A stretch of DNA of 64,000 nt from Pseudomonas sp. C2B4 (lineage in GTDB: Bacteria; Pseudomonadota; Gammaproteobacteria; Pseudomonadales; Pseudomonadaceae): positions 248,001 through 312,000 of the forward strand of contig NZ_JABFMU010000002.1 in NCBI RefSeq assembly GCF_013359695.1, given 5' to 3'. The notes under the pieces were generated by a model that saw nothing but the letters and a program-made list of their open reading frames with translations, did not search any database and was not told where the DNA came from. Positions within the stretch are counted from its first letter, which is position 1; every line of letters starts with the position of its first letter. This document shows, piece after piece, positions 1-64,000 of this stretch. The position numbers and the translations under genes were made by a program.

Positions 1-1
1 T

Positions 2-34
2 GGCTGCAAGTGTTCGAGAAAGTTAATTGCAGCC
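2..34 (-). other. Stem-loop downstream of pqqF
   Basis: An 8-bp inverted repeat (GGCTGCAA / TTGCAGCC, 17-nt loop) lies just past the pqqF stop codon on the minus strand. No T-run follows within the window. It could be a transcript-end or processing hairpin between pqqF and whatever follows, which in other Pseudomonas is the pqqABCDE cluster. The role is inferred from position only. Confidence 0.35.
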
Positions 35-44
35 CCGGTAATGA

Positions 45-2465
45 TCATTTTGCCGCTTGCCAAGGTGCGCCGGGGCACGGCCCGCTGGACAGGCAGCGCC
101 ATCCGCCCTCGGCCTGAATCAGGCGGTGGGCGGCGGCGATTAGTGCAGGTCGGTCCATCTTCAGAATGGCCGCGGGCAGTTGCACCAGATAATCCGACGA
201 ATGGCCAGCCAGCTTGCCCTGCCAGAGCAGTTCGACGGCTTGGGCAGTGGGCAATGTTTCAATGGAGAGTTGATCGGCCAACGCTTGGCGCGCAGTGACG
301 AAATGTTCGTCGTCGATGCCGCCGAGGGTGCCCGGCAGTGCGTTCAGGAACTGCTCGATGTGTTGCAGCAGATCCAGGGGCGCAACGCTTGGCGATTGCA
401 CGCCGAACAGCAACCCGGTTTGTCCGTGCATCTGGCGCAGGGCACTGAACACCGCATAACCGAGTTGCAGGTCTACTCGCAGACGCTGGTAGAACGGCGT
501 CTGACACAGGTGTGCGAGCAAACGCCACGCGGCGTCGTCGGCGATGTCTGTCGAGGCTGTCGGACAGAACAGCAGCAATGCGTGTTCGCTGGAGCCGGTA
601 TCGATGGCGCTCCAGAGGTGCTGCCCTTGAATAGACGACGGTGGTGTCAGCTGATTGTCCGGTGTGCCGGGGATGCGACTCAACGCCAGTCCCATTGCTG
701 CCTGGGTCTGGGGGCTAAGGCCCGTCGCCAGGCCATCCCAACGAGCAGTCGACCGGAGTTGCAGCAAGTCATCCGAACTCGCGGTGTGCTCAAGGCAGTG
801 ACCGGGCAATGCCTTGAGCAGTTGCCGGATCGCTATGGGGGCCGGTTCATTTTGAACGCCACTCACATCAGGGTTGGCCAGCGCTTTCAGCACATGTTCC
901 AGGACTGTGGGCATCGGCTCCTGCAGGCCGGTCATTTTCAGGAGCCATTCATTCCCCGATGCGCTGAAGGCAACGTCGACACCTGCCTGGTGCGCTTCTT
1001 CCTTCAGCGGCTGCAGGTTGTTTTCGAGGTTCGACTGCAGGTGCTTTGCAGGTGTCGCCTCGAGGCGCCAGCGCACGTAAACCGCACCTTCGGCGGTGTT
1101 ATCCGGCAACGCGTGGCTAAATTGCATGGGCGAGCGTTCACGGCGGACACGCGAGCGGTCCTGGGCAAACGTTCGCAAACCCCGGTGAGCGCTGGTCTGC
1201 CCGCGAATCAGCCCGGCGTTCGGTGCCTCTGCCTGCGAGCGCAAAAATGGATTGGGTGTCGGCAATTGCCATGGACCGCTGAAGTTATCCACAGCGCCGA
1301 TCTGTTGAAGGATTGTGTTGAGCGCTGTCACGCCTTGCTCGGATAACCCGGCTTCATGCTGTTCGCTGTCCAGGCGCGCCAGGTGCATGGCGCCGCTGAC
1401 GTGCTGCTGACGCTGGAGCAGGGTGGCGTACTCGTTGTGCAATCCGCTCAAGTCTTGTCGGGCGAAAAAGCCGAGCCAATCCAATAGTTGTTCGCGGATT
1501 GCTGATGGCGACACCGTGTTTTTCAATGTGAACGCTACGTGCAGCAAGGCCTGCCCGGTGAATTGATACAGCGAAGCCGCTTTCAGGCTGTCGATCCAGC
1601 CGCGATTGCGCAACCCGGCCAGCAGTCCACCGGGTTTCGCGGAATTCAGCCAATGGCACAGGAACGCCAAGGCTTCTGGGGATGAGTCGGGTAACGCTTC
1701 AAGGGCGAACAAAAGATCCAGCCGGCGTTCGTTGACCTGTTGATAACTGCTTTCAGAAACATCCATCAGCGGAGCAGGCGCTTGTTGCGGGACCGCTTTG
1801 CCTTGAGGGAGGGCATCCGCAAACGCTTGGGCCAGCGCCTTCAACTCTTCGAGCGGTTGAGGGCCCACCAGGCTCAAAGTCATTTGTCCGGCTTGATAAA
1901 ACCCTTGGTAGAAATCCTTCAATGCTTGCTGAAACCGGGGTTGCTCAATCGGCAGGCTGTCGCGGTTGCCAGCGTGAAAGCCCCGCAGGGGATGATGCTC
2001 GGAAAGCCCATCGAATAGCGCCAGATGCTGCTGGGCAGCCGCATCCTGCGACCAGGCGACAAATTCCGCCTGCAGAACTTCCCGTTCCCGCTGCTGATCA
2101 TCCGGATTCATACGTGGATGGGCGAGCATGTCTGACAGACGCTCCAACCCACCGGCAAAGGCCTGAGGTGGCAACTCGAAAAAGTAGTCGGTGGTGCGTT
2201 CGCTGGTCCGCGCGTTCACTTGACCGCCATGGCCCTGGACGTAGGCCATCAGCCCTTGGCCCGCAGGAAAGCGCTCGGTCCCCAGAAACAGCAGATGCTC
2301 AAGGAAGTGCGCCATGCCCGGCCAGGCCAGTGGTACGTCGTGGCTGCCGACACCGACACGCAATGCCGCAGCGGCGCGCTTCAGGTCGGGCGCATGGCGC
2401 AGCGTCACCCGCAGGCCGTTGGCCAGGGTTTCAGTATGGGGGCGAGGGGGATTCGGCGCAGGCAT
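45..2465 (-). CDS. pqqF: PqqF, insulinase-family (M16) peptidase for PQQ biosynthesis
   Basis: This is an 806-residue M16 zinc peptidase. The inverted zinc motif HFLEH is near residue 55, in the context MAHFLEHLLFLG, followed by the acidic helix (E..VLQAEF) that supplies the third ligand. The length fits pseudomonad PqqF, which carries two degenerate M16 halves. PqqF processes the PqqA precursor peptide during PQQ synthesis. I chose the ATG at 2465, preceded by GGAAG; a GTG two codons earlier is too close to that Shine-Dalgarno. It lies 38 bp downstream of davA on the same strand, so davB-davA-pqqF may be cotranscribed. The other pqq genes would lie beyond the left edge. Gcd, a PQQ enzyme, is 3.4 kb away. 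Family assignment is firm; exact substrate is inferred from family and context. Confidence 0.93.
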   Translation of the reverse strand: MPAPNPPRPHTETLANGLRVTLRHAPDLKRAAAALRVGVGSHDVPLAWPGMAHFLEHLLFLGTERFPAGQGLMAYVQGHGGQVNARTSERTTDYFFELPPQAFAGGLERLSDMLAHPRMNPDDQQREREVLQAEFVAWSQDAAAQQHLALFDGLSEHHPLRGFHAGNRDSLPIEQPRFQQALKDFYQGFYQAGQMTLSLVGPQPLEELKALAQAFADALPQGKAVPQQAPAPLMDVSESSYQQVNERRLDLLFALEALPDSSPEALAFLCHWLNSAKPGGLLAGLRNRGWIDSLKAASLYQFTGQALLHVAFTLKNTVSPSAIREQLLDWLGFFARQDLSGLHNEYATLLQRQQHVSGAMHLARLDSEQHEAGLSEQGVTALNTILQQIGAVDNFSGPWQLPTPNPFLRSQAEAPNAGLIRGQTSAHRGLRTFAQDRSRVRRERSPMQFSHALPDNTAEGAVYVRWRLEATPAKHLQSNLENNLQPLKEEAHQAGVDVAFSASGNEWLLKMTGLQEPMPTVLEHVLKALANPDVSGVQNEPAPIAIRQLLKALPGHCLEHTASSDDLLQLRSTARWDGLATGLSPQTQAAMGLALSRIPGTPDNQLTPPSSIQGQHLWSAIDTGSSEHALLLFCPTASTDIADDAAWRLLAHLCQTPFYQRLRVDLQLGYAVFSALRQMHGQTGLLFGVQSPSVAPLDLLQHIEQFLNALPGTLGGIDDEHFVTARQALADQLSIETLPTAQAVELLWQGKLAGHSSDYLVQLPAAILKMDRPALIAAAHRLIQAEGGWRCLSSGPCPGAPWQAAK

Positions 2466-2503
2466 GGGCACTTCCAGAACAGTGAAGTGCCAATGCTAGC
2501 GGA

Positions 2504-3298
2504 TTAGCGCTTGTTCAGCGCGCCGTAAAGCTCGGGACGGCGATCGATCAAATAGCGATTGGCAGCGCGGGAATCGACCATCAGCTGTCGATCCAGCTCT
2601 CCGACAATCAGCGCCTCATCGAGGCCGGCCTGGGCAATACGACTGCCATCCGGCGCGGCGATACTGCTCTGACCGCAATAGTGGATATCACCTTCGTGAC
2701 CGCAGTAATTGGCGTAAGCCACGTAGCACTGGTTTTCGAAGGCGCGGGAGCGAACGGTGACATCTGCGACGAAATCAAAGGGAATCATGTTCGCCGTCGG
2801 TGCCAGGATCAGCTCGGCGCCATCGAGGGCCAGGCGGCGGGCGTTCTCCGGAAACTCCAGGTCGTAGCAGATCAGGAAGCCGAGTTTCCAGCCGTTGAGC
2901 TCAACCACGGGGAATTCGTTGGCTCCAGGACTGAACATCGAGCGGTCAAGATCACCGAACAGATGGGTTTTGCGGTAGTTGCAGACGCGCTCGCCCTGGG
3001 CGTCGATCAGCTGTACGGCGTTGTAGATCTGCCCGTCCTCGGTTCGCTCGGGATAACCATACAAAATGGCGATCCCGGCGGCTCGGGCGATGTGCGCCAC
3101 TTGCTGCGCCGACTCACCGTTGTGCACCTCCGCCAGTACACTGACGGCATCGACGCCGATGTTGTAGCCGGTCAGGAACATTTCCGGCAGCACCAGCAAA
3201 TCAGCGCCTTTGGCTTCCTGCGCCAGCTGCTGCAGGCGTTGCAGGTTGCCGGCGACATCCAGAGGCAGCGGTGGGCATTGGTAAAGGGCTACGCGCAT
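2504..3298 (-). CDS. davA: 5-aminopentanamidase (delta-aminovaleramidase), nitrilase family
   Basis: A 264-residue carbon-nitrogen hydrolase with the complete Glu-Lys-Cys triad: E39 in LVLPEMF, K110 in NYRKTHLFG and C144 in LICYDLEFPE. DavA hydrolyses 5-aminopentanamide to 5-aminovalerate and ammonia in the monooxygenase route of L-lysine catabolism. It starts 12 bp after davB ends, with a GAGGA ribosome site 8 nt before the ATG, so translation is probably coupled. Placement between davB and pqqF matches P. putida. The protein also resembles stereoselective amidases of the RamA type; the davB pairing decides the name. Confidence 0.9.
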   Translation of the reverse strand: MRVALYQCPPLPLDVAGNLQRLQQLAQEAKGADLLVLPEMFLTGYNIGVDAVSVLAEVHNGESAQQVAHIARAAGIAILYGYPERTEDGQIYNAVQLIDAQGERVCNYRKTHLFGDLDRSMFSPGANEFPVVELNGWKLGFLICYDLEFPENARRLALDGAELILAPTANMIPFDFVADVTVRSRAFENQCYVAYANYCGHEGDIHYCGQSSIAAPDGSRIAQAGLDEALIVGELDRQLMVDSRAANRYLIDRRPELYGALNKR

Positions 3299-3310
3299 CG
3301 GGGATTCCTC

Positions 3311-4993
3311 TTACTCGGGCAGGGCGATAGGGCCTATGTCTTTGAACACATCACCCGGGCCCGGGTTCTCTTTATGTGTCGCGCCGCCGAAATGCTTCAT
3401 GATGCCCCACACCGCGTTGAGCGACGTTTGCACCGCGCCTTCAACCCAGGCCGGCGTCCACGAAACGTCATCCCCGGCAATGAAAATCCCGCGCTGTTCC
3501 GCTGGCATGTCGTCCTGCATGAAGTGCGCGTACATGCGCTGGTTGTAGCGGTAGTGGCCGGGCAGGGCGCCTTTGAACGCGCCGAGGAAGTGCGGGTCGG
3601 CTTCCCAGGATACGGTGATCGGATCGCCGATGATGCGTGCGGCGATATCGACTTTTGGGTAGATCTTTTTCAAGGCATCCAGCGCCAGTTTCACGCGTTT
3701 TTCCACCGGGTGCGGGAGCATTTTCAGCGCGTCGCTCATCCACGAATACGACAGGCAAATCACCCCTGGCTTGTCGTCGCCGTTATCGAACAGGTAGGTG
3801 CCACGGGTCAGGCGATCGGTGAGGGTCATGCTCATCAGGTCGCGGCCGGTTTCCGGGTCTTTGTCCTTCCAGAATGGGCGGTCGACCATCACGAAGGTTT
3901 TCGACGACTGCATGTAGCGGGTGCGGTCCAGGGCCATCCACATTTTTTGCGAGAACAGGGTTTCTTCGCATTCGATCTGAGTGGTCAGCAGCCAGCTCTG
4001 GCAGGTGGTCAGCACCGCGGCATATTCGCGGGTGTCGCCGTTGTTGTCGGTGACCGCAAAACGGCCGCCCGGCGCGTGAGCGATTTTCTTCACCCCGGAG
4101 CGTGGAGCGCCGCTGTGCAGCGACTTGAGGCTGGTACCTTGCGGCCAGTGCACGCAGCGTTCAGGTACATGGCGCCAGATGCCCTGAGGCACCTGTTCCA
4201 CACCACCGACCACCAGATGTTGGTGATCGTCGCAGTTGGTCATCACTACGCGGAAGATTTCCAGCATCGAGTTGGGGAAGTCCGAGTCCCAGCCACCGGT
4301 GCCGAAACCGACCTGGCCGAACACTTCGCGGTGATGGAACGACAGTTTGGCAAAGGCTTTGGAGGTGGCGACGAAATCGTAGAAGGTGCGGTCGTCCCAC
4401 AGCGGTACGAGGGTGTTCCACAGCTCCTTGAGGCGCGGAACGTCGCGGTCGCGGATCGCTTGCTGGATATCGGAGAACTGCGAGCCGGCTTCCAGGGCGT
4501 CGGCCCAGGCGTCAGCCACTTCCTGGAACAGTGCAGGAAGATCCGCCAGTTTCTGTGCGTAATGGGTTTTGCCTTCCAGATCGATCACGGTGCTGCCGGA
4601 GGCGGGCGTCAGCGGGTTCGGGAAGGGCTTGGTCTCAAGACCCAGCTTGTCGACGTAGTGATAGAACGCGGTGGACGACACCGGAAAACGCATGCCGCCC
4701 AACTCGGCGACAATGCCGTCGGTGCCATTGAACGCTTGGGAGCGCAGACGACCGCCCAGCTTCGAAGCCTCATACACGACGGGCTTCAGGCCAAGTTTCA
4801 TCAGCTCGTAAGCGGCCACCAACCCGGCGATACCGGCGCCGACAATCGCCACTTCGGCACCGTGATTGTGCTCGGGAATGCTGCCCAGGCCGGCCGGGTG
4901 TTCGATCCAATCGTCGAAGGCGAAAGGAAAGTCCGGACCGAAAATGGTGACTGGTTTTTTACCGTCTGCAGGATGGCGATTGTTCTTGTTCAT
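3311..4993 (-). CDS. davB: L-lysine 2-monooxygenase, FAD amine-oxidase family
   Basis: A 560-residue flavin amine oxidase-type protein. The Rossmann FAD site VAIVGAGIAGLVAAYEL is near residues 48-64 with the following acidic residue (VVYEAS), and a C-terminal FAD segment (GIFIAGDDVSWTPAWVEGA) is near 500. It converts L-lysine with O2 to 5-aminopentanamide, CO2 and water, the first step of the DavBA route. The ATG at 4993 has AAGG 7 nt upstream. A CTATACT box about 40 bp upstream of the start is a likely promoter. The Lrp/AsnC gene upstream, on the same strand, is a candidate regulator. Confidence 0.92.
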   Translation of the reverse strand: MNKNNRHPADGKKPVTIFGPDFPFAFDDWIEHPAGLGSIPEHNHGAEVAIVGAGIAGLVAAYELMKLGLKPVVYEASKLGGRLRSQAFNGTDGIVAELGGMRFPVSSTAFYHYVDKLGLETKPFPNPLTPASGSTVIDLEGKTHYAQKLADLPALFQEVADAWADALEAGSQFSDIQQAIRDRDVPRLKELWNTLVPLWDDRTFYDFVATSKAFAKLSFHHREVFGQVGFGTGGWDSDFPNSMLEIFRVVMTNCDDHQHLVVGGVEQVPQGIWRHVPERCVHWPQGTSLKSLHSGAPRSGVKKIAHAPGGRFAVTDNNGDTREYAAVLTTCQSWLLTTQIECEETLFSQKMWMALDRTRYMQSSKTFVMVDRPFWKDKDPETGRDLMSMTLTDRLTRGTYLFDNGDDKPGVICLSYSWMSDALKMLPHPVEKRVKLALDALKKIYPKVDIAARIIGDPITVSWEADPHFLGAFKGALPGHYRYNQRMYAHFMQDDMPAEQRGIFIAGDDVSWTPAWVEGAVQTSLNAVWGIMKHFGGATHKENPGPGDVFKDIGPIALPE

Positions 4994-5033
4994 GGCTGAC
5001 CTTACTGGCGACCGGACGCGGGGTGCGCGTCTG

Positions 5034-5040
5034 AGTATAG
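5034..5040 (-). promoter_or_regulatory. Putative -10 box of davBA(-pqqF)
   Basis: Read on the minus strand the box is CTATACT, a good sigma70 or sigmaS -10 element. It would start transcription about 35 nt upstream of the davB ATG. No convincing TTGACA-like -35 is visible, which leans towards sigmaS or an activated promoter. Confidence 0.4.
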
Positions 5041-5161
5041 GAAAAGATGCCAGCCATTCTAGAGAGCGTAGAACACGTTAATAAGACGCAAAGTGTCGTC
5101 GTTTTGCTAATTAAACAATCAATATGACGAGCATGTTAATCGAAGTGACGATGCAGCTCCT

Positions 5162-5189
5162 TGTGGGAGCGAGCCTGCTCGCGAAAGCG
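5162..5189. repeat. Single REP element
   Basis: A solitary copy of the fluorescens-group REP (TGTGGGAGCGAGCCTGCTCG, then CGAAAGCG) between the Lrp/AsnC gene and davB. Internal palindrome GAGCGAGC-CTGCTCGC. No inverted partner is nearby, unlike most copies in this window. Confidence 0.85.
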
Positions 5190-5223
5190 CCAGCCCGGAC
5201 ACCACCCATTCAAGATTGAAACC

Positions 5224-5685
5224 TCAAACCGGCTGCCCCCGATCAATCTTGCTACTCAAAATGATCGAAGTCGTCGTCTTCTCCACCCCATCCACACTGC
5301 CAATCTGATCCAGCAACTGATCCAGTTGCTCCGGCGAATCGGTGCGTAACCACGCCACATAATCAAATTCGCCACTCACCGCACATAACTGCTGCACCTG
5401 GGCCATGGCGCTGAGCCGCCGCAACACCTCCTTGCCGGAGCGCGGCTGAACCGTGATCCCCACATACGCCTGCAATCCACCGTCCACCACTCGCTGGCCC
5501 AGTCGCACACCATAACCGGTGATCACTTTGGCTTTTTCCAGCCGTGCCAGGCGCGAAGTCACGGTGGTCCGGGCGATGCCCAGTTGCCGGGCAAGCATGG
5601 CTACACTCTCACGGGCATTGATTTGCAGGGCGGCAATCAACTGGCGGTCGATTTCGTCGAGAACGGGCGGGCGAGTGTCAGGCAA
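5224..5685 (-). CDS. Lrp/AsnC-family transcriptional regulator
   Basis: A 153-residue regulator. The N-terminal winged HTH (about residues 8-60) contains LARQLGIARTTVTSRLARLE, and a C-terminal RAM ligand-binding domain follows (about 70-150). The longest frame starts at a TTG, with GGAG about 9 nt upstream; no better ATG exists before the HTH. It sits just upstream of davBA on the same strand and divergent from gcd, so control of lysine catabolism or of gcd is plausible. Ligand and targets cannot be read from the sequence. Confidence 0.88.
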   Translation of the reverse strand: MPDTRPPVLDEIDRQLIAALQINARESVAMLARQLGIARTTVTSRLARLEKAKVITGYGVRLGQRVVDGGLQAYVGITVQPRSGKEVLRRLSAMAQVQQLCAVSGEFDYVAWLRTDSPEQLDQLLDQIGSVDGVEKTTTSIILSSKIDRGQPV

Positions 5686-5862
5686 AGGGGCGTCTCCAGC
5701 GGTATAGATCGGTGGATGAGCATGTTACAGGCACATTCCGCGCAACGGCTGTGTGATCTGATTTCACGACCGTTCGTGCCATTTTTGCCTGCGACAAATT
5801 GCCATAAGTAACTAGGTAGTACATTATTCCGCCCCTTGTCACAAATGGGGATAATTTCCGAC

Positions 5863-8217
5863 ATGAATAATTCTGGGGCTGCCGCCGGCAGCAAGTGGCT
5901 GCTGGCGGGGCTGGGTGTCCTGATCGCGCTGATCGGGCTTGGCCTGGTTGGCGGTGGCGGTTATCTGATCGCACTGGGCGGCAGCGGGTATTTCCTGCTG
6001 ATGGGCCTGGCAATGCTGGTTTCCGGTCTGATGATTGCGCGCCGCAAACCGCAGGGCGCGTGGCTGTATGGCCTGGCGCTGATCCTGACGGCGATCTGGG
6101 CGGTGTGGGATGCCGGTTTTGAATATTGGCCTCTGGTTTCGCGGGTACTGACGTTCGCGGTGATCGGTCTGGTCGTCGCGTTGATCTACCCGACGCTGGT
6201 ACGCGCTTCGGGCGCGACGGCGAGCCGTGGGGCCTATGGCCTGGCCGGTATCCTGGGCGTCGCTGTCGTCGCAACCATGGCCTACATGTTCGTGCCGACC
6301 CACGTGGTCAAGGCCAGCAGCGAGCCTGCGGTCACACCGGTTACACCCGGTACCGAGCAGAAAGACTGGGCGCATTGGGGTAACACCACCGCCGGCAATC
6401 GCTTTGCCGCGCTGGACCAGATCAACAAGGGCAACATCGACAAATTGCAGGTGGCCTGGACCTTCCGTACCGGTGACATCCCGCAAAGCACCGGTGCTGG
6501 CGCTGAAGACCAGAACACCCCGCTGCAAATCGGTGACACGGTCTACACCTGCACCGCTTACGGCAAAGTCTTCGCTCTGGACGCCGACACCGGCGCCCAA
6601 CGCTGGAAGTTCGACCCGCAAGGCACCGCGCCCAACTGGCAGCGCTGCCGTGGCCTGGGCTACTCCGAGACGCCGGTGTCTTCGGACAATCAGCCAACAG
6701 CCTGTGCGAAACGTCTGTTTCTGCCGACCGGCGATGCGCGCCTGATCGCCATCAATGCCGAAACCGGCAAGCCTTGCGAAGAATTCGGCAACCAAGGCAC
6801 CGTCGATCTGACCACCGACATGGGCGAAGTGAAGCCTGGCTACTACCAGCAAACCTCGACCCCATTGGTCGCTGGTGATGTGGTGATCGTCGGCGGCCGC
6901 GTGGCCGATAACTACTCCACCGGCGAACCGCCAGGCGTGGTCCGAGCCTACGACGTGCGCAGCGGTGAGCTGGTGTGGGCGTGGGATCCGGGCAACCCGA
7001 ACACCACCAAACGCCCTCCAGCCGGTGAGACTTACACCCGGGGCACGCCGAACGTCTGGTCGGCCATGTCCTACGACGCCAAACTCGGTCTGGTCTATCT
7101 GCCGACCGGCAACGCCACCCCGGACTTTTTCGGCGGTCAGCGCACCGAGTTCGATGACAAGTGGAGCTCGTCCATCGTCGCCCTCGACGTGAAGACCGGT
7201 CAGGTGCGCTGGCACTTCCAGACCACTCACCACGACCTGTGGGACTTCGACTTGCCGGCGCAACCGCTGCTGTACGACGTTCCGGACGACAAGGGCGGCA
7301 TGCAACCCGCGCTGGCACAAGTCACCAAACAGGGCGAGATCTTCCTGCTCAACCGCGAAACCGGCGTGCCTATTGCCCGCGTCGAAGAACGCCCGGTACC
7401 GCAAGGCCATGTGCCCGGCGAACGCTACTCGCCGACCCAGCCGTTCTCGGTGGACATGCCGTCCATCGGCAACAAAACGCTGACCGAGTCCGACATGTGG
7501 GGCGCCACACCGTTCGACCAGTTGATGTGCCGCATCCAGTTCAAGGGCATGCGCCACGAAGGCGTCTACACCCCGCCGGGCATGGACCGCGCTCTGCAAT
7601 TCCCGGGCTCTCTGGGTGGCATGAACTGGGGCAGCGTCTCGGTTGATCCGAACAGCAACTACATGTTCGTCAACGACATGCGCCTGGGCCTGGCCAACTA
7701 CATGATCCCGCGCGACAAGATCGGCGCCGGGGCCAGCGGTATCGAAATGGGCGTTGTCCCGCAGGAAGGCACACCGTTCGGCGCCATGCGCGAGCGCTTC
7801 CTCTCGGCGGTCGGCATTCCGTGCCAGAAACCACCGTTCGGCACCATGTCCGCCATCGACCTCAAGACCCACAAACTGATGTGGCAAGTCCCGGTCGGCA
7901 CCGTGCAGGACACCGGCCCGCTGGGCATCCGCATGCACCTGCCGATCCCGATCGGCATGCCAACCCTCGGCGCCTCCCTGGCCACCCAGTCGGGCCTGCT
8001 GTTCTTCGCCGGCACCCAGGACTTCTACCTGCGTGCTTTCGATACCGGCAACGGCAACGAGATCTGGAAATCGCGTTTGCCAGTGGGCAGCCAGTCCGGG
8101 CCGATGACCTACGTATCGCCGAAAACCGGCAAGCAGTACATCCTGCTGACGGTGGGCGGTGCGCGCCAGTCGACGGACCGTGGGGACTATGTGATTGCCT
8201 ACGCCTTGCCCAAGTAA
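5863..8217 (+). CDS. gcd: Membrane-bound PQQ-dependent glucose dehydrogenase
   Basis: A 784-residue quinoprotein. The first 150 residues hold about five hydrophobic helices that anchor the enzyme in the inner membrane. The rest is a periplasmic eight-bladed PQQ propeller with typical blade motifs such as DWAHWGNTTAGNRFAALDQI and DVKTGQVRWHFQTTHHDLWD. It oxidises glucose to gluconolactone in the periplasm and passes electrons to ubiquinone. I prefer the ATG at 5863, where GGGGATAA lies upstream, over the in-frame TTG at 5836 and ATG at 5845. A strong terminator follows the stop. It is divergent from the Lrp/AsnC gene and close to pqqF, which serves its cofactor. Quinate/shikimate dehydrogenases are the nearest alternative within the family. 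Confidence 0.92.
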   Translation: MNNSGAAAGSKWLLAGLGVLIALIGLGLVGGGGYLIALGGSGYFLLMGLAMLVSGLMIARRKPQGAWLYGLALILTAIWAVWDAGFEYWPLVSRVLTFAVIGLVVALIYPTLVRASGATASRGAYGLAGILGVAVVATMAYMFVPTHVVKASSEPAVTPVTPGTEQKDWAHWGNTTAGNRFAALDQINKGNIDKLQVAWTFRTGDIPQSTGAGAEDQNTPLQIGDTVYTCTAYGKVFALDADTGAQRWKFDPQGTAPNWQRCRGLGYSETPVSSDNQPTACAKRLFLPTGDARLIAINAETGKPCEEFGNQGTVDLTTDMGEVKPGYYQQTSTPLVAGDVVIVGGRVADNYSTGEPPGVVRAYDVRSGELVWAWDPGNPNTTKRPPAGETYTRGTPNVWSAMSYDAKLGLVYLPTGNATPDFFGGQRTEFDDKWSSSIVALDVKTGQVRWHFQTTHHDLWDFDLPAQPLLYDVPDDKGGMQPALAQVTKQGEIFLLNRETGVPIARVEERPVPQGHVPGERYSPTQPFSVDMPSIGNKTLTESDMWGATPFDQLMCRIQFKGMRHEGVYTPPGMDRALQFPGSLGGMNWGSVSVDPNSNYMFVNDMRLGLANYMIPRDKIGAGASGIEMGVVPQEGTPFGAMRERFLSAVGIPCQKPPFGTMSAIDLKTHKLMWQVPVGTVQDTGPLGIRMHLPIPIGMPTLGASLATQSGLLFFAGTQDFYLRAFDTGNGNEIWKSRLPVGSQSGPMTYVSPKTGKQYILLTVGGARQSTDRGDYVIAYALPK

Positions 8218-8236
8218 GGGCTGACAGGCAGGTACG

Positions 8237-8265
8237 AAAAAGCCGCGCAATTGCGCGGCTTTTTT
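8237..8265 (+). terminator. Rho-independent terminator of gcd
   Basis: A GC-rich stem AGCCGCGCAA / TTGCGCGGCT is preceded by five A and followed by a run of T, 20 bp after the gcd stop. A nearly identical hairpin closes the toxin-antitoxin pair at 10560. Confidence 0.92.
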
Positions 8266-8323
8266 CTGTGTGAAAATTCAGTAGAGCTACAGTCACTCGT
8301 AGTCGAACGGGAGATCCGACGCG

Positions 8324-8944
8324 ATGGAAACCAAGAAGATGCCGCCCGCTGTACGGGACCATGCCTTGCAGATTGCCCATCACGAGATGGGGCACTACGT
8401 CGTGGCCCGGGCACTGGGGTTTGAAACAGGGGGCGTGACGCTGACAGTGACCAGGGACCTGAGACACAAAGGGGGTGCGACCATCAGCCTGGTGCGACCC
8501 ATAACGTCGATGGAAGCCATGAAGGAATACCTTGAAGCCCGGATGATGGTCCTGTTTGCGGGCGCCATGGCGCAGACTTTACCTTCAGCGCGTGCACGCG
8601 AGAAACGTGTCGATAAAACGAAAGCGATCGCCATCCTCAACGGCGCATTTGGGGCGGAACGGGATGACGCAAAGATCAGGGAATTGCGGCAGCTGCTTCG
8701 CAACATCACCCATCCCGATACCGATCCGGCAGCGTGCGACCGCATCACCGTCGAGCTGAAGGCGATCAACGATCATCTGTGGTTGCGCACTCAGGAGATC
8801 GTCGAAGCATTGACAGGCACCATTACCGAACTCGGAGAGGCATTGGTAGAGCGCATGGTCCTGGTCGAACAGTGGGGCAGGCCGGCGGAAACCTACGAGG
8901 TTGTGTTGACGCGGGAAATGCTTGAACGGTTGGCCCCTCTGTAG
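8324..8944 (+). CDS. Stand-alone M41-like (FtsH protease domain) putative zinc peptidase
   Basis: A 206-residue protein of unknown function. Near residue 25 it carries HHEMGHYVVARALGF, an HExxH zinc motif in a context resembling the FtsH peptidase (M41) helix HEAGHAVV. VTLTV and ARMMVLFAGAMAQTL follow, comparable to the FtsH segment before its third ligand, and the Asp in VDKTKAIAIL is a candidate third ligand. There is no AAA+ ATPase domain or membrane segment, so this would be a soluble peptidase-like domain without the unfoldase. GGGAG lies 9 nt before the ATG. The TAG stop falls inside a REP element, so the C-terminus may be cut short. Family resemblance is by motif only; activity is an inference. 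Confidence 0.7.
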   Translation: METKKMPPAVRDHALQIAHHEMGHYVVARALGFETGGVTLTVTRDLRHKGGATISLVRPITSMEAMKEYLEARMMVLFAGAMAQTLPSARAREKRVDKTKAIAILNGAFGAERDDAKIRELRQLLRNITHPDTDPAACDRITVELKAINDHLWLRTQEIVEALTGTITELGEALVERMVLVEQWGRPAETYEVVLTREMLERLAPL

Positions 8945-9040
8945 GAGCGAGCTAGCTCGCGAAGGTCGTGAACGAAAACGCGTAAATCGAGATGCCCCGC
9001 GGCGTTCTCGGGTTTTTCGCGAGCAAGCTCGCTCCTACAG
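8941..9040. repeat. REPIN (inverted REP pair)
   Basis: Two REP copies of the GTAGGAGCGAGC..GCTCGCGAA type in inverted orientation (8941-8964 and 9016-9040), separated by about 50 bp. The left copy supplies the stop codon of the M41-like ORF, and the right copy ends 5 bp before the DUF3077 stop. The whole unit can fold into one long hairpin between the two convergent genes. Confidence 0.85.
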
Positions 9041-9045
9041 GTTCC

Positions 9046-9333
9046 TCAACTGATTGGCCTGCGCGTCAGCACCTTCACCACATCATCAATTACCGCTTTG
9101 CTCATCGTCGTCAGATAGTGCGCTGCCCAAGCATGGCGGTCAGTATCTTTGGCGAACGCGGCGTCCACGGTCAGGGATTTGGCGAGGAACAGCAGGTCGG
9201 AGGCTTGAGCCAAGGCGTCGGCAATGGGGACGTCGCGGCATACGTGGAAGAGTGGTTGGTTGGAGCAGTAGAGGAAGGGGGTGAAACCGATGGTTTTTAG
9301 TTCTGAGGGTTCGGGCGGATTTGTTTTCGTCAT
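9046..9333 (-). CDS. DUF3077-type small protein under a C4-like RNA
   Basis: A 95-residue protein resembling the DUF3077 family that is common and multicopy in Pseudomonas; no function is known. Residues 19-50 contain FTPFLYCSNQPLFHVCRDVP, and a central helix has ADALAQASDLLFLAKSL. I chose the ATG at 9333 because AGGAG lies 7 nt upstream; a longer frame from 9375 would run through the structured leader. The Shine-Dalgarno region is complementary to a loop of the C4-like RNA encoded just upstream on the same strand, so expression is probably held down by antisense pairing. The context (RNA control, neighbouring toxin-antitoxin genes) suggests a phage-derived or selfish-type module, but that is inference. 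Confidence 0.72.
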   Translation of the reverse strand: MTKTNPPEPSELKTIGFTPFLYCSNQPLFHVCRDVPIADALAQASDLLFLAKSLTVDAAFAKDTDRHAWAAHYLTTMSKAVIDDVVKVLTRRPIS

Positions 9334-9341
9334 GGTGCAGC

Positions 9342-9390
9342 TCCTAATTTGAGGTGCTGTCACATTCGTTTCCAAGCGAATGGGTGACAG
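9342..9390 (-). promoter_or_regulatory. Leader hairpin and SD target sites of the DUF3077 gene
   Basis: In the transcript this leader forms a long hairpin (CTGTCAC-C-CATTCG pairing with CGAATG-TGACAG, 9357-9390) with loop CTTGGAAA (9369-9376). The Shine-Dalgarno segment AAATTAGGAG (9350 to 9341) follows. The loop is complementary to TTTTCCAA, and the SD segment to TCCTAATTT, both in the C4-like RNA. These two sites have the a/b target layout of phage P1 C4 control. Confidence 0.6.
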
Positions 9391-9460
9391 CTGTGCGCAG
9401 GTTGGAAAACCGGGAAATTAGGAAACCGGCACGCCCGAAGACGTCCCGCGCACAGCCGCC
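9386..9460 (-). ncRNA. C4-like antisense RNA
   Basis: A 75-nt element on the minus strand, upstream of and in the same orientation as the DUF3077 gene. The closing stem is 13 bp including G.U pairs (GGCGGCTGTGCGC with GCGCACAGCTGTC). Inside are a five-pair hairpin capped by a TTCG tetraloop (ACGTC-TTCG-GGCGT), a CCGG/CCGG hairpin whose loop holds TCCTAATTT, and an unpaired TTTTCCAACC. TCCTAATTT is exactly complementary to the DUF3077 Shine-Dalgarno region, and TTTCCAA to the loop of the leader hairpin. Size, layout and order fit the phage P1/P7 C4 RNA family, which is cut from the same transcript it represses. Rfam membership was not tested here. Confidence 0.68.
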
Positions 9461-9494
9461 ATAACTCGATGGGCAAACCGTTGCGTCCAATTTC

Positions 9495-9531
9495 ATCGGG
9501 TTTCCAAGCCCGATCGCTGAATGGTCAGCGA
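9495..9531 (-). promoter_or_regulatory. Two hairpins upstream of the C4-like RNA
   Basis: A hairpin ATCGGG/CCCGAT (9495-9514) displays the same eight-base loop (CTTGGAAA in the transcript) as the target hairpin at 9369-9376. It abuts a second hairpin TCGCTGA/TCAGCGA (9514-9531). The repeated loop sequence offers a second possible pairing site for the TTTTCCAA segment of the C4-like RNA. Confidence 0.5.
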
Positions 9532-9540
9532 CGTCCGGAG

Positions 9541-9870
9541 ACTATCCCGTCGAAGAAAAGCGCAACAAGGCGGCAAATTGCCCAAAAGCAAGATTCGGAG
9601 TTTGCCTACAAGACCCTACGGCGTCATCCGATATTGCGGCACCTGAAGTAAGCAATGTTTAAACGGAAAACACGCAAAAAGCTCGTGATTGACGCGTCCT
9701 GACAACATTTCAAACGCCTCAATGACCTCTCATGAGCCATCAATCAAGTGGGGGCCCAGGTTCAACGGTCAGGTGCTGGAAACGGTCATTAACAATTTTG
9801 GGAAGTGCCAAGCGTGGTCGGGTGGCCGCTCTAGCTCATAAAGTTATTCCCTTGAGATCATATTCCTTGG
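9541..9870. other. Gene-free, comparatively AT-rich spacer
   Basis: About 330 bp between the C4-like RNA region and the toxin gene. Short frames here have no ribosome site and no recognisable product. Base composition is visibly less GC-rich than the flanking core genome, in keeping with acquired DNA. The promoters of the minus-strand C4/DUF3077 unit and of the plus-strand toxin-antitoxin operon should lie here, but I cannot place them with confidence. Confidence 0.5.
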
Positions 9871-9882
9871 GTGGCATATTGT

Positions 9883-10248
9883 ATGGGCTGGGATATTGAG
9901 TACACCGATCAGTTTGGAGTCTGGTGGGAGGGGCTGGATGTGCAAGAACAGGCTTCGGTTTCGGCCAGCGTCGATTTGCTGGAGCTCTTCGGGCCAGGGC
10001 TACGCTTTCCCCACAGCAGTGACATCAAAGGCTCTCGATATGGCAATCTCCGAGAGCTGAGGGTCCAGCATGCGGGGCGACCTTATCGTGTGCTGTATGC
10101 ATTTGATCCACGTCGATGCGCTCTACTTTTGATCGGAGGGGACAAAACCGGTCAGGGCCGTTGGTATGACGAGAATGTCCCGTTGGCCGACAAGTTGTAT
10201 GGCGAACATTTGGAAACACTGCGTAAAGAGGGCCGCAACGATGGCTAA
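9883..10248 (+). CDS. RelE/ParE (HigB-like) toxin
   Basis: A 121-residue toxin-like protein. Signature segments are the N-terminal YTDQFGVWWEGL, the central GSRYGNLRELRVQHAGRPYR and VLYAFDPRRCALLLIGGDKTG, matching the phage-derived Gp49-like/HigB branch of RelE-type mRNA interferases, which cleave mRNA on the ribosome. The ATG at 9883 is preceded by GGGTGG at 8 nt; a GTG at 9871 is the alternative. Its stop overlaps the antitoxin start by 8 bp, the toxin-first order typical of higBA systems. Confidence 0.85.
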   Translation: MGWDIEYTDQFGVWWEGLDVQEQASVSASVDLLELFGPGLRFPHSSDIKGSRYGNLRELRVQHAGRPYRVLYAFDPRRCALLLIGGDKTGQGRWYDENVPLADKLYGEHLETLRKEGRNDG

Positions 10249-10546
10249 GAAATTTTCTGAACTTCAAGCTCGCATGACGCCGGAATCTCGAGCTAACGCA
10301 GAGCGGCTATTCCAGCAGCACCTGAAAGAAATGCCCTTGCATGAGTTGCGCAAGGCGCAGGAACTGAGCCAGGAAACGCTGGCCAAGACACTACATGTCA
10401 ACCAGGCGGCAATCTCCAAGATGGAGCGGCGTACCGACATGTACATCAGCACGTTGCGCAATTACATCCGCGCCATGGGCGGTGAACTGGAAATCATCGC
10501 AACCTTTCCCGAGGGGCAGGTAAAGATCGAGAACTTTTCCAACTGA
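10241..10546 (+). CDS. XRE-family HigA-like antitoxin
   Basis: A 101-residue DNA-binding antitoxin. A helix-turn-helix at about residues 38-80 (QELSQETLAKTLHVNQAAIS, then KMERR) is preceded by an N-terminal helical segment. It should neutralise the preceding toxin and repress the shared promoter. The start codon lies inside the end of the toxin gene, so the two are translationally coupled. A terminator follows 14 bp after the stop, closing a two-gene operon. Confidence 0.87.
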   Translation: MAKKFSELQARMTPESRANAERLFQQHLKEMPLHELRKAQELSQETLAKTLHVNQAAISKMERRTDMYISTLRNYIRAMGGELEIIATFPEGQVKIENFSN

Positions 10547-10559
10547 ACAGTCAGACACG

Positions 10560-10586
10560 AAAAAGCCGCGCATTGCGCGGCTTTCT
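10560..10586 (+). terminator. Terminator of the toxin-antitoxin operon
   Basis: Stem AAAGCCGCGCA / TGCGCGGCTTT followed by a short T-rich tail. The core is almost identical to the gcd terminator at 8237-8265. It lies 5 bp from the 3' end of the tRNA gene. Confidence 0.85.
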
Positions 10587-10590
10587 TGTT

Positions 10591-10667
10591 TGGTGGGCCC
10601 ACACGGACTTGAACCGTGGACCAAAGGATTATGAGTCCTCTGCTCTAACCAACTGAGCTATAGGCCC
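10591..10667 (-). tRNA. tRNA-Ile2 (anticodon CAU, lysidine-modified)
   Basis: A complete 77-nt cloverleaf with encoded CCA. Acceptor stem GGGCCTA/TGGGCCC, anticodon loop CTCATAA with a 5-bp GAGGA/TCCTT stem, and T-arm GGTTCAAGTCC. The CAU anticodon fits elongator Met or Ile2. The C4-G69 and C5-G68 acceptor pairs are known TilS recognition features and favour Ile2, which decodes AUA after lysidine modification. Elongator tRNA-Met remains the alternative. Confidence 0.92.
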
Positions 10668-10680
10668 CAGTGGTCGCGGA

Positions 10681-13600
10681 TTATAGCGACGGTTTCGCGG
10701 CTGTGCTATCCGAAAAATCCAATACGGCTGTACGAAGAAACGTCGCGGCGAATTCATCGGGGGGCAGGGGCAGGCTGACGATGTAGCCCTGAATCTGCTC
10801 GCAACCTTCAAAGGCCAGAAATTGCTGCTGGGCCTGGGTTTCGACGCCTTCGGCAATCACGGTGAATTGCATGCTGCGGCCAAGCGCGATGATGGCGCGC
10901 ACGATGGCGGCGTCGTGGGGGTCATCCGGCAAGCCGCGAACGAACGACTGGTCGATCTTGAGGATGTCCAGTGGCAGACGCTTGAGGTAGCTCAAGGATG
11001 AATAGCCCGTACCGAAATCGTCGATCGCCAGTTGCACGCCCAGGTGCTTGAGTTGATGCAGCACGGCCAGCGCTTCTTCCGCTTGGCTCATGATGAAGTT
11101 TTCGGTGATTTCCAGTTGCAGGAGTCCAGGATTGAGGCGGTAGTCTTTGAGCAGTTGTTCGATGCGTCCGAGCAGGTTCGGTTGGCGCAGTTGAGCACCT
11201 GCGAGGTTGACCGATAGCGGGCCGAGGTCCACGTAGGTTTTACTCCACTCGTGCAATTGCCGGCAGGCGGTCTCCAATACCCAGTCGCCAATTTGCAGGA
11301 TCATGCCGTTTTCTTCGGCCAGGGAAATGAAGTGCTCCGGCGGTACATCGCCAAAGGTCGGATGCCGCCAGCGGATCAGCGCTTCGGCACCCACCAGGCG
11401 ATAGTCGTCGAGGCTGATCTTGGGTTGGTAGTACAGGTGCAGTTCGTTGCGCTCGATGGCGCGTCGTAGTTCATGCTCCAGCGCTATCCGTTCACTGGCC
11501 TGCGCGGTGAGGTCGCAGGTATAGCTTTCGACCCGGTTACGCCCCTTGGCTTTGGAGCGGTACATCGCCGCGTCGGCGTTCTTGATCAGCGTGGCCACAT
11601 CGCAGCCGTCCTGTGGATAAAGGCTGGTGCCTATGCTGGAACTGATGAAAAACTCATGCTCACCGGCCTGGAACGGCGCGGTGAAGCAGTTAAGCAGCTT
11701 GGTGGCAATGTTGTCGGCATCGCTGGGTTGCTGCAGGCCGGGCAGCAGGATGATGAATTCATCGCCGCCCAAACGCGCCACCGTATCGATATCGCGCAGC
11801 TGTTCCTTGAGGCGTACGGCAATGCCCTTGAGCAGCAGGTCACCGACCGGATGACCCAGGCTGTCGTTGATGTGTTTGAAGCGGTCCAGATCCAGGAACA
11901 GCACCGCGCCCTGGCCACCGTTTTCCTTTTGGGTATTGAGTGCGCTTTGTAGGCGGCTTTCGAACAGTGTGCGGTTGGGCAGCCCGGTCAGTGGGTCGTG
12001 GTGGGCCTGATAGTCGAGTTTGGCCTGGGCGTGCTTGAGGCTGGAAATGTCGGCGAACACGGCGACAAAGTGAGTGATGAACTTGTCCCGGTTGCGCACT
12101 GCGCTGATGGTCAGCCAGCTCGGATAGAGCTCGCCATTCTTGCGGCGATTGGAAATCTCGCCTTGCCAGTGCCCCTCAGCGGTCAGCTGATGCCACATGG
12201 CGGCGTAGAACGCGCTGTCATGCAGGCCCGAGGCAAGCAGGCGCGGAGTATGGCCCAGCGCCTCGCTTTCGCTGTACCCGGTGATTTCGGTGAACGCACG
12301 GTTGACCGCGCTGATGTGCTGCTGGGTATCGGTGATCAATACGCCTTCGGCGGTGCTCTCGAACACCGTGGCGGCCTGTTGCAGTTTTTCCTGCATCAAA
12401 TGGCGCTCGGTGATGTCCCGGGCGATGGTCAGCATGCAGTCCTCATCGCCAATGGGCAGCGGGCGACTGGACACCTCACAGAGCCGGATCTGCCCGTCGC
12501 TGCGGCGGATATGGCAGCTGAAGTCACGCACGAAACCATCACGATGAAGCAGGTCGAGCATCTGTTTGCGCTCGTTGAGGTTGACCCAGATCCCCAGATC
12601 CAGGGCCGAGCGATCCACCGACATCGCGCTGTTGAACCCGGTGATGCGGCTGAAACCCTCGTTCACCTCCAACAGCAAGCCATCGCTCTGTCGCGATAGC
12701 AGCAAGCCGTCCGGGGAGGCGTGGAAGGCCTTGGCGAATTTCTCTTCGGAGGTTTGCAACTGCTGCTGGGTTTCCTTGAGTTGGGTGATATCACGCACCA
12801 CCACCACCAGGGCTGGGGTTGTATCGAGATCGAACGGTTCGGCCGAGATCAGGCCGGTGAACACCTGGCCATTGCTGCGGCGAAAGGGCATCTCCAGGTT
12901 TCGGATGCTGCCAGCCTGCAAGCGTTGTAACAGGCCCGGCCCCACGCCCGGAATGCCCCAGATGTTGAGGTCGGTGGCGGTCTGGCCAATGACGTCTTCG
13001 GCCCTGAGGCCGATTTGTTCTTCGAACGCTTCGTTGACCTCCAGCAAACAGCCGTCGGAGAGCCGTGCGATGACCAGAATGTCCGGGCATTGCTGGAACA
13101 CTGAAGCGAACTTCTGCTCCGACTGACGCAGTGCTTCTTCGGTGCGCTTGGCCTCGCTGATGTCGATCATCAGCCCGCGCATCACCGGCTCGTGGCCGTG
13201 TTCGATCAGGCTGACGATATCGCGAACCCACAAGCAACGCCCGTCTGCGGTGATGACCCGATAATCGAGGCTGTGATCGCGTCCGGCCAGCACTTCGTGA
13301 TCGCAAAAATTCTGTGCGCGGGTCAGATCGGCGGGGTGAATGATGTTTCGCCAGAATCCCGGTATCAGCCAGTGGGACAGAGGGTAGCCAAGCAGATCCT
13401 CGGCGTGGGGCGATACGTAGCTGTAGGTGAAGTCGCTCATCCGCGCTTCCCAGGCGATGGCCGACAGACTCTCCACCAGTCCGCGGTAGTGATACTCACT
13501 GCTGCGCAGTTCTTGCTCCAGATCGACCCGTCGGGCAATTTCCGAGCTGAGTCGGCGGTTGACCCGGATCACCGCCGCCAGAACGGTGATCAGCAACAGC

Positions 13601-14427
13601 AATCCTGGTAGGCCGTAAACCAGCAGATCGGACCAGAAGGTTCGATGATCGAGGACGTTGCCGACCCAATGTTCCTGTATGGCGCTGATTTCTGCCGGGG
13701 ACATGTCCGCCAGGACTTTGTCGAGGATGCCCACCAGCATTTTGTTGTTCTGCGGTACGCCCATGGCCAGTTGATAGCGGTAGGGGGTTTCGCCGCTGAC
13801 ATACAGCCCATCCAGCTTGAGCTGGCGCAAGCTCCAGACGCTGGAGGCCAGGTCACCGACGACTGCATCCACTTCGTCTGTGGCCAGCGCTTGCAACGCC
13901 GAGCTCACATTGGGCATGGCCACCAGGTTCAAGTCGGGATGGTGGGTGCGTAGCAGTTCGTGGGGGGCGTAGTTTTCCACTACGGCGATTTTCAACCCGT
14001 ACAGGTCCTGGATTTTGCGTGGTTGCGGGCCGCCGACGTGGGCCAGGATGACAATTGGAAAGTCGAGATAGGGGCGGGTGAACGACAGGTAAGCCTGGCG
14101 TTCCGGGGTCGACATAATCCCCGGCAAGAGGTCCAGTTTGCCTTGTTTGGCCTGCTCCAGCACCACCGACCAACTGACGGGCTCTATCGGTGTGAGTTTG
14201 ACAGCCAAGCGTTGGCGAATCACGTCGATATAGTCGGCTGCAAGGCCCTGATAACGACCCTGATCGTCGCGAAACTCAAAAGGTGGCCAGGACGCATCCA
14301 CACCCAGGCGCATGTCCGGGTGGGCCGCAAGCCAGCTACGTTCTTCGTCGGTTAGAGTCAGCGCGCCAGCCGTTGCGGTCCAGGTCATCAGCGACAGCAA
14401 AAAAAGCACGGTCGGCAGTCTGGGCAT
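10681..14427 (-). CDS. rmcA: SBP-PAS4-GGDEF-EAL c-di-GMP sensor protein (RmcA-like)
   Basis: A 1248-residue inner-membrane protein. Domain order: signal peptide (1-22), periplasmic SBP_bac_3 amino-acid-binding-like domain (about 25-255), membrane helix (about 268-290), four PAS/PAC units (about 310-805), GGDEF and EAL. The GGDEF motif is intact at residues 887-891, and EAL is intact from residue 1015 (EALIRWRHP). Size, architecture and location next to rpoD match P. aeruginosa PA0575 (RmcA), a redox- and metabolite-responsive protein acting mainly as a c-di-GMP phosphodiesterase. Both catalytic motifs are kept, so the direction of c-di-GMP turnover cannot be read from sequence. Confidence 0.88.
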   Translation of the reverse strand: MPRLPTVLFLLSLMTWTATAGALTLTDEERSWLAAHPDMRLGVDASWPPFEFRDDQGRYQGLAADYIDVIRQRLAVKLTPIEPVSWSVVLEQAKQGKLDLLPGIMSTPERQAYLSFTRPYLDFPIVILAHVGGPQPRKIQDLYGLKIAVVENYAPHELLRTHHPDLNLVAMPNVSSALQALATDEVDAVVGDLASSVWSLRQLKLDGLYVSGETPYRYQLAMGVPQNNKMLVGILDKVLADMSPAEISAIQEHWVGNVLDHRTFWSDLLVYGLPGLLLLITVLAAVIRVNRRLSSEIARRVDLEQELRSSEYHYRGLVESLSAIAWEARMSDFTYSYVSPHAEDLLGYPLSHWLIPGFWRNIIHPADLTRAQNFCDHEVLAGRDHSLDYRVITADGRCLWVRDIVSLIEHGHEPVMRGLMIDISEAKRTEEALRQSEQKFASVFQQCPDILVIARLSDGCLLEVNEAFEEQIGLRAEDVIGQTATDLNIWGIPGVGPGLLQRLQAGSIRNLEMPFRRSNGQVFTGLISAEPFDLDTTPALVVVVRDITQLKETQQQLQTSEEKFAKAFHASPDGLLLSRQSDGLLLEVNEGFSRITGFNSAMSVDRSALDLGIWVNLNERKQMLDLLHRDGFVRDFSCHIRRSDGQIRLCEVSSRPLPIGDEDCMLTIARDITERHLMQEKLQQAATVFESTAEGVLITDTQQHISAVNRAFTEITGYSESEALGHTPRLLASGLHDSAFYAAMWHQLTAEGHWQGEISNRRKNGELYPSWLTISAVRNRDKFITHFVAVFADISSLKHAQAKLDYQAHHDPLTGLPNRTLFESRLQSALNTQKENGGQGAVLFLDLDRFKHINDSLGHPVGDLLLKGIAVRLKEQLRDIDTVARLGGDEFIILLPGLQQPSDADNIATKLLNCFTAPFQAGEHEFFISSSIGTSLYPQDGCDVATLIKNADAAMYRSKAKGRNRVESYTCDLTAQASERIALEHELRRAIERNELHLYYQPKISLDDYRLVGAEALIRWRHPTFGDVPPEHFISLAEENGMILQIGDWVLETACRQLHEWSKTYVDLGPLSVNLAGAQLRQPNLLGRIEQLLKDYRLNPGLLQLEITENFIMSQAEEALAVLHQLKHLGVQLAIDDFGTGYSSLSYLKRLPLDILKIDQSFVRGLPDDPHDAAIVRAIIALGRSMQFTVIAEGVETQAQQQFLAFEGCEQIQGYIVSLPLPPDEFAATFLRTAVLDFSDSTAAKPSL

Positions 14428-14518
14428 AACGGTCTCGTTATGGCTCGGGGAATGCTTCGAGTGTAGACGGGCAAATCGGGGGAAGTGGGGGCGCTGAGGG
14501 ATTTAATCTGCATAAAGC

Positions 14519-14546
14519 AAAACCCCCGGCACAGGCCGGGGGTTTT
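14519..14546 (-). terminator. Terminator of rpoD
   Basis: A 12-bp perfect stem AAAACCCCCGGC / GCCGGGGGTTTT begins 5 bp past the rpoD stop. The T-run is within the 3' arm on the minus strand. The symmetric A/T flanks could also stop transcription from the other side. Confidence 0.92.
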
Positions 14547-14550
14547 GTGA

Positions 14551-16398
<1,848 letters not shown>

Positions 16399-16445
16399 AA
16401 CACCCTATCCACTGAAGGTCTTGGCGGGCAAAAAACAAGCCGAGG

Positions 16446-16451
16446 ATTATA
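16446..16451 (-). promoter_or_regulatory. Putative rpoD promoter -10 box
   Basis: A perfect TATAAT on the minus strand (context CAGGTATAATCC) lies between the dnaG stop and the rpoD start, about 48 bp upstream of the ATG. No good -35 hexamer is seen at 16-18 bp. An internal rpoD promoter near the end of dnaG is known in enterobacteria. Confidence 0.4.
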
Positions 16452-16465
16452 CCTGAGCTATGACC

Positions 16466-18436
16466 TCACGCGCCAGTTGAGGTCGGGTTTGATGCGGAAA
16501 CATTCTGTTTTAAGAGGTCGCGCATCTGTTTTGCTATCTGAATTTGCTCTTCAGCCGATAATCCCGGCTGCCTTGCTTTTTTGATGAGTTCGTCGAGGGT
16601 TTGCGTGTGCTGACCCGCGGATAACCTAGTAATGGTGTCTAAAAACTGTTGTTCAAGGTTATCGCCGTCAATTAGCCACTCCTTTTCCGCGAGTGCTTTC
16701 AAGAGGCGTCCTTGCTCTGTGCCGTGCCAACGGGCCATCAACTGAATAGAGTTTAGCTTAGGATTTTTCTGCACTGCCTCGATCAGGGCGATTAGTACCT
16801 GAGCGTAGGTATTGCTCTCGTTGGAAAAGTGATCGGCACTCTCGACCTTGCCCGCCAGTTGCGGGTAGTGGATCAGCGTGCGCAATGCGATAAGCGTCGG
16901 GGCTTCTACCGCTACGGGCGTGCGAGGGGCATAGGCCTCATCGCGATCGCCGCGCTTACCGTTTTTGCTCCACGGTTTCTTGTCCCATTTCTTGCCGCCG
17001 GCACCGGGTTTCTTCGGCGTCCATTCCTGCTGTGGGGCGTAGGCCTCCTGGGGCTGGTGGAAGTCGGCGTAGTCCGGCATGGCGTCGTAATCCATGCCTG
17101 GATCATAGGCAGGCGGCGCGTCCTGAGGCGCGCTATGTGCCAGCTGGCTGACCGCCTCACCACTCAATCCAGTGATTTCCAGCAGGCGATGGCGCATCAG
17201 TGTGCGCAGATTGGCGCCCGGCACTTTGTCGATCAGCGGCGCGGCGAGGGTGGCCATGTGGGCCTTGCCCTCAAGGGAGCGCGGATCGGCCTCCTCTGTC
17301 AGTTGTTGGAAGAAATAATCTGCCAGCGGCTGTGCATGCTGATTGATTCGTGCCCGGAAGGCGTCGGTGCCTTCGGAGCGGATCAAGGTGTCCGGGTCTT
17401 CGCCTTCGGGCAGGAACAGGAAGCGCGCGCGACGTCCGTCCTGCAGGCTTGTCAGTGTCGCTTCCAGGGCGCGCCAGGCGGCATTGCGGCCGGCCTGGTC
17501 GCCGTCGAAGCAGAACAATACGTTTGGCACCACGCGAAACAGGCGTTTCATGTGTTCTTCGCTGGTGGCGGTACCCAGTGTTGCAACAGCGTTGCGCAGC
17601 CCTTGCTGGGCCAGGGCGATGACGTCCATGTAGCCTTCGACGACGATGATTTCGTCGAGGTTGCGATTGTTCTTGCGCGCTTCATACAGGCCATAGAGTT
17701 CCTGGCCTTTGTGAAACACCGGCGTTTCGGGTGAGTTCAGGTACTTGGGCTTGTCATCTCCCAATACGCGGCCACCGAAGGCAATGATGCGGCCACGGCT
17801 GTCGCGGATCGGAAACATCACGCGATCACGAAAGCGATCATAGCGCTTGCCGGTTTCGGCGTTTTCGATCAGCAGGCCGGCATCGATCATGGCTTTTTGC
17901 TGCAGGGTATCGCTGCTCAAGTGTTTGAACAGATTGTCCCAGCCGGGGGGCGCAAAGCCGAGGCCGAAATCTCGCGCGATTTCACCGGTCAGGCCGCGCC
18001 CTTTCAAGTAATCCACGGCGGCTTTACGCGCCGGATGGCTTTTCAGGGCTTGACGGTAGAAGTCAGCGGCGGCGGTGAGCAGCGGGTACAGTGGCGAATC
18101 GGTCGGCTGCCGCGGCTTGTGCGAACGACCGCTTTCCTCGCGTGGGATTTCCATGCCGGCGGCTTTGGCCAGTTCTTCGACAGCCTGGGGAAAGTCCAGG
18201 TTGTCGTGGTCCATGATGAAGCCGAGGGCGTTGCCGCCAGCGCCGCAGCCGAAGCAGTAGTAGAACTGCTTGTCGGGGCTGACGCTGAAGGACGGGGTTT
18301 TCTCTTTGTGAAATGGGCAGCAGGCCGTGTGATTCTTGCCGGCCTTTTTCAATTGCAGGCGCGAGCTGACCACATCGACGATGTCGGTGCGGTTCAGAAG
18401 GTCGTCAATGAAGCTCTGGGGAATTAGCCCGGCCAT
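16466..18436 (-). CDS. dnaG: DNA primase DnaG
   Basis: A 656-residue primase. The N-terminal zinc finger is visible as CCPFHKEKTPSF and YYCFGCGAGG (about 39-66). The TOPRIM core has IVVEGYMDVIAL and LFCFDGDQAGRNA, and the C-terminal helicase-binding domain follows a Lys/Gly-rich linker near 470-500. It makes RNA primers for Okazaki fragments at the replication fork. I used the ATG at 18436 (MAGLIPQSFIDDLL) because it matches primase N-termini; the frame stays open 20 codons further upstream. It is the middle gene of rpsU-dnaG-rpoD. Confidence 0.97.
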   Translation of the reverse strand: MAGLIPQSFIDDLLNRTDIVDVVSSRLQLKKAGKNHTACCPFHKEKTPSFSVSPDKQFYYCFGCGAGGNALGFIMDHDNLDFPQAVEELAKAAGMEIPREESGRSHKPRQPTDSPLYPLLTAAADFYRQALKSHPARKAAVDYLKGRGLTGEIARDFGLGFAPPGWDNLFKHLSSDTLQQKAMIDAGLLIENAETGKRYDRFRDRVMFPIRDSRGRIIAFGGRVLGDDKPKYLNSPETPVFHKGQELYGLYEARKNNRNLDEIIVVEGYMDVIALAQQGLRNAVATLGTATSEEHMKRLFRVVPNVLFCFDGDQAGRNAAWRALEATLTSLQDGRRARFLFLPEGEDPDTLIRSEGTDAFRARINQHAQPLADYFFQQLTEEADPRSLEGKAHMATLAAPLIDKVPGANLRTLMRHRLLEITGLSGEAVSQLAHSAPQDAPPAYDPGMDYDAMPDYADFHQPQEAYAPQQEWTPKKPGAGGKKWDKKPWSKNGKRGDRDEAYAPRTPVAVEAPTLIALRTLIHYPQLAGKVESADHFSNESNTYAQVLIALIEAVQKNPKLNSIQLMARWHGTEQGRLLKALAEKEWLIDGDNLEQQFLDTITRLSAGQHTQTLDELIKKARQPGLSAEEQIQIAKQMRDLLKQNVSASNPTSTGA

Positions 18437-18864
18437 GGCGTTCTCGTCATCTGCGCTGAAAGGGGCCCATAACGAAGGGCGGACGAACGGGGTCATTGTC
18501 TAAGGCGCGCAAAGTGTGCGGCTCGATCAGTGTCGTCTGCTTAATCGTCGTCGGGAAGTGTATCTGCCGAAAAACCACTGACGTTAATGCCAATCAGTAT
18601 TCGATCATTTGAAAGTGTTGCGCTGAATCCGGCTGCAACCCGTCAAGGGTCTCGGATAGCTCATCATTTGGCACGCAAACGGCGCCTTGGGCTGATCGTC
18701 GTGAGAGGAATCAGTGGGTGTGCTCGTCAGTAGCCTTGAAAGGCTCGTCAGAAAAGACGTGCACCGCTGGCAAAAGAGCCAGGTCTGACGCGGTGAAGCA
18801 GATTTGTCTCGGTCGCATCTGCGGCTTCGACAGTGAAGCATCAAGCGTTTTACGCAAATGCCAT
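18437..18864. other. Gene-free gap between dnaG and rpsU
   Basis: About 430 bp with no ORF I would defend. Short minus-strand frames have Arg/Cys/Ser-rich translations typical of noise. In P. aeruginosa a YqeY-type gene occupies this interval, and I see no remnant of it here. The gap should hold a promoter for dnaG. Confidence 0.5.
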
Positions 18865-18887
18865 AAGCCCGGCTGAGGGCCGGGCTT
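18865..18887 (-). terminator. Stem-loop after rpsU
   Basis: A 9-bp perfect stem AAGCCCGGC / GCCGGGCTT with a 4-nt loop, 30 bp past the rpsU stop. It lacks a strong T-run on the minus strand, so it may be a weak terminator or attenuator before dnaG, as in the enterobacterial operon. Confidence 0.55.
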
Positions 18888-18916
18888 GGCAGAAGCTTGC
18901 TACGATCGTCTGTGTA

Positions 18917-19132
18917 TTAGTACAGACGAACGGCGCGGCGCTGTTCGCGCTGAACTTTCTTGGCGTGACGCTTAACAGCAGCAGCTGCTTTGCGCTTACG
19001 CTCAGAAGTTGGCTTCTCGTAAAATTCGCGGCTACGAACTTCAGCCAGTACACCGGCTTTTTCGCAGGAGCGCTTGAAACGACGCAGAGCTACGTCGAAG
19101 GGTTCGTTCTCTTTTACTTTGACGGCTGGCAT
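18917..19132 (-). CDS. rpsU: 30S ribosomal protein bS21
   Basis: A 71-residue, strongly basic protein with the family pattern [20 protein letters not shown] and a C-terminal Arg/Lys-rich tail. bS21 sits on the 30S platform and helps Shine-Dalgarno pairing. It is the first gene of the rpsU-dnaG-rpoD group and divergent from tsaD. The length is exactly that of the family. Confidence 0.98.
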
Positions 19133-19331
19133 CCAGAGCTACCTTCATTCATTACCGGGGTCAACATCCTCGCGGCAAAAGAGCACTTGAAGACGTCGGT
19201 TTTTAAGGGTTGCGGATGTTAACCCCTCATCGCTCGGAATGCAAAGCCTCTGATCGAAAACCGCTGGTCGGGGCATCACGCGACGACTATTATGCGCGCC
19301 TTCGAATTCAGCCTAAACAAGGCGCAAACCC

Positions 19332-20357
19332 ATGCTAGTACTGGGATTAGAAACCTCCTGCGACGAAACCGGTGTCGCACTTTACGACAGTGAGCGCGGT
19401 CTTCTGGCCGACGCGCTGTTCAGTCAGATTGACCTGCATCGTGCCTACGGTGGTGTGGTGCCCGAGCTGGCGTCGCGTGATCACGTCAAGCGCATGCTGC
19501 CCTTGATTCGTCAGGTGTTGGCCGAGGCCGACTGTGTGCCGACGGAGATCGACGCCATCGCCTATACCGCCGGTCCCGGCCTGGTCGGGGCATTGCTGGT
19601 GGGTGCGTCCTGCGCTCAGGCACTGGCCTTTGCCTGGGGTATTCCGGCGCTGGGCGTGCACCATATGGAAGGTCATTTGCTGGCGCCCATGCTGGAGTCG
19701 CAACCACCGGAATTTCCGTTCGTCGCTTTGTTGGTGTCCGGTGGTCATACGCAGCTGGTGCAAGTTGACGGGATCGGTCAGTACACGCTGTTGGGTGAGA
19801 CCCTGGACGACGCAGCGGGCGAAGCTTTCGACAAGACTGCAAAGATGATGGGGCTCAATTATCCGGGTGGCCCGGAAATCGCTCGTTTGGCGGATCAAGG
19901 GGTTGCAGGGCGTTTCGTCTTCCCGCGTCCGATGTGCGACCGTCCTGGCCTGGATTTCAGCTTCAGCGGCTTGAAAACGTTCGCGTTGAACACCTGGCAA
20001 CAATGCGTAAGTGTCGGGGACGACGGTGAGCAAGCCCGTTGCGACATCTCGCTGGCGTTCCAGCAGGCCGTGGTGGAGACTTTGACCATCAAGTGCAAGC
20101 GTGCTCTCAAGGCCGCTGGCATGAAGCGTCTGGTCATTGCAGGGGGCGTGAGTGCCAACAAGGCGTTGCGCTCTTCTCTGGAAAAAATGCTCGGCGACAT
20201 GAAAGGCGACGTTTTTTATGCTCGCCCGCAGTTCTGCACCGATAACGGTGCAATGATTGCGTTTGCTGGCTGCCAGCGTTTGCAGGCCGGTCAGCAGGAA
20301 AGCCTGGCGATCAGCGTGCAGGCGCGCTGGCCGATGGAGCAGTTGTCGGCGTTGTAA
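19332..20357 (+). CDS. tsaD: tRNA t6A37 threonylcarbamoyltransferase TsaD
   Basis: A 341-residue Kae1/TsaD protein of the ASKHA fold. Metal-binding His111 and His115 are in [10 protein letters not shown]-terminal [16 protein letters not shown] and the C-terminal nucleotide-binding [10 protein letters not shown] are intact. With TsaB and TsaE it transfers threonylcarbamoyl to A37 of ANN-decoding tRNAs. AAGGCG precedes the ATG by 7 nt. It is divergent from rpsU, the usual pseudomonad arrangement. Confidence 0.97.
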
Positions 20358-20380
20358 TGAGTGACGCTCATGTCTGGCAT

Positions 20381-20950
20381 CTAAAAATGCCGTTCGCGCC
20401 CGGCGAACAGGTCGCGTAAATTGCCGCGATGGCGCCAGACGATCAAGCCCGTGAGTGCGCTCATGGGCAGCAGCGCCGCCGGTTCTTGCCAGGCCAGCAG
20501 CGGCAGGGTCAGTGGCGTGGCGATCAGGGCGGCCAGCGAGCTGGTACGGGTCAGGTAGAACGTCAGCAGCCAGGCGCAGACCGCCAGCAGTGCTGCTGGC
20601 GGGTATAGGCCCAGCAACATCCCGGCCGCTGTGGCGACACCCTTGCCACCCCGAAAGCGGAAGTACAGCGGGAACAGGTGGCCGATGACGGCGCAGACGC
20701 CGATCCAGGCCTGATCTTGCAGCGAAAGTCCTGCAATGCCGGCGATTAGCACGGGCAGCAGGCCTTTGCAGAGGTCGCCCAGTAAAGTCAGGGTGGCGAG
20801 TTTCTTGCCGGCCAGGCGCAACATATTGGTGGCTCCGGCATTGCCCGAACCACTCATTCGCGGATCGGGGTTACCGGTCAGGCGGCTGAGCAAAATGGCG
20901 AAGGACAGAGAGCCGAGCAGGTAGGCGAGGATCGCCAGTAACCAAAACAT
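20381..20950 (-). CDS. plsY: Glycerol-3-phosphate acyltransferase PlsY
   Basis: A 189-residue, five-helix membrane protein. Conserved motifs are [25 protein letters not shown] and the C-terminal WRHRGNL. It acylates glycerol-3-phosphate from acyl-phosphate in the first step of phospholipid synthesis. It is convergent with tsaD and divergent from folB. Confidence 0.96.
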
Positions 20951-21024
20951 GCTAACTATTCCGGGCGAGGACGCCCTGATTCTAACGGCGCAATGCGCCC
21001 TTGTCGTGTAGCGGAGAAAAGTGC

Positions 21025-21381
21025 TTGGACAGAGTGTTTATCGAGGGCCTGGAAGTCGACACCGTGATCGGTGCCTACGACTGGGAACGAGGCATCCGAC
21101 AGTGCTTGCGTCTTGATCTGAGTTTCGCCTGGGATAATCGTCCGGCGGCCGCCGGCGACGACCTGACCCTGGCTCTCGATTACGCGAGTGTTTCGTCGCG
21201 CATCCAGGCCTTTGCCGAGCAGGCGCAATTCCAGCTTGTCGAGACCTTTGCCGAACGGCTGGTTGAAGTGTTGATGAGCGAATTCAAGATCACCTGGATG
21301 CGCCTGAAGCTGACCAAGCCAGGCGCAGTTCCTGCCGCCATCGGTGGCGTGGGCGTGGAGATCGAGCGCGGATGTCGCTGA
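21025..21381 (+). CDS. folB: Dihydroneopterin aldolase FolB
   Basis: A 118-residue protein with the family start [20 protein letters not shown] and a central [10 protein letters not shown]. It converts dihydroneopterin to 6-hydroxymethyl-dihydropterin in folate synthesis, possibly with epimerase activity. The start is a TTG with GGAG 8 nt upstream; a longer frame from 21001 lacks a ribosome site. It overlaps folK, the next pathway enzyme, by 10 bp. Confidence 0.93.
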
Positions 21382-21899
21382 CTCAGGTGTATCTCGGGCT
21401 CGGCAGCAATATCGAGCGCGAATCCCATTTACAGGCTGGCCTGGATGCCTTGGCCGGTTTTCTGGTGGATATCCATTGCTCGCCCGTCTTCGAAAGCCAG
21501 CCGGTGGGGATCAAAAGCGGGCCGTTCTTCAATTTCGTGGTGTCGGCCTTCACCGATCTGCCACTGATGGAGCTCGATCGCCGGCTGAAGTTCATTGAAG
21601 CCGACAATGGCCGCTATGCGCCGGACCGCAAGGGTTTGCCGCTGGACATCGATGTGCTGTTGTTCGGCGATCTGGTTGGCAATTTCGATGGATTGGTTCT
21701 GCCGCGAGCCGAAATTCTGAAAAATGCCTTTGTGCTGTGGCCGTTGTCGTTGATTGCGCCGGATCGGGTGCATCCGGGTGTAGGCAAAAGCTTTGCAGCC
21801 TTATGGCGTGATGCGCAGATAGATCAGGTGTTGGCGCCCGTTGCGTTTGAGTGGCGTGGGCAGCAGCTGACGCCTTCGAATTTGTTGTCACCTGACTGA
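21372..21899 (+). CDS. folK: HPPK, 6-hydroxymethyl-7,8-dihydropterin pyrophosphokinase
   Basis: A 175-residue HPPK. Seen motifs: VYLGLGSNIERESHLQAGLD at the N-terminus and the signature RKGLPLDIDVLLFGD with the Mg-binding Asp pair. It transfers pyrophosphate from ATP to the FolB product. The start lies inside folB, so the two folate enzymes are coupled. A REPIN follows right after the stop. Confidence 0.95.
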   Translation: MSLTQVYLGLGSNIERESHLQAGLDALAGFLVDIHCSPVFESQPVGIKSGPFFNFVVSAFTDLPLMELDRRLKFIEADNGRYAPDRKGLPLDIDVLLFGDLVGNFDGLVLPRAEILKNAFVLWPLSLIAPDRVHPGVGKSFAALWRDAQIDQVLAPVAFEWRGQQLTPSNLLSPD

Positions 21900-21902
21900 C
21901 GT

Positions 21903-21967
21903 CTTCGCGAGCAGGCTCGCTCCCACAGATTTACGCTATCCCTGTGGGAGCGAGCCTGCTCGCGACG
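21903..21967. repeat. REPIN between folK and cca
   Basis: Inverted REP pair (21903-21928 and 21942-21967) with near-perfect arms around CGCGAGCAGGCTCGCTCCCA and only about 13 bp between them. It sits between the convergent folK and cca and could act as a bidirectional transcript end. Confidence 0.9.
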
Positions 21968-21971
21968 CTTT

Positions 21972-23201
21972 TCAGGCAGACGCCGCCTCTTTGTAGGCCT
22001 TCAGCGCCTTGAGTCGCTCACGCTTGATCGCCTCACCCAGTTCCGGCCCTTTGAACCCTTTCTCCAACAGTGGTTGAACCGCAACGCTACGCGCCGCATG
22101 CGCTGCTCCACGCAGATAATCCGCCTGTGGATAACTTCTCTGCTCCAGGCCCTTGCGCCCACGGGCGTCCATTTCGCAGGCCGCGATGAATTCCTCGAAC
22201 CGTTGTGGTCGACGGTAGACGTCGAAGCTTTGCAGCAACTCCAGCAAAATCGAAGGTTTCAGTTCCAGGGCGCGATGGCCGTGGGTGTGGTACTCGCCCA
22301 CCAACAGTGCCAGCTCCTGGCAGTCTCGAGGTGCCTTGAAGCGTTCGTTGACCGCTTTGATCAGCTTGAGGCCCTTGAGCTCGTGGGCAATGTGCCGTGG
22401 CCATTCCTCCTCCGGTGTCAGTCCTTTTCCCAGGTCATGCAGCAGGCAGGCCCAGCGCACTGTCAGTGGTTGCTTATGCTGCGCGGCTTGCTCCAGCACG
22501 CTCAGGGTGTGTGCGCCCGTGTCGATTTCCGGGTGATGAGCCTCCGGTTGCGGCACGCCAAACAGCGCGTCGATTTCCGGCATCAAGACCTTGAGCGCGC
22601 CACAAGCACGGAGGACCTCAATGAATACCTGTGGCTGGTTTTCCATCAGTGCGCGAGAAATCTCTTTCCAGCTCCGCTCCGCCGTCAGGGCTTCAAGTTC
22701 GCCTGACTCACTGAGTTGGCGCATTAACTCCAGCGTCTCCGGGGCGACCGTGAAGCCTAGCTCGGCATAACGGGCGGCAAAGCGGGCAACGCGCAGGACC
22801 CGGAGGGGATCTTCGGCAAATGCAGGGGAAACGTGACGAAGCAGGCGCGCTTCAAGATCGCGCTGGCCGTGGTAGGGATCGGTAAGGTTCTGTTGATCGT
22901 CCTCAGCCATGGCGTTGATCGTCAGGTCACGGCGGATCAGGTCTTCTTCAAGGGTGACCTCAGGGCTGGCGTGAAAAGTGAAGCCGCCGTAACCGCGTCC
23001 GCTTTTGCGTTCGGTCCTGGCGAGGGCATATTCCTCACCGGTTTTTGGGTGAAGAAACACCGGGAAATCCGCGCCTACCGGGCGAAAGCCCTGAGCGAGC
23101 ATCTCTTCGGTGGTGGCGCCGACCACGACGCGATCGATGTCTGTGACAGGTATGCCCAGCAGGCGATCACGTACCGCGCCGCCGACTTTATAGATCCGCA
23201 T
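21972..23201 (-). CDS. cca: Multifunctional CCA-adding enzyme
   Basis: A 409-residue class II nucleotidyltransferase. The N-terminal [12 protein letters not shown] and the DID metal pair ([10 protein letters not shown]) form the active site, followed by [10 protein letters not shown]. An HD phosphohydrolase domain with [15 protein letters not shown] is near 230-330. It adds or repairs the tRNA 3' CCA; in proteobacteria the HD part adds phosphodiesterase and phosphatase activity. It stands alone between folK and the ycgB operon. Confidence 0.96.
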
Positions 23202-23264
23202 AAAAAACCTCCGTTAGCTCGACAGGATAACCGTTGCATCGAGCTTTCGGAGGCACAAAGAGGA

Positions 23265-24827
23265 TCAAAGATGGATGACGGCCAGGTCCAGGCGACCGTA
23301 ATCGCCTTCGCTGTGCTCGCTTCTGGGGGGCACGTGGTGGGTTTTCATCACCTGTTCCCCTTGCAGGGTCTCCAGGTGGATGTCGAAGCCCCAGAGACGA
23401 TGCAGGTGCTTGAGAACCTCCTCAGTGGACTCTCCCAGGGGTTTGCGGTCGTGTTGCTGGTGGCGCAGGGTCAGGGAGCGGTCGCCGCGCCGGTCGATGC
23501 TGTAGATCTGCACGTTGGGTTCGCGATTGCCCAGGTTGTACTGGGCGGCCAGGGTTTCGCGAATAATCCGGTAGCCGCCTTCGTCGTGAATCGCCGGGAC
23601 CAGCAGATCGTCCTTCTGATCGTCATCGAGAATGCTGAAGAGCTTGAGGTCGCGGATCACTTTTGGTGACAGGTACTGCAGAATGAAACTCTCATCCTTG
23701 AAGCTGCTCATCGCGAATTTGATGGCTGCCAGCCAGTCTGTGCCGGCAATTTCCGGGAACCAGCGGCGATCCTCTTCCGTAGGCTCTTCGCACATGCGAC
23801 GGATGTCGCGGTACATGGCGAATCCCAGGGCGTAGGGGTTGATGCCGCTGTAGTAGGGGCTGTCAAAACCGGGCTGGAAAACCACGCTGGTGTGGGATGT
23901 CAGGAACTCCATCATGAAGCCGTCGGTCACCAGGCCTTCGTCGTACAGGTCATTCATCAAGGTGTAGTGCCAGAACGTGGCCCATCCCTCGTTCATCACC
24001 TGAGTCTGGCGTTGTGGGTAAAAGTACTGGGCGATCTTGCGCACAATACGCACGATTTCCCGTTGCCAAGGCTCCAGCAGTGGCGCGTGCTTTTCTATGA
24101 AATACAGAATGTTTTCCTGAGGTTCGGCAGGAAAGCGTGCGTTGTCCTTGTCGCTGTACTTGTCCGCGCCTTTGGGAATGGTGCGCCACAGGTCGTTGAT
24201 CTGCTTCTGCAGGTGTTCTTCCCGATCCTTTTGCCGGCGACGTTCTTCTTCGGCAGAAATCGGATAAGGGCGTTTGTAGCGGTCGACGCCGTAGTTCATG
24301 AGTGCGTGGCAGGAATCGAGAAGATCCTCGACCGCGTCGATGCCATGACGCTCTTCGCACTGCATGATGTACTGCTTGGCGAACACCAGGTAATCGATGA
24401 TCGAGCTGGCGTCGGTCCAGGTGCGGAACAGGTAATTGCCTTTGAAAAAACTGTTGTGCCCGTAGCAGGCGTGCGCCACCACCAGCGCTTGCATGCAGAT
24501 GGTGTTTTCCTCCATCAGGTAGGCAATGCAGGGGTCTGAGTTGATCACGATTTCGTAGGCAAGCCCCATTTGCCCGCGGGAGTAGGACTTTTCAGTGCTG
24601 AGGAAGTGTTTGCCGTAGGACCAGTGGTGATAACCCAGTGGCATGCCGACAGAGGCGTAGGCGTCCATCATCTGTTCGGCGGTGATCACTTCGATCTGGT
24701 TAGGGTACGTATCGAGCGCGTAACGAGCGGCTATACGACTGATTTCCCGGTCGTAGGCCTGAATCAGCTCGAACGTCCACTCGGAGCCGGTGGATATGGG
24801 TTGGCGCTTCTGCTCTTTGGCGGTCAT
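23265..24827 (-). CDS. SpoVR/YcgB family protein
   Basis: A 520-residue member of the SpoVR (YcgB) family, a conserved protein of undefined biochemistry. Recognisable segments include the N-terminal [40 protein letters not shown] (with an HEGWA-like putative metal patch), and [16 protein letters not shown]. It is the last gene of the prkA-yeaH-ycgB group and overlaps yeaH by 4 bp, so translation is coupled. In enterobacteria the set belongs to the sigmaS and nitrogen-starvation response. Confidence 0.92.
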
Positions 24828-26095
24828 GTCACTAACCTGCGCTGGAAGAGTTCACGGAAGACCGGGTAGATATCTCCGGCCGAGACCAGTTGTTGCTGGG
24901 CGAAAGTGTCAGAAAAGGCTTCGGCGATGCGCTCGTACTCGAACCACAGGGCCTGATGTTCGCGTGGGGTTATCTCAACATAAGTGTAGTACTGCACGAA
25001 CGGCATGATCTGGTTGATCAGGATGTCGCGGCAGATCGGCGAGTCGTCGTTCCAGTTGTCGCCGTCGGAAGCCTGGGCTGCATAGATGTTCCACTCGTTG
25101 GCCGGGTAGCGCTCGGCCATGATCTCCTGCATCAGTTTCAAGGCGCTGGACACGATGGTCCCACCGGTTTCGCGGGAGTAGAAGAATTCTTCTTCATCCA
25201 CCTCGCGGGCACTGGTGTGGTGGCGAATGAACACCACGTCGATCTTGTCGTAGTTACGTTTGAGGAACAGGTACAGCAGGATAAAGAAGCGCTTGGCAAT
25301 ATCCTTGGTGGCCTGGGTCATGGAACCGGACACGTCCATCAGGCAGAACATCACTGCCTTGGAGCTAGGGTTGGGTTGTTTGATGAGCAGGTTGTACTTG
25401 AGGTCGAACGTGTCGAGAAAGGGTACGCGATGAATGCGTGCGCTGAGTTTTTCGATTTCGGCTTCCAAATCCTGAATATCGCCGAAATTGTCGGGTTCTT
25501 CCTGCTTCAATCGAAGAAGTTCTTCCTTGGCCTCGCGCAGCTTCGCCCGGCTGCTGCCAGACAATGCAATCCGCCGCGCATGGGCGGAGCGCAGGGTGCG
25601 GATGATATTGATCCGCGATGGGTTGCCCTCGTTGCTGATACCCGCGCGAACGGTCTTGAAGGTATCGGTGCCGGTCAGGTTGCGCTTGACCAGATTGGGT
25701 AGCTCTAGGTCCTCGAACATGAATTCGAGGAATTCTTCCTGGGTGATCTGGAAGACGAACTCGTCCATCCCTTCGCCCGAGTTGCCGGCTTTGCCAGGGC
25801 CTCTGCCGCCACCGCCTCCAGGCGGGCGCGCAATATGCTCGCCGCTGGTGAACTCCTTGTTGCCGGGGTGCACGATGGTTTGTTTGCCACCGCGGCCATG
25901 GTGAAGCACCGGCTCATCGATGTCGCGGCCGGGAATGCTGATTTGCTCGCCGTGTTCCATGTCGGTAATGGAACGCCGACTGACCGCCTCTTCGACGGCC
26001 TTTTTAATGTGGTCACGGTAACGCCGCAGAAACCGCTGACGGTTCACCGTGCTCTTGTTCTTGCCATTGAGACGTCGGTCGATCACATAGCTCAT
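24824..26095 (-). CDS. YeaH/YhbH family VWA-like protein (DUF444)
   Basis: A 423-residue protein with a C-terminal von Willebrand A-like domain carrying the MIDAS motif DVSGSM near residue 250. The N-terminal half is basic with a Gly-rich linker (about 90-105), and a coiled-coil-like Glu/Lys-rich segment lies near 180-225. It partners the PrkA kinase in a conserved three-gene stress module. YcgB starts within its stop codon region. It is separated from prkA by about 200 bp that can fold into hairpins. Confidence 0.92.
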
Positions 26096-26229
26096 GACTG
26101 CTCCTTAGAAGCTGTCCTGAAAGGGCGAGCGCTCAAGCAGCAGCTAACAGAGTGCCAAGGGATGTACACGCTCCCCCAAGCGCTGTGGATGCCGCCTGAA
26201 CTTCGCTACCCACTTTCGAACACCTTCCA

Positions 26230-26292
26230 GAGGCCTGTGTAGCAGAAAAAGCACGAACAGGCCTCGGGCTGACGACAACCGGTCTTGCCGGT
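26230..26292 (-). other. Intercistronic hairpins between prkA and yeaH
   Basis: Two inverted repeats in the 203-bp prkA-yeaH gap: arms GAGGCCTGT / ACAGGCCTC (26230-26238 and 26257-26265, 18-nt loop) and ACCGG-TCTTG-CCGGT (26278-26292). Neither is followed by a convincing T-run on the minus strand. They could stabilise the prkA message or lower yeaH-ycgB expression relative to prkA. Confidence 0.5.
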
Positions 26293-26298
26293 GGCGGG

Positions 26299-28221
26299 TT
26301 ACTGCGATTTTCTGACCCGCAGGTACCACTCGGAGAGCAGTCGTACCTGTTTGTCGGTGTAGCCCCGCTCGACCATCCGTGTGACGAAGTCGTTGTGTTT
26401 CTGCTGGTCTTCTTTGCTGGCCTTGGCATTGAAGCTGATGACCGGCAGTAGGTCCTCGGTGTTGGAGAACATTTTTTTCTCGATGACCACCCGCAGTTTT
26501 TCGTAGCTGAGCCAGGTCGGATTTTTGCCGTTGTTGTTGGCACGGGCACGTAGTACGAAGTTGACGATTTCGTTGCGGAAATCCTTCGGATTGCTGATGC
26601 CCGCCGGTTTTTCTATTTTCTCCAGTTCTTCGTTCAGTGCCACGCGGTTGAGGATTTCGCCGGTTTCCGGATCGCGGTATTCCTGGTCCTGGATCCAGAA
26701 GTCTGCGTACAGCACATAGCGATCGAAGATGTTCTGGCCGTACTCGCTGTAAGACTCGAGGTAGGCGGTCTGGATTTCCTTGCCGATGAATTCGATGTAG
26801 CGCGGTGCCAGGTATTCCTTCAGATAGCGCAGGTAGCGCTCCCGGGTCTCGGCCTGGAACTGTTCCTGTTCGATCTGTTGTTCCAGCACATAGAGCAAGT
26901 GCACCGGGTTGGCGGCAATTTCGTGCGGATCGAAGTTGAAGACCTTCGACAGGATTTTGAACGCAAAGCGGGTCGATAGGCCGTTCATGCCCTCGTCGAC
27001 ACCCGCGTTGTCGCGGTATTCCTGAATCGACTTGGCCTTCGGATCGGTGTCCTTGAGGTTTTCGCCGTCATACACGCGCATCTTGGAGTAGATGTTGGAG
27101 TTTTCCGGCTCTTTCAGGCGAGACAGTACGGTGAACTGGGCAAGCATCTTCAAGGTGTCGGGCGCGCAATGGGCTTTGGCCAGCGAGCTGTTGAACAGCA
27201 GTTTGTCGTAGATCTTCACTTCGTCGCTGACCCGCAGGCAGTACGGCACTTTGACGATGTAGATCCGGTCGATGAAGGCTTCGTTGTTCTTGTTGTTGCG
27301 GAAGGTATGCCATTCCGATTCGTTGGAGTGGGCCAACAGGATCCCGGTAAACGGAATGGCGCCCAAGCCTTCGGTACTGTTGTAGTTACCTTCCTGGGTG
27401 GCGGTCAGCAATGGATGCAGCACCTTGATCGGCGCCTTGAACATCTCGACGAATTCCATCAGGCCCTGGTTGGCCCGGCACAGTGCGCCCGAGTAGCTGT
27501 AGGCATCGGCGTCGTTCTGCGGGAATTCTTCCAGTTTGCGGATATCGACCTTGCCCACCAGTGCCGAGATGTCCTGGTTGTTTTCATCTCCCGGCTCGGT
27601 TTTGGCCACGGCGATCTGATTGAGGATCGACGGGTAGAGTTTCACCACACGGAACTGGCTGATATCGCCGCCGAATTCGGCCAGGCGTTTGGTTGCCCAA
27701 GGCGACATGATGGTATTGAGGTAGCGCCGTGGAATGCCGAAGTCTTCCTCGAGGATTGCACCATCTTCAGTGGCGTTGAACAAACCCAGAGGCGATTCGA
27801 AAACCGGCGAGCCCTTGATCGCATAGAAGGGCACTTTTTCCATCAGTTGCTTCAGCTTTTCGGCCAGGGACGATTTACCACCACCGACAGGGCCGAGCAG
27901 GTAAAGAATCTGCTTCTTCTCTTCCAGGCCCTGAGCGGCATGGCGGAAATACGACACGATCTGGTCGATGCACTCTTCCATCCCGTGGAAGTCTTCAAAG
28001 GCCGGATAGCGGCGAATCACCTTGTTGGAGAAAATTCGCGACAGTCTCGAGTTGGTCGAGGTGTCGAGTAGCTCCGGCTCACCGATGGCCAGGAGCAGAC
28101 GCTCGGCGGCGGAAACGTAGGCGCTACGGTCCTTTTTGCACAGTTCCAGATACTCCTGCAGCGAGAGTTCTTCCTGGCGTGTGGACTCGAAACGTTGTTG
28201 GAAGTGGCTAAAGATACTCAT
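26299..28221 (-). CDS. PrkA-family serine protein kinase (YeaG)
   Basis: A 640-residue PrkA protein. The N-terminal AAA-like domain has the P-loop GPVGGGKSSLAEKL near residue 110, and the C-terminal PrkA domain follows. In E. coli the ortholog YeaG acts in the response to sustained nitrogen starvation and is RpoS-dependent; related PrkA proteins show kinase or AAA+ protease behaviour. It leads the prkA-yeaH-ycgB cluster. A sigmaS-like -10 element lies about 180 bp upstream. Confidence 0.93.
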   Translation of the reverse strand: MSIFSHFQQRFESTRQEELSLQEYLELCKKDRSAYVSAAERLLLAIGEPELLDTSTNSRLSRIFSNKVIRRYPAFEDFHGMEECIDQIVSYFRHAAQGLEEKKQILYLLGPVGGGKSSLAEKLKQLMEKVPFYAIKGSPVFESPLGLFNATEDGAILEEDFGIPRRYLNTIMSPWATKRLAEFGGDISQFRVVKLYPSILNQIAVAKTEPGDENNQDISALVGKVDIRKLEEFPQNDADAYSYSGALCRANQGLMEFVEMFKAPIKVLHPLLTATQEGNYNSTEGLGAIPFTGILLAHSNESEWHTFRNNKNNEAFIDRIYIVKVPYCLRVSDEVKIYDKLLFNSSLAKAHCAPDTLKMLAQFTVLSRLKEPENSNIYSKMRVYDGENLKDTDPKAKSIQEYRDNAGVDEGMNGLSTRFAFKILSKVFNFDPHEIAANPVHLLYVLEQQIEQEQFQAETRERYLRYLKEYLAPRYIEFIGKEIQTAYLESYSEYGQNIFDRYVLYADFWIQDQEYRDPETGEILNRVALNEELEKIEKPAGISNPKDFRNEIVNFVLRARANNNGKNPTWLSYEKLRVVIEKKMFSNTEDLLPVISFNAKASKEDQQKHNDFVTRMVERGYTDKQVRLLSEWYLRVRKSQ

Positions 28222-28401
28222 GACGTCACCTCGCTCGATACGTGGAGCCGACGCCGGATCACTCAGTCGATGCTGGCAGCAACCGAACAGGCGGTCGCTG
28301 TTTACCCCCCAGAACTCTTCCGAAGTTAACTGCTTCGAAAGCTACTCCCGATGATCCGCGCGCCGGTGTACCGGCTCTCCCCTGTTTTGGATGGCCTGCG
28401 C

Positions 28402-28411
28402 TTAAGGATAG
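28402..28411 (-). promoter_or_regulatory. Putative sigmaS-type -10 element for prkA
   Basis: On the minus strand the sequence is CTATCCTTAA, nine of ten matches to the extended sigmaS -10 consensus CTAYRCTTAA. It would give a leader of about 175 nt before prkA. The surrounding 28222-28452 interval holds no gene. Confidence 0.4.
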
Positions 28412-28452
28412 TTGGGAATTCGGGAGGTAAAGGCTGGATACGTAATTAGTTG

Positions 28453-28506
28453 TGGCAGACCGTTCGTCTGCCACCGCGCTAGCCCGCGCAAGCCGGGGGC
28501 TTGCGC
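28453..28506 (-). terminator. Tandem hairpins downstream of glpE
   Basis: Two adjacent stem-loops past the glpE stop: GCGCAAGC/GCTTGCGC (28486-28506) and TGGCAGAC/GTCTGCCA (28453-28473). T-runs are weak on the minus strand, so they are transcript-end candidates rather than textbook terminators. Confidence 0.5.
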
Positions 28507-28518
28507 GTTACAAAAAAA

Positions 28519-28848
28519 TTATTCGGAAGAGCCTTGCGCTGTTTCCGTAGGATAGGTCGTACGCCATAGCTCAAAACCACCATCCATGCTGTAGACGTCG
28601 GAAAAGCCCTGGCTGATCAGGTACGCGGCAGCGCTCTGGCTGGAATTGCCGTGGTAGCAGACCACCACTAGCGGTGCATCGAGATCAGCGTTGCGGATGA
28701 AATCGGAGATGGAGTGGTTATCCAGATGCTTCGAGCCGGCGATGTGCAACGCAGCGTAGGTTTGTGGATCGCGGATGTCGACCACCACGGCGCCTTGTTC
28801 GCGCAGGGTCTGGGCCTGTTCCGGGGGAATACGTTTGAATTCGCTCAT
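28519..28848 (-). CDS. glpE: Thiosulfate sulfurtransferase GlpE (single rhodanese domain)
   Basis: A 109-residue single-domain rhodanese. The catalytic loop CYHGNSSQ has Cys64 as the sulfur-carrying residue, and [20 protein letters not shown] is the conserved N-terminal motif. It transfers sulfur from thiosulfate to cyanide or thiols in the cytoplasm. The length matches E. coli GlpE. It lies 33 bp downstream of apaH on the same strand. Confidence 0.94.
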
Positions 28849-28881
28849 GGCGGGCTCCTGTGGCTCGGCTGAAAGCGCAGT

Positions 28882-29766
28882 CTAGCGCGGGGCGCTGGCT
28901 GACGATGGTTCGGGAATGAGTGGGGCGACTGCTGGCTTGGCGGCATGGCCATGCTCATCGCATTTGCAGGACAGGCGTTCGCCGCTGTCGATATTCATCA
29001 GTGTCAGGGCGCCACCCCAGACGCAGCCAGTATCGAGGGCCGAGATACCCGGCTCGAGGACTTTGCCTTCCAGTGCGGCCCAGTGACCAAAGATGATCTT
29101 CAGGCCCTTGGTTTTGCGTTCCTTGTGCAGAAACCAGGGCTTGTAGCCCGGCGGCGCACTGTCGAGTCCTTCCTTGCTCTTGAGGTCAAGCTTGCCTTCG
29201 GCGGTACAGAAACGCATGCGGGTGAAATAGTTGGTGATCACCCGCAGGCGGGTCACGCCTTTGAGGTCATTGTCCCATTTCGCCGGGTCGTTGCCGTACA
29301 TGCCGTCAAGGTAGGGCGGGAACAGGTTGTCGTCGCGCAAGGCAGCCTCAACCTCGGCGGCACACTTCAGGGCTTTGCGTAGCGACCATTGCGGTGGAAT
29401 GCCGGCATGTACCAATGCCACATTGCGTTGCTCGTCGTAATGCATGAGTTTTTGCTGGCGCAGCCAGTCCAGCAGCTCGGCGCGGTCCGGTGCATCGATG
29501 ATTTCGCGCAGGGTGTCGGCTTTCTTCAGGCGTTCGATGTTCTGTCCGGCGGCCAGCAGGTGCAGGTCGTGGTTGCCCAGTACGCAAACCAGCGATTCGC
29601 GGATGCTGTAGAGGAAACGCAAGGTATCGAGCGATTGCGGGCCGCGATTGACCAGGTCGCCGACCAGCCACAGGCGATCCTTTGTCGGGTCAAAAGCAAC
29701 TTGCTTGAGCAGGCACTGCAGGGCTTCCAGGCAGCCCTGCAGATCGCCGACGGCGTACGTCGCCAT
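28882..29766 (-). CDS. apaH: Symmetrical bis(5'-nucleosyl)-tetraphosphatase ApaH
   Basis: A 294-residue PPP-family phosphatase. The metal motifs [27 protein letters not shown] and [11 protein letters not shown] are in order in the first 130 residues. It splits Ap4A into two ADP. The ATG at 29766 overlaps the apaG stop by one base (TGATG). The frame stays open far upstream through apaG, but that part is apaG read out of frame. A Pro/Ala/Ser-rich tail extends the protein slightly beyond the E. coli length. Confidence 0.96.
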
Positions 29767-30146
29767 CAGTGCAGGGCTCCGGGCACCGCCAGGCGGAACG
29801 GTGCGATGATGGCGTCGAATTGCTTGCCGTCGTCGGCAATCATCTGATAGCTGCCTTGCATGGTGCCCACCTTGGTGGTCATGACCGTGCCGCTGCTGTA
29901 GGTGTGACTCTTGCCGGCCTCGATCAACGGTTGCTGGCCAACCACGCCCGCACCACGAACCTCTTCGACATGTCCGTCGCCATCGGTGATCACCCAGTGC
30001 CGCGACAACAGTTTGGCTGGAATCAGGCCATTGTTTTTCACGGTGATGGTGTAGGCGAAGGCAAAGCGGTCTTGTTCGGGTTGCGATTGTTCTGCCAGAT
30101 AGTGGGTGACGACGCTGACGTCGACCTGATAACGGGGATCGGACAT
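29766..30146 (-). CDS. apaG: ApaG protein (Co2+/Mg2+ efflux-associated, Fn3-like fold)
   Basis: A 126-residue ApaG. Conserved parts are [27 protein letters not shown] and [14 protein letters not shown]. The family has an immunoglobulin/fibronectin-like fold and is linked genetically to cobalt and magnesium resistance; the molecular role is unsettled. It is translationally coupled to apaH and lies downstream of rsmA, as in most gammaproteobacteria. Confidence 0.95.
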
Positions 30147-30268
30147 GCAAGAGGCCTTAAAAACGAAGCGGGACGCGGGGCGTAGCTGATTGAGTTCAGT
30201 CTAGGCCAAGTATCGGGTAGTAAACCAGACATGGGCGCTGGTGTCCTACCCGATAACGCCGGGGGCTG

Positions 30269-31087
30269 TCAGGCGTCCGCAGGCTTTTGCAGGGATTGCT
30301 CGCTGAGTTTGTCGGCCAGGCGCACGAAGGCGGCCAGGTCGAGTTGCTCGGGACGCAAGCTGCCGTCGACGCCGGCGGCTTCGATTTCGGCGTTGCTCAG
30401 CAGCAACTTGAGGGTATTGCGCAGGGTCTTGCGACGCTGATTGAAGGCTTCGCGCACGACGCGCTCCAACAGTCGGTGGTCCTTGGCCGGATGCGGCAGC
30501 ACGGCGTGAGGCACCAGTCGCACGATGGCCGAATCGACTTTCGGTGGCGGATTGAACGCTCTCGGGCCAACGTTGAACAGGTGCTCAACCCGGCAATGGT
30601 ACTGGACCATGATCGACAGCCGACCCCAGTCACCACCGCCTGGTCCTGCCGCCAGGCGCTCAACCACTTCCTTTTGCAGCATGAAGTGCATGTCGCGAAT
30701 CAGGTGGGCGTTGTGCAGCAGGTGGAAAATCAGCGGCGTAGAGATGTTGTAGGGCAGGTTGCCGACTACGCGCAGGCTGTTCGGTGCGGCGTTCAGGGTA
30801 TTGAAGTCGAACTTCAGCGCATCACCCTGATGCAGGTTGAAGTTGCTCTTGCCCGCGAATTGCTGGTTGAGGATCGGGACCAGGTCCTTATCCAGTTCCA
30901 CCACGTCGAGTTGGGCGCCGCTATTGAGCAGGCCTTGAGTCAGCGCACCCTGGCCCGGGCCGATTTCAAGCATCCGGTCTTCGGGTTTGGCGTGGATGGA
31001 GCGCAGGATGCGGTCGATAACGCCGGCATCGTGCAAAAAGTTCTGGCCGAAGCGCTTGCGCGCCCGGTGTTGGTAGTGCTCGGTCAT
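30269..31087 (-). CDS. rsmA: 16S rRNA A1518/A1519 dimethyltransferase
   Basis: A 272-residue KsgA/RsmA. SAM-binding [15 protein letters not shown] is near residue 40, and the catalytic NLPYNIS near residue 110. The N-terminal [11 protein letters not shown] is the family start. It dimethylates two adenines in helix 45 of 16S rRNA as a late 30S check. It starts within the last four bases of pdxA. Confidence 0.97.
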
Positions 31088-32073
31088 AAACGGGTCTCGG
31101 CCATCTGGTAGGCGGTTTCCAGGGCGACTTGCAGGCTGCCGGTGTCTATTTTGCCGCTGCCGGCCAGATCCAGGGCGGTGCCGTGGTCGACTGACGTACG
31201 AATGATCGGCAAGCCGAGGGTCACGTTGACTGCTGCGCCGAAGCCTTTGTATTTCAGCACGGGCAGGCCCTGGTCATGGTACATCGCCAGCACCGCGTCG
31301 CAGTGCTCCAGATATTTGGGGGTAAACAGAGTGTCGGCGGGCAGGGGGCCACGCAGGTCCATGCCTTCGCCGCGCAGGCGCTCTAATGTGGGTTCGATGA
31401 TATCGATTTCTTCATGGCCCAGGTGTCCGCCTTCACCGGCATGGGGGTTGAGCCCGCACACCAGAATGCGTGGCTGGGCGATGCCGAACTTTTCTTTCAG
31501 GTCGGTGTGCAGGATTCGCGTGACCCGTTCCAGACGCTCCGGAGTGATTGCATCGGCAATGTCGCGCAGGGGCAGGTGGGTGGTGACCAGCGCTACACGC
31601 AATCCGCGAGTGGCGAGCATCATCACCACTTGTGCGGTCTGGGTCAGGTCGGCGAGAAATTCCGTATGTCCGGAAAAGGCGATCCCGGATTCGTTGATCA
31701 CGCCCTTGTGCACCGGCGCGGTGATCATCCCGGCAAAGTGCCCGTCCAGGCAGCCTTGACCAGCGCGGGTCAGGGTTTCCAGAACGAAAGCGGCATTGGC
31801 CTTGTCCAGCTGCCCGGCGACGACCTTGGCGTTTAGCGGTGTATCCCAGACATACAGGCTATCGGCGGGTGCGGGTGTGTCCGGCCAGTTGTCCGGGGTG
31901 ACCGGCAGCAAATTGACAGCCACACCCAGTTGCGCGGCCCGCTCAAGGAGCAGGTCGCGACTGGTAATGGCAATCAGGGGGTGTGGCTGGGCGTGCGAGG
32001 CGAGCAGCAGGCACAGGTCGGGACCTATGCCGGCCGGTTCGCCGGGTGTCAGCGCGAAACGTTTGGGTTTCAC
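31084..32073 (-). CDS. pdxA: 4-hydroxythreonine-4-phosphate dehydrogenase
   Basis: A 329-residue Pdx[21 protein letters not shown] starts the protein, the metal-binding histidines are in HTEFLADL and [20 protein letters not shown], and the end has [15 protein letters not shown]. It oxidises 4-phosphohydroxy-threonine in pyridoxal phosphate synthesis. Four-base overlaps with both surA and rsmA make surA-pdxA-rsmA a tight operon. Confidence 0.97.
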
Positions 32074-33392
32074 TGCGCTGCCTGGTCGGCGCCAGGGAGT
32101 TTGATTTCCACGTACGCTTCGTCACGGATCTGACGCAGCCAGGTTTGCAGCTCTTCGTCGTATTTGCGGTTGCGCAGTACGGTCATGGCCTGCTGCTCGC
32201 GAGCCTGGGTGGTGCTATCGGTGGCGCGACGGCCAAGGACTTCCAGGACGTGCCAGCCATATTGAGTCTGGAACGGCTTGGACAGCTGACCTTGTGGGGT
32301 CTTGGCCATCACTTCGCGGAACTCCGGAACCAGTGCGTTCGGGTCGATCCAGTTCAGATCGCCGCCATTGAGCGCCGAGCCCGGATCTTCGGAGTAGCTT
32401 TTGGCCAGTTCGCTGAAATCTTCGCCAGCTTCTATACGGGTGTAGAGCGACTCAGCCAGTGCCTTGGTTTTCGCTTCGTCGCGGATCGGGCTCGGTTTGA
32501 CCAGGATGTGTCGCACATGCACTTCGTCACGTACCTGAGCTTCACCACCACGCTTGTCGGTGATCTTCAGGATGATGAAGCCGCCCGGCGTACGCATTGG
32601 CTGGGTGATGTCGCCGACGGCCATGGTGCTTAGCAGGCGATCAAACGGCGGTGGCAGTTGAGCGGCTTTACGCCAGCCCATGTCGCCACCTTCCAGTGCA
32701 GTCTCACTGGCGGATTTGGCGATGGCCAGCTGACCGAAGTCAGCGCCTTGCTTGAGTTGCTGGTAAACCGCATCAGCCTGTCTGGCGGCATTCTGAATCG
32801 CGTCGGAGTTGGCGCTTTCCGGCGTAGGAATCAGGATATTGGCCAGGCGAAACTCTTCGGACAGCTGCATCTTGCCAAGATCGGACGCCAGGAAGTTTTT
32901 CACTTCCTGCTCGGACACCTGGATGCGCTCGGCCACACGGCGTTGGCGCACGCGGCTGATGACCATCTCGCGGCGGATCTGGTCGCGTGCATCGTCGTAA
33001 GACAGGCCGTCGCGAGTCAGGGCGGCGCGGAATTGATCGACGGTCATGTTGTTGCGCTGGGCAATAGTGCCGACAGCCTGGTTCAGTTCTTCATCGGTGA
33101 TCCGGATACCGGAGCGTTCGCCGATCTGCAGTTGCAGGTTCTCGACGATCAGGCGCTCAAGCACCTGTTGTTCCAGTACGCCGGCCGGCGGCACGGCAGA
33201 GCCGCGCTTGGCAATGGTTTGCTGAACTTCATGAACGCGCTGGTCCAGTTGGCTCTGCATGACCACGTCGTTGTCGACGATAGCCACCACCTTGTCGATG
33301 GACTGTACCGCAGCGTTGGCCGCGGTACCCAGGAACAGCGCGCCCAGCAACAGCGGGCGCAGACAATCAGAAAGCTTGGTCTTCACGTTCAC
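32070..33392 (-). CDS. surA: Periplasmic chaperone / peptidyl-prolyl isomerase SurA
   Basis: A 440-residue SurA. A signal peptide (1-27, ending TAANAA) is followed by the N-terminal chaperone domain and two parvulin domains, the second starting at [10 protein letters not shown] (about 290). It escorts outer-membrane proteins, including LptD, to the Bam complex. The start is a GTG, either at 33392 (AAGG 5 nt upstream) or at 33386. Both lie inside the 3' end of lptD, so the two are coupled. Confidence 0.95.
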
Positions 33393-36180
33393 GATAACCT
33401 TGGATGCCTTTGTCGAGGAAGCTCTCTACCTTGGCGCCGGTGAGGCCGCCGAGTCCCTTCAGAACAATTTGGAGGAAGACGCCATGGTCGCCTTTTTCGT
33501 TTTGCGGTGCTTCCTGACTGAATTCGTCATAGGAAACCCAGTAACGATTGATCAGGCGCAGTTTCCAGCAGCAGTTGTCGTACTCGAAGCCACCGAAGGC
33601 CTCCAGCGTACGGTTGCGGTTGTAGTCGTACTGCCAACGGCTGATGGCGTTCCATTGCGGCACGATCGGCCAGATCACCGAGAAGTCGTGCTGTTCGATC
33701 TTGTAGTAATCCTTCACGTAGCCAGGAGTACCCGGGGTTCCATAATCACCACCGCCCACGCTCCATTTACCTGTGGTCTGGTCATAACGGACCTGGTCAT
33801 TACGATAGCGATAGCCGGCGTTGATGACCTTGTTCGGGTTGTCTTCAGGCTGGTAGTGGAACATCGCGCTACCCGAGCGAGGGCTGCGGCTGTCCGGGTC
33901 CCAGTTGTAATCGGCAGTCGTGCGCCAGTCGCGGTTCCAGCGATATTCGTATTCCAGCGCGTAAGGGGACACGTTGGAGTGAGCATCTTCGCGAGTCTTG
34001 GCATCGATACCCGGCAACTGGACTTCGCGATCCTTGAAGTACAAGGCCTGGCCGACGCTGATGCGTTGACGCTCGAAGCCATTGTCCTCGATCCAGCGGC
34101 TGGTCACGCCCAGCGACAGCTTGTTCTCGTCGCCGACACGGTCGGAGCCGGAGAAACGGTTGTCGCGGAACAACGACGCGTAGTTGAAGGTGTACTCGCT
34201 GGTATCGAATACTGGAATGTCTTCCTGATCCTTCTCGGGCACATAGAGATAGAACAGGCGAGGTTCAAGGGTCTGGCGATAGTTCTTGCCGAACCATTGG
34301 GTATTGCGGTCGAAATACAGGCCGCTGTCGATGCTGGCGATTGGCACGCCACGATTTTGGTTGCTGTCAAAATGACCATTGAGATTCTCAGTCCCGGCCG
34401 CAGCTGCGGCTTGATCTTGAGCCACAATTTGGCTTTTGCCGATGCTGTCCAGATCCAGATCATACTGCGTGTACTGGTACTTGAGCTTTGGCTTCAGGAA
34501 GCCATAGGTCCATTCCAGAGGCAGGGCGACGGCCGGAGCAAGGTTTAGGCGATCACCGTTGGCGCGTGCCAGACCTTGAACGTTGGTGTCGAGACGCGGC
34601 TCGACGTTGCCGTCTTCATCGGTAAAGCTGCCGTTTCTCAGGTCGCGGTCGAATCGCACGATTTCAGTGTTGTAGGTGAAATCCAGGCCGTTTGGATGAT
34701 ACGGCAGCGCCCCGTCGAAGGTGATTTGCGGCAAGCGGTCATACGGCGTGATGTTCGACACGGTCGCCAGTTGGTAAGCCTGGGCGTTGATGCGCGCGGT
34801 GTAGCTGTCGCCGCGATAGCTGACGGAACCTTGCTGGTTCACGAAGTCGGAGCTTTTCACGCCGATCTGGTCGGTCTGCAGGTCCTGGAAGTAGTAAGGA
34901 TCGCTGATCTTGGTGTAGTCGACTTGCGTGAGGACGCGCGAATCGAGACCGCCCTTGTGTTGCCAGTTGTACATGTAGCGGGTCTTGTCGTAGTCGCTCT
35001 GCAACTCGCGCTCGTTGTCCTCGTCGTTGAGGTACGCGGCGCCGAACTGACCTTCGCTGGACTTGGTCAGGTAGCGGAATTCGCCTTCCATCAACAGGCC
35101 GTGCTTGCTCATGTAGCGCGGATACAACGTGGCATCGTAGTTCGGTGCCAGGTTGAAGTAGTACGGCGTAACGAGCAGAAAGCCCGTATCGCTGCCGCTG
35201 CCGATGGTCGGCGGCAGGAAACCGGACTGGCGACGGTCGTCGATCGGGAAATAAATGTACGGCGTGTACAGGACTGGAATGTCCTTGACTCGCAGTGTCA
35301 CGTTGGTCGCAGTACCGAAGCCGGTGGCAGGGTTCAAGGTGATGTTGTTGCCCTTGAGTTGCCAGGCGTTGCTGTTCGGTTCGCACGTGGTGTACGTACC
35401 ATCCTTGAGGCGGATGATCGCGTTCTCGGCACGTTTGGCGTACAGCGCGTTGCCGCGGATGCGGGATTTGTGCATCACGTATTCAGCGTTGTCGACCTTG
35501 GCTTCGCCGGTGTCGAGTTGCACGTCGGCGTGGTCGCCCACGATCAATGCACCGTTGTCGCGAATGCGCACATTACCGGCCAGTTCGCCACGGCTTTCAG
35601 CTTGGTACAGGTTGGCTTCGTCGGCCTCGACCTGCATGCTGCCCTGGCGCATGACCACATCACCGGCCAAGGTGGCAACTTGCTCATCTTGCTTGTAGCG
35701 GGAAGCTTTCGCGCCGATAAAGGTCGGTGCGTCACTTTTGCTCGTCTTGTCATTCATGCCAGGACGAATCGGTTCGATATAGGAACCAGAGCAATAAGGA
35801 CCGGTTTCGGCAAGTTGTGCTGCGGTGAGCTGCTCGCGGGGAACCCAGTCGAGGTGGCTGTAGTCTTCGCTACGCGACTTCAGGCCGCGGCCTTTCGCTT
35901 CGGTAACGAGGGTGCCCTTGGTGCCGGTTTCTTCGCTGGTGCCATCCTGTGCCGCGGCCTCGCCGGTAGCGCTGACTGCACTGCCGTCATGGACCGGGCG
36001 CGGAGGCAAGGCTGCCGCCGGTTTTTTAGGCGCACAATCCCAGGCACCCGAAGCAGAGACTGAGCAGTCATACTGTTCTGCGGCGACCACGAAGGAAGTG
36101 GCTAGAGGTTGCAAGGCCAGCAGACTGCCGGTTACCAACAACGGAAATTTTTTACGAAACGCGGGGGATTTCAATGCCAT
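33367..36180 (-). CDS. lptD: LPS-assembly outer-membrane protein LptD
   Basis: A 937-residue LptD (OstA/Imp). Signal sequence about 1-33; an N-terminal periplasmic OstA-type domain around 150-280; a long C-terminal 26-strand barrel. Cysteines for the inter-domain disulfides appear early ([14 protein letters not shown]) and as the CC pair in [14 protein letters not shown]. With LptE it inserts LPS into the outer leaflet. I used the ATG at 36180, which starts the signal peptide; the open frame runs further up without sense. It leads the lptD-surA-pdxA-rsmA run and is divergent from amgK. Confidence 0.95.
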
Positions 36181-36310
36181 CTTATTAGTCCGGGCTTCCT
36201 GCGTGCCATCTGCTCGCGGTGTGGGCCGCACGCCTCTCGATGGTCTGAAAAAGATGCTGGATAATAAAGCATGACCCGCTTGACGGCTAGCGCCGTCGGA
36301 GACCCTTGCA

Positions 36311-37998
<1,688 letters not shown>

Positions 37999-37999
37999 C

Positions 38000-38767
38000 A
38001 TGCTATGGCCAGGGACTCTGATCGGAGCCGGAGCGGGCTTTGCCATTGCCAGCATTCCGGGGGCCATGCTCGGTGCCTTGTTGGGGCAGGCGCTGGATCG
38101 GCGTCTGCACTTGCAAAGTTGGGCGCATTTGCGCGAAAGACTCGGCGGTCGTCCCGTACTGCGTAACGATGAATTGTTGTTCGTGTTGCTGGGACGGCTG
38201 GCCAAGTGCGATGGGCGGGTAGTGGAAGCTCACATTCAGCAGGCGCGACAGGAAATGCGTTCGCTGGAACTGAACGAGTTTGCCCAGCGTCGGGCGATTG
38301 CCGCGTTCAATCGCGGCAAATCAGGCAATGACCGGTTGCGCGGTTACCTGCGCCGACTGAGCGCTCAACCCCATGCGGCCGAAGGGGTGTTGCGCGCCTG
38401 TTGGCGAATGATTTGGGCCGATGGCCGGGCTGGCAGCAGCGAGCGGGAATTGATTGCTCAATGGGGTAAATGGCTGGGCTGGACGTCGTATCAGGTGCAG
38501 GCGCTGGCCATGGACTATGAACCGCACAAACGTCCACAGGTCAGCGGTGCCGTGACTTATCAGGAGGCCTTGCGGCTGCTGGGAGTATCAGCCACCAGCG
38601 AGCCCGCGCAGATCAAGCGTGCATACCGACGCCTGCTCAGCCGGCATCACCCGGACAAGGTTGCCGGCACCGGAGCGACGGCGTTGCAGGTTCGCGAGGC
38701 GACCGAGAAGACCCGGGAGTTGCACAACGCTTATACGTTGATTCGTCAGCGGCGGGATTTTCGCTAG
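38000..38767 (+). CDS. djlA: DjlA-like membrane-anchored J-domain protein
   Basis: A 255-residue protein in three parts. An N-terminal Gly-rich membrane segment (about 1-33, with GAGAGFAIASIPGAMLGALL), a TerB-like acidic helical domain (about 50-170), and a C-terminal J domain with RHHPDKV near 215. It is a cochaperone that stimulates DnaK at the inner membrane. It starts two bases after murU ends. Confidence 0.93.
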   Translation: MLWPGTLIGAGAGFAIASIPGAMLGALLGQALDRRLHLQSWAHLRERLGGRPVLRNDELLFVLLGRLAKCDGRVVEAHIQQARQEMRSLELNEFAQRRAIAAFNRGKSGNDRLRGYLRRLSAQPHAAEGVLRACWRMIWADGRAGSSERELIAQWGKWLGWTSYQVQALAMDYEPHKRPQVSGAVTYQEALRLLGVSATSEPAQIKRAYRRLLSRHHPDKVAGTGATALQVREATEKTRELHNAYTLIRQRRDFR

Positions 38768-38795
38768 CGGGATAGATTTGTCTCGTCTGTGATAC

Positions 38796-38874
38796 CGCTT
38801 TCGCGAGCAGGCTCGCTCCCACATTGGATTTGTGAACGACGCAGATCAAATGTGGGAGCGAGCCTGCTCGCGGG
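38796..38874. repeat. REPIN between djlA and the DUF3530 gene
   Basis: Inverted REP copies at 38796-38822 and 38851-38874 flank a 28-bp spacer. They sit between convergent djlA and the DUF3530 gene. Confidence 0.9.
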
Positions 38875-38891
38875 TGGGGCGACGGGGTCTA

Positions 38892-39896
38892 TCAGTCCGC
38901 CGGGTTTTGCGGATTCAGCCAGCCCCGCACCCTACGAACCAACTGCTCCTGTTGCGCCTTGGCATCACCCGGCAACGCCTTGAGCGATACCTGGCTGAGC
39001 GCCGAGGTTTTCAGGCGTTTGCTGGCTTGCAGCCGGGCCAGTGCCGCGTTGCGATCCAGTGGCTTGTCCATATAGAAGATGTCTGCGGTGGGCAACTTCA
39101 GGTTCGGTGCGAGTTCGTCCAGCGCAGGTGTTGCCTGGGCGGGTGTCTGCACAGCCACCATGACGAACCGCTCGACTTGCGAGGGTTGCTTCTCGCTCAG
39201 ATAGCGCGCGGTCCAGTAGGCACCGGTGCCATGACCCAGCAGGACAATGCTGCGAGCGCTTTGCTGTTCGGCGAACGCGATGGCGGCATCGATACGGGCG
39301 AAGATCCGCTCGGCGTCGGCCTTGGACTGTTCTTCGCTGGTTTCGGCGACGGGCTTGTCAGTCACCTCGGCTTCACCGCCGGCAACCTGCTCGATGGGGG
39401 CTGCGGTGGTCGAGTCCTTGCTGCCGGCATCAGGTGCCTTGGGTGTTGGCGGCACCTCCGCAATGCGTGGCGCAATGACATCGCTTTGCAGGTCCGGCAA
39501 GGTGATACTCAGGCTGCTCCATTGCGCATTCGGCAAATTGCGCCGCAACGGGCCGATTGCTTGCGGCCAGTCAGCTGTTTCGCCGGCGCCCGGGATGATA
39601 ATCACCGCACCTTTGGGGTCGGCAGTATTGGCCGGTTTCCACAAGGCCAGGAACGTGTCGCTGCCCGCTTGCAGTTGCTGCTGTTCCTGGGCCGGAATTT
39701 TTCGCTCGAGAGCGGTCGCTTCTTCCTGACTACGCTCAGGCAACGGTTGACGCTCAACCGGTTTTTCTTCGGCGGGCGTTTGCGTGGCATCAGGCGTGGC
39801 GGCGGGGGCCGGGTCGGCAGCCTCGACGGAAAAAGCACATGGCAGAATCAGCGACAGGCACAATGCTGGCAGTGCCAGGCGGTAGACAGGGGGCAT
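38892..39896 (-). CDS. Exported DUF3530 alpha/beta-hydrolase-like protein
   Basis: A 334-residue protein with a clear signal peptide (1-26, ending FSVEA) and a low-complexity Pro/Ala/Glu-rich segment to about 60. The body resembles alpha/beta hydrolases: GAVIIIPGAGETADWPQAI, then SIVLLGHGTGAYWTARYL, where the usual nucleophile motif GxSxG reads GHGTG. The expected nucleophile Ser is thus not obvious. Function is unknown. It matches the conserved gene next to djlA in Pseudomonas. Confidence 0.85.
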   Translation of the reverse strand: MPPVYRLALPALCLSLILPCAFSVEAADPAPAATPDATQTPAEEKPVERQPLPERSQEEATALERKIPAQEQQQLQAGSDTFLALWKPANTADPKGAVIIIPGAGETADWPQAIGPLRRNLPNAQWSSLSITLPDLQSDVIAPRIAEVPPTPKAPDAGSKDSTTAAPIEQVAGGEAEVTDKPVAETSEEQSKADAERIFARIDAAIAFAEQQSARSIVLLGHGTGAYWTARYLSEKQPSQVERFVMVAVQTPAQATPALDELAPNLKLPTADIFYMDKPLDRNAALARLQASKRLKTSALSQVSLKALPGDAKAQQEQLVRRVRGWLNPQNPAD

Positions 39897-39969
39897 CGGA
39901 TATTCCAGGCCAGAATTTATTCCGGCAGCCTAATGGGTTGATCAGTTTTTGTCAGGGTGTGAGAGTTCG

Positions 39970-42363
39970 ATGATGCGTTTTCGCTGTCTGTGGGTTATCG
40001 GCTGCTTATGGTTTCCCTTGATGGGTTGGGCGGCTGTGCCGCCGGCGCACGTTGCCGTCCTGTCGCCCAAGCAACAGCAATGGCTGGCACAGCAGAGCGA
40101 ATTGCGGGTGGGATTGGTGTTGCAAGCGCCCTACGCACAATACGATCGCCGCTTGCAGCGTTTGTCCGGGGTCAACGTCGAGCTGATGAAGTGGCTGGCC
40201 AGGGCGTTGAAAGTCGAGCTGAGCTGGCGCAACTTTTCCGACCTTGAGCAACTGGAGGCGGCCGCCCGCGCAGGAGAAATCGACATCGCCCCGGGGCTGA
40301 CCCAAACCCCCGGCGGCCTGCGTCTTTGGCAGTTTTCCGACCCGTACATGCGGGTGCCACAACTGGTGGTCAGCGACCAGAAAAGCACCGGTGCGGTGGA
40401 ACTGGAAAAGCTCGACAGCCAGACCCGCGTCGCCGTGCGCATGCCCAGTGCTACTGCTGATTACCTGCGCGGAAACTATCCGCACCTGAACCTGCAGGGT
40501 GTCCCGGCCGAGCGTCAGGCGCTGCAATTATTGTTGAGCCAGCAAGCCGGTTACGCCGTGGTTGATGAGGCGCAATTGGGGCGTCTGTCCATTGAGCCGG
40601 AATTCGCCGGGCTGGTGGTGGTAGGTGATATTGGCTTGCCGCAATTGCTGCGGGTGGCTACCCGGCGCGATAAGCCGGAATTGGCTGGCATTATCGAAAA
40701 CGCGCTGCGGGCGATCCCGGCCAAGGACCTGGAAGCCCTGCACAACCAATGGCTGCAGCCCAAGTATCCCCGACTCACCGAATCGCCCGGTTTCTGGCAA
40801 AACCTCTGCCTGCTGTTGTTGGTGCTGACGCTGAGCAGCATGGCCATCGTGTTCTGGCAGCGCCGTCAGCAGCACAGCCTTGAGCTGCGACTGGCTGCGG
40901 CGCAGGACGACATTGCCTTGCGCGTCGCCAGTGAAGAGGCCCTGCGGCTCACCCAGTTTTCCATCGATCAAAGCACCGTCGGCATCCTGTGGGTTAACTG
41001 GGACAGTCACGTGCGCTACGCCAATCGCGCGGCCGAGACCATGCTGGGGTATCCGTCGGGCGGGATCATCGACCGCCCATTGATCGACTTCGAACCCGGC
41101 CTGCACATGGACCGTTGGTTGAACCTGTGGAAGCGCGCCAGGGCTAGCGACGAGTCGCCGCAGAGTTTCGAAACCAATTGCCTGCGGGCCGATGGCAGTA
41201 TCCTGCCGGCGGATGTGTCGTTGAGCTTCCTGCGCTTTCGCGATGGCGAATATCTGGTGGTCTACCTCACCGACGTGACCGAGCGCCGCCGCGCCCTGGC
41301 CGCCCTACAGGAAAGTGAAGCGCGGTTGCAGGGGATCGCGGCGAACGTTCCCGGGTTGGTCTTTCGCCTGGAGAGGGCGCCAGTGACAGGCCAGATCGAC
41401 TTTGCCTACATCAGCGAAGGCAGTGAAAGCCTGGTGGGTTATTCGCCGGCCACCTTGGCCCATCGTGACAAAGGCCTGCGCAGCCTGGTGCATCCGGACG
41501 ACAAGGCCAGCTATCACCAGACCCAGGACCATGCGCTGGACACAGATAGCGACTGGTCTTGGCAAGGGAGAATTCTCACGCGCCAGGGGGAACAACGCTG
41601 GGCGGAAATCAAGGCGATTACCCGGCAATTGGAGGACGGTGCCTACGTCTGGGACGGCATTGTCTGGGACATCAGCGAAAGCAAGCGCATTGAACTGGAA
41701 CTGGCCAGCTCCCGGGAGCAGCTACGGGAGTTGTCTGCGCACCTGGAGAGCGTGCGGGAAGAGGAGAAGGCTCGTATTGCCCGGGAGGTCCACGACGAGC
41801 TGGGCCAGATGCTGACCGTGCTCAAACTGGAAACGTCCATGTGCGAACTGGCCTACGCGCAACTCGATCCGGGATTGCACGAGCGCTTGAACATTATGAA
41901 ACGCTTGATTGCCCAGTTGTTTCAGTTGGTACGTGACGTGGCGACGGCGTTGCGCCCACCGATTCTCGATGCGGGCATCGCCTCGGCCATCGAGTGGCAG
42001 GCGCGTCGTTTCGAGGCACGTACCCAGATTCCGTGTCTGGTGCAGGTGCCGGACAATCTGCCGGTACTCAGCGACGCCAAGGCAATTGGCTTGTTTCGAA
42101 TCCTTCAGGAAGCGTTGACCAATGTCATGCGGCATGCCCAGGCGCATACTGTAGAACTGACACTGGACCTTGAGGGCGACGAGTTGTGTCTGACGGTTAG
42201 CGATGATGGCGTAGGATTTGTCGTTAGGGATGGTAGGTCGGCATCCTTTGGATTGGTCGGCATGCGTGAGCGGGTGCTGATCATGGGTGGCGAGTTGTCG
42301 CTTGAGAGTGAGCCGGGTGAGGGCACGACGCTGATTGTGCGCGTGCCATTGGATGGAGCCTGA
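39970..42363 (+). CDS. agtS: AgtS-like sensor histidine kinase (SBP-PAS-HisKA_3)
   Basis: A 797-residue membrane kinase. Signal peptide (about 1-22), periplasmic SBP_bac_3 domain (about 35-245), membrane helix (about 258-280), two PAS units (about 310-580), a NarL-type dimerisation helix with the phospho-His in IAREVHDELGQ (about 605) and an HATPase with SDDGVGF (near 740). In P. aeruginosa AgtS-AgtR activates the agt transporter in response to GABA, 5-aminovalerate and possibly peptidoglycan signals. The ATG at 39970 begins the signal peptide; an upstream TTG is less likely. A REPIN separates it from agtR. Confidence 0.88.
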   Translation: MMRFRCLWVIGCLWFPLMGWAAVPPAHVAVLSPKQQQWLAQQSELRVGLVLQAPYAQYDRRLQRLSGVNVELMKWLARALKVELSWRNFSDLEQLEAAARAGEIDIAPGLTQTPGGLRLWQFSDPYMRVPQLVVSDQKSTGAVELEKLDSQTRVAVRMPSATADYLRGNYPHLNLQGVPAERQALQLLLSQQAGYAVVDEAQLGRLSIEPEFAGLVVVGDIGLPQLLRVATRRDKPELAGIIENALRAIPAKDLEALHNQWLQPKYPRLTESPGFWQNLCLLLLVLTLSSMAIVFWQRRQQHSLELRLAAAQDDIALRVASEEALRLTQFSIDQSTVGILWVNWDSHVRYANRAAETMLGYPSGGIIDRPLIDFEPGLHMDRWLNLWKRARASDESPQSFETNCLRADGSILPADVSLSFLRFRDGEYLVVYLTDVTERRRALAALQESEARLQGIAANVPGLVFRLERAPVTGQIDFAYISEGSESLVGYSPATLAHRDKGLRSLVHPDDKASYHQTQDHALDTDSDWSWQGRILTRQGEQRWAEIKAITRQLEDGAYVWDGIVWDISESKRIELELASSREQLRELSAHLESVREEEKARIAREVHDELGQMLTVLKLETSMCELAYAQLDPGLHERLNIMKRLIAQLFQLVRDVATALRPPILDAGIASAIEWQARRFEARTQIPCLVQVPDNLPVLSDAKAIGLFRILQEALTNVMRHAQAHTVELTLDLEGDELCLTVSDDGVGFVVRDGRSASFGLVGMRERVLIMGGELSLESEPGEGTTLIVRVPLDGA

Positions 42364-42387
42364 TGATGCGGTGTTGTTTTTGCTGAC

Positions 42388-42453
42388 GCCTTTGCGAGCA
42401 GGCTCGCTCCCACAGAATGCTCACCGTATTTGTGGGAGCGAGCCTGCTCGCGA
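42388..42453. repeat. REPIN inside the agtS-agtR operon
   Basis: Inverted REP pair (42388-42414 and 42431-42453) between the agtS stop and the agtR ribosome site. The hairpin would sit in the middle of the two-component mRNA. Confidence 0.9.
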
Positions 42454-42477
42454 ACGATCTTGAATCTGGAGAAGAAC

Positions 42478-43107
42478 GTGATCCGTGTATTGGTAGCCGA
42501 AGACCACACCATCGTCCGCGAAGGCATCAAGCAATTGATCGGCCTGGCCAAGGACTTGCTGGTGGTGGGGGAGGCGAGCAATGGCGAGCAGTTGCTCGAG
42601 ACCTTGCGGCATGTGCCCTGCGAAGTGGTGTTGCTCGATATCTCCATGCCGGGCGTGAACGGCCTGGAGGCGATTCCACGGATTCGTGCACTGAACAATC
42701 CGCCGGTGATCCTGGTGTTGTCGATGCACGATGAAGCGCAGATGGCGGCCCGGGCATTGAAAGTCGGCGCTGCCGGTTACGCGACCAAAGACAGCGATCC
42801 GGCCCTGCTGTTGACGGCCATCCGCCGGGTCGCGGCGGGAGGTCGTTACATCGATCCGGACCTGGCCGACCGGATGGTCTTCGAAGTCGGCCTGACCGAT
42901 TCGCGGCCGTTGCACTCATTGCTCTCGGAGCGTGAATTTTCCGTGTTCGAGCGCCTGGCCCAGGGCGCTAACGTCAACGACATCGCCCAGCAACTGGCGT
43001 TGAGCAGCAAGACCATCAGCACCCACAAGGCGCGGTTGATGCAGAAACTCAACATCACCTCGCTGGCCGAGCTGGTGAAGTACGCGATGGAGCACAAGCT
43101 CCTCTAA
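42478..43107 (+). CDS. agtR: AgtR-like NarL-family response regulator
   Basis: A 209-residue regulator. The receiver domain has the acidic pair in VLVAEDHTIVREG, the phospho-acceptor Asp in VVLLDISMPGVNG and Lys in AGYATKDSDP. The LuxR-type HTH ends the protein (LALSSKTISTHKARLMQKLN). I use the GTG at 42478 with GGAG 7 nt upstream; an upstream frame would start inside the REPIN. It pairs with AgtS and probably binds upstream of agtA. Confidence 0.92.
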   Translation: MIRVLVAEDHTIVREGIKQLIGLAKDLLVVGEASNGEQLLETLRHVPCEVVLLDISMPGVNGLEAIPRIRALNNPPVILVLSMHDEAQMAARALKVGAAGYATKDSDPALLLTAIRRVAAGGRYIDPDLADRMVFEVGLTDSRPLHSLLSEREFSVFERLAQGANVNDIAQQLALSSKTISTHKARLMQKLNITSLAELVKYAMEHKLL

Positions 43108-43123
43108 GGTTCACCGATACCCC

Positions 43124-43214
43124 CTGTGAGAGCGGGCTTGCTCGCGAATGCGGTGTGTCAGTCGACATCCCTACACCTGATACACCACATTCGCGAGCAA
43201 GCCCGCTCCCACAG
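43124..43214. repeat. REPIN downstream of agtR
   Basis: Inverted REP copies of the AGCGGGCTTGCTCGCGAAT variant at 43124-43153 and 43188-43214. The inner flanks GGTGTGTCAG / CTGATACACC also pair, extending the hairpin. Confidence 0.9.
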
Positions 43215-43322
43215 TCCGTGGTGGCATATCCATCCACGACATGCCTGAAAAGCCGCTTTTGCTCATTCTTGCAGCTTGCGGCTATCCGCTTGCCGCTTCA
43301 TTTACCCAATCCCGCCATCCTT

Positions 43323-43338
43323 GTAGGGCAATCCCTAC
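43323..43338. promoter_or_regulatory. GTAGGG-CAAT-CCCTAC dyad, candidate AgtR operator
   Basis: A 6+6 bp perfect inverted repeat with a 4-bp spacer, 111 bp upstream of agtA. It is the only clear dyad besides REP DNA between agtR and agtA. Size and symmetry suit a dimeric LuxR-type regulator, and AgtR is encoded next door. No T-run follows, so it is not a terminator. Confidence 0.45.
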
Positions 43339-43384
43339 CCCCAACCTTCCATCCGGCTGAGGCGATTCTCTCCTGCGTCCCGAT

Positions 43385-43412
43385 TTGCGCGGTCCCCAGC
43401 GTCCACTAGGCT
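43385..43412 (+). promoter_or_regulatory. Putative agtABCD promoter
   Basis: TTGCGC and TAGGCT are spaced by 16 bp. This is a weak sigma70-like pair of the kind expected at an activator-dependent promoter, about 40-60 bp upstream of agtA and downstream of the dyad. No sigma54 GG/GC pattern is seen. Confidence 0.25.
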
Positions 43413-43448
43413 TAGTCCACAGCAGTCATCAACAACAAAGGTGTGGGT

Positions 43449-44573
43449 ATGAGCCAGGTCGATTCAAGCGCAGGGGCCAATGATGTTCTGGTCAGCTTTC
43501 GTGGAGTGCAGAAGAGCTACGACGGCGAGAACCTGATCGTCAAAGACCTCAACCTGGAGATTCGCAAAGGCGAATTCCTCACCTTGCTCGGGCCGTCCGG
43601 TTCCGGCAAGACCACCAGCCTGATGATGCTCGCCGGTTTTGAAACACCGACGGCGGGCGAAATCCTGCTGGCCGGGCGTTCCATCAACAACGTGCCGCCG
43701 CACAAGCGTGACATCGGCATGGTGTTCCAGAACTATGCCTTGTTCCCGCACATGACGGTCGCCGAGAACCTGGCGTTCCCCCTGACCGTGCGCGGCTTGA
43801 ACAAGAGCGATGTCAGCGACAAGGTCAAGCGTGTGTTGAGCATGGTGCAACTCGACGCCTTTGCTCAGCGTTACCCGGCACAACTGTCTGGCGGCCAACA
43901 GCAGCGTGTGGCCTTGGCCCGCGCCTTGGTGTTTGAGCCGCAGCTGGTGCTGATGGACGAACCGCTCGGCGCACTCGACAAACAGCTGCGTGAACACATG
44001 CAGATGGAAATCAAGCACCTGCACCAGCGTCTGGGCGTGACCGTGGTCTACGTGACCCACGACCAGGGCGAAGCCTTGACCATGTCCGACCGTGTCGCGG
44101 TATTCCATCAAGGCGAGATCCAGCAGATCGCGCCACCGCGCACGCTCTATGAAGAGCCGAAGAACACCTTCGTCGCCAACTTCATCGGCGAAAACAACCG
44201 CCTCAATGGCCGCCTGCACAGCCAGACAGGCGACCGCTGCATTGTCGAACTGGGTCGTGGTGAAAAAGTTGAAGCACTGGCGGTGAATGTCGGTAAGACC
44301 GGCGAGCCGGTGACCCTGTCCATTCGTCCGGAGCGCGTGAGCCTCAATGGTTCCAGCGAGTCTTGCAGCAACCGTTTCTCGGGACGGGTGGAGGAATTCA
44401 TCTATCTGGGCGACCACGTCCGGGTTCGCCTGGAAGTCTGTGGCAAGACCGACTTCTTCGTGAAGCAACCGATTGCCGAGCTCGATCCCGGGCTGGCGGT
44501 CGGTGATGTGGTACCGCTTGGCTGGCAGGTCGAGCACGTTCGTGCGCTCGACCCACTTCTAGAGGCGAACTGA
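43449..44573 (+). CDS. agtA: AgtA, ABC transporter ATPase (GABA/5-aminovalerate)
   Basis: A 374-residue PotA-type ATPase. Walker A GPSGSGKTTSLMML, ABC signature LSGGQQQRVALARAL, Walker B VLMDEPLGALD and switch His in VTHDQGEA are intact. The C-terminal TOBE domain spans about 290-365. It powers the AgtBCD importer, which in P. aeruginosa takes up GABA and 5-aminovalerate. The ATG at 43449 has AAAGGTG upstream. Homology alone cannot exclude polyamine specificity; the agtSR neighbourhood decides the call. Confidence 0.88.
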   Translation: MSQVDSSAGANDVLVSFRGVQKSYDGENLIVKDLNLEIRKGEFLTLLGPSGSGKTTSLMMLAGFETPTAGEILLAGRSINNVPPHKRDIGMVFQNYALFPHMTVAENLAFPLTVRGLNKSDVSDKVKRVLSMVQLDAFAQRYPAQLSGGQQQRVALARALVFEPQLVLMDEPLGALDKQLREHMQMEIKHLHQRLGVTVVYVTHDQGEALTMSDRVAVFHQGEIQQIAPPRTLYEEPKNTFVANFIGENNRLNGRLHSQTGDRCIVELGRGEKVEALAVNVGKTGEPVTLSIRPERVSLNGSSESCSNRFSGRVEEFIYLGDHVRVRLEVCGKTDFFVKQPIAELDPGLAVGDVVPLGWQVEHVRALDPLLEAN

Positions 44574-44621
44574 TCGCCCCGGCTTCACCAACACCAACCC
44601 TGCACGTGGAGAGAACAATAA

Positions 44622-45665
44622 ATGTTGAGATCCCTGAAATTCACCGCTCTGGCACTGGGCATGATGGGGGCAGCGAGCGCAATGGCTGCTGGCCCGGACC
44701 TGACCGTGGTGTCCTTTGGCGGGGCAAACAAGGCCGCGCAGGTCAAAGCCTTCTACGCACCGTGGGAAGCGGCAGGCAACGGCAAGATTGTGGCAGGCGA
44801 ATACAACGGTGAGATGGCCAAGGTCAAAGCCATGGTCGACACCAAGAGCGTGTCCTGGGATCTGGTAGAAGTCGAATCGCCGGAACTGTCCCGTGGCTGC
44901 GATGAAGATATGTTCGAGCAACTCGATCCGGCCCTGTTCGGCAAGACCGAGGACTACGTCAAAGGCGCCATCCAGCCATGCGGCGTGGGCTTCTTTGTGT
45001 GGTCGACCGTGTTGGCCTACAACGCCGACAAGTTGAAAACCGCACCGACCAGCTGGGTGGACTTCTGGGACACCAAGCAATTCCCGGGTAAGCGTGGCCT
45101 GCGTAAAGGCGCCAAGTACACCCTGGAATTCGCACTGATGGCCGACGGCGTTGCGCCGAAAGACGTCTACAAAGTGCTGGCCGGCAAGGACGGTCAGGAC
45201 CGCGCATTCAAGAAACTCGATGAACTCAAGCCAAACATCCAATGGTGGGAAGCCGGCGCACAACCGCCGCAGTACCTTGCCTCCGGTGACGTGGTCATGA
45301 GCTCGGCCTACAACGGTCGCATCGCTGCCGTGCAGAAAGAAAGCAACCTGAAAGTGGTGTGGAACGGCGGCATCTACGACTTCGACGCATGGGCCATTCC
45401 AAAAGGTCTGGACAAAGCACGTGCTGACGCGGCGAAGAAATTCATCGCCTTCTCGGTGCAGCCGCAGCAGCAGAAGACTTACTCGGAAAACATCGCCTAC
45501 GGCCCGGCCAACACCCAAGCCGTACCGCTGCTGGCCAAGGATGTCCTGAAAGACATGCCGACCACCCCGGAAAACATCGCCAACCAGGTGCAGATCGACG
45601 TCAGCTTCTGGGCTGACAACGGCGAGCAACTGGAACAGCGCTTCAATTCCTGGGCTGCCAAGTAA
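44622..45665 (+). CDS. agtB: AgtB, periplasmic solute-binding protein
   Basis: A 347-residue PotD-like binding protein. The signal peptide is 1-22 (ending SAMAA), followed by GPDLTVVSFGGANKAAQVKA. It delivers substrate to AgtCD. It lies 48 bp after agtA, with GGAG ahead of the ATG. A REPIN between agtB and agtC may hold up 3' decay, leaving more binding protein than permease. Confidence 0.88.
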   Translation: MLRSLKFTALALGMMGAASAMAAGPDLTVVSFGGANKAAQVKAFYAPWEAAGNGKIVAGEYNGEMAKVKAMVDTKSVSWDLVEVESPELSRGCDEDMFEQLDPALFGKTEDYVKGAIQPCGVGFFVWSTVLAYNADKLKTAPTSWVDFWDTKQFPGKRGLRKGAKYTLEFALMADGVAPKDVYKVLAGKDGQDRAFKKLDELKPNIQWWEAGAQPPQYLASGDVVMSSAYNGRIAAVQKESNLKVVWNGGIYDFDAWAIPKGLDKARADAAKKFIAFSVQPQQQKTYSENIAYGPANTQAVPLLAKDVLKDMPTTPENIANQVQIDVSFWADNGEQLEQRFNSWAAK

Positions 45666-45685
45666 GACCGCACCGCGGGCTTACG

Positions 45686-45776
45686 CTGTAGGAGCGAGCC
45701 TGCTCGCGAAGACGTCAGCACATTCAGCATCATTGTTGACTGACACTCCGCTTTCGCGAGCAAGCCCGCTCCCACA
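45686..45776. repeat. REPIN between agtB and agtC
   Basis: Inverted REP copies at 45686-45711 and 45750-45776. The inner flanks carry further short complementarity (GTCAG / CTGAC). It is placed directly after the highly expressed class of gene (the binding protein), as REP sequences often are in transporter operons. Confidence 0.9.
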
Positions 45777-45850
45777 TTAGGGTTGTGTGCATTAAACGAT
45801 CGAGGTGGTTTCCCGCCTCTGCAATGATCAAAAGATTTCCGGAGTACGCC

Positions 45851-47098
45851 ATGGCTATCGCCGTTCCCGTGAACGCGGGCACTGACCCCACCTTGAAGCA
45901 GCGGCTCAAGCACGCCGAGCGGGTCAACCGCTGGAAGGCCCAGGCGTTGATCGCACCGTTGGTGCTGTTTCTGTTGCTGGTGTTCCTGGTGCCGATCGCG
46001 GCGCTACTCTACAAAAGCGTGGGCAACCCGGAAGTGGTCGGCGGCATGCCGCGCACTGTGGCCGCCATCGCCAGCTGGGACGGCCGTGGCCTGCCCGCTG
46101 AACCGGTCTACAAGGCTGCCAGCGAAGACCTTGCCGAAGCCCGCAAGAATCAGACCCTGGGCGATTTGTCCAAGCGCTTGAACATGGAGTTGGCCGGCTA
46201 CCGCAGCCTGCTGACCAAAACCGCACGCGCCTTGCCGTTCGCAACCGAACCGGCCTCCTATAAAGAAGCGCTGGAAGGCCTCGACGAGCGTTGGGGTGAC
46301 CCGGCGTACTGGCAAGCCGTACGCCGCAACACCAGCAGCATCACGCCGTATTATCTGCTGGCTGCCGTCGATCACCGCATCGACGACCTGGGTGAATTGG
46401 CTCCGGCCACGCCCGATCAGGCGATTTACCTCGACATTTTTGCCCGCACCTTCTGGATGGGCCTGATCATTACCGTGATCTGCCTGGTGCTGGCCTATCC
46501 ACTGGCTTACCTGCTGGCGAACCTGCCGTCGCGGCAGAGCAACCTGCTGATGATCCTGGTGCTGTTGCCGTTCTGGACCTCGATCCTGGTGCGTGTCGCG
46601 GCGTGGATTGTCTTGCTGCAGTCAGGTGGCTTGATCAACAGCGGCCTGATGGCCATGGGCATCATCGATAAACCGGTGGAGCTGGTGTTCAACCGCATCG
46701 GCGTCTACATCTCCATGGTGCACATCCTGTTGCCGTTCATGATTCTGCCGATCTACAGCGTGATGAAAGGCATCTCGCCGACCTACATGCGAGCGGCGAT
46801 TTCCCTGGGCTGCCACCCGTTCGCCAGCTTCTGGCGGGTGTACTTCCCGCAGACCTATGCCGGTGTCGGCGCCGGTTGCCTGTTGGTGTTCATCCTCGCC
46901 ATCGGCTACTACATCACCCCGGCGTTGCTGGGCAGCCCGAACGATCAGATGGTCAGCTACTTCGTCGCCTTCTACACCAACACCAGTATCAACTGGGGCA
47001 TGGCGACCGCCCTTGGCGGCCTGCTGCTCCTGGCGACCGTGGTGCTTTATCTGATTTACAGCTGGCTGGTGGGCGCGAGCCGCCTGCGCCTGAGCTAA
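45851..47098 (+). CDS. agtC: AgtC, ABC transporter permease
   Basis: A 415-residue PotB-like permease. The first membrane helix (about 33-55) is followed by a long periplasmic insertion of roughly 140 residues before the remaining five or six helices. The cytoplasmic EAA-type loop reads RAAISLGCHPFASFWRVYFP. The ATG at 45851 has GGAG 6 nt upstream; frames starting earlier lack a ribosome site. It ends 12 bp before agtD. Confidence 0.9.
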   Translation: MAIAVPVNAGTDPTLKQRLKHAERVNRWKAQALIAPLVLFLLLVFLVPIAALLYKSVGNPEVVGGMPRTVAAIASWDGRGLPAEPVYKAASEDLAEARKNQTLGDLSKRLNMELAGYRSLLTKTARALPFATEPASYKEALEGLDERWGDPAYWQAVRRNTSSITPYYLLAAVDHRIDDLGELAPATPDQAIYLDIFARTFWMGLIITVICLVLAYPLAYLLANLPSRQSNLLMILVLLPFWTSILVRVAAWIVLLQSGGLINSGLMAMGIIDKPVELVFNRIGVYISMVHILLPFMILPIYSVMKGISPTYMRAAISLGCHPFASFWRVYFPQTYAGVGAGCLLVFILAIGYYITPALLGSPNDQMVSYFVAFYTNTSINWGMATALGGLLLLATVVLYLIYSWLVGASRLRLS

Positions 47099-47110
47099 GG
47101 GGAGAATGAA

Positions 47111-47935
47111 ATGCTGAGTCCTTATATGTCGCCCATTGAGCGGGTGTGGTTCTACAGCTTGCGGATTCTCTGCGGCCTGATTCTGTTGTTCCTGATCCTG
47201 CCAGTACTGGTAATCATCCCGCTGTCGTTCAACTCCGGCAGTTTCCTGGTGTACCCGCTGCAGGGTTTCTCGTTGCAGTGGTACCACGACTTCTTTGCTT
47301 CGGCGGAGTGGATGCGGGCACTGAAGAACAGCATCATCGTCGCCCCGGCGGCCACGGTGCTGGCCATGGTCTTCGGTACGCTGGCCGCGATAGGCCTGAC
47401 TCGTGGCGACTTCCCGGGCAAGGCGCTGGTGATGGCGCTGGTGATTTCGCCGATGGTGGTGCCGGTGGTGATCATCGGTGTGGCCAGTTACCTGTTCTTC
47501 GCTCCATTGGGTCTGGGTAACAGCTTCTTCTCGCTGATCGTGGTGCACGCCGTGCTGGGTGTGCCGTTTGTGATCATCACGGTATCGGCGACCCTGCAGG
47601 GCTTTAACCACAACCTGGTGCGTGCCGCTGCGAGCCTCGGTGCGTCGCCGCTGGTGGCGTTCCGTCGTGTGACCTTGCCGTTGATCGCGCCCGGCGTGAT
47701 TTCCGGTGCACTGTTTGCCTTCGCCACCTCGTTCGATGAAGTGGTGGTGACACTGTTCCTCGCCGGCCCAGAGCAAGCGACCCTGCCACGGCAGATGTTC
47801 AGCGGCATCCGCGAAAACCTCAGCCCGACCATCGCCGCGGCTGCGACGCTGTTGATCGCCTTTTCGGTGATTCTGTTGCTGACCCTGGAATGGCTGCGTG
47901 GCCGTAGCGAGAAGCTGCGTACCGCGCAGGTCTAA
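47111..47935 (+). CDS. agtD: AgtD, ABC transporter permease
   Basis: A 274-residue PotC-like permease with six predicted helices and the EAA loop VRAAASLGASPLVAFRRVTL. It forms the inner-membrane channel with AgtC. AGGGGAGA lies upstream of the ATG. It is the last gene of the transporter operon, and a REPIN follows. Confidence 0.9.
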   Translation: MLSPYMSPIERVWFYSLRILCGLILLFLILPVLVIIPLSFNSGSFLVYPLQGFSLQWYHDFFASAEWMRALKNSIIVAPAATVLAMVFGTLAAIGLTRGDFPGKALVMALVISPMVVPVVIIGVASYLFFAPLGLGNSFFSLIVVHAVLGVPFVIITVSATLQGFNHNLVRAAASLGASPLVAFRRVTLPLIAPGVISGALFAFATSFDEVVVTLFLAGPEQATLPRQMFSGIRENLSPTIAAAATLLIAFSVILLLTLEWLRGRSEKLRTAQV

Positions 47936-47953
47936 CGCCACACACCAACCCAT

Positions 47954-48044
47954 TGTGGGTGCGAGCCTGCTCGCGAAAGCGGAGTGTCAGTCGACTCAAA
48001 CGTCGAATGTTCAGTCGCCTTCGCGAGCAGGCTCGCTCCCACAG
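47954..48044. repeat. REPIN downstream of agtD
   Basis: Inverted REP copies at 47954-47982 and 48016-48044 form the 3' boundary between the agt operon and the alcohol dehydrogenase gene. Confidence 0.9.
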
Positions 48045-48150
48045 AGGCTCCCCAATGGGCCTTCAGTTCATTCATGGCCTGAATACCAGCCAATCCCAAA
48101 TCCCCAGCTACTATTGTGCCCAGCTCCCACATCTATAAGAGGCTGCGCAC

Positions 48151-49299
48151 ATGAGTCTTTCCTCTTTCAAAATCGCTCACAAACTGATCACCGGCGCAGG
48201 CGCCATTGAGCAACTTGCCGCTGAATTGACGCGGCTGGACATCGACAACCCGTTGATCGTCACCGACGCTGCCCTGGTCAAATCCGGCACGGTAGAGTTG
48301 GCGCTGGCGCAGCTGGGGGATCGACCTTATGAAATCTTCGACCGAGTGCTGCCCGACCCCGAAATCGCCATCGTTGAAGATTGCATGCGGGTTTACCGTG
48401 AGGGCGGTCACGACGGGTTGATCGGTTTGGGCGGCGGCAGCGCCATCGACATCGCCAAGAGCGTTGCCGCCTATGCCGGATACCATGGCGCGCTGGAGGA
48501 CCTGTTCGGCGTGGAACAGGTGCCTCGCAAAGGTCCGCCGCTGATCGCGATTCCAACTACGGCGGGCACCGGTTCGGAAGTGACCAACGTGGCGATCCTC
48601 TCCGACAAGGTAGCGCAGTTGAAGAAGGGGATTGTCAGCGACTATCTGTTGCCGGATGTGGCGCTGGTCAGCCCGCAAATGACTCTGACCTGCCCGCGCA
48701 GTGTCACCGCCGCCAGTGGCGTCGATGCGCTGGTGCATGCCATCGAATCCTATCTGTCGGTCAATGCTTCACCGATTACCGATTCCCTGGCCATCGGCGC
48801 CATCAAGTTGATCGCCAAGGCGCTGCCCAAGGCGTATGCCAACCCGTCCAATCTGCAGGCCCGGGAAGATATGGCCACCGCGAGCCTGATGGCCGGCATG
48901 GCGTTTGGCAATGCCGGTGTCGGGGCGGTGCATGCGCTGGCGTATCCGTTGGGCGGGCGCTTCAACATTGCCCATGGCGTGAGCAATGCCTTGTTGCTGC
49001 CCTATGTCATGACCTGGAACAAGATGGCCTGCGTCGAGCGGATGCAGGAAATTGCCGAGGCTATGGGGGTGAAGACTGCTCATCTGAGCGCCAGTGAAGC
49101 CGCTGACAAAGCCGTGGAGGCCATGAGTGTGTTGTGCGCCGCGGTGGAAATTCCGTCGGGGCTGCGCAGTTTCGGGGTTCCCGAGGACGCCATCCCGGCC
49201 ATGGCCGCGGAAGCCGCGGGGATCGAGCGTCTGATGCGCAATAATCCGCGCAAACTGAGTGCTGTCGATATCGAGAAAATCTACCGCGCGGCTTATTAG
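48151..49299 (+). CDS. Iron-containing (group III) alcohol dehydrogenase
   Basis: A 382-residue Fe-ADH. The nucleotide site GLGGGSAIDIAKSVA and the phosphate loop TTAGTGSEVT are present. Metal ligands appear as Asp and His in GVDALVHAIE and as two His in VHALAYPLGGRFNIAHGVSN. The substrate (short alcohols, 1,2-propanediol or a semialdehyde) cannot be told. The gene lies between agtD and rpe, where the P. aeruginosa order has nothing, so it looks like a lineage-specific insertion. It seems to have its own transcription unit. Confidence 0.9.
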   Translation: MSLSSFKIAHKLITGAGAIEQLAAELTRLDIDNPLIVTDAALVKSGTVELALAQLGDRPYEIFDRVLPDPEIAIVEDCMRVYREGGHDGLIGLGGGSAIDIAKSVAAYAGYHGALEDLFGVEQVPRKGPPLIAIPTTAGTGSEVTNVAILSDKVAQLKKGIVSDYLLPDVALVSPQMTLTCPRSVTAASGVDALVHAIESYLSVNASPITDSLAIGAIKLIAKALPKAYANPSNLQAREDMATASLMAGMAFGNAGVGAVHALAYPLGGRFNIAHGVSNALLLPYVMTWNKMACVERMQEIAEAMGVKTAHLSASEAADKAVEAMSVLCAAVEIPSGLRSFGVPEDAIPAMAAEAAGIERLMRNNPRKLSAVDIEKIYRAAY

Positions 49300-49386
49300 A
49301 GCCCAATCATCGCGGCCACGGTGCGCGCGTCAAAGCATGAGGTATACAATGCGCGCCATCGTGATTTAGCTCAGAAAAGGTGCGTC

Positions 49387-50061
49387 ATGCAGCCCTTCGT
49401 AATTGCTCCGTCGATTCTCTCCGCCGACTTCGCCCGCCTGGGTGAAGAAGTGGACAATGTCCTGGCCGCTGGCGCCGATTTCGTGCATTTCGATGTCATG
49501 GACAACCACTATGTGCCCAACCTGACCATCGGCCCGATGGTGTGCGCGGCGCTGCGCAAGTACGGCGTGACTGCGCCAATCGATGCTCACCTGATGGTCA
49601 GCCCGGTGGACCGTATCGTCGGCGACTTCATCGAAGCCGGTGCGACCTACATCACCTTCCACCCGGAAGCCACCCAGCACATCGACCGTTCCCTGCAACT
49701 GATCCGCGAAGGCGGTTGCAAGTCGGGCCTGGTGTTCAACCCGGCAACTCCGCTGGACGTGCTCAGGTACGTGATGGACAAGGTCGACATGATTCTGCTG
49801 ATGAGCGTCAACCCGGGCTTTGGCGGACAGAAGTTCATTCCTGGCACCCTCGACAAGCTGCGCGAAGCGCGTGCCTTGATCGATGCGTCCGGTCGCGACA
49901 TCCGCCTGGAAATCGACGGCGGCGTGAACGTGAACAACATTCGTGAAATCGCAGCGGCGGGCGCGGATACTTTTGTTGCCGGCTCGGCGATCTTCAATGC
50001 CCCGAACTACCAGGAAGTGATCGAGAAGATGCGCTCCGAACTGGCACTGGCTCGCCCATGA
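49387..50061 (+). CDS. rpe: Ribulose-phosphate 3-epimerase
   Basis: A 224-residue TIM-barrel epimerase. [19 protein letters not shown] opens it. [17 protein letters not shown] holds the metal His/Asp, and [14 protein letters not shown] and EIDGGVN are the later signatures. It interconverts ribulose-5-P and xylulose-5-P. The ATG at 49387 starts the family N-terminus. It overlaps gph by 4 bp. Confidence 0.97.
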
Positions 50062-50876
50062 GTGGTTTCGAGCAGCTGTTCCCGGGAAGTCTGCCAAGGC
50101 TGGTGATGTTCGATCTGGATGGCACGTTGATCGACTCGGTCCCGGACCTCGCGGTGGCTGTGGATAACATGCTGCTCAAGCTCGGCCGTGCACCCGCCGG
50201 TATCGAATCGGTTCGCGAGTGGGTCGGCAATGGTGCACCGGTGCTGGTTCGCCGGGCACTGGCCGGTGGTCTTGATCATTCGGCGGTCGATGACGCCGAG
50301 GCCGAAAGTGCGCTGGAGATTTTCATGCAGGCTTATGGCGAAAGCCATGAGCTGACCGTGGTCTATCCCGGCGTGCGCGACACCCTGAAATGGCTGCACA
50401 AACAGGGTGTCGAGATGGCGCTGATCACCAACAAGCCGGAGCGCTTCGTTGCGCCGCTGTTGGATCAGATGAAAATCGGTCGCTATTTCCGCCTGATCAT
50501 CGGCGGTGACACCCTGCCACAGAAAAAACCGGACCCGGCCGCGCTTTTTTTCGTGATGAAAATGACCAACATTCCGGCGTCGCAATCCCTGTTTGTCGGC
50601 GATTCGCGCAGCGATGTGCTGGCGGCGAGAGCGGCAGGGGTCAAGTGCGTGGCCCTGAGCTATGGCTATAACCATGGCCGTCCAATCGCCGAAGAGTCAC
50701 CGTCGCTGGTGATCGACGATCTGCGCAAGTTAATTCCCGGTTGCCTGGATCCGGCCGCTGAGATACCGTTGGCCGACGCTGTTCAATCCCCTCCTGGAAA
50801 CTCCATCGTGGTGGTCACTCGCAAACTCTGGATGAAAGTCATCAAGGCCCTGGCCCGCTGGCGTTGGCGCGCCTGA
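50058..50876 (+). CDS. gph: Phosphoglycolate phosphatase Gph
   Basis: A 272-residue HAD phosphatase. The nucleophile motif is [12 protein letters not shown], then ITNKPE (motif II), the Lys in QKKPDP and the acidic FVGDSRSDV. It removes 2-phosphoglycolate left from DNA repair. The enzyme core ends near 235; the rest is an extension finishing in ARWRWRA. These Trp codons lie 70 bp before trpE, which makes the tail of regulatory interest. Confidence 0.94.
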
Positions 50877-50903
50877 CTTGTTCCTGGCCGGTCATCCGGC
50901 GCG
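50832..50903 (+). promoter_or_regulatory. Putative trpE leader/attenuator overlapping the gph 3' end
   Basis: The last 14 codons of gph (from an in-frame ATG at 50832) read [14 protein letters not shown] with Trp codons at 50859 and 50865, then stop. Two mutually exclusive hairpins follow: CGCGCC (50868-50873) with GGCGCG (50898-50903), or GCCGG (50887-50891) with CCGGC (50896-50900). No T-run follows the second. Attenuation of trpE has been reported in P. putida; assignment of this element is inference. Confidence 0.4.
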
Positions 50904-50946
50904 TTTGCATACCTGACTGTTAGACCCTCAAGCCACGAGGCACATC

Positions 50947-52428
50947 ATGATCCGCGAAGAATTCCTGCGTTTGGCCGCTGCTGGCTACAACCGCATTCCG
51001 CTTGCCTGCGAAACCCTGGCCGACTTCGACACACCTTTGTCGATCTACCTGAAACTGGCCGACGAGCCTAACTCCTACCTGCTGGAATCGGTGCAGGGCG
51101 GCGAAAAATGGGGCCGTTACTCGATCATCGGCCTGCCGTGCCGCACCGTACTACGGGTTCATGATCATCACGTCAGCGTGACCGTCGACGGCGTCGAAAC
51201 CGAAAGCCATGACGTCGAAGACCCGTTGGCCTTCGTCGAAGCCTTCAAGGCTCGGTACAACGTACCGACCATCGCCGGTTTGCCGCGCTTCAACGGTGGC
51301 CTGGTGGGTTACTTCGGTTACGACTGCGTGCGTTATGTGGAAAAGCGCCTGGGTAAATGCCCGAATCCGGATCCGCTGGGTGTGCCGGACATTCTGCTGA
51401 TGGTGTCCGATGCGGTGGTGGTGTTCGACAACCTCGCTGGCAAAATGCACGCGATCGTTCTGGCCGACCCGGCCCGGGAAGACGCCTTCGAGCAAGGCCG
51501 TGCGAGACTTGAAGAGCTGCTGGAAAAACTCCGTCAACCGATCACCCCGCGCCGTGGCCTGGATTTCAGCAAGCAGCAATCGGCTGACCCGGTGTTCCGT
51601 TCCAGTTTCACCCAGGACGATTACGAAAAAGCGGTCGATACCATCAAGGAATACATCCTGGCCGGTGACTGCATGCAGGTCGTGCCGTCCCAGCGCATGT
51701 CGATCGACTTCAAGGCTGCACCCATCGATCTGTACCGCGCGCTGCGGTGCTTCAACCCGACGCCGTACATGTACTTCTTCAACTTCGGCGACTTCCACGT
51801 CGTCGGCAGTTCGCCGGAAGTGCTGGTTCGGGTCGAAGACAACCTGATCACCGTGCGCCCGATTGCCGGCACTCGCCCACGCGGGGCCAACGAAGAGGCG
51901 GACCTGGCGCTGGAAAAAGACCTGCTCTCGGACGCCAAGGAAATCGCTGAACACCTGATGCTGATCGACCTGGGTCGCAACGATACCGGTCGTGTGTCGG
52001 AAGTCGGCTCGGTGAAGCTCACCGAGAAAATGGTCATCGAGCGTTATTCCAATGTGATGCACATCGTGTCCAACGTCACCGGTCAATTGAAGGCTGGGCT
52101 GACGGCCATGGATGCGCTGCGGGCGATTCTGCCGGCGGGTACCTTGTCCGGCGCACCGAAAATTCGTGCGATGGAAATCATCGACGAGCTGGAACCGGTC
52201 AAGCGCGGTGTCTACGGCGGCGCCGTTGGCTACTTTGCCTGGAACGGCAACATGGACACCGCCATTGCGATCCGCACGGCGGTCATCAAGAACGGCGAAC
52301 TGCATGTGCAGGCCGGTGGCGGCATCGTCGCCGACTCGGTGCCGGCGCTGGAATGGGAAGAAACCCTGAACAAGCGCCGCGCGATGTTCCGCGCCGTAGC
52401 GCTGGCTGAACAAACTCCACAAGGCTGA
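50947..52428 (+). CDS. trpE: Anthranilate synthase component I
   Basis: A 493-residue chorismate-utilising enzyme. The N-terminal tryptophan-feedback motif appears as [19 protein letters not shown]. The catalytic C-terminal half has [37 protein letters not shown] and GGAVGYFAW. With TrpG it makes anthranilate. It is separated from gph by 70 bp and from trpG by 114 bp. Confidence 0.97.
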
Positions 52429-52542
52429 CCGATGAACGTTGCCCGTATGCCGGCCGCCTTGAACGATCAAGCGCTGGACGCTGCGGGCCCTTCATTCGAA
52501 GGCTGTATTAGTAGTCAGTGAATTCAAGAGGTTCTTAACGCC

Positions 52543-53136
52543 ATGTTGCTGATGATCGATAACTACGACTCTTTTACCTACAACGTTGTGCAGTACCTGG
52601 GTGAGCTGGGCTCCGAGGTCAAAGTCGTGCGCAACGACGAATTGACCGTTGCCGAAATCGAAGCCCTCAACCCCGAGCGCATCGTCGTTTCCCCTGGGCC
52701 TTGCACCCCGACCGAAGCCGGCGTCTCGATTGACGTGATCAAGCACTTTGGCGGCAAACTGCCGATTCTCGGTGTGTGCCTGGGTCACCAGTCCATCGGC
52801 CAGGCCTTTGGCGGTGATGTGGTCCGTGCCCGGCAGGTCATGCACGGCAAGACCAGCCCGGTGTTCCATGAGGACAAGGGGGTCTTCGCAGGCCTGAATA
52901 ACCCGCTGACAGTTACCCGCTATCATTCATTGATCGTTAAGCGCGAAACTTTGCCCGATTGCCTCGAACTGACCGCCTGGACTCAATTTGAAGACGGTTC
53001 GGTCGACGAAATCATGGGCCTGCGCCACAAAACCCTGAACATCGAAGGTGTGCAGTTCCACCCCGAGTCGATCCTGACCGAGCAGGGCCACGAACTGTTC
53101 GCGAACTTCCTCAAACAAACCGGCGGCACGCGCTAA
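52543..53136 (+). CDS. trpG: Anthranilate synthase component II (glutamine amidotransferase)
   Basis: A 197-residue class I amidotransferase. Nucleophile Cys in [15 protein letters not shown], then the His-Glu pair in [14 protein letters not shown]. It supplies ammonia to TrpE and may also serve PabB. It heads trpGDC; trpD follows 9 bp later. Confidence 0.96.
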
Positions 53137-53145
53137 GGATCTTTC

Positions 53146-54195
53146 ATGAATATCAAGACAGCCCTGAGCCGTATCGTCGAGCAGCTCGACCTCACCACCG
53201 ATGAAATGCGCGATGTGATGCGTGAAATCATGACCGGACAATGCACGGACGCGCAGATCGGCGCGTTCATGATGGCCATGCGCATGAAGAGCGAAAGCAT
53301 CGATGAGATCGTTGGCGCTGTGTCGGTCATGCGCGAGCTGGCGGACAAGGTCGAGCTCAAGACCCTCGATGGCGTGGTGGATGTGGTCGGCACCGGCGGT
53401 GATGGTGCGAACATTTTCAACGTATCGACCGCTTCCTCTTTTGTAGTGTCGGCGGCCGGTTGCACCGTGGCCAAGCATGGTAACCGAGCGGTCTCGGGCA
53501 AGAGTGGCAGTGCTGACTTGCTGGAGGCGGCCGGTATCTATCTGAACCTGACACCGGTTCAGGTGGCGCGCTGCATCGACAACGTCGGCATCGGTTTCAT
53601 GTTTGCCCAGACCCATCACAAAGCCATGAAATACGCCGCTGGCCCGCGCCGTGACCTCGGCCTGCGGACCCTGTTCAACATGCTCGGCCCGCTTACGAAT
53701 CCGGCCGGCGTGAAGCATCAGGTGGTGGGGGTCTTCACCCAGGCGTTGTGCCGGCCGCTTGCAGAAGTCTTGCAGCGTCTGGGCAGCAAACACGTGCTGG
53801 TGGTGCATTCCAAAGACGGGCTGGACGAATTCAGCCTGGCGGCACCGACCTTTGTTGCCGAGCTCAAGAATGATCAGATCACTGAATATTGGGTTGAGCC
53901 GGAAGATCTGGGCATGAAGAGCCAGAGCCTGCATGGTCTGTCAGTCGATGGCCCGGAAGCCTCGTTGGCGCTGATTCGCGATGCGTTGGGCAAGCGTAAG
54001 ACCGAGAACGGCCAGAAAGCTGCCGAAATGATTGTGCTCAACGCCGGGGCGGCACTGTATGCCGCCGACCTGGCCAACAGTTTGAAACAGGGCGTGGAGC
54101 TTGCGCACGACGCCCTGCACACCGGTCTCGCTCGGGAAAAGCTCGAGGAACTGGGTGCGTTTACCGCGGTATTCAAAGTGGAGAATGAGGGATGA
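53146..54195 (+). CDS. trpD: Anthranilate phosphoribosyltransferase
   Basis: A 349-residue TrpD. The PRPP-binding [37 protein letters not shown] and LGPLTNPAG are conserved. It makes phosphoribosyl-anthranilate. Its stop overlaps the trpC start (ATGA). Confidence 0.97.
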
Positions 54196-55028
54196 GTGTA
54201 CCGACGGTTCTGGAAAAGATCCTGGCGCGCAAGGTCGAGGAAGTTGCCGAGCGTAGTGCTCGCGTCAGCCTGGCCGAGCTGGAAGATCTGGCCAAGGCGG
54301 CCGATGCACCCCGCGGTTTTGCCAAGGCGCTGCTGGCTCAGGCCAAGCTGAAACAGCCGGCAGTCATTGCAGAGATCAAGAAAGCATCACCGAGCAAAGG
54401 CGTGATTCGCGAGAACTTCGTTCCTGCCGACATCGCCAGGAGCTACGAGCAGGGTGGCGCGACCTGTCTGTCGGTGCTGACCGATATCGATTACTTCCAA
54501 GGTGCCGACGCGTATCTGCAGCAGGCCCGCGCGGCGTGCAAATTGCCGGTGATCCGTAAGGATTTCATGATCGATCCCTACCAGATCGTCGAAGCCCGTG
54601 CCCTGGGCGCAGATTGCGTGCTGTTGATCGTCTCCGCCCTGGATGACGTGAAAATGGCCGAGCTGGCGTCGGTGGCCAAAGGCGTCGGCCTCGATGTGCT
54701 GGTGGAAGTCCATGATGGCGACGAGCTGGAGCGGGCCTTGAAAACCCTCGACACGCCGTTGGTTGGTATCAACAACCGTAACCTGCACACTTTCGATGTC
54801 AGCCTGGAAACCACGCTCGACCTGTTGCCGCGCATCCCGCGTGATCGTCTGGTGATCACCGAAAGCGGCATTCTTAATCGTGCCGATGTTGAACTGATGG
54901 AAATCAGCGACGTCTACGCGTTCCTGGTCGGCGAAGCGTTCATGCGTGCCGAGAGCCCGGGTACCGAGCTGCAGCGCCTGTTCTTCCCGGAGCGTGGCGT
55001 TCCCGTCAGCGGCTCGACCCTCGACTGA
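54192..55028 (+). CDS. trpC: Indole-3-glycerol-phosphate synthase
   Basis: A 278-residue TIM barrel. Active-site segments: [20 protein letters not shown], the Lys in [25 protein letters not shown] and ITESGI. There is no fused TrpF domain, unlike E. coli. It ends the trpGDC operon; a REPIN follows. Confidence 0.97.
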
Positions 55029-55050
55029 TTACTCGCAAACCGAGTCGACC

Positions 55051-55133
55051 CCTTCGCGAGCCGGCTCGCTCCCACATTGGATTTTTGGTGTTAGTAAATC
55101 CTTATGTAGGTGCGAGTCTGCTCGCGAAGGCGG
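55051..55133. repeat. REPIN between trpC and the lipoate-ligase-like gene
   Basis: Inverted REP copies at 55051-55076 and 55103-55133, somewhat diverged (GCCGGC and GCGAGTCTGC cores). Confidence 0.85.
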
Positions 55134-55173
55134 CATAAGATGCACCACAGACTTCACGTCCTACGGAAACCTT

Positions 55174-55875
55174 ATGACCTCACCTATCTCCCTGACCATC
55201 GAAGCCGGCCTGCAAGCCGAACAGGATTTGCTGGCATCGGTCTGCTCCGGCGACGCGGAGTTTGGCCTGTTGTTCTGGCAGCCGAGCGATCGAGCGTTGG
55301 TCATGCCACGACGGTTGAACCGACTGCCCGGCTTCGATCACGCCTGCGAAGTCTCCGCTGCAGCCGGTTGGCCAGTGCTGTTGCGCGAGACCGGTGGAGA
55401 ACCGGTACCGCAATCGGCTTCGACCATCAACATCGCACTGGTTTACGCCCCGCCGCGTAGTGAAGGTGATCTGAATCGCATCGAATCCGGTTACCGGCGT
55501 CTGTGCGATCCGATCTGTCAGTTGCTGGATGAGTTGGGCGGCACTTCATCGCTTGGCGAAATCGAAGGGGCATTTTGCGATGGCCGCTTCAACGTCAACC
55601 TGGATGGACGCAAGATGGTTGGCACCGCCCAGCGCTGGCGTCAGAGCCAGGGCGGCCAACGCCCGGTAGGCCTGGTGCACGGTGCAATGCTGCTGGATAA
55701 CGAGCGTGAATCGATGGTGGCGGCTGTCAACCGTTTCAACGAGGCTTGTGGCCTGGAGCAACGGGTGCGAGCTGAGAGCCACATCGCTTTGCATGAGAAA
55801 TTTACGGCACCCGATGCGCTGACGCGTCTCGATGAACTCTATCGGCAAATGCTGGCGCAGATGTTCAACGCTTGA
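55174..55875 (+). CDS. Lipoate-protein ligase A-like protein
   Basis: A 233-residue member of the biotin/lipoate A/B protein ligase family. The conserved Lys region reads GRKMVGTAQRW and is followed by VGLVHGAMLLD. The usual RRxGGG loop is altered to RETGGEPVPQ, so true lipoate ligation is uncertain. The ATG at 55174 follows the REPIN; frames extending upstream read through it and are not credible. It lies between trpC and the convergent vfr. Confidence 0.75.
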   Translation: MTSPISLTIEAGLQAEQDLLASVCSGDAEFGLLFWQPSDRALVMPRRLNRLPGFDHACEVSAAAGWPVLLRETGGEPVPQSASTINIALVYAPPRSEGDLNRIESGYRRLCDPICQLLDELGGTSSLGEIEGAFCDGRFNVNLDGRKMVGTAQRWRQSQGGQRPVGLVHGAMLLDNERESMVAAVNRFNEACGLEQRVRAESHIALHEKFTAPDALTRLDELYRQMLAQMFNA

Positions 55876-55885
55876 GTTTGCAGGC

Positions 55886-56530
55886 TTAGCGCGTACCGAA
55901 GACCACCATGGTCTTGCCTTTGACGTCCACCAGGTTGCGTTCCTCAAGGTCCTTGAGTACGCGCCCGACCATTTCCCGCGAACACCCGACAATTCTCCCG
56001 ATTTCCTGACGGGTCACCTTGATCTGCATGCCGTCGGGGTGAGTCATTGCGTCGGGTTGCTTGCACAATTCCAGTAGGCAGCGGGCGACGCGACCGGTCA
56101 CGTCGAAAAACGCCAGGTCACCGACCTTGCGGGTGGTATTGCGCAGACGTTGTGCGATTTGTCCGCTGAGCACGTAAAGAATGTCTGGATCCTGCTGCGA
56201 CAATTCACGGAATTTTGCGTAGCTGATTTCCGCGACTTCGCATTCGACCTTGGCGCGCACCCAGGCGCTGCGTTCCTGTTCCAGGCCTGCTTGCTCAAAC
56301 AGACCCAGTTCGCCAAAGAAGTCTCCGGCATTCAGGTAGGCGATGATCATTTCCCGGCCGTCGTCATCCTCGATCAGGATCGTGACCGAGCCTTTAATGA
56401 TGAAGAACAGCGTTTCCGAGCGGTCGCCGGCACAAATGATGTTGCTCTTGGCCTGATAGCGGCGGCGCTGGCAATGCATCAACAATTTGTCGAGGTTTTT
56501 GATCTTGGGTGTGGGGGCAATAGCAACCAT
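55886..56530 (-). CDS. vfr: Vfr, cAMP-binding CRP-family global regulator
   Basis: A 214-residue CRP-like protein. The cyclic-nucleotide domain has [14 protein letters not shown] and [20 protein letters not shown]. The C-terminal HTH has [20 protein letters not shown]. It is nearly colinear with P. aeruginosa Vfr, which controls virulence, type IV pili and quorum sensing there; in P. fluorescens and P. putida the regulon differs. It is divergent from the OsmC gene, mirroring crp-yhfA of E. coli. Confidence 0.96.
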
Positions 56531-56760
56531 GGTTGTATCCCGAAAAAGCTACACGGTATGTTTGGATTTTTTATGAATGACGGAAACTGTGGCAGATCTG
56601 GCCATGCGCCAGCGAATTGGCGTCAGCTTAACAGACGCTTCCAGCATTTTTCGAGAAATTACCTGCAAGTCAGATGGATCCGTCCTAGGAAGGCGAGCGC
56701 TGTCAATCCGGGGGCCTGTGCTAAGCTGGCGACCCTTTTTTATACAGTGGAGTCTTGGCG

Positions 56761-57183
56761 ATGAAGGCACGCATCCAATGGGCTGGCGAAGCCATGTTCC
56801 TCGGCGAATCCGGTAGTGGTCATGTCGTGGTCATGGATGGTCCGCCCGATGCAGGTGGTCGTAACCTGGGTGTACGGCCGATGGAAATGCTCCTGCTGGG
56901 TGTTGGCGGTTGCAGCAATTTCGATGTAGTCAGCATCCTCAAGAAATCCCGTCAGGCAGTCGAGAGTTGCGAAGCCTTCCTCGAGGCCGAACGCGCTACC
57001 GAAGATCCAAAGGTCTTCACCAAGATCCACATGCACTTCGTGGTCAAGGGGCGCGGTCTGAAAGAAGCCCAGGTCAAGCGCGCCATCGAGCTGTCAGCCG
57101 AGAAGTATTGCTCGGCGTCGATCATGCTTGGCGCCGCCGGTGTCGAGATCACCCACGACTACGAAATCATCGAACTCGGTTGA
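56761..57183 (+). CDS. OsmC/YhfA-family protein
   Basis: A 140-residue OsmC-fold protein. The two redox cysteines appear as GVGGCSNFDVVSIL and KYCSASIMLG. Classic OsmC/Ohr members reduce organic peroxides; the YhfA branch is not defined. The ATG at 56761 has GTGGAG upstream. It is divergent from vfr. Confidence 0.9.
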   Translation: MKARIQWAGEAMFLGESGSGHVVVMDGPPDAGGRNLGVRPMEMLLLGVGGCSNFDVVSILKKSRQAVESCEAFLEAERATEDPKVFTKIHMHFVVKGRGLKEAQVKRAIELSAEKYCSASIMLGAAGVEITHDYEIIELG

Positions 57184-57240
57184 ATCGACATTCAACTATC
57201 ATAAAAGCAGTGCAGACTCTGGCGATCCCCAGCTGACGTC

Positions 57241-57421
57241 TGCATAATGCGCCACTTTTTTCAGGGTAGTGGCCCGTCAGCCGACAGGCCGCTCACCCGA
57301 ACAAACAACCAAAATCGCCATCGCGAAGAGGTGTTAACCGTCCTACGCAGGTGCGTCGTTCGCATCTGACGGGCATGCTTGATCACGCGGCCGGGCCGCA
57401 ATACATAGAGAGTTTTTAACG
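57241..57421 (+). promoter_or_regulatory. Structured leader of speD
   Basis: After a CATAAT -10-like box (57243-57248) the untranslated region can form three hairpins: AGTGGCC/GGCCGCT (57268-57293), a stem AGGTGCG/CGCATCT capped by TCGTT inside CCGTC/GACGG (57338-57372), and GCGGC-CGG-GCCGC (57387-57399). GAGAG precedes the GTG start. No ORF of note lies inside. Confidence 0.45.
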
Positions 57422-58216
57422 GTGAAAAGCAAACTCAAGCTCCACGGGTTCAATAACCTGACAAAGACCTTGAGCTTCAACATCTATGACATCTGCTACG
57501 CGGAAACCCCGCAAGACCAACAGGCTTACGTCGAGTACATCAATAAAGAGTACAACGCCAAGCGCCTGACGCAGATCCTCACAGAAGTTGTCGATATCAT
57601 TGGTGCCAACATCCTGAACATCGCCAGTCAGGACTACGAGCCACAGGGCGCCAGCGTCACGATTCTGATCTCTGAAGAGCCGGTGACCCCGACCGACAGC
57701 CAGATCGAAGAATCGCCGGGCCCGTTGCCCGAAATCATCCTGGCCCACCTCGACAAGAGCCACATCACGGTGCACACCTACCCGGAAATTCATCCGGATG
57801 ACGGTATTGCTACCTTCCGTGTGGATATCGATGTGTCGACTTGCGGGGTCATTTCACCGCTTAAAGCGCTCAACTTCCTGATTCATCAGTTCGATTCGGA
57901 CATCGTGACGGTGGATTACCGTGTGCGCGGTTTCACCCGTGACGTTGAAGGCAAGAAGCACTTCATCGACCACGAGATCAACTCGATTCAGAACTACCTC
58001 TCCGAAGACACCCGCGACGCGTACCAGATGACCGACGTGAACGTGTACCAGGAAAACCTGTTCCACACCAAAATGCTGCTGAAGAACTTCGAACTGGATA
58101 ACTATCTGTTCGGCGACGCTACCAGCAACCTGTCTACCGAGCAGCGTGCTCAGGTGACCGAGCGTGTGAAACACGAAATGCTCGAAATCTTCTACGCACG
58201 CAATATGCCGAACTAA
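57422..58216 (+). CDS. speD: S-adenosylmethionine decarboxylase proenzyme
   Basis: A 264-residue class 1A AdoMetDC. Self-cleavage should occur before Ser113 in [13 protein letters not shown], giving the pyruvoyl cofactor. It makes decarboxylated SAM for spermidine synthesis. The start is GTG. Length equals E. coli SpeD. A strong terminator follows. Confidence 0.97.
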
Positions 58217-58227
58217 GATCTTCGAAC

Positions 58228-58265
58228 AAAAAAAAGGCGACTACCTCACGGCAGTCGCCTTTTTT
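58228..58265 (+). terminator. Terminator of speD
   Basis: Stem AAAAAGGCGACT..AGTCGCCTTTTT with short A and T runs, directly past the speD stop. The symmetry would also serve coq7 from the other side. Confidence 0.93.
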
Positions 58266-58284
58266 ATTGCTTTCATGAAACCCT

Positions 58285-58312
58285 TGTGGGAGCGAGCTGC
58301 TCGCGAAAGCGG
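58285..58312. repeat. Single, shortened REP
   Basis: TGTGGGAGCGAGC-TGCTCGCG, then AAAGCGG, lacks one C of the usual core. It has no partner and sits between the speD terminator and the coq7 stop. Confidence 0.8.
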
Positions 58313-58332
58313 TTTGCCGAACGACGTTGATA

Positions 58333-58980
58333 TCAGATCCGATAAGTACTCTTGGTCATCACCTTGGCCATCAAGCTCATTCCGAACTTCACCGGTGCCG
58401 GAAAGCGAAAGCCACCGGCCTCGAGTGCGCTCTCGGCATGCTGCTCTTCATCAATGCGCATCTGCTCGAGAATCGCCCGGGATTTTTCGTCTTCCGCCGG
58501 CAGTTGCTCAAGGTGCTCGTTCAGGTGCTTGCACACCTGATCTTCCGTCGCCGCGACAAACCCCAGGCTGACCTTATCGCTGATCAGCCCGGCAACTGCG
58601 CCGATCCCGAATGACATGCCGTAGAACAGCGGATTGAGAATGCTGGTGTGGCTGCCCAATTGCTTGATGCGTTGCTCGCACCAGACCAGATGATCGATTT
58701 CTTCTTCGGCGGCATGCTCCATGGCGGCGCGTACTTGCGGCAGCTTGGCGGTCAAGGCTTGCCCCTGGTACAGCGCCTGGGCGCAGACTTCGCCGGTATG
58801 GTTGATGCGCATCAGCCCGGCAACATGCCGGGTGTCTTCGTCGCTCAATTTTGCATCTGGCTGCACGATCGCGGGTGACGGGCGGTACGGCTGACCACTG
58901 AAGGGCAGCAGGGTACGCATCGCGGCATCGGCTTGCAGCAGAAGGCGGTCAATGGGCGAGTAGTGACGTTGGGTAGTCAT
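58333..58980 (-). CDS. coq7: Demethoxyubiquinone hydroxylase Coq7
   Basis: A 215-residue di-iron hydroxylase. Iron ligands fall in [29 protein letters not shown] and [10 protein letters not shown]. It carries out a late ring hydroxylation of ubiquinone. The ATG at 58980 is preceded by GGAGG; the frame is open upstream without a better start. Confidence 0.95.
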
Positions 58981-59092
58981 GCTGACCTCCGGAGGAATCT
59001 CGGCGGCCAGTTTAACCCAATCGGCCGGGGAAGGTTTGCGCTGGGTCATTGTGGTGCAGTTGCTATGACAGTGTTGTGATACTTGTGCTCTA

Positions 59093-59117
59093 TGGGAGCA
59101 ACGGTGCGCCGCTCCCA
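59093..59117. repeat. REP-derived hairpin
   Basis: TGGGAGC..GCTCCCA with an 11-nt loop, between coq7 and the HIT gene. It looks like the outer parts of a collapsed REP pair and could end the HIT transcript. Confidence 0.45.
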
Positions 59118-59132
59118 CAGGTTTTGTTGCAC

Positions 59133-59471
59133 TCAGCCCGGCGGCCAGTGCATCTGGCGCTGACCCAGCACATGCATATGAATGTGATACACGGTCTGTC
59201 CCCCCAGATCATTGCAGTTCATGACCACGCGGAAGCCTTCTTCGCAACCCAGTTCCAGGGCCAGACGCTGGGCGGTGAACAGAATATGGCCGGCCAGTGC
59301 CTTGTCGTCCTCGGTCAGGTCATTCAAAGTGCGTACCGGTTTTTTCGGAACCACCAGAAAATGCACCGGTGCCTGCGGGGCGATGTCATGGAAGGCCAGG
59401 ACCTGGTCGTCTTCGTAAATGATCTTCGCCGGGATTTCCCGGTTGATGATCTTGGTGAACAGAGTATCCAC
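59133..59471 (-). CDS. HIT-family nucleotide-binding protein
   Basis: A 112-residue Hint-type protein with the triad HIHMHVLG near the C-terminus and [20 protein letters not shown] at the front. Such proteins hydrolyse purine nucleoside phosphoramidates. The start is GTG at 59471 with GGAG 9 nt upstream, giving the usual length. Confidence 0.93.
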
Positions 59472-59551
59472 AGTTGTTTTCTCCGTTGTTTGGGCTGGCC
59501 TGAGTGTACCCATGGGGCATGCGCCAGCCCAGTGTTTTGCCGTAGGACAGT

Positions 59552-60340
59552 TCAGCGTGGGCAGTAAGCCTTGTTGACCATGCCGGTGATTGTCCGGATC
59601 AGCCAGCGTGAGCCGAAGCGGGGCAGGGTGGCGAACCAGCGGTTACGCCGTCCGGGAATAATAATGGCGCGATTTTTCTCCAGCGCTCGAACGGTGTAGA
59701 GCGCGACTTCCTCCGGGCTCATCAGCAGCTTGCTTTCTGCTAGCTTGTCGGCGTTCAACTGGGCGGTGCGGAAAAATGCTGTACGGGTTGGGCCTGGGCA
59801 GAGAACCGAGACTTTGACCGCGCATTTTTTCAGCTCGACGCGCAACCCCTCGGAAAAGTGCAGCACATAGGCCTTGCTCGCGTAATAAGTGCTCATCCAC
59901 GGGCCAGGGTGGAAGGCGGCGACCGAGGCGACGTTCAGAATCTGCCCGCCACCTTGCAATGCCATGCTGTTGCCGATGGCATGGCACAGGCGAGTGAGGG
60001 CCAGGATGTTGACTTCGATCAGATCCTGTTCGGTCATCCAGTCCTGCGCCAGGAATGGGCCGCAAGTGCCAATGCCGGCGCAATTCACCAACAAGTCGAT
60101 CTGCCGGTCACCTTCCTCCAACTCCAGCAGAAAACCTGACAGGCGCAGCGGTTCGCCCAGATCGCAGGCGCGGAACAACACTTCCACGCCAAACCGTTGA
60201 GTCAGTTCAATCGCAATGCTTTCCAGCTGATCACGCTGTCGGGCCACCAATATCAGGCTGCGGCCGCGCCGGGCCAGCGCTTCGGCCATGGCCAGGCCAA
60301 TGCCGCTGGAAGCGCCGGTGATCAGAGCGTAACGGGTCAT
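59552..60340 (-). CDS. Short-chain dehydrogenase/reductase
   Basis: A 262-residue classical SDR. The cofactor site ALITGASSGIGLAMAEALAR is at the start, NCAG in the middle, and the catalytic Ser-Tyr-Lys includes YYASKAYV. Substrate unknown. The ATG at 60340 has GGAG 7 nt upstream. Hydrophobic residues near the C-terminus (LPRFGSRWLIRTITG) resemble lipid-acting SDRs. Confidence 0.92.
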   Translation of the reverse strand: MTRYALITGASSGIGLAMAEALARRGRSLILVARQRDQLESIAIELTQRFGVEVLFRACDLGEPLRLSGFLLELEEGDRQIDLLVNCAGIGTCGPFLAQDWMTEQDLIEVNILALTRLCHAIGNSMALQGGGQILNVASVAAFHPGPWMSTYYASKAYVLHFSEGLRVELKKCAVKVSVLCPGPTRTAFFRTAQLNADKLAESKLLMSPEEVALYTVRALEKNRAIIIPGRRNRWFATLPRFGSRWLIRTITGMVNKAYCPR

Positions 60341-60401
60341 GCAGTTCTCCATCGCAACAGCTCCGCGCCGCGACGCAGGTGTCACGAGCGGGGAGCGCTG
60401 T

Positions 60402-61358
60402 TCATTCTTGCGCAGAGTCTACAGGGGGCTGGGCTGCTTCGGCTGCATCGTCGGCGGAATTTGCGGGTGATTCGGTCTCGACGTCAATTTCATCGGTGAC
60501 CACCGAGCCACTTTCGTAGCTGCTTTCCAGGCTGCTTTCGTATTCCTGCTGGATCGTGGAGATGCCGCCGAGCATTGCGCCGACGAAAACAAGACCTATG
60601 AACACAATCCAGAGTGAACACAGCACTTTGACCGCAGTGCTGTTGGGGGGAGGGGGCGGGCCATAACGGTTGGCTCCGGTGTTGCCAGGCACGACCATGA
60701 TCACCAGCGGGAAGAAACTGCCCACGAAGGGGACGAGATTCAACAGCCAGAGCCAGCCCGACCAGCCGATATCGTGCAGGCGCTGGACGGTGAACAAAAT
60801 GCTGATAATTACAAACGCTAGGAACAGGAAGAACGCAAAGATGCCGCCGATGATTAGACCTGTGGTGGAGTCGCCGCTGACCAGCCCGAGGCCGATGAGC
60901 GCAAACACGCCGACAATGGGCAGGGTCACCAGGCTTAGCACCATGGTCCAGGCCAGAAAACGCAGGCGGCCGATCCGTCCCTCGACGCTGAACGGCTTGA
61001 GGGGGGCGAACTCGGGCACGCTTTCACCGACATTGGCTCGCGGTGGGGCGTAAGGGGATTCGGGTTCTGCCGGAGTGGCTTCAGGAGCGTGATAGTGAGC
61101 GTCCGATAGCTTCAGTTCGACCGAAGGTTCGGACTCGATTCGCGCATCGATCCCGGTGTCCTTCAGGGCTTGCAGATAAGTTTGCGCATCGACCTGTGAC
61201 AATTCGCGCTTGAGCGTAACCGGTTGGCCGCTGAACAGTCGTTCGACGGCGGCGACTTCGCTCTTGTAGAGCGCGGCGAGCTTGAGTTTGGCGGAGGAGA
61301 TATCAACGCCCGGCTGTAGCGAGCCGTCGAATACGATCTTGAAACGGTTTTCGCTCAT
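60402..61358 (-). CDS. DUF805 membrane protein
   Basis: A 318-residue protein. A soluble N-terminal part (1-100) resembles an alpha/beta substrate-recognition-like fold (FKIVFDGSLQPGVDI) of unknown role. A DUF805 membrane domain (about 120-285, GRIGRLRFLAWTM, TVQRLHDIGWSGWLW) and an acidic Ser/Glu-rich tail follow. The function of DUF805 proteins is not known. Confidence 0.88.
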   Translation of the reverse strand: MSENRFKIVFDGSLQPGVDISSAKLKLAALYKSEVAAVERLFSGQPVTLKRELSQVDAQTYLQALKDTGIDARIESEPSVELKLSDAHYHAPEATPAEPESPYAPPRANVGESVPEFAPLKPFSVEGRIGRLRFLAWTMVLSLVTLPIVGVFALIGLGLVSGDSTTGLIIGGIFAFFLFLAFVIISILFTVQRLHDIGWSGWLWLLNLVPFVGSFFPLVIMVVPGNTGANRYGPPPPPNSTAVKVLCSLWIVFIGLVFVGAMLGGISTIQQEYESSLESSYESGSVVTDEIDVETESPANSADDAAEAAQPPVDSAQE

Positions 61359-61433
61359 TGCCGAGGCATCCTTGTCGCGAGTGTTTGAGTGCGTGAAGTG
61401 TAGGGCCAGCCAAGGATGGCTGGCCTGAATCTT

Positions 61434-62402
61434 TCAGCGGGGCCAGCGCTGCCGCAGTTGGGCGGCCTGCTCCAGTGCCTTGCGGTACTCGGCGTCCAGG
61501 CGCGAGACCAGTTGGTCGACGCTCGGCAGGTCATCGATTTCACCGACTCCCTGGCCCGCCGACCACACGGTTTTCCAGGCTTTGGCTTCATCGCTCAATG
61601 GCTTGAGCTTGGAGCCGAAGTTGACCTCACCCTTGTTTTGCAGTGCCAGCATGTCGAAACCGGCAGCCTCCAGGCTCTGTCGCATGAAACTCGCCGGTAC
61701 GCCCGACACGGCTGGAGTATGGATGATGTCTGCCGCTCGGGACGTCAGTAGCATCTCTTTATACGCCTCAGGCGCATGGCTTTCTGTGGTGCCGATAAAT
61801 CGTGTGCCGAAGTAGGCGAGGTCTGCCCCGAGCAATTGCGCGGCGAGAATTTCATGGCCGTGGTTCAGGCACCCGGCCAGCAGCAGCGTCTTGTCGAAGA
61901 ATTGGCGGATCTCGGCGATCAACGAGAACGGGCTCCAGGTACCCGCATGTCCGCCGGCGCCCGCAGCGACCGCGATCAAACCATCAACACCGGCCTCGGC
62001 AGCTTTCTCGGCATGGCGGCGAGTCGTCACGTCGTGGAACACCAGGCCACCATAGCTGTGGACAGCATCGACCAGTTCTTTCACCGCACCGAGGCTGGTG
62101 ATGATGATCGGCACTTTGTGCTCGATGCAGATATCCAGGTCCGCCTGCAGTCGCGGATTACTGTTGTGGACAATCAGGTTCACCGCATACGGTGCCGGGT
62201 TCTCCAATGCCGCCAATCCGGCTTCGATTTCTTCCAGCCATGCCTTGAAACCGCTGCTCTCGCGCTGGTTCAGTGCCGGAAAACTGCCCACTACTCCGTT
62301 GCGGCAACAGGCGAGCACCAGTTGTGGGTTGGAAATCAGAAACATCGGCGCGGCCACCACGGGCAGGCGCAGGCGTTGTTCGAGCAGGGCGGGCAGTGAC
62401 AT
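61434..62402 (-). CDS. Nitronate monooxygenase-like FMN protein
   Basis: A 322-residue NMO/2-nitropropane dioxygenase family TIM barrel. VVAAPMFLISNPQLVLACC starts the FMN site, and GLIAVAAGAGGHAGTWSPF carries the candidate catalytic His. The family includes nitronate detoxifiers and NADH:quinone reductases, which cannot be separated here. Confidence 0.9.
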   Translation of the reverse strand: MSLPALLEQRLRLPVVAAPMFLISNPQLVLACCRNGVVGSFPALNQRESSGFKAWLEEIEAGLAALENPAPYAVNLIVHNSNPRLQADLDICIEHKVPIIITSLGAVKELVDAVHSYGGLVFHDVTTRRHAEKAAEAGVDGLIAVAAGAGGHAGTWSPFSLIAEIRQFFDKTLLLAGCLNHGHEILAAQLLGADLAYFGTRFIGTTESHAPEAYKEMLLTSRAADIIHTPAVSGVPASFMRQSLEAAGFDMLALQNKGEVNFGSKLKPLSDEAKAWKTVWSAGQGVGEIDDLPSVDQLVSRLDAEYRKALEQAAQLRQRWPR

Positions 62403-62435
62403 TGGAGGTTCCCCGGTGAATGGTGCCTATTGGGT

Positions 62436-62867
62436 TTAAAACGGCCGGACGACGACCAGAATTACGATAGCCAGCAATATCAGCACAGGCACTTCATTGA
62501 ACCAGCGATAATAGACATGGCTGCGGGTGTTTTCGCCACGGGCAAAACGCTTCACCTGCGCGCCGCACATGTGGTGGTAGCCGATCAGCAACACCACCAG
62601 GGTCAGCTTGGCGTGCATCCAGCCACCCTGGCTGAAGTAGGCTCCCGGGTTAAGGCTGATCAGCCAGCCGCCGAAAATCAGTGTAGCGATCATCGCCGGG
62701 CCCATGATGCCGCGATACAGCTTGCGCTCCATGAGACTGAAGCGTTCCTTGCTGACAGTGTCTTCGCTTTGCGCGTGATAAACGAACAGGCGCGGCAGGT
62801 AAAACAAGCCGGCAAACCAGCACACGACACTGATGATGTGAAAGGCTTTGAGCCACAGATAGAGCAT
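62436..62867 (-). CDS. hemJ: Protoporphyrinogen IX oxidase HemJ
   Basis: A 143-residue, four-helix membrane protein with the conserved His10 (LKAFHIISV) and Lys87 (HAKLTLVVLL). HemJ oxidises protoporphyrinogen IX in bacteria without HemG or HemY. The gene lies next to argC as in other pseudomonads. Confidence 0.92.
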   Translation of the reverse strand: MLYLWLKAFHIISVVCWFAGLFYLPRLFVYHAQSEDTVSKERFSLMERKLYRGIMGPAMIATLIFGGWLISLNPGAYFSQGGWMHAKLTLVVLLIGYHHMCGAQVKRFARGENTRSHVYYRWFNEVPVLILLAIVILVVVRPF

Positions 62868-63002
62868 TTTCAGTTATTCCCAGGTTCACGGTAGCCCGGA
62901 TAGTAGAGGCTTGAGCGCCCGCACGTCACCTTGCCGGTTGTCGCAGGCGCTCGCGGCCCCTATTATCGACGGCTTTCCAGTGGGTTCGTTGAGGGCAGGT
63001 TT

Positions 63003-64000
63003 ATGGTCAAGGTCGGTATCGTCGGCGGCACGGGTTACACCGGTGTCGAACTGCTGCGTCTGTTGGCACAGCATCCGCAAGCTGAAGTGGTTGTCATCAC
63101 TTCCCGATCCGAGGCCGGCCTGGCCGTGGCTGACATGTATCCGAACCTGCGAGGCCACTACGACGGCCTCGCGTTCAGCGTTCCGGACATCAAGACCCTG
63201 GGCGCCTGCGACGTGGTGTTCTTTGCAACACCTCACGGTGTTGCGCACGCTCTGGCGGGTGAGCTGCTGGCGGCCGGGACCAAGGTCATCGACCTGTCCG
63301 CGGACTTCCGTCTGCAGGATGCTGACGAGTGGGCCAAGTGGTACGGCCAGCCGCACGGTGCGCCTGAACTCTTGGAGGAGGCGGTCTATGGCTTGCCGGA
63401 AGTCAATCGCGAGCAGATCAAGCAGGCACGCCTGATCGCCGTGCCGGGCTGCTATCCAACCGCTACGCAATTGGGCTTCCTGCCACTGCTTGAAGCAGGT
63501 CTGGCCGATGCTTCGCGTCTGATCGCCGACTGCAAATCCGGCGTCAGCGGGGCAGGTCGTGGCGCGGCTGTAGGTTCGCTGTACTCCGAGACGTCGGAAA
63601 GCATGAAGGCCTACGCGGTCAAAGGGCACCGTCACTTGCCGGAAATCCGCCAGGGCTTGCGTCGTGCAGCAGGTAAGGATGTTGGCCTGACCTTCGTTCC
63701 ACACCTGACACCGATGATCCGCGGTATTCACTCGACGCTCTACGCAACTGTCGTGGATCGCTCTGTCGATTTGCAGGCGCTGTTTGAAAAGCGTTACGCC
63801 AATGAGCCGTTCGTCGACGTCATGCCGGCCGGTAGCCATCCGGAAACCCGCAGCGTGCGCGGTGCCAACGTTTGCCGTATCGCGGTACATCGTCCACAGG
63901 ATGGTGATCTGGTGGTTGTGCTGTCGGTAATCGACAACCTGGTCAAAGGTGCGTCGGGCCAGGCGGTACAGAACATGAACATCCTGTTCGGGCTGGACGA
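63003..64000 (+). CDS. argC: N-acetyl-gamma-glutamyl-phosphate reductase (3' end cut by window)
   Basis: The 332 visible codons cover nearly all of an ArgC of about 344 residues. The NADP-binding [20 protein letters not shown] is at the start and the catalytic Cys150 is in [22 protein letters not shown] is also present. It makes N-acetylglutamate semialdehyde in arginine synthesis. The frame is open to the right edge. Confidence 0.96.

Follow-up and report, generated by a model that had tools for sequence, protein, structure and literature searches.

A chromosomal C4-type antisense RNA module upstream of a DUF3077 gene and its multiplied relatives in Pseudomonas

We analyzed a stretch of 64,000 nucleotides of Pseudomonas DNA (referred to below as the window) and found a self-contained chromosomal module that, with a probability that we put at roughly 0.8 from the sequence comparisons, is a C4-type antisense switch, namely a domesticated, self-repressing cassette by which a small protein of phage origin is kept silent. 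One transcript would carry an a1b1 element, the C4 RNA, the a2b2 target and the DUF3077 gene. RNase P would presumably release C4 from this transcript, as happens in phage P1, and the two loops of C4 would pair jointly with the loop of the a2 hairpin and with b2, a site that overlaps the Shine-Dalgarno (SD) sequence, such that pairing would block DUF3077 translation. The upstream a1b1, a weaker copy, can bind the same C4 loops and is therefore a probable decoy, setting a threshold by analogy with the isrK part in Gifsy-1. The default state would be off, with the DUF3077 protein being made when free C4 falls. The cassette would be phage-derived, domesticated as a family and multiplied in Pseudomonas with DUF3077, DUF6124 and other small-protein cargo. 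A chromosomal C4 switch acting on the DUF3077 gene had been proposed in an initial annotation of this DNA, and the check suggested there, a search with the Rfam C4 covariance model (RF01695), returned a match of 85.4 bits against a gathering score of 45, which, together with the covariation described below, bears the proposal out. That annotation saw one copy of what is a C4 family found throughout the genus, often with tens of copies per genome. What appears to be new here is a chromosomal, multiplied and apparently insulated C4 system with new cargo.

The C4 module at the DUF3077 locus

The features of the locus are given in Table 1. On the minus strand, between 9331 and 9545, they follow one another in the order c4-a1b1, b1, C4, a2 hairpin, b2/SD and DUF3077 start codon (9331-9333). 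The c4-a1b1 element and C4 adjoin on the same strand and both score above their Rfam cut-offs, C4 far above and c4-a1b1 modestly so (52.6 bits against 46.7 for RF03163). C4 consists of a 77-nt core flanked by 5-nt tails and is closed by a stem of 17 bp. The size of 75 nt and the 13-bp stem given earlier need to be corrected, while the TTCG-capped hairpin and the two exposed sequences described with them stand. RNAfold yields the canonical three-stem fold with both loops open. Following the naming used for P1, b' is the hairpin loop that pairs with the SD region and a' is the unpaired loop; in a', the seven bases TTTCCAA are open and the first T forms the G-U pair that closes the hairpin stem. 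The fold is also seen in the variation among copies. In a 17-row alignment of paralogues, 97.7% of the cells were paired, with 23 double changes as compared to 6.3 after shuffling, and in a model-fitted alignment the corresponding values were 97.3%, 195 and 51.8. The RNA of this locus presents all of the C4 features that can be tested by computation.

Table 1 Features of the C4 module and its presumed target gene in the window.
Feature	Positions	Strand	Remarks
DUF3077 gene	9046-9333	-	95 aa; presumed switch target; Pfam PF11275, 5.6e-32
b2 target, AAATTAGGAG	9341-9350	-	SD region of the DUF3077 gene
a2 target hairpin	9364-9381	-	loop TTGGAAA at 9369-9375; covaries among paralogues
C4 antisense RNA	9380-9466	-	RF01695, 85.4 bits, E 2.1e-15; fold covariation over paralogues
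a' of C4, TTTTCCAA	9402-9409	-	RNAfold unpaired probability at least 0.93 for 9402-9408, 0.1 for 9409
b' of C4, TCCTAATTT	9415-9423	-	in a 12-nt hairpin loop; unpaired probability at least 0.96
UUCG-capped hairpin of C4	9431-9444	-	
b1 site, GAAATTGG	9487-9494	-	weaker upstream copy of b2; 8 contiguous pairs, one of them G-U
c4-a1b1 element	9493-9545	-	RF03163, 52.6 bits; includes the a1 hairpin
a1 hairpin	9497-9512	-	loop TTGGAAA at 9501-9507; within c4-a1b1
First a1b1 hairpin	9514-9531	-	

Two sets of sites are complementary to the C4 loops, a2 and b2 at the ribosome-binding site and, upstream, a1 and b1. Between b' and b2, nine Watson-Crick pairs are predicted, as had been claimed for the first exposed sequence, to which a G-U pair can be added; the seven pairs claimed for the second are likewise found between 9402-9408 of C4 and the a2 loop. 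On the minus strand, the antiparallel order of a'/b' and a2/b2 is correct for both pairings to form at once, again in line with what had been proposed. The predicted duplex energies are -7.3 kcal/mol for b'-b2, -6.2 for a'-a2 and -4.2 for b'-b1. The 49-nt target was also shuffled 200,000 times at the mononucleotide level, and no shuffle contained both sites. The second hairpin with a TTGGAAA loop that had been reported does exist, with narrower limits than the 9495-9514 assigned to it, and the first a1b1 hairpin and the b1 site had been missed.

With a median dN/dS of 0.128 (299 pairs among 25 intact syntenic sequences, the window's own included, out of 31 tried), the DUF3077 cargo is, on the sequences compared, under purifying selection. 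In the structural model of the protein (pLDDT 80), a helical hairpin accompanies two short strands, and that of DUF6124 (pLDDT 73) has long helices. A fold search with the DUF3077 model returned no match at E<=0.001 in the PDB or BFVD. VIA-align gave Z values up to 7.2, a level that common helical arrangements can reach, and no function is therefore read from such a match. Profile comparison revealed no similarity between DUF3077 and DUF6124, and the window's DUF3077 protein matches the DUF6124 Pfam model weakly (E 0.041). This protein had no match in phage records and one in plasmids, while PHROG 36471 matches DUF3077; for the DUF6124 protein, one phage record and no plasmid was matched.

The surroundings of the module consist of a PQQ-dehydrogenase-like gene, the ORF at 8324-8944, the module, tRNA-Met and a large gene of GGDEF type; the names of this gene and of the PQQ-dehydrogenase-like one, also large, were assigned by eye. 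The ORF at 8324-8944, which is the gene after DUF3077, lies on the opposite strand; the C4 unit contains a single DUF3077 gene and no antirepressor gene downstream. A sigma-70 scan of the locus gave no promoter on the minus strand. DUF3077 relatives were taken from named genomes, with 80 of 165 being kept, all of them from Pseudomonas. Within 3-kb flanks, their neighbourhoods are partly common to that of the window (the tRNA piece in 34 of the 80, the 8324-8944 ORF in 30 and the 10681-12500 piece in 31). C4 was found upstream of 79 of these 80 loci; in the one exception (L170), just a 64-nt piece resembling the module region was seen. Between the C4 module and tRNA-Met lies a toxin-antitoxin-like pair of Gp49/DUF891 and HTH ORFs (9883-10248 and 10241-10546, plus strand), and as similar DNA is present in 14 of the 80 loci, this site is variable. 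Downstream of DUF3077, at 8941-9038, there is an inverted repeat, GTAGGAGCGAGC...GCTCGCTCCTAC, that by eye reads as REP-like.

Copies, spread and cargo of the C4 family

The same genome contains 16 C4 loci above the cut-off, and one of 14 control genomes gave a match, below it. For c4-a1b1, 19 matches were obtained at E<=1, nine of them above the cut-off. As nine of the 14 controls also match this model below the cut-off, weak c4-a1b1 matches mean little alone. The three DUF3077 and 14 DUF6124 matches in the genome correspond to 16 places, since one of them (C68) matches both Pfam models. C4 precedes 13 of these 16 places, and the other three C4 loci (L003, L015 and L016) precede small ORFs of a different kind; those of L003 and L015 had no Pfam match, and that of L016 resembles the ORF of L015 by eye. 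C4 is not obligatory, given the three places without a C4 match. Two of these (C33 and C55:80704) have intact ORFs and keep an a1b1 match, the sole remaining one, shortly before the SD. In the third, C68, a C4-less DUF6124/DUF3077-like ORF (L020:2950-3291, minus strand) is divergent from an ORF that by eye is XRE-type repressor-like (3412-4059, plus strand). A further diverged C4 (24.8 bits with our own model R1) is found in C51 before an ORF that by eye looks BRO-N-like. Cargo of BRO-N type was noted in modules L082 and L053 of another genome, G049 (from Pfam), and in L019 of the present one (by eye); in L082, the MxKxTPNPPE leader of DUF6124 proteins is fused to a BRO-N domain.

Some elements around C4 are present in part of the copies. 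A conserved block, TACGCCAGAATCCGCCGGCTTGTGCGC, lies some 110-160 nt upstream of C4 and matches at 18 or more of its 27 positions in 27 of the 66 modules of this genome and G049, with 26 of these matching at 24 or more. It is a possible promoter and 5' leader. The block is absent from the window locus, where the best match covers 15 of 27 positions. By a crude rule, a terminator between a1b1 and C4 was found in six of 16 modules of this genome, eight of 50 in G049 and five of 79 DUF3077 loci. With so few such loci, an isrK-like short RNA is not general.

Across the genus, C4 was detected in 53 of 59 sampled genomes, with a median of 15 copies and with 25 genomes having at least 20 (61 candidates were scored per genome, and high counts should be considered lower bounds). 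G049, a single contig of 6.7 Mb, had 55 C4 matches at E<=0.01, of which 52 were above the cut-off. The cargo is mostly a DUF3077 or DUF6124 gene, and over the 59 genomes, C4 and DUF6124 counts are correlated (Spearman 0.87). In wider samples, C4 was found in 11 of 76 genomes of the order and 16 of 232 of the class (the present genome being counted in both). Outside the genus, the highest count observed is six, 18 or 49 candidates having been scored in each genome. There, 26 loci were inspected and 10 ORFs scanned, which gave AntA, Rha and BRO-N antirepressors once each and a SymE toxin, while six of the 10 had no family match above the cut-off. The SymE-family ORF lies downstream of C4 in L196 of G125. 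A 1.5-Mb genome outside the genus has four C4 matches within 1.4 kb (G289:C9:1700-3092), and the two that were inspected (L194 and L199) precede small ORFs with matching sites.

In a variant of the module, there is a leader ORF. We inspected 17 modules, nearly all because the DUF3077 start was far from C4 or because no long ORF was nearby. A leader ORF of 28-38 codons follows C4 in 12 named loci, as well as in L004, L050, L052 and L093; these last four had been considered as broken ORFs, an explanation that was rejected as a short leader ORF precedes the DUF3077 gene. The leader starts 45-52 nt after C4 and its stop overlaps the DUF3077 start, among the 12 by 4 nt (ATGA) in eight loci and by about 8 nt in four. 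The variant is thus present in at least 12 of the 79 DUF3077 loci with C4. Neither L175, which was among the 17, nor the window locus has a leader ORF. Many cargo and leader ORFs, like P1 icd, encode Asn-Pro (AATCC) soon after the start codon, and this early motif may be an RNA-level element.

Covariation of loops and targets, and insulation of the copies

The covariation analysis considered 146 modules, namely 16 from this genome, 50 of the 55 from G049 and 80 from DUF3077 loci (one being a second C4 in L114). Seventeen rows were dropped beforehand (14 opposite-strand duplicates, one weak match and two overlaps). With an ad hoc pairing score, cognate exceeded non-cognate pairing for all four loop-target pairs in this genome and G049, a result not equalled in 10,000 permutations. 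The values for the unpaired loop in the DUF3077 set were reached by 21 and 23 of 10,000 permutations, and as this loop has just six distinct forms there, the test is weak in that set. When both loops were scored jointly, with narrower target windows, the cognate target was strictly best in 15 of 16 loci of this genome and 40 of 50 of G049 (0 of 20,000 permutations). The exception in this genome, L009, has lost the a2 hairpin, and for the 10 remaining G049 modules a non-cognate target scores equally or higher. For viral modules (described below), the joint cognate mean was 33.9 as compared to 23.1 for non-cognate pairs, with the cognate target strictly best in 23 of 45 (0 of 20,000 permutations).

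The same was seen at one and the same place in different genomes, as the initial annotation had asked to be compared. The window and 33 loci judged syntenic present 15 distinct SD-pairing loops, many with a matching b2; examples of compensating variants are CCTAATTT/AAATTAGG, CCTAAGCT/AGCTTAGG and CCTTGGCT/AGCCAAGG. The b2 sites of the syntenic orthologues thus carry variants that are compensatory relative to the loop. The cognate target was strictly best for nine of the 15 distinct loops (0 of 20,000 permutations). The unpaired loop alone gives weak evidence in this set, its score being reached by three of 20,000 permutations. It should be noted that in 10 of the 33 loci (L108, L110, L113, L114, L116, L117, L122, L126, L138 and L150) the contiguous b-pairing is as short as 5-8 nt. 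Covariation of loop and target was therefore found both at syntenic loci and over paralogues, and the RNA mechanism of the C4 switch is strongly supported by these predicted pairings.

Insulation was analyzed in one genome, using 26 of the 50 G049 modules (those with an ORF of at least 80 aa and an NPP-type leader). Among these, 39 pairs of paralogues have at least 80% protein identity (median 0.90), and in none of the 39 is the SD-pairing loop common to both. The median identity of this loop is 0.50, against 0.44 when shuffled, and that of the unpaired loop 0.75. For example, the proteins of L060 and L078 have 98% identity and their closing stems 97%, but the SD-pairing loops only 50%. As such similar paralogues never share the SD-pairing loop, the switches look insulated from each other, most copies having diverged to a loop-target pair of their own. 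Gene conversion of the ORFs could contribute to the similarity of the paralogues, but it would need to leave out the loops.

Known systems, rival explanations and the phage link

Both C4 and c4-a1b1 are listed in Weinberg 2010 (PMC2864571). Among the open-licence papers searched, we saw none that links C4 to DUF3077 or DUF6124 genes. The closest likeness is to c4-icd-ant of phages P1 and P7, with which the locus shares the RNA family (P1 C4 scores 68.8 bits), the order a1b1-C4-a2b2-SD and the spacing, the DUF3077 gene starting 46 nt after C4 and P1 icd 47 nt after the C4 match. Unlike P1/P7, the unit contains one DUF3077 gene with no icd-like or ant gene, and is chromosomal and present in many copies. 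With the P1-type antirepressor gene absent, the locus would work like P1 c4 and not as a P1-type immunity operon. In Salmonella Gifsy-1, the isrK-orf45-anrP region is described as comprising a short upstream RNA, a processed RNA of about 80 nt and a leader ORF that overlaps the next start with AUGA (PMC4825925). The leader variant resembles orf45-anrP in this overlap (AUGA-type in eight of its 12 loci, longer in four), whereas at the window locus there is no leader ORF and no terminator was found between a1b1 and C4; the isrK model (RF01394) scores 25.7 bits there against a gathering score of 50, which places the locus outside that family. In the dRNA-seq data of Burkholderia cenocepacia, one unit comprises isrK, of 81 nt and with a terminator, and C4, of 90 nt; it differs in having one copy in the dRNA-seq table (PMC4603805). 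Phage P4 CI RNA is likewise processed and antisense, with one target upstream and another downstream (seqA/seqC), but acts by transcription termination; it is likened here by its description alone (PMC4825925). Multiple copies have been reported in Acinetobacter baumannii AB5075, whose Group 1 comprises 21 similar C4-like sRNAs in one genome, 15 of them full-length, that seem to arise from longer transcripts by processing at a GGW site and have a variable target loop (PMC5320573); cognate cis targets or cargo genes are not known to be identified there. In Pseudomonas, by contrast, almost all of the C4 RNAs examined come with a target and a gene of their own, with copies up to 55.

Could the small protein be toxic and C4 its RNA antitoxin, as in a type I toxin-antitoxin unit? 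We consider this possible but rather unlikely. P1 icd, which occupies the same position, inhibits cell division, one C4 elsewhere precedes the SymE toxin ORF (Pfam 1e-12), and the default-off logic would fit such a unit. Nonetheless, two DUF6124 ORFs in the same genome persist without C4, and the fold searches with DUF3077 were uninformative. In classical type I pairs, moreover, the antisense RNA is encoded opposite to, or divergently from, the toxin mRNA, while C4 is encoded upstream of its target, on the same strand.

Less probable still is a role mainly in trans, in which the chromosomal C4 RNAs would serve as an arsenal against infecting phages with C4-controlled genes. C4 of P1/P7 does act in immunity, and such superinfection immunity is one of two possible roles named by the Acinetobacter authors (PMC5320573). 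The idea is not supported by our data, as the loops of this genome and G049 fit viral targets no better than non-cognate chromosomal ones (a joint score of at least 34 in 0.47% and 0.93%, respectively) and one of 45 viral loop pairs is common to the chromosomal set, in a sample in which the phages were not paired with their own hosts. Most C4 RNAs, in addition, have their own matched target in cis. A decaying prophage remnant with no present function is disfavoured and seems very improbable. Such a remnant would explain DUF6124 modules in viral contigs and beside a tail cluster with prtR, as well as the antirepressors that some C4 RNAs elsewhere precede, yet DUF3077 is under purifying selection and loop-target covariation is maintained at the syntenic locus. 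Furthermore, of the three neighbouring ORFs scanned, none was a phage structural or replication gene, although for one the family is of toxin type and described in Pfam as phage-derived Gp49-like. The pairing could also be due to chance, or the C4 fold could be maintained for some other reason, but both are refuted in silico. A pyrimidine loop will indeed pair to some extent with SD-like sequences, which are rich in purines. Yet in this genome and G049 none of the 20,000 permutations reached the cognate scores, no shuffle contained both sites, and the fold itself covaries.

Returning to the self-repressing cassette, a wider reading can be offered tentatively, at somewhat under even odds. Pseudomonas would harbour sets of antisense-RNA switches, insulated from one another, that are perhaps the largest of their kind, often with tens of C4 cassettes per genome each having its own loop pair, duplication being followed by rapid, selected change of loop and target together, and the silenced cargo being a family of small proteins in phage conflict. 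If true, multi-copy C4 RNAs elsewhere, such as those of Acinetobacter, would be cis modules and not free trans regulators. C4, known as a phage immunity RNA, is here a chromosomal cassette that is widespread in one genus and has interchangeable small-protein cargo. Its copy numbers make specificity an evolutionary problem, and with up to tens of RNA-mRNA pairs in a genome, the paralogues are a naturally occurring set in which crosstalk and specificity change can be measured. The family also offers a way into DUF3077 and DUF6124, two uncharacterised Pfam families that a single one of the open-licence papers searched names.

With regard to phages, a DUF6124 query in IMG/VR yielded 57 loci on predicted viral contigs, which may include host DNA. 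C4 lies upstream on the same strand in 55 of these, and the other two begin at or near the contig end. The ORFs were inspected in 10 of the 57 loci. Ten large neighbouring ORFs, hand-picked and without a control set, gave six strong PADLOC matches (Septu PtuA, PtuB, PifA, Ppl, ApeA/PDC-S58 and PDC-S06), one weak match and three with none. This weakly supports a role of the cargo in phage-host conflict as the most likely one, the basis being these neighbours picked without a control. The modules concerned are L205, L208, L210, L241 and L249, which adjoin Septu, PifA, Ppl, ApeA-like and PDC-S06 genes. L253 has two tandem modules, flanked by tail-fibre-assembly and sheath genes. The C4-DUF6124 module of EU982300 adjoins a tail cluster and diverges from prtR, and in this divergence it resembles C68, where the DUF6124-type gene is divergent from the XRE-type-like repressor. 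On some of the IMG/VR contigs, DUF6124 is matched twice, on opposite strands and at a distance of about 18 kb.
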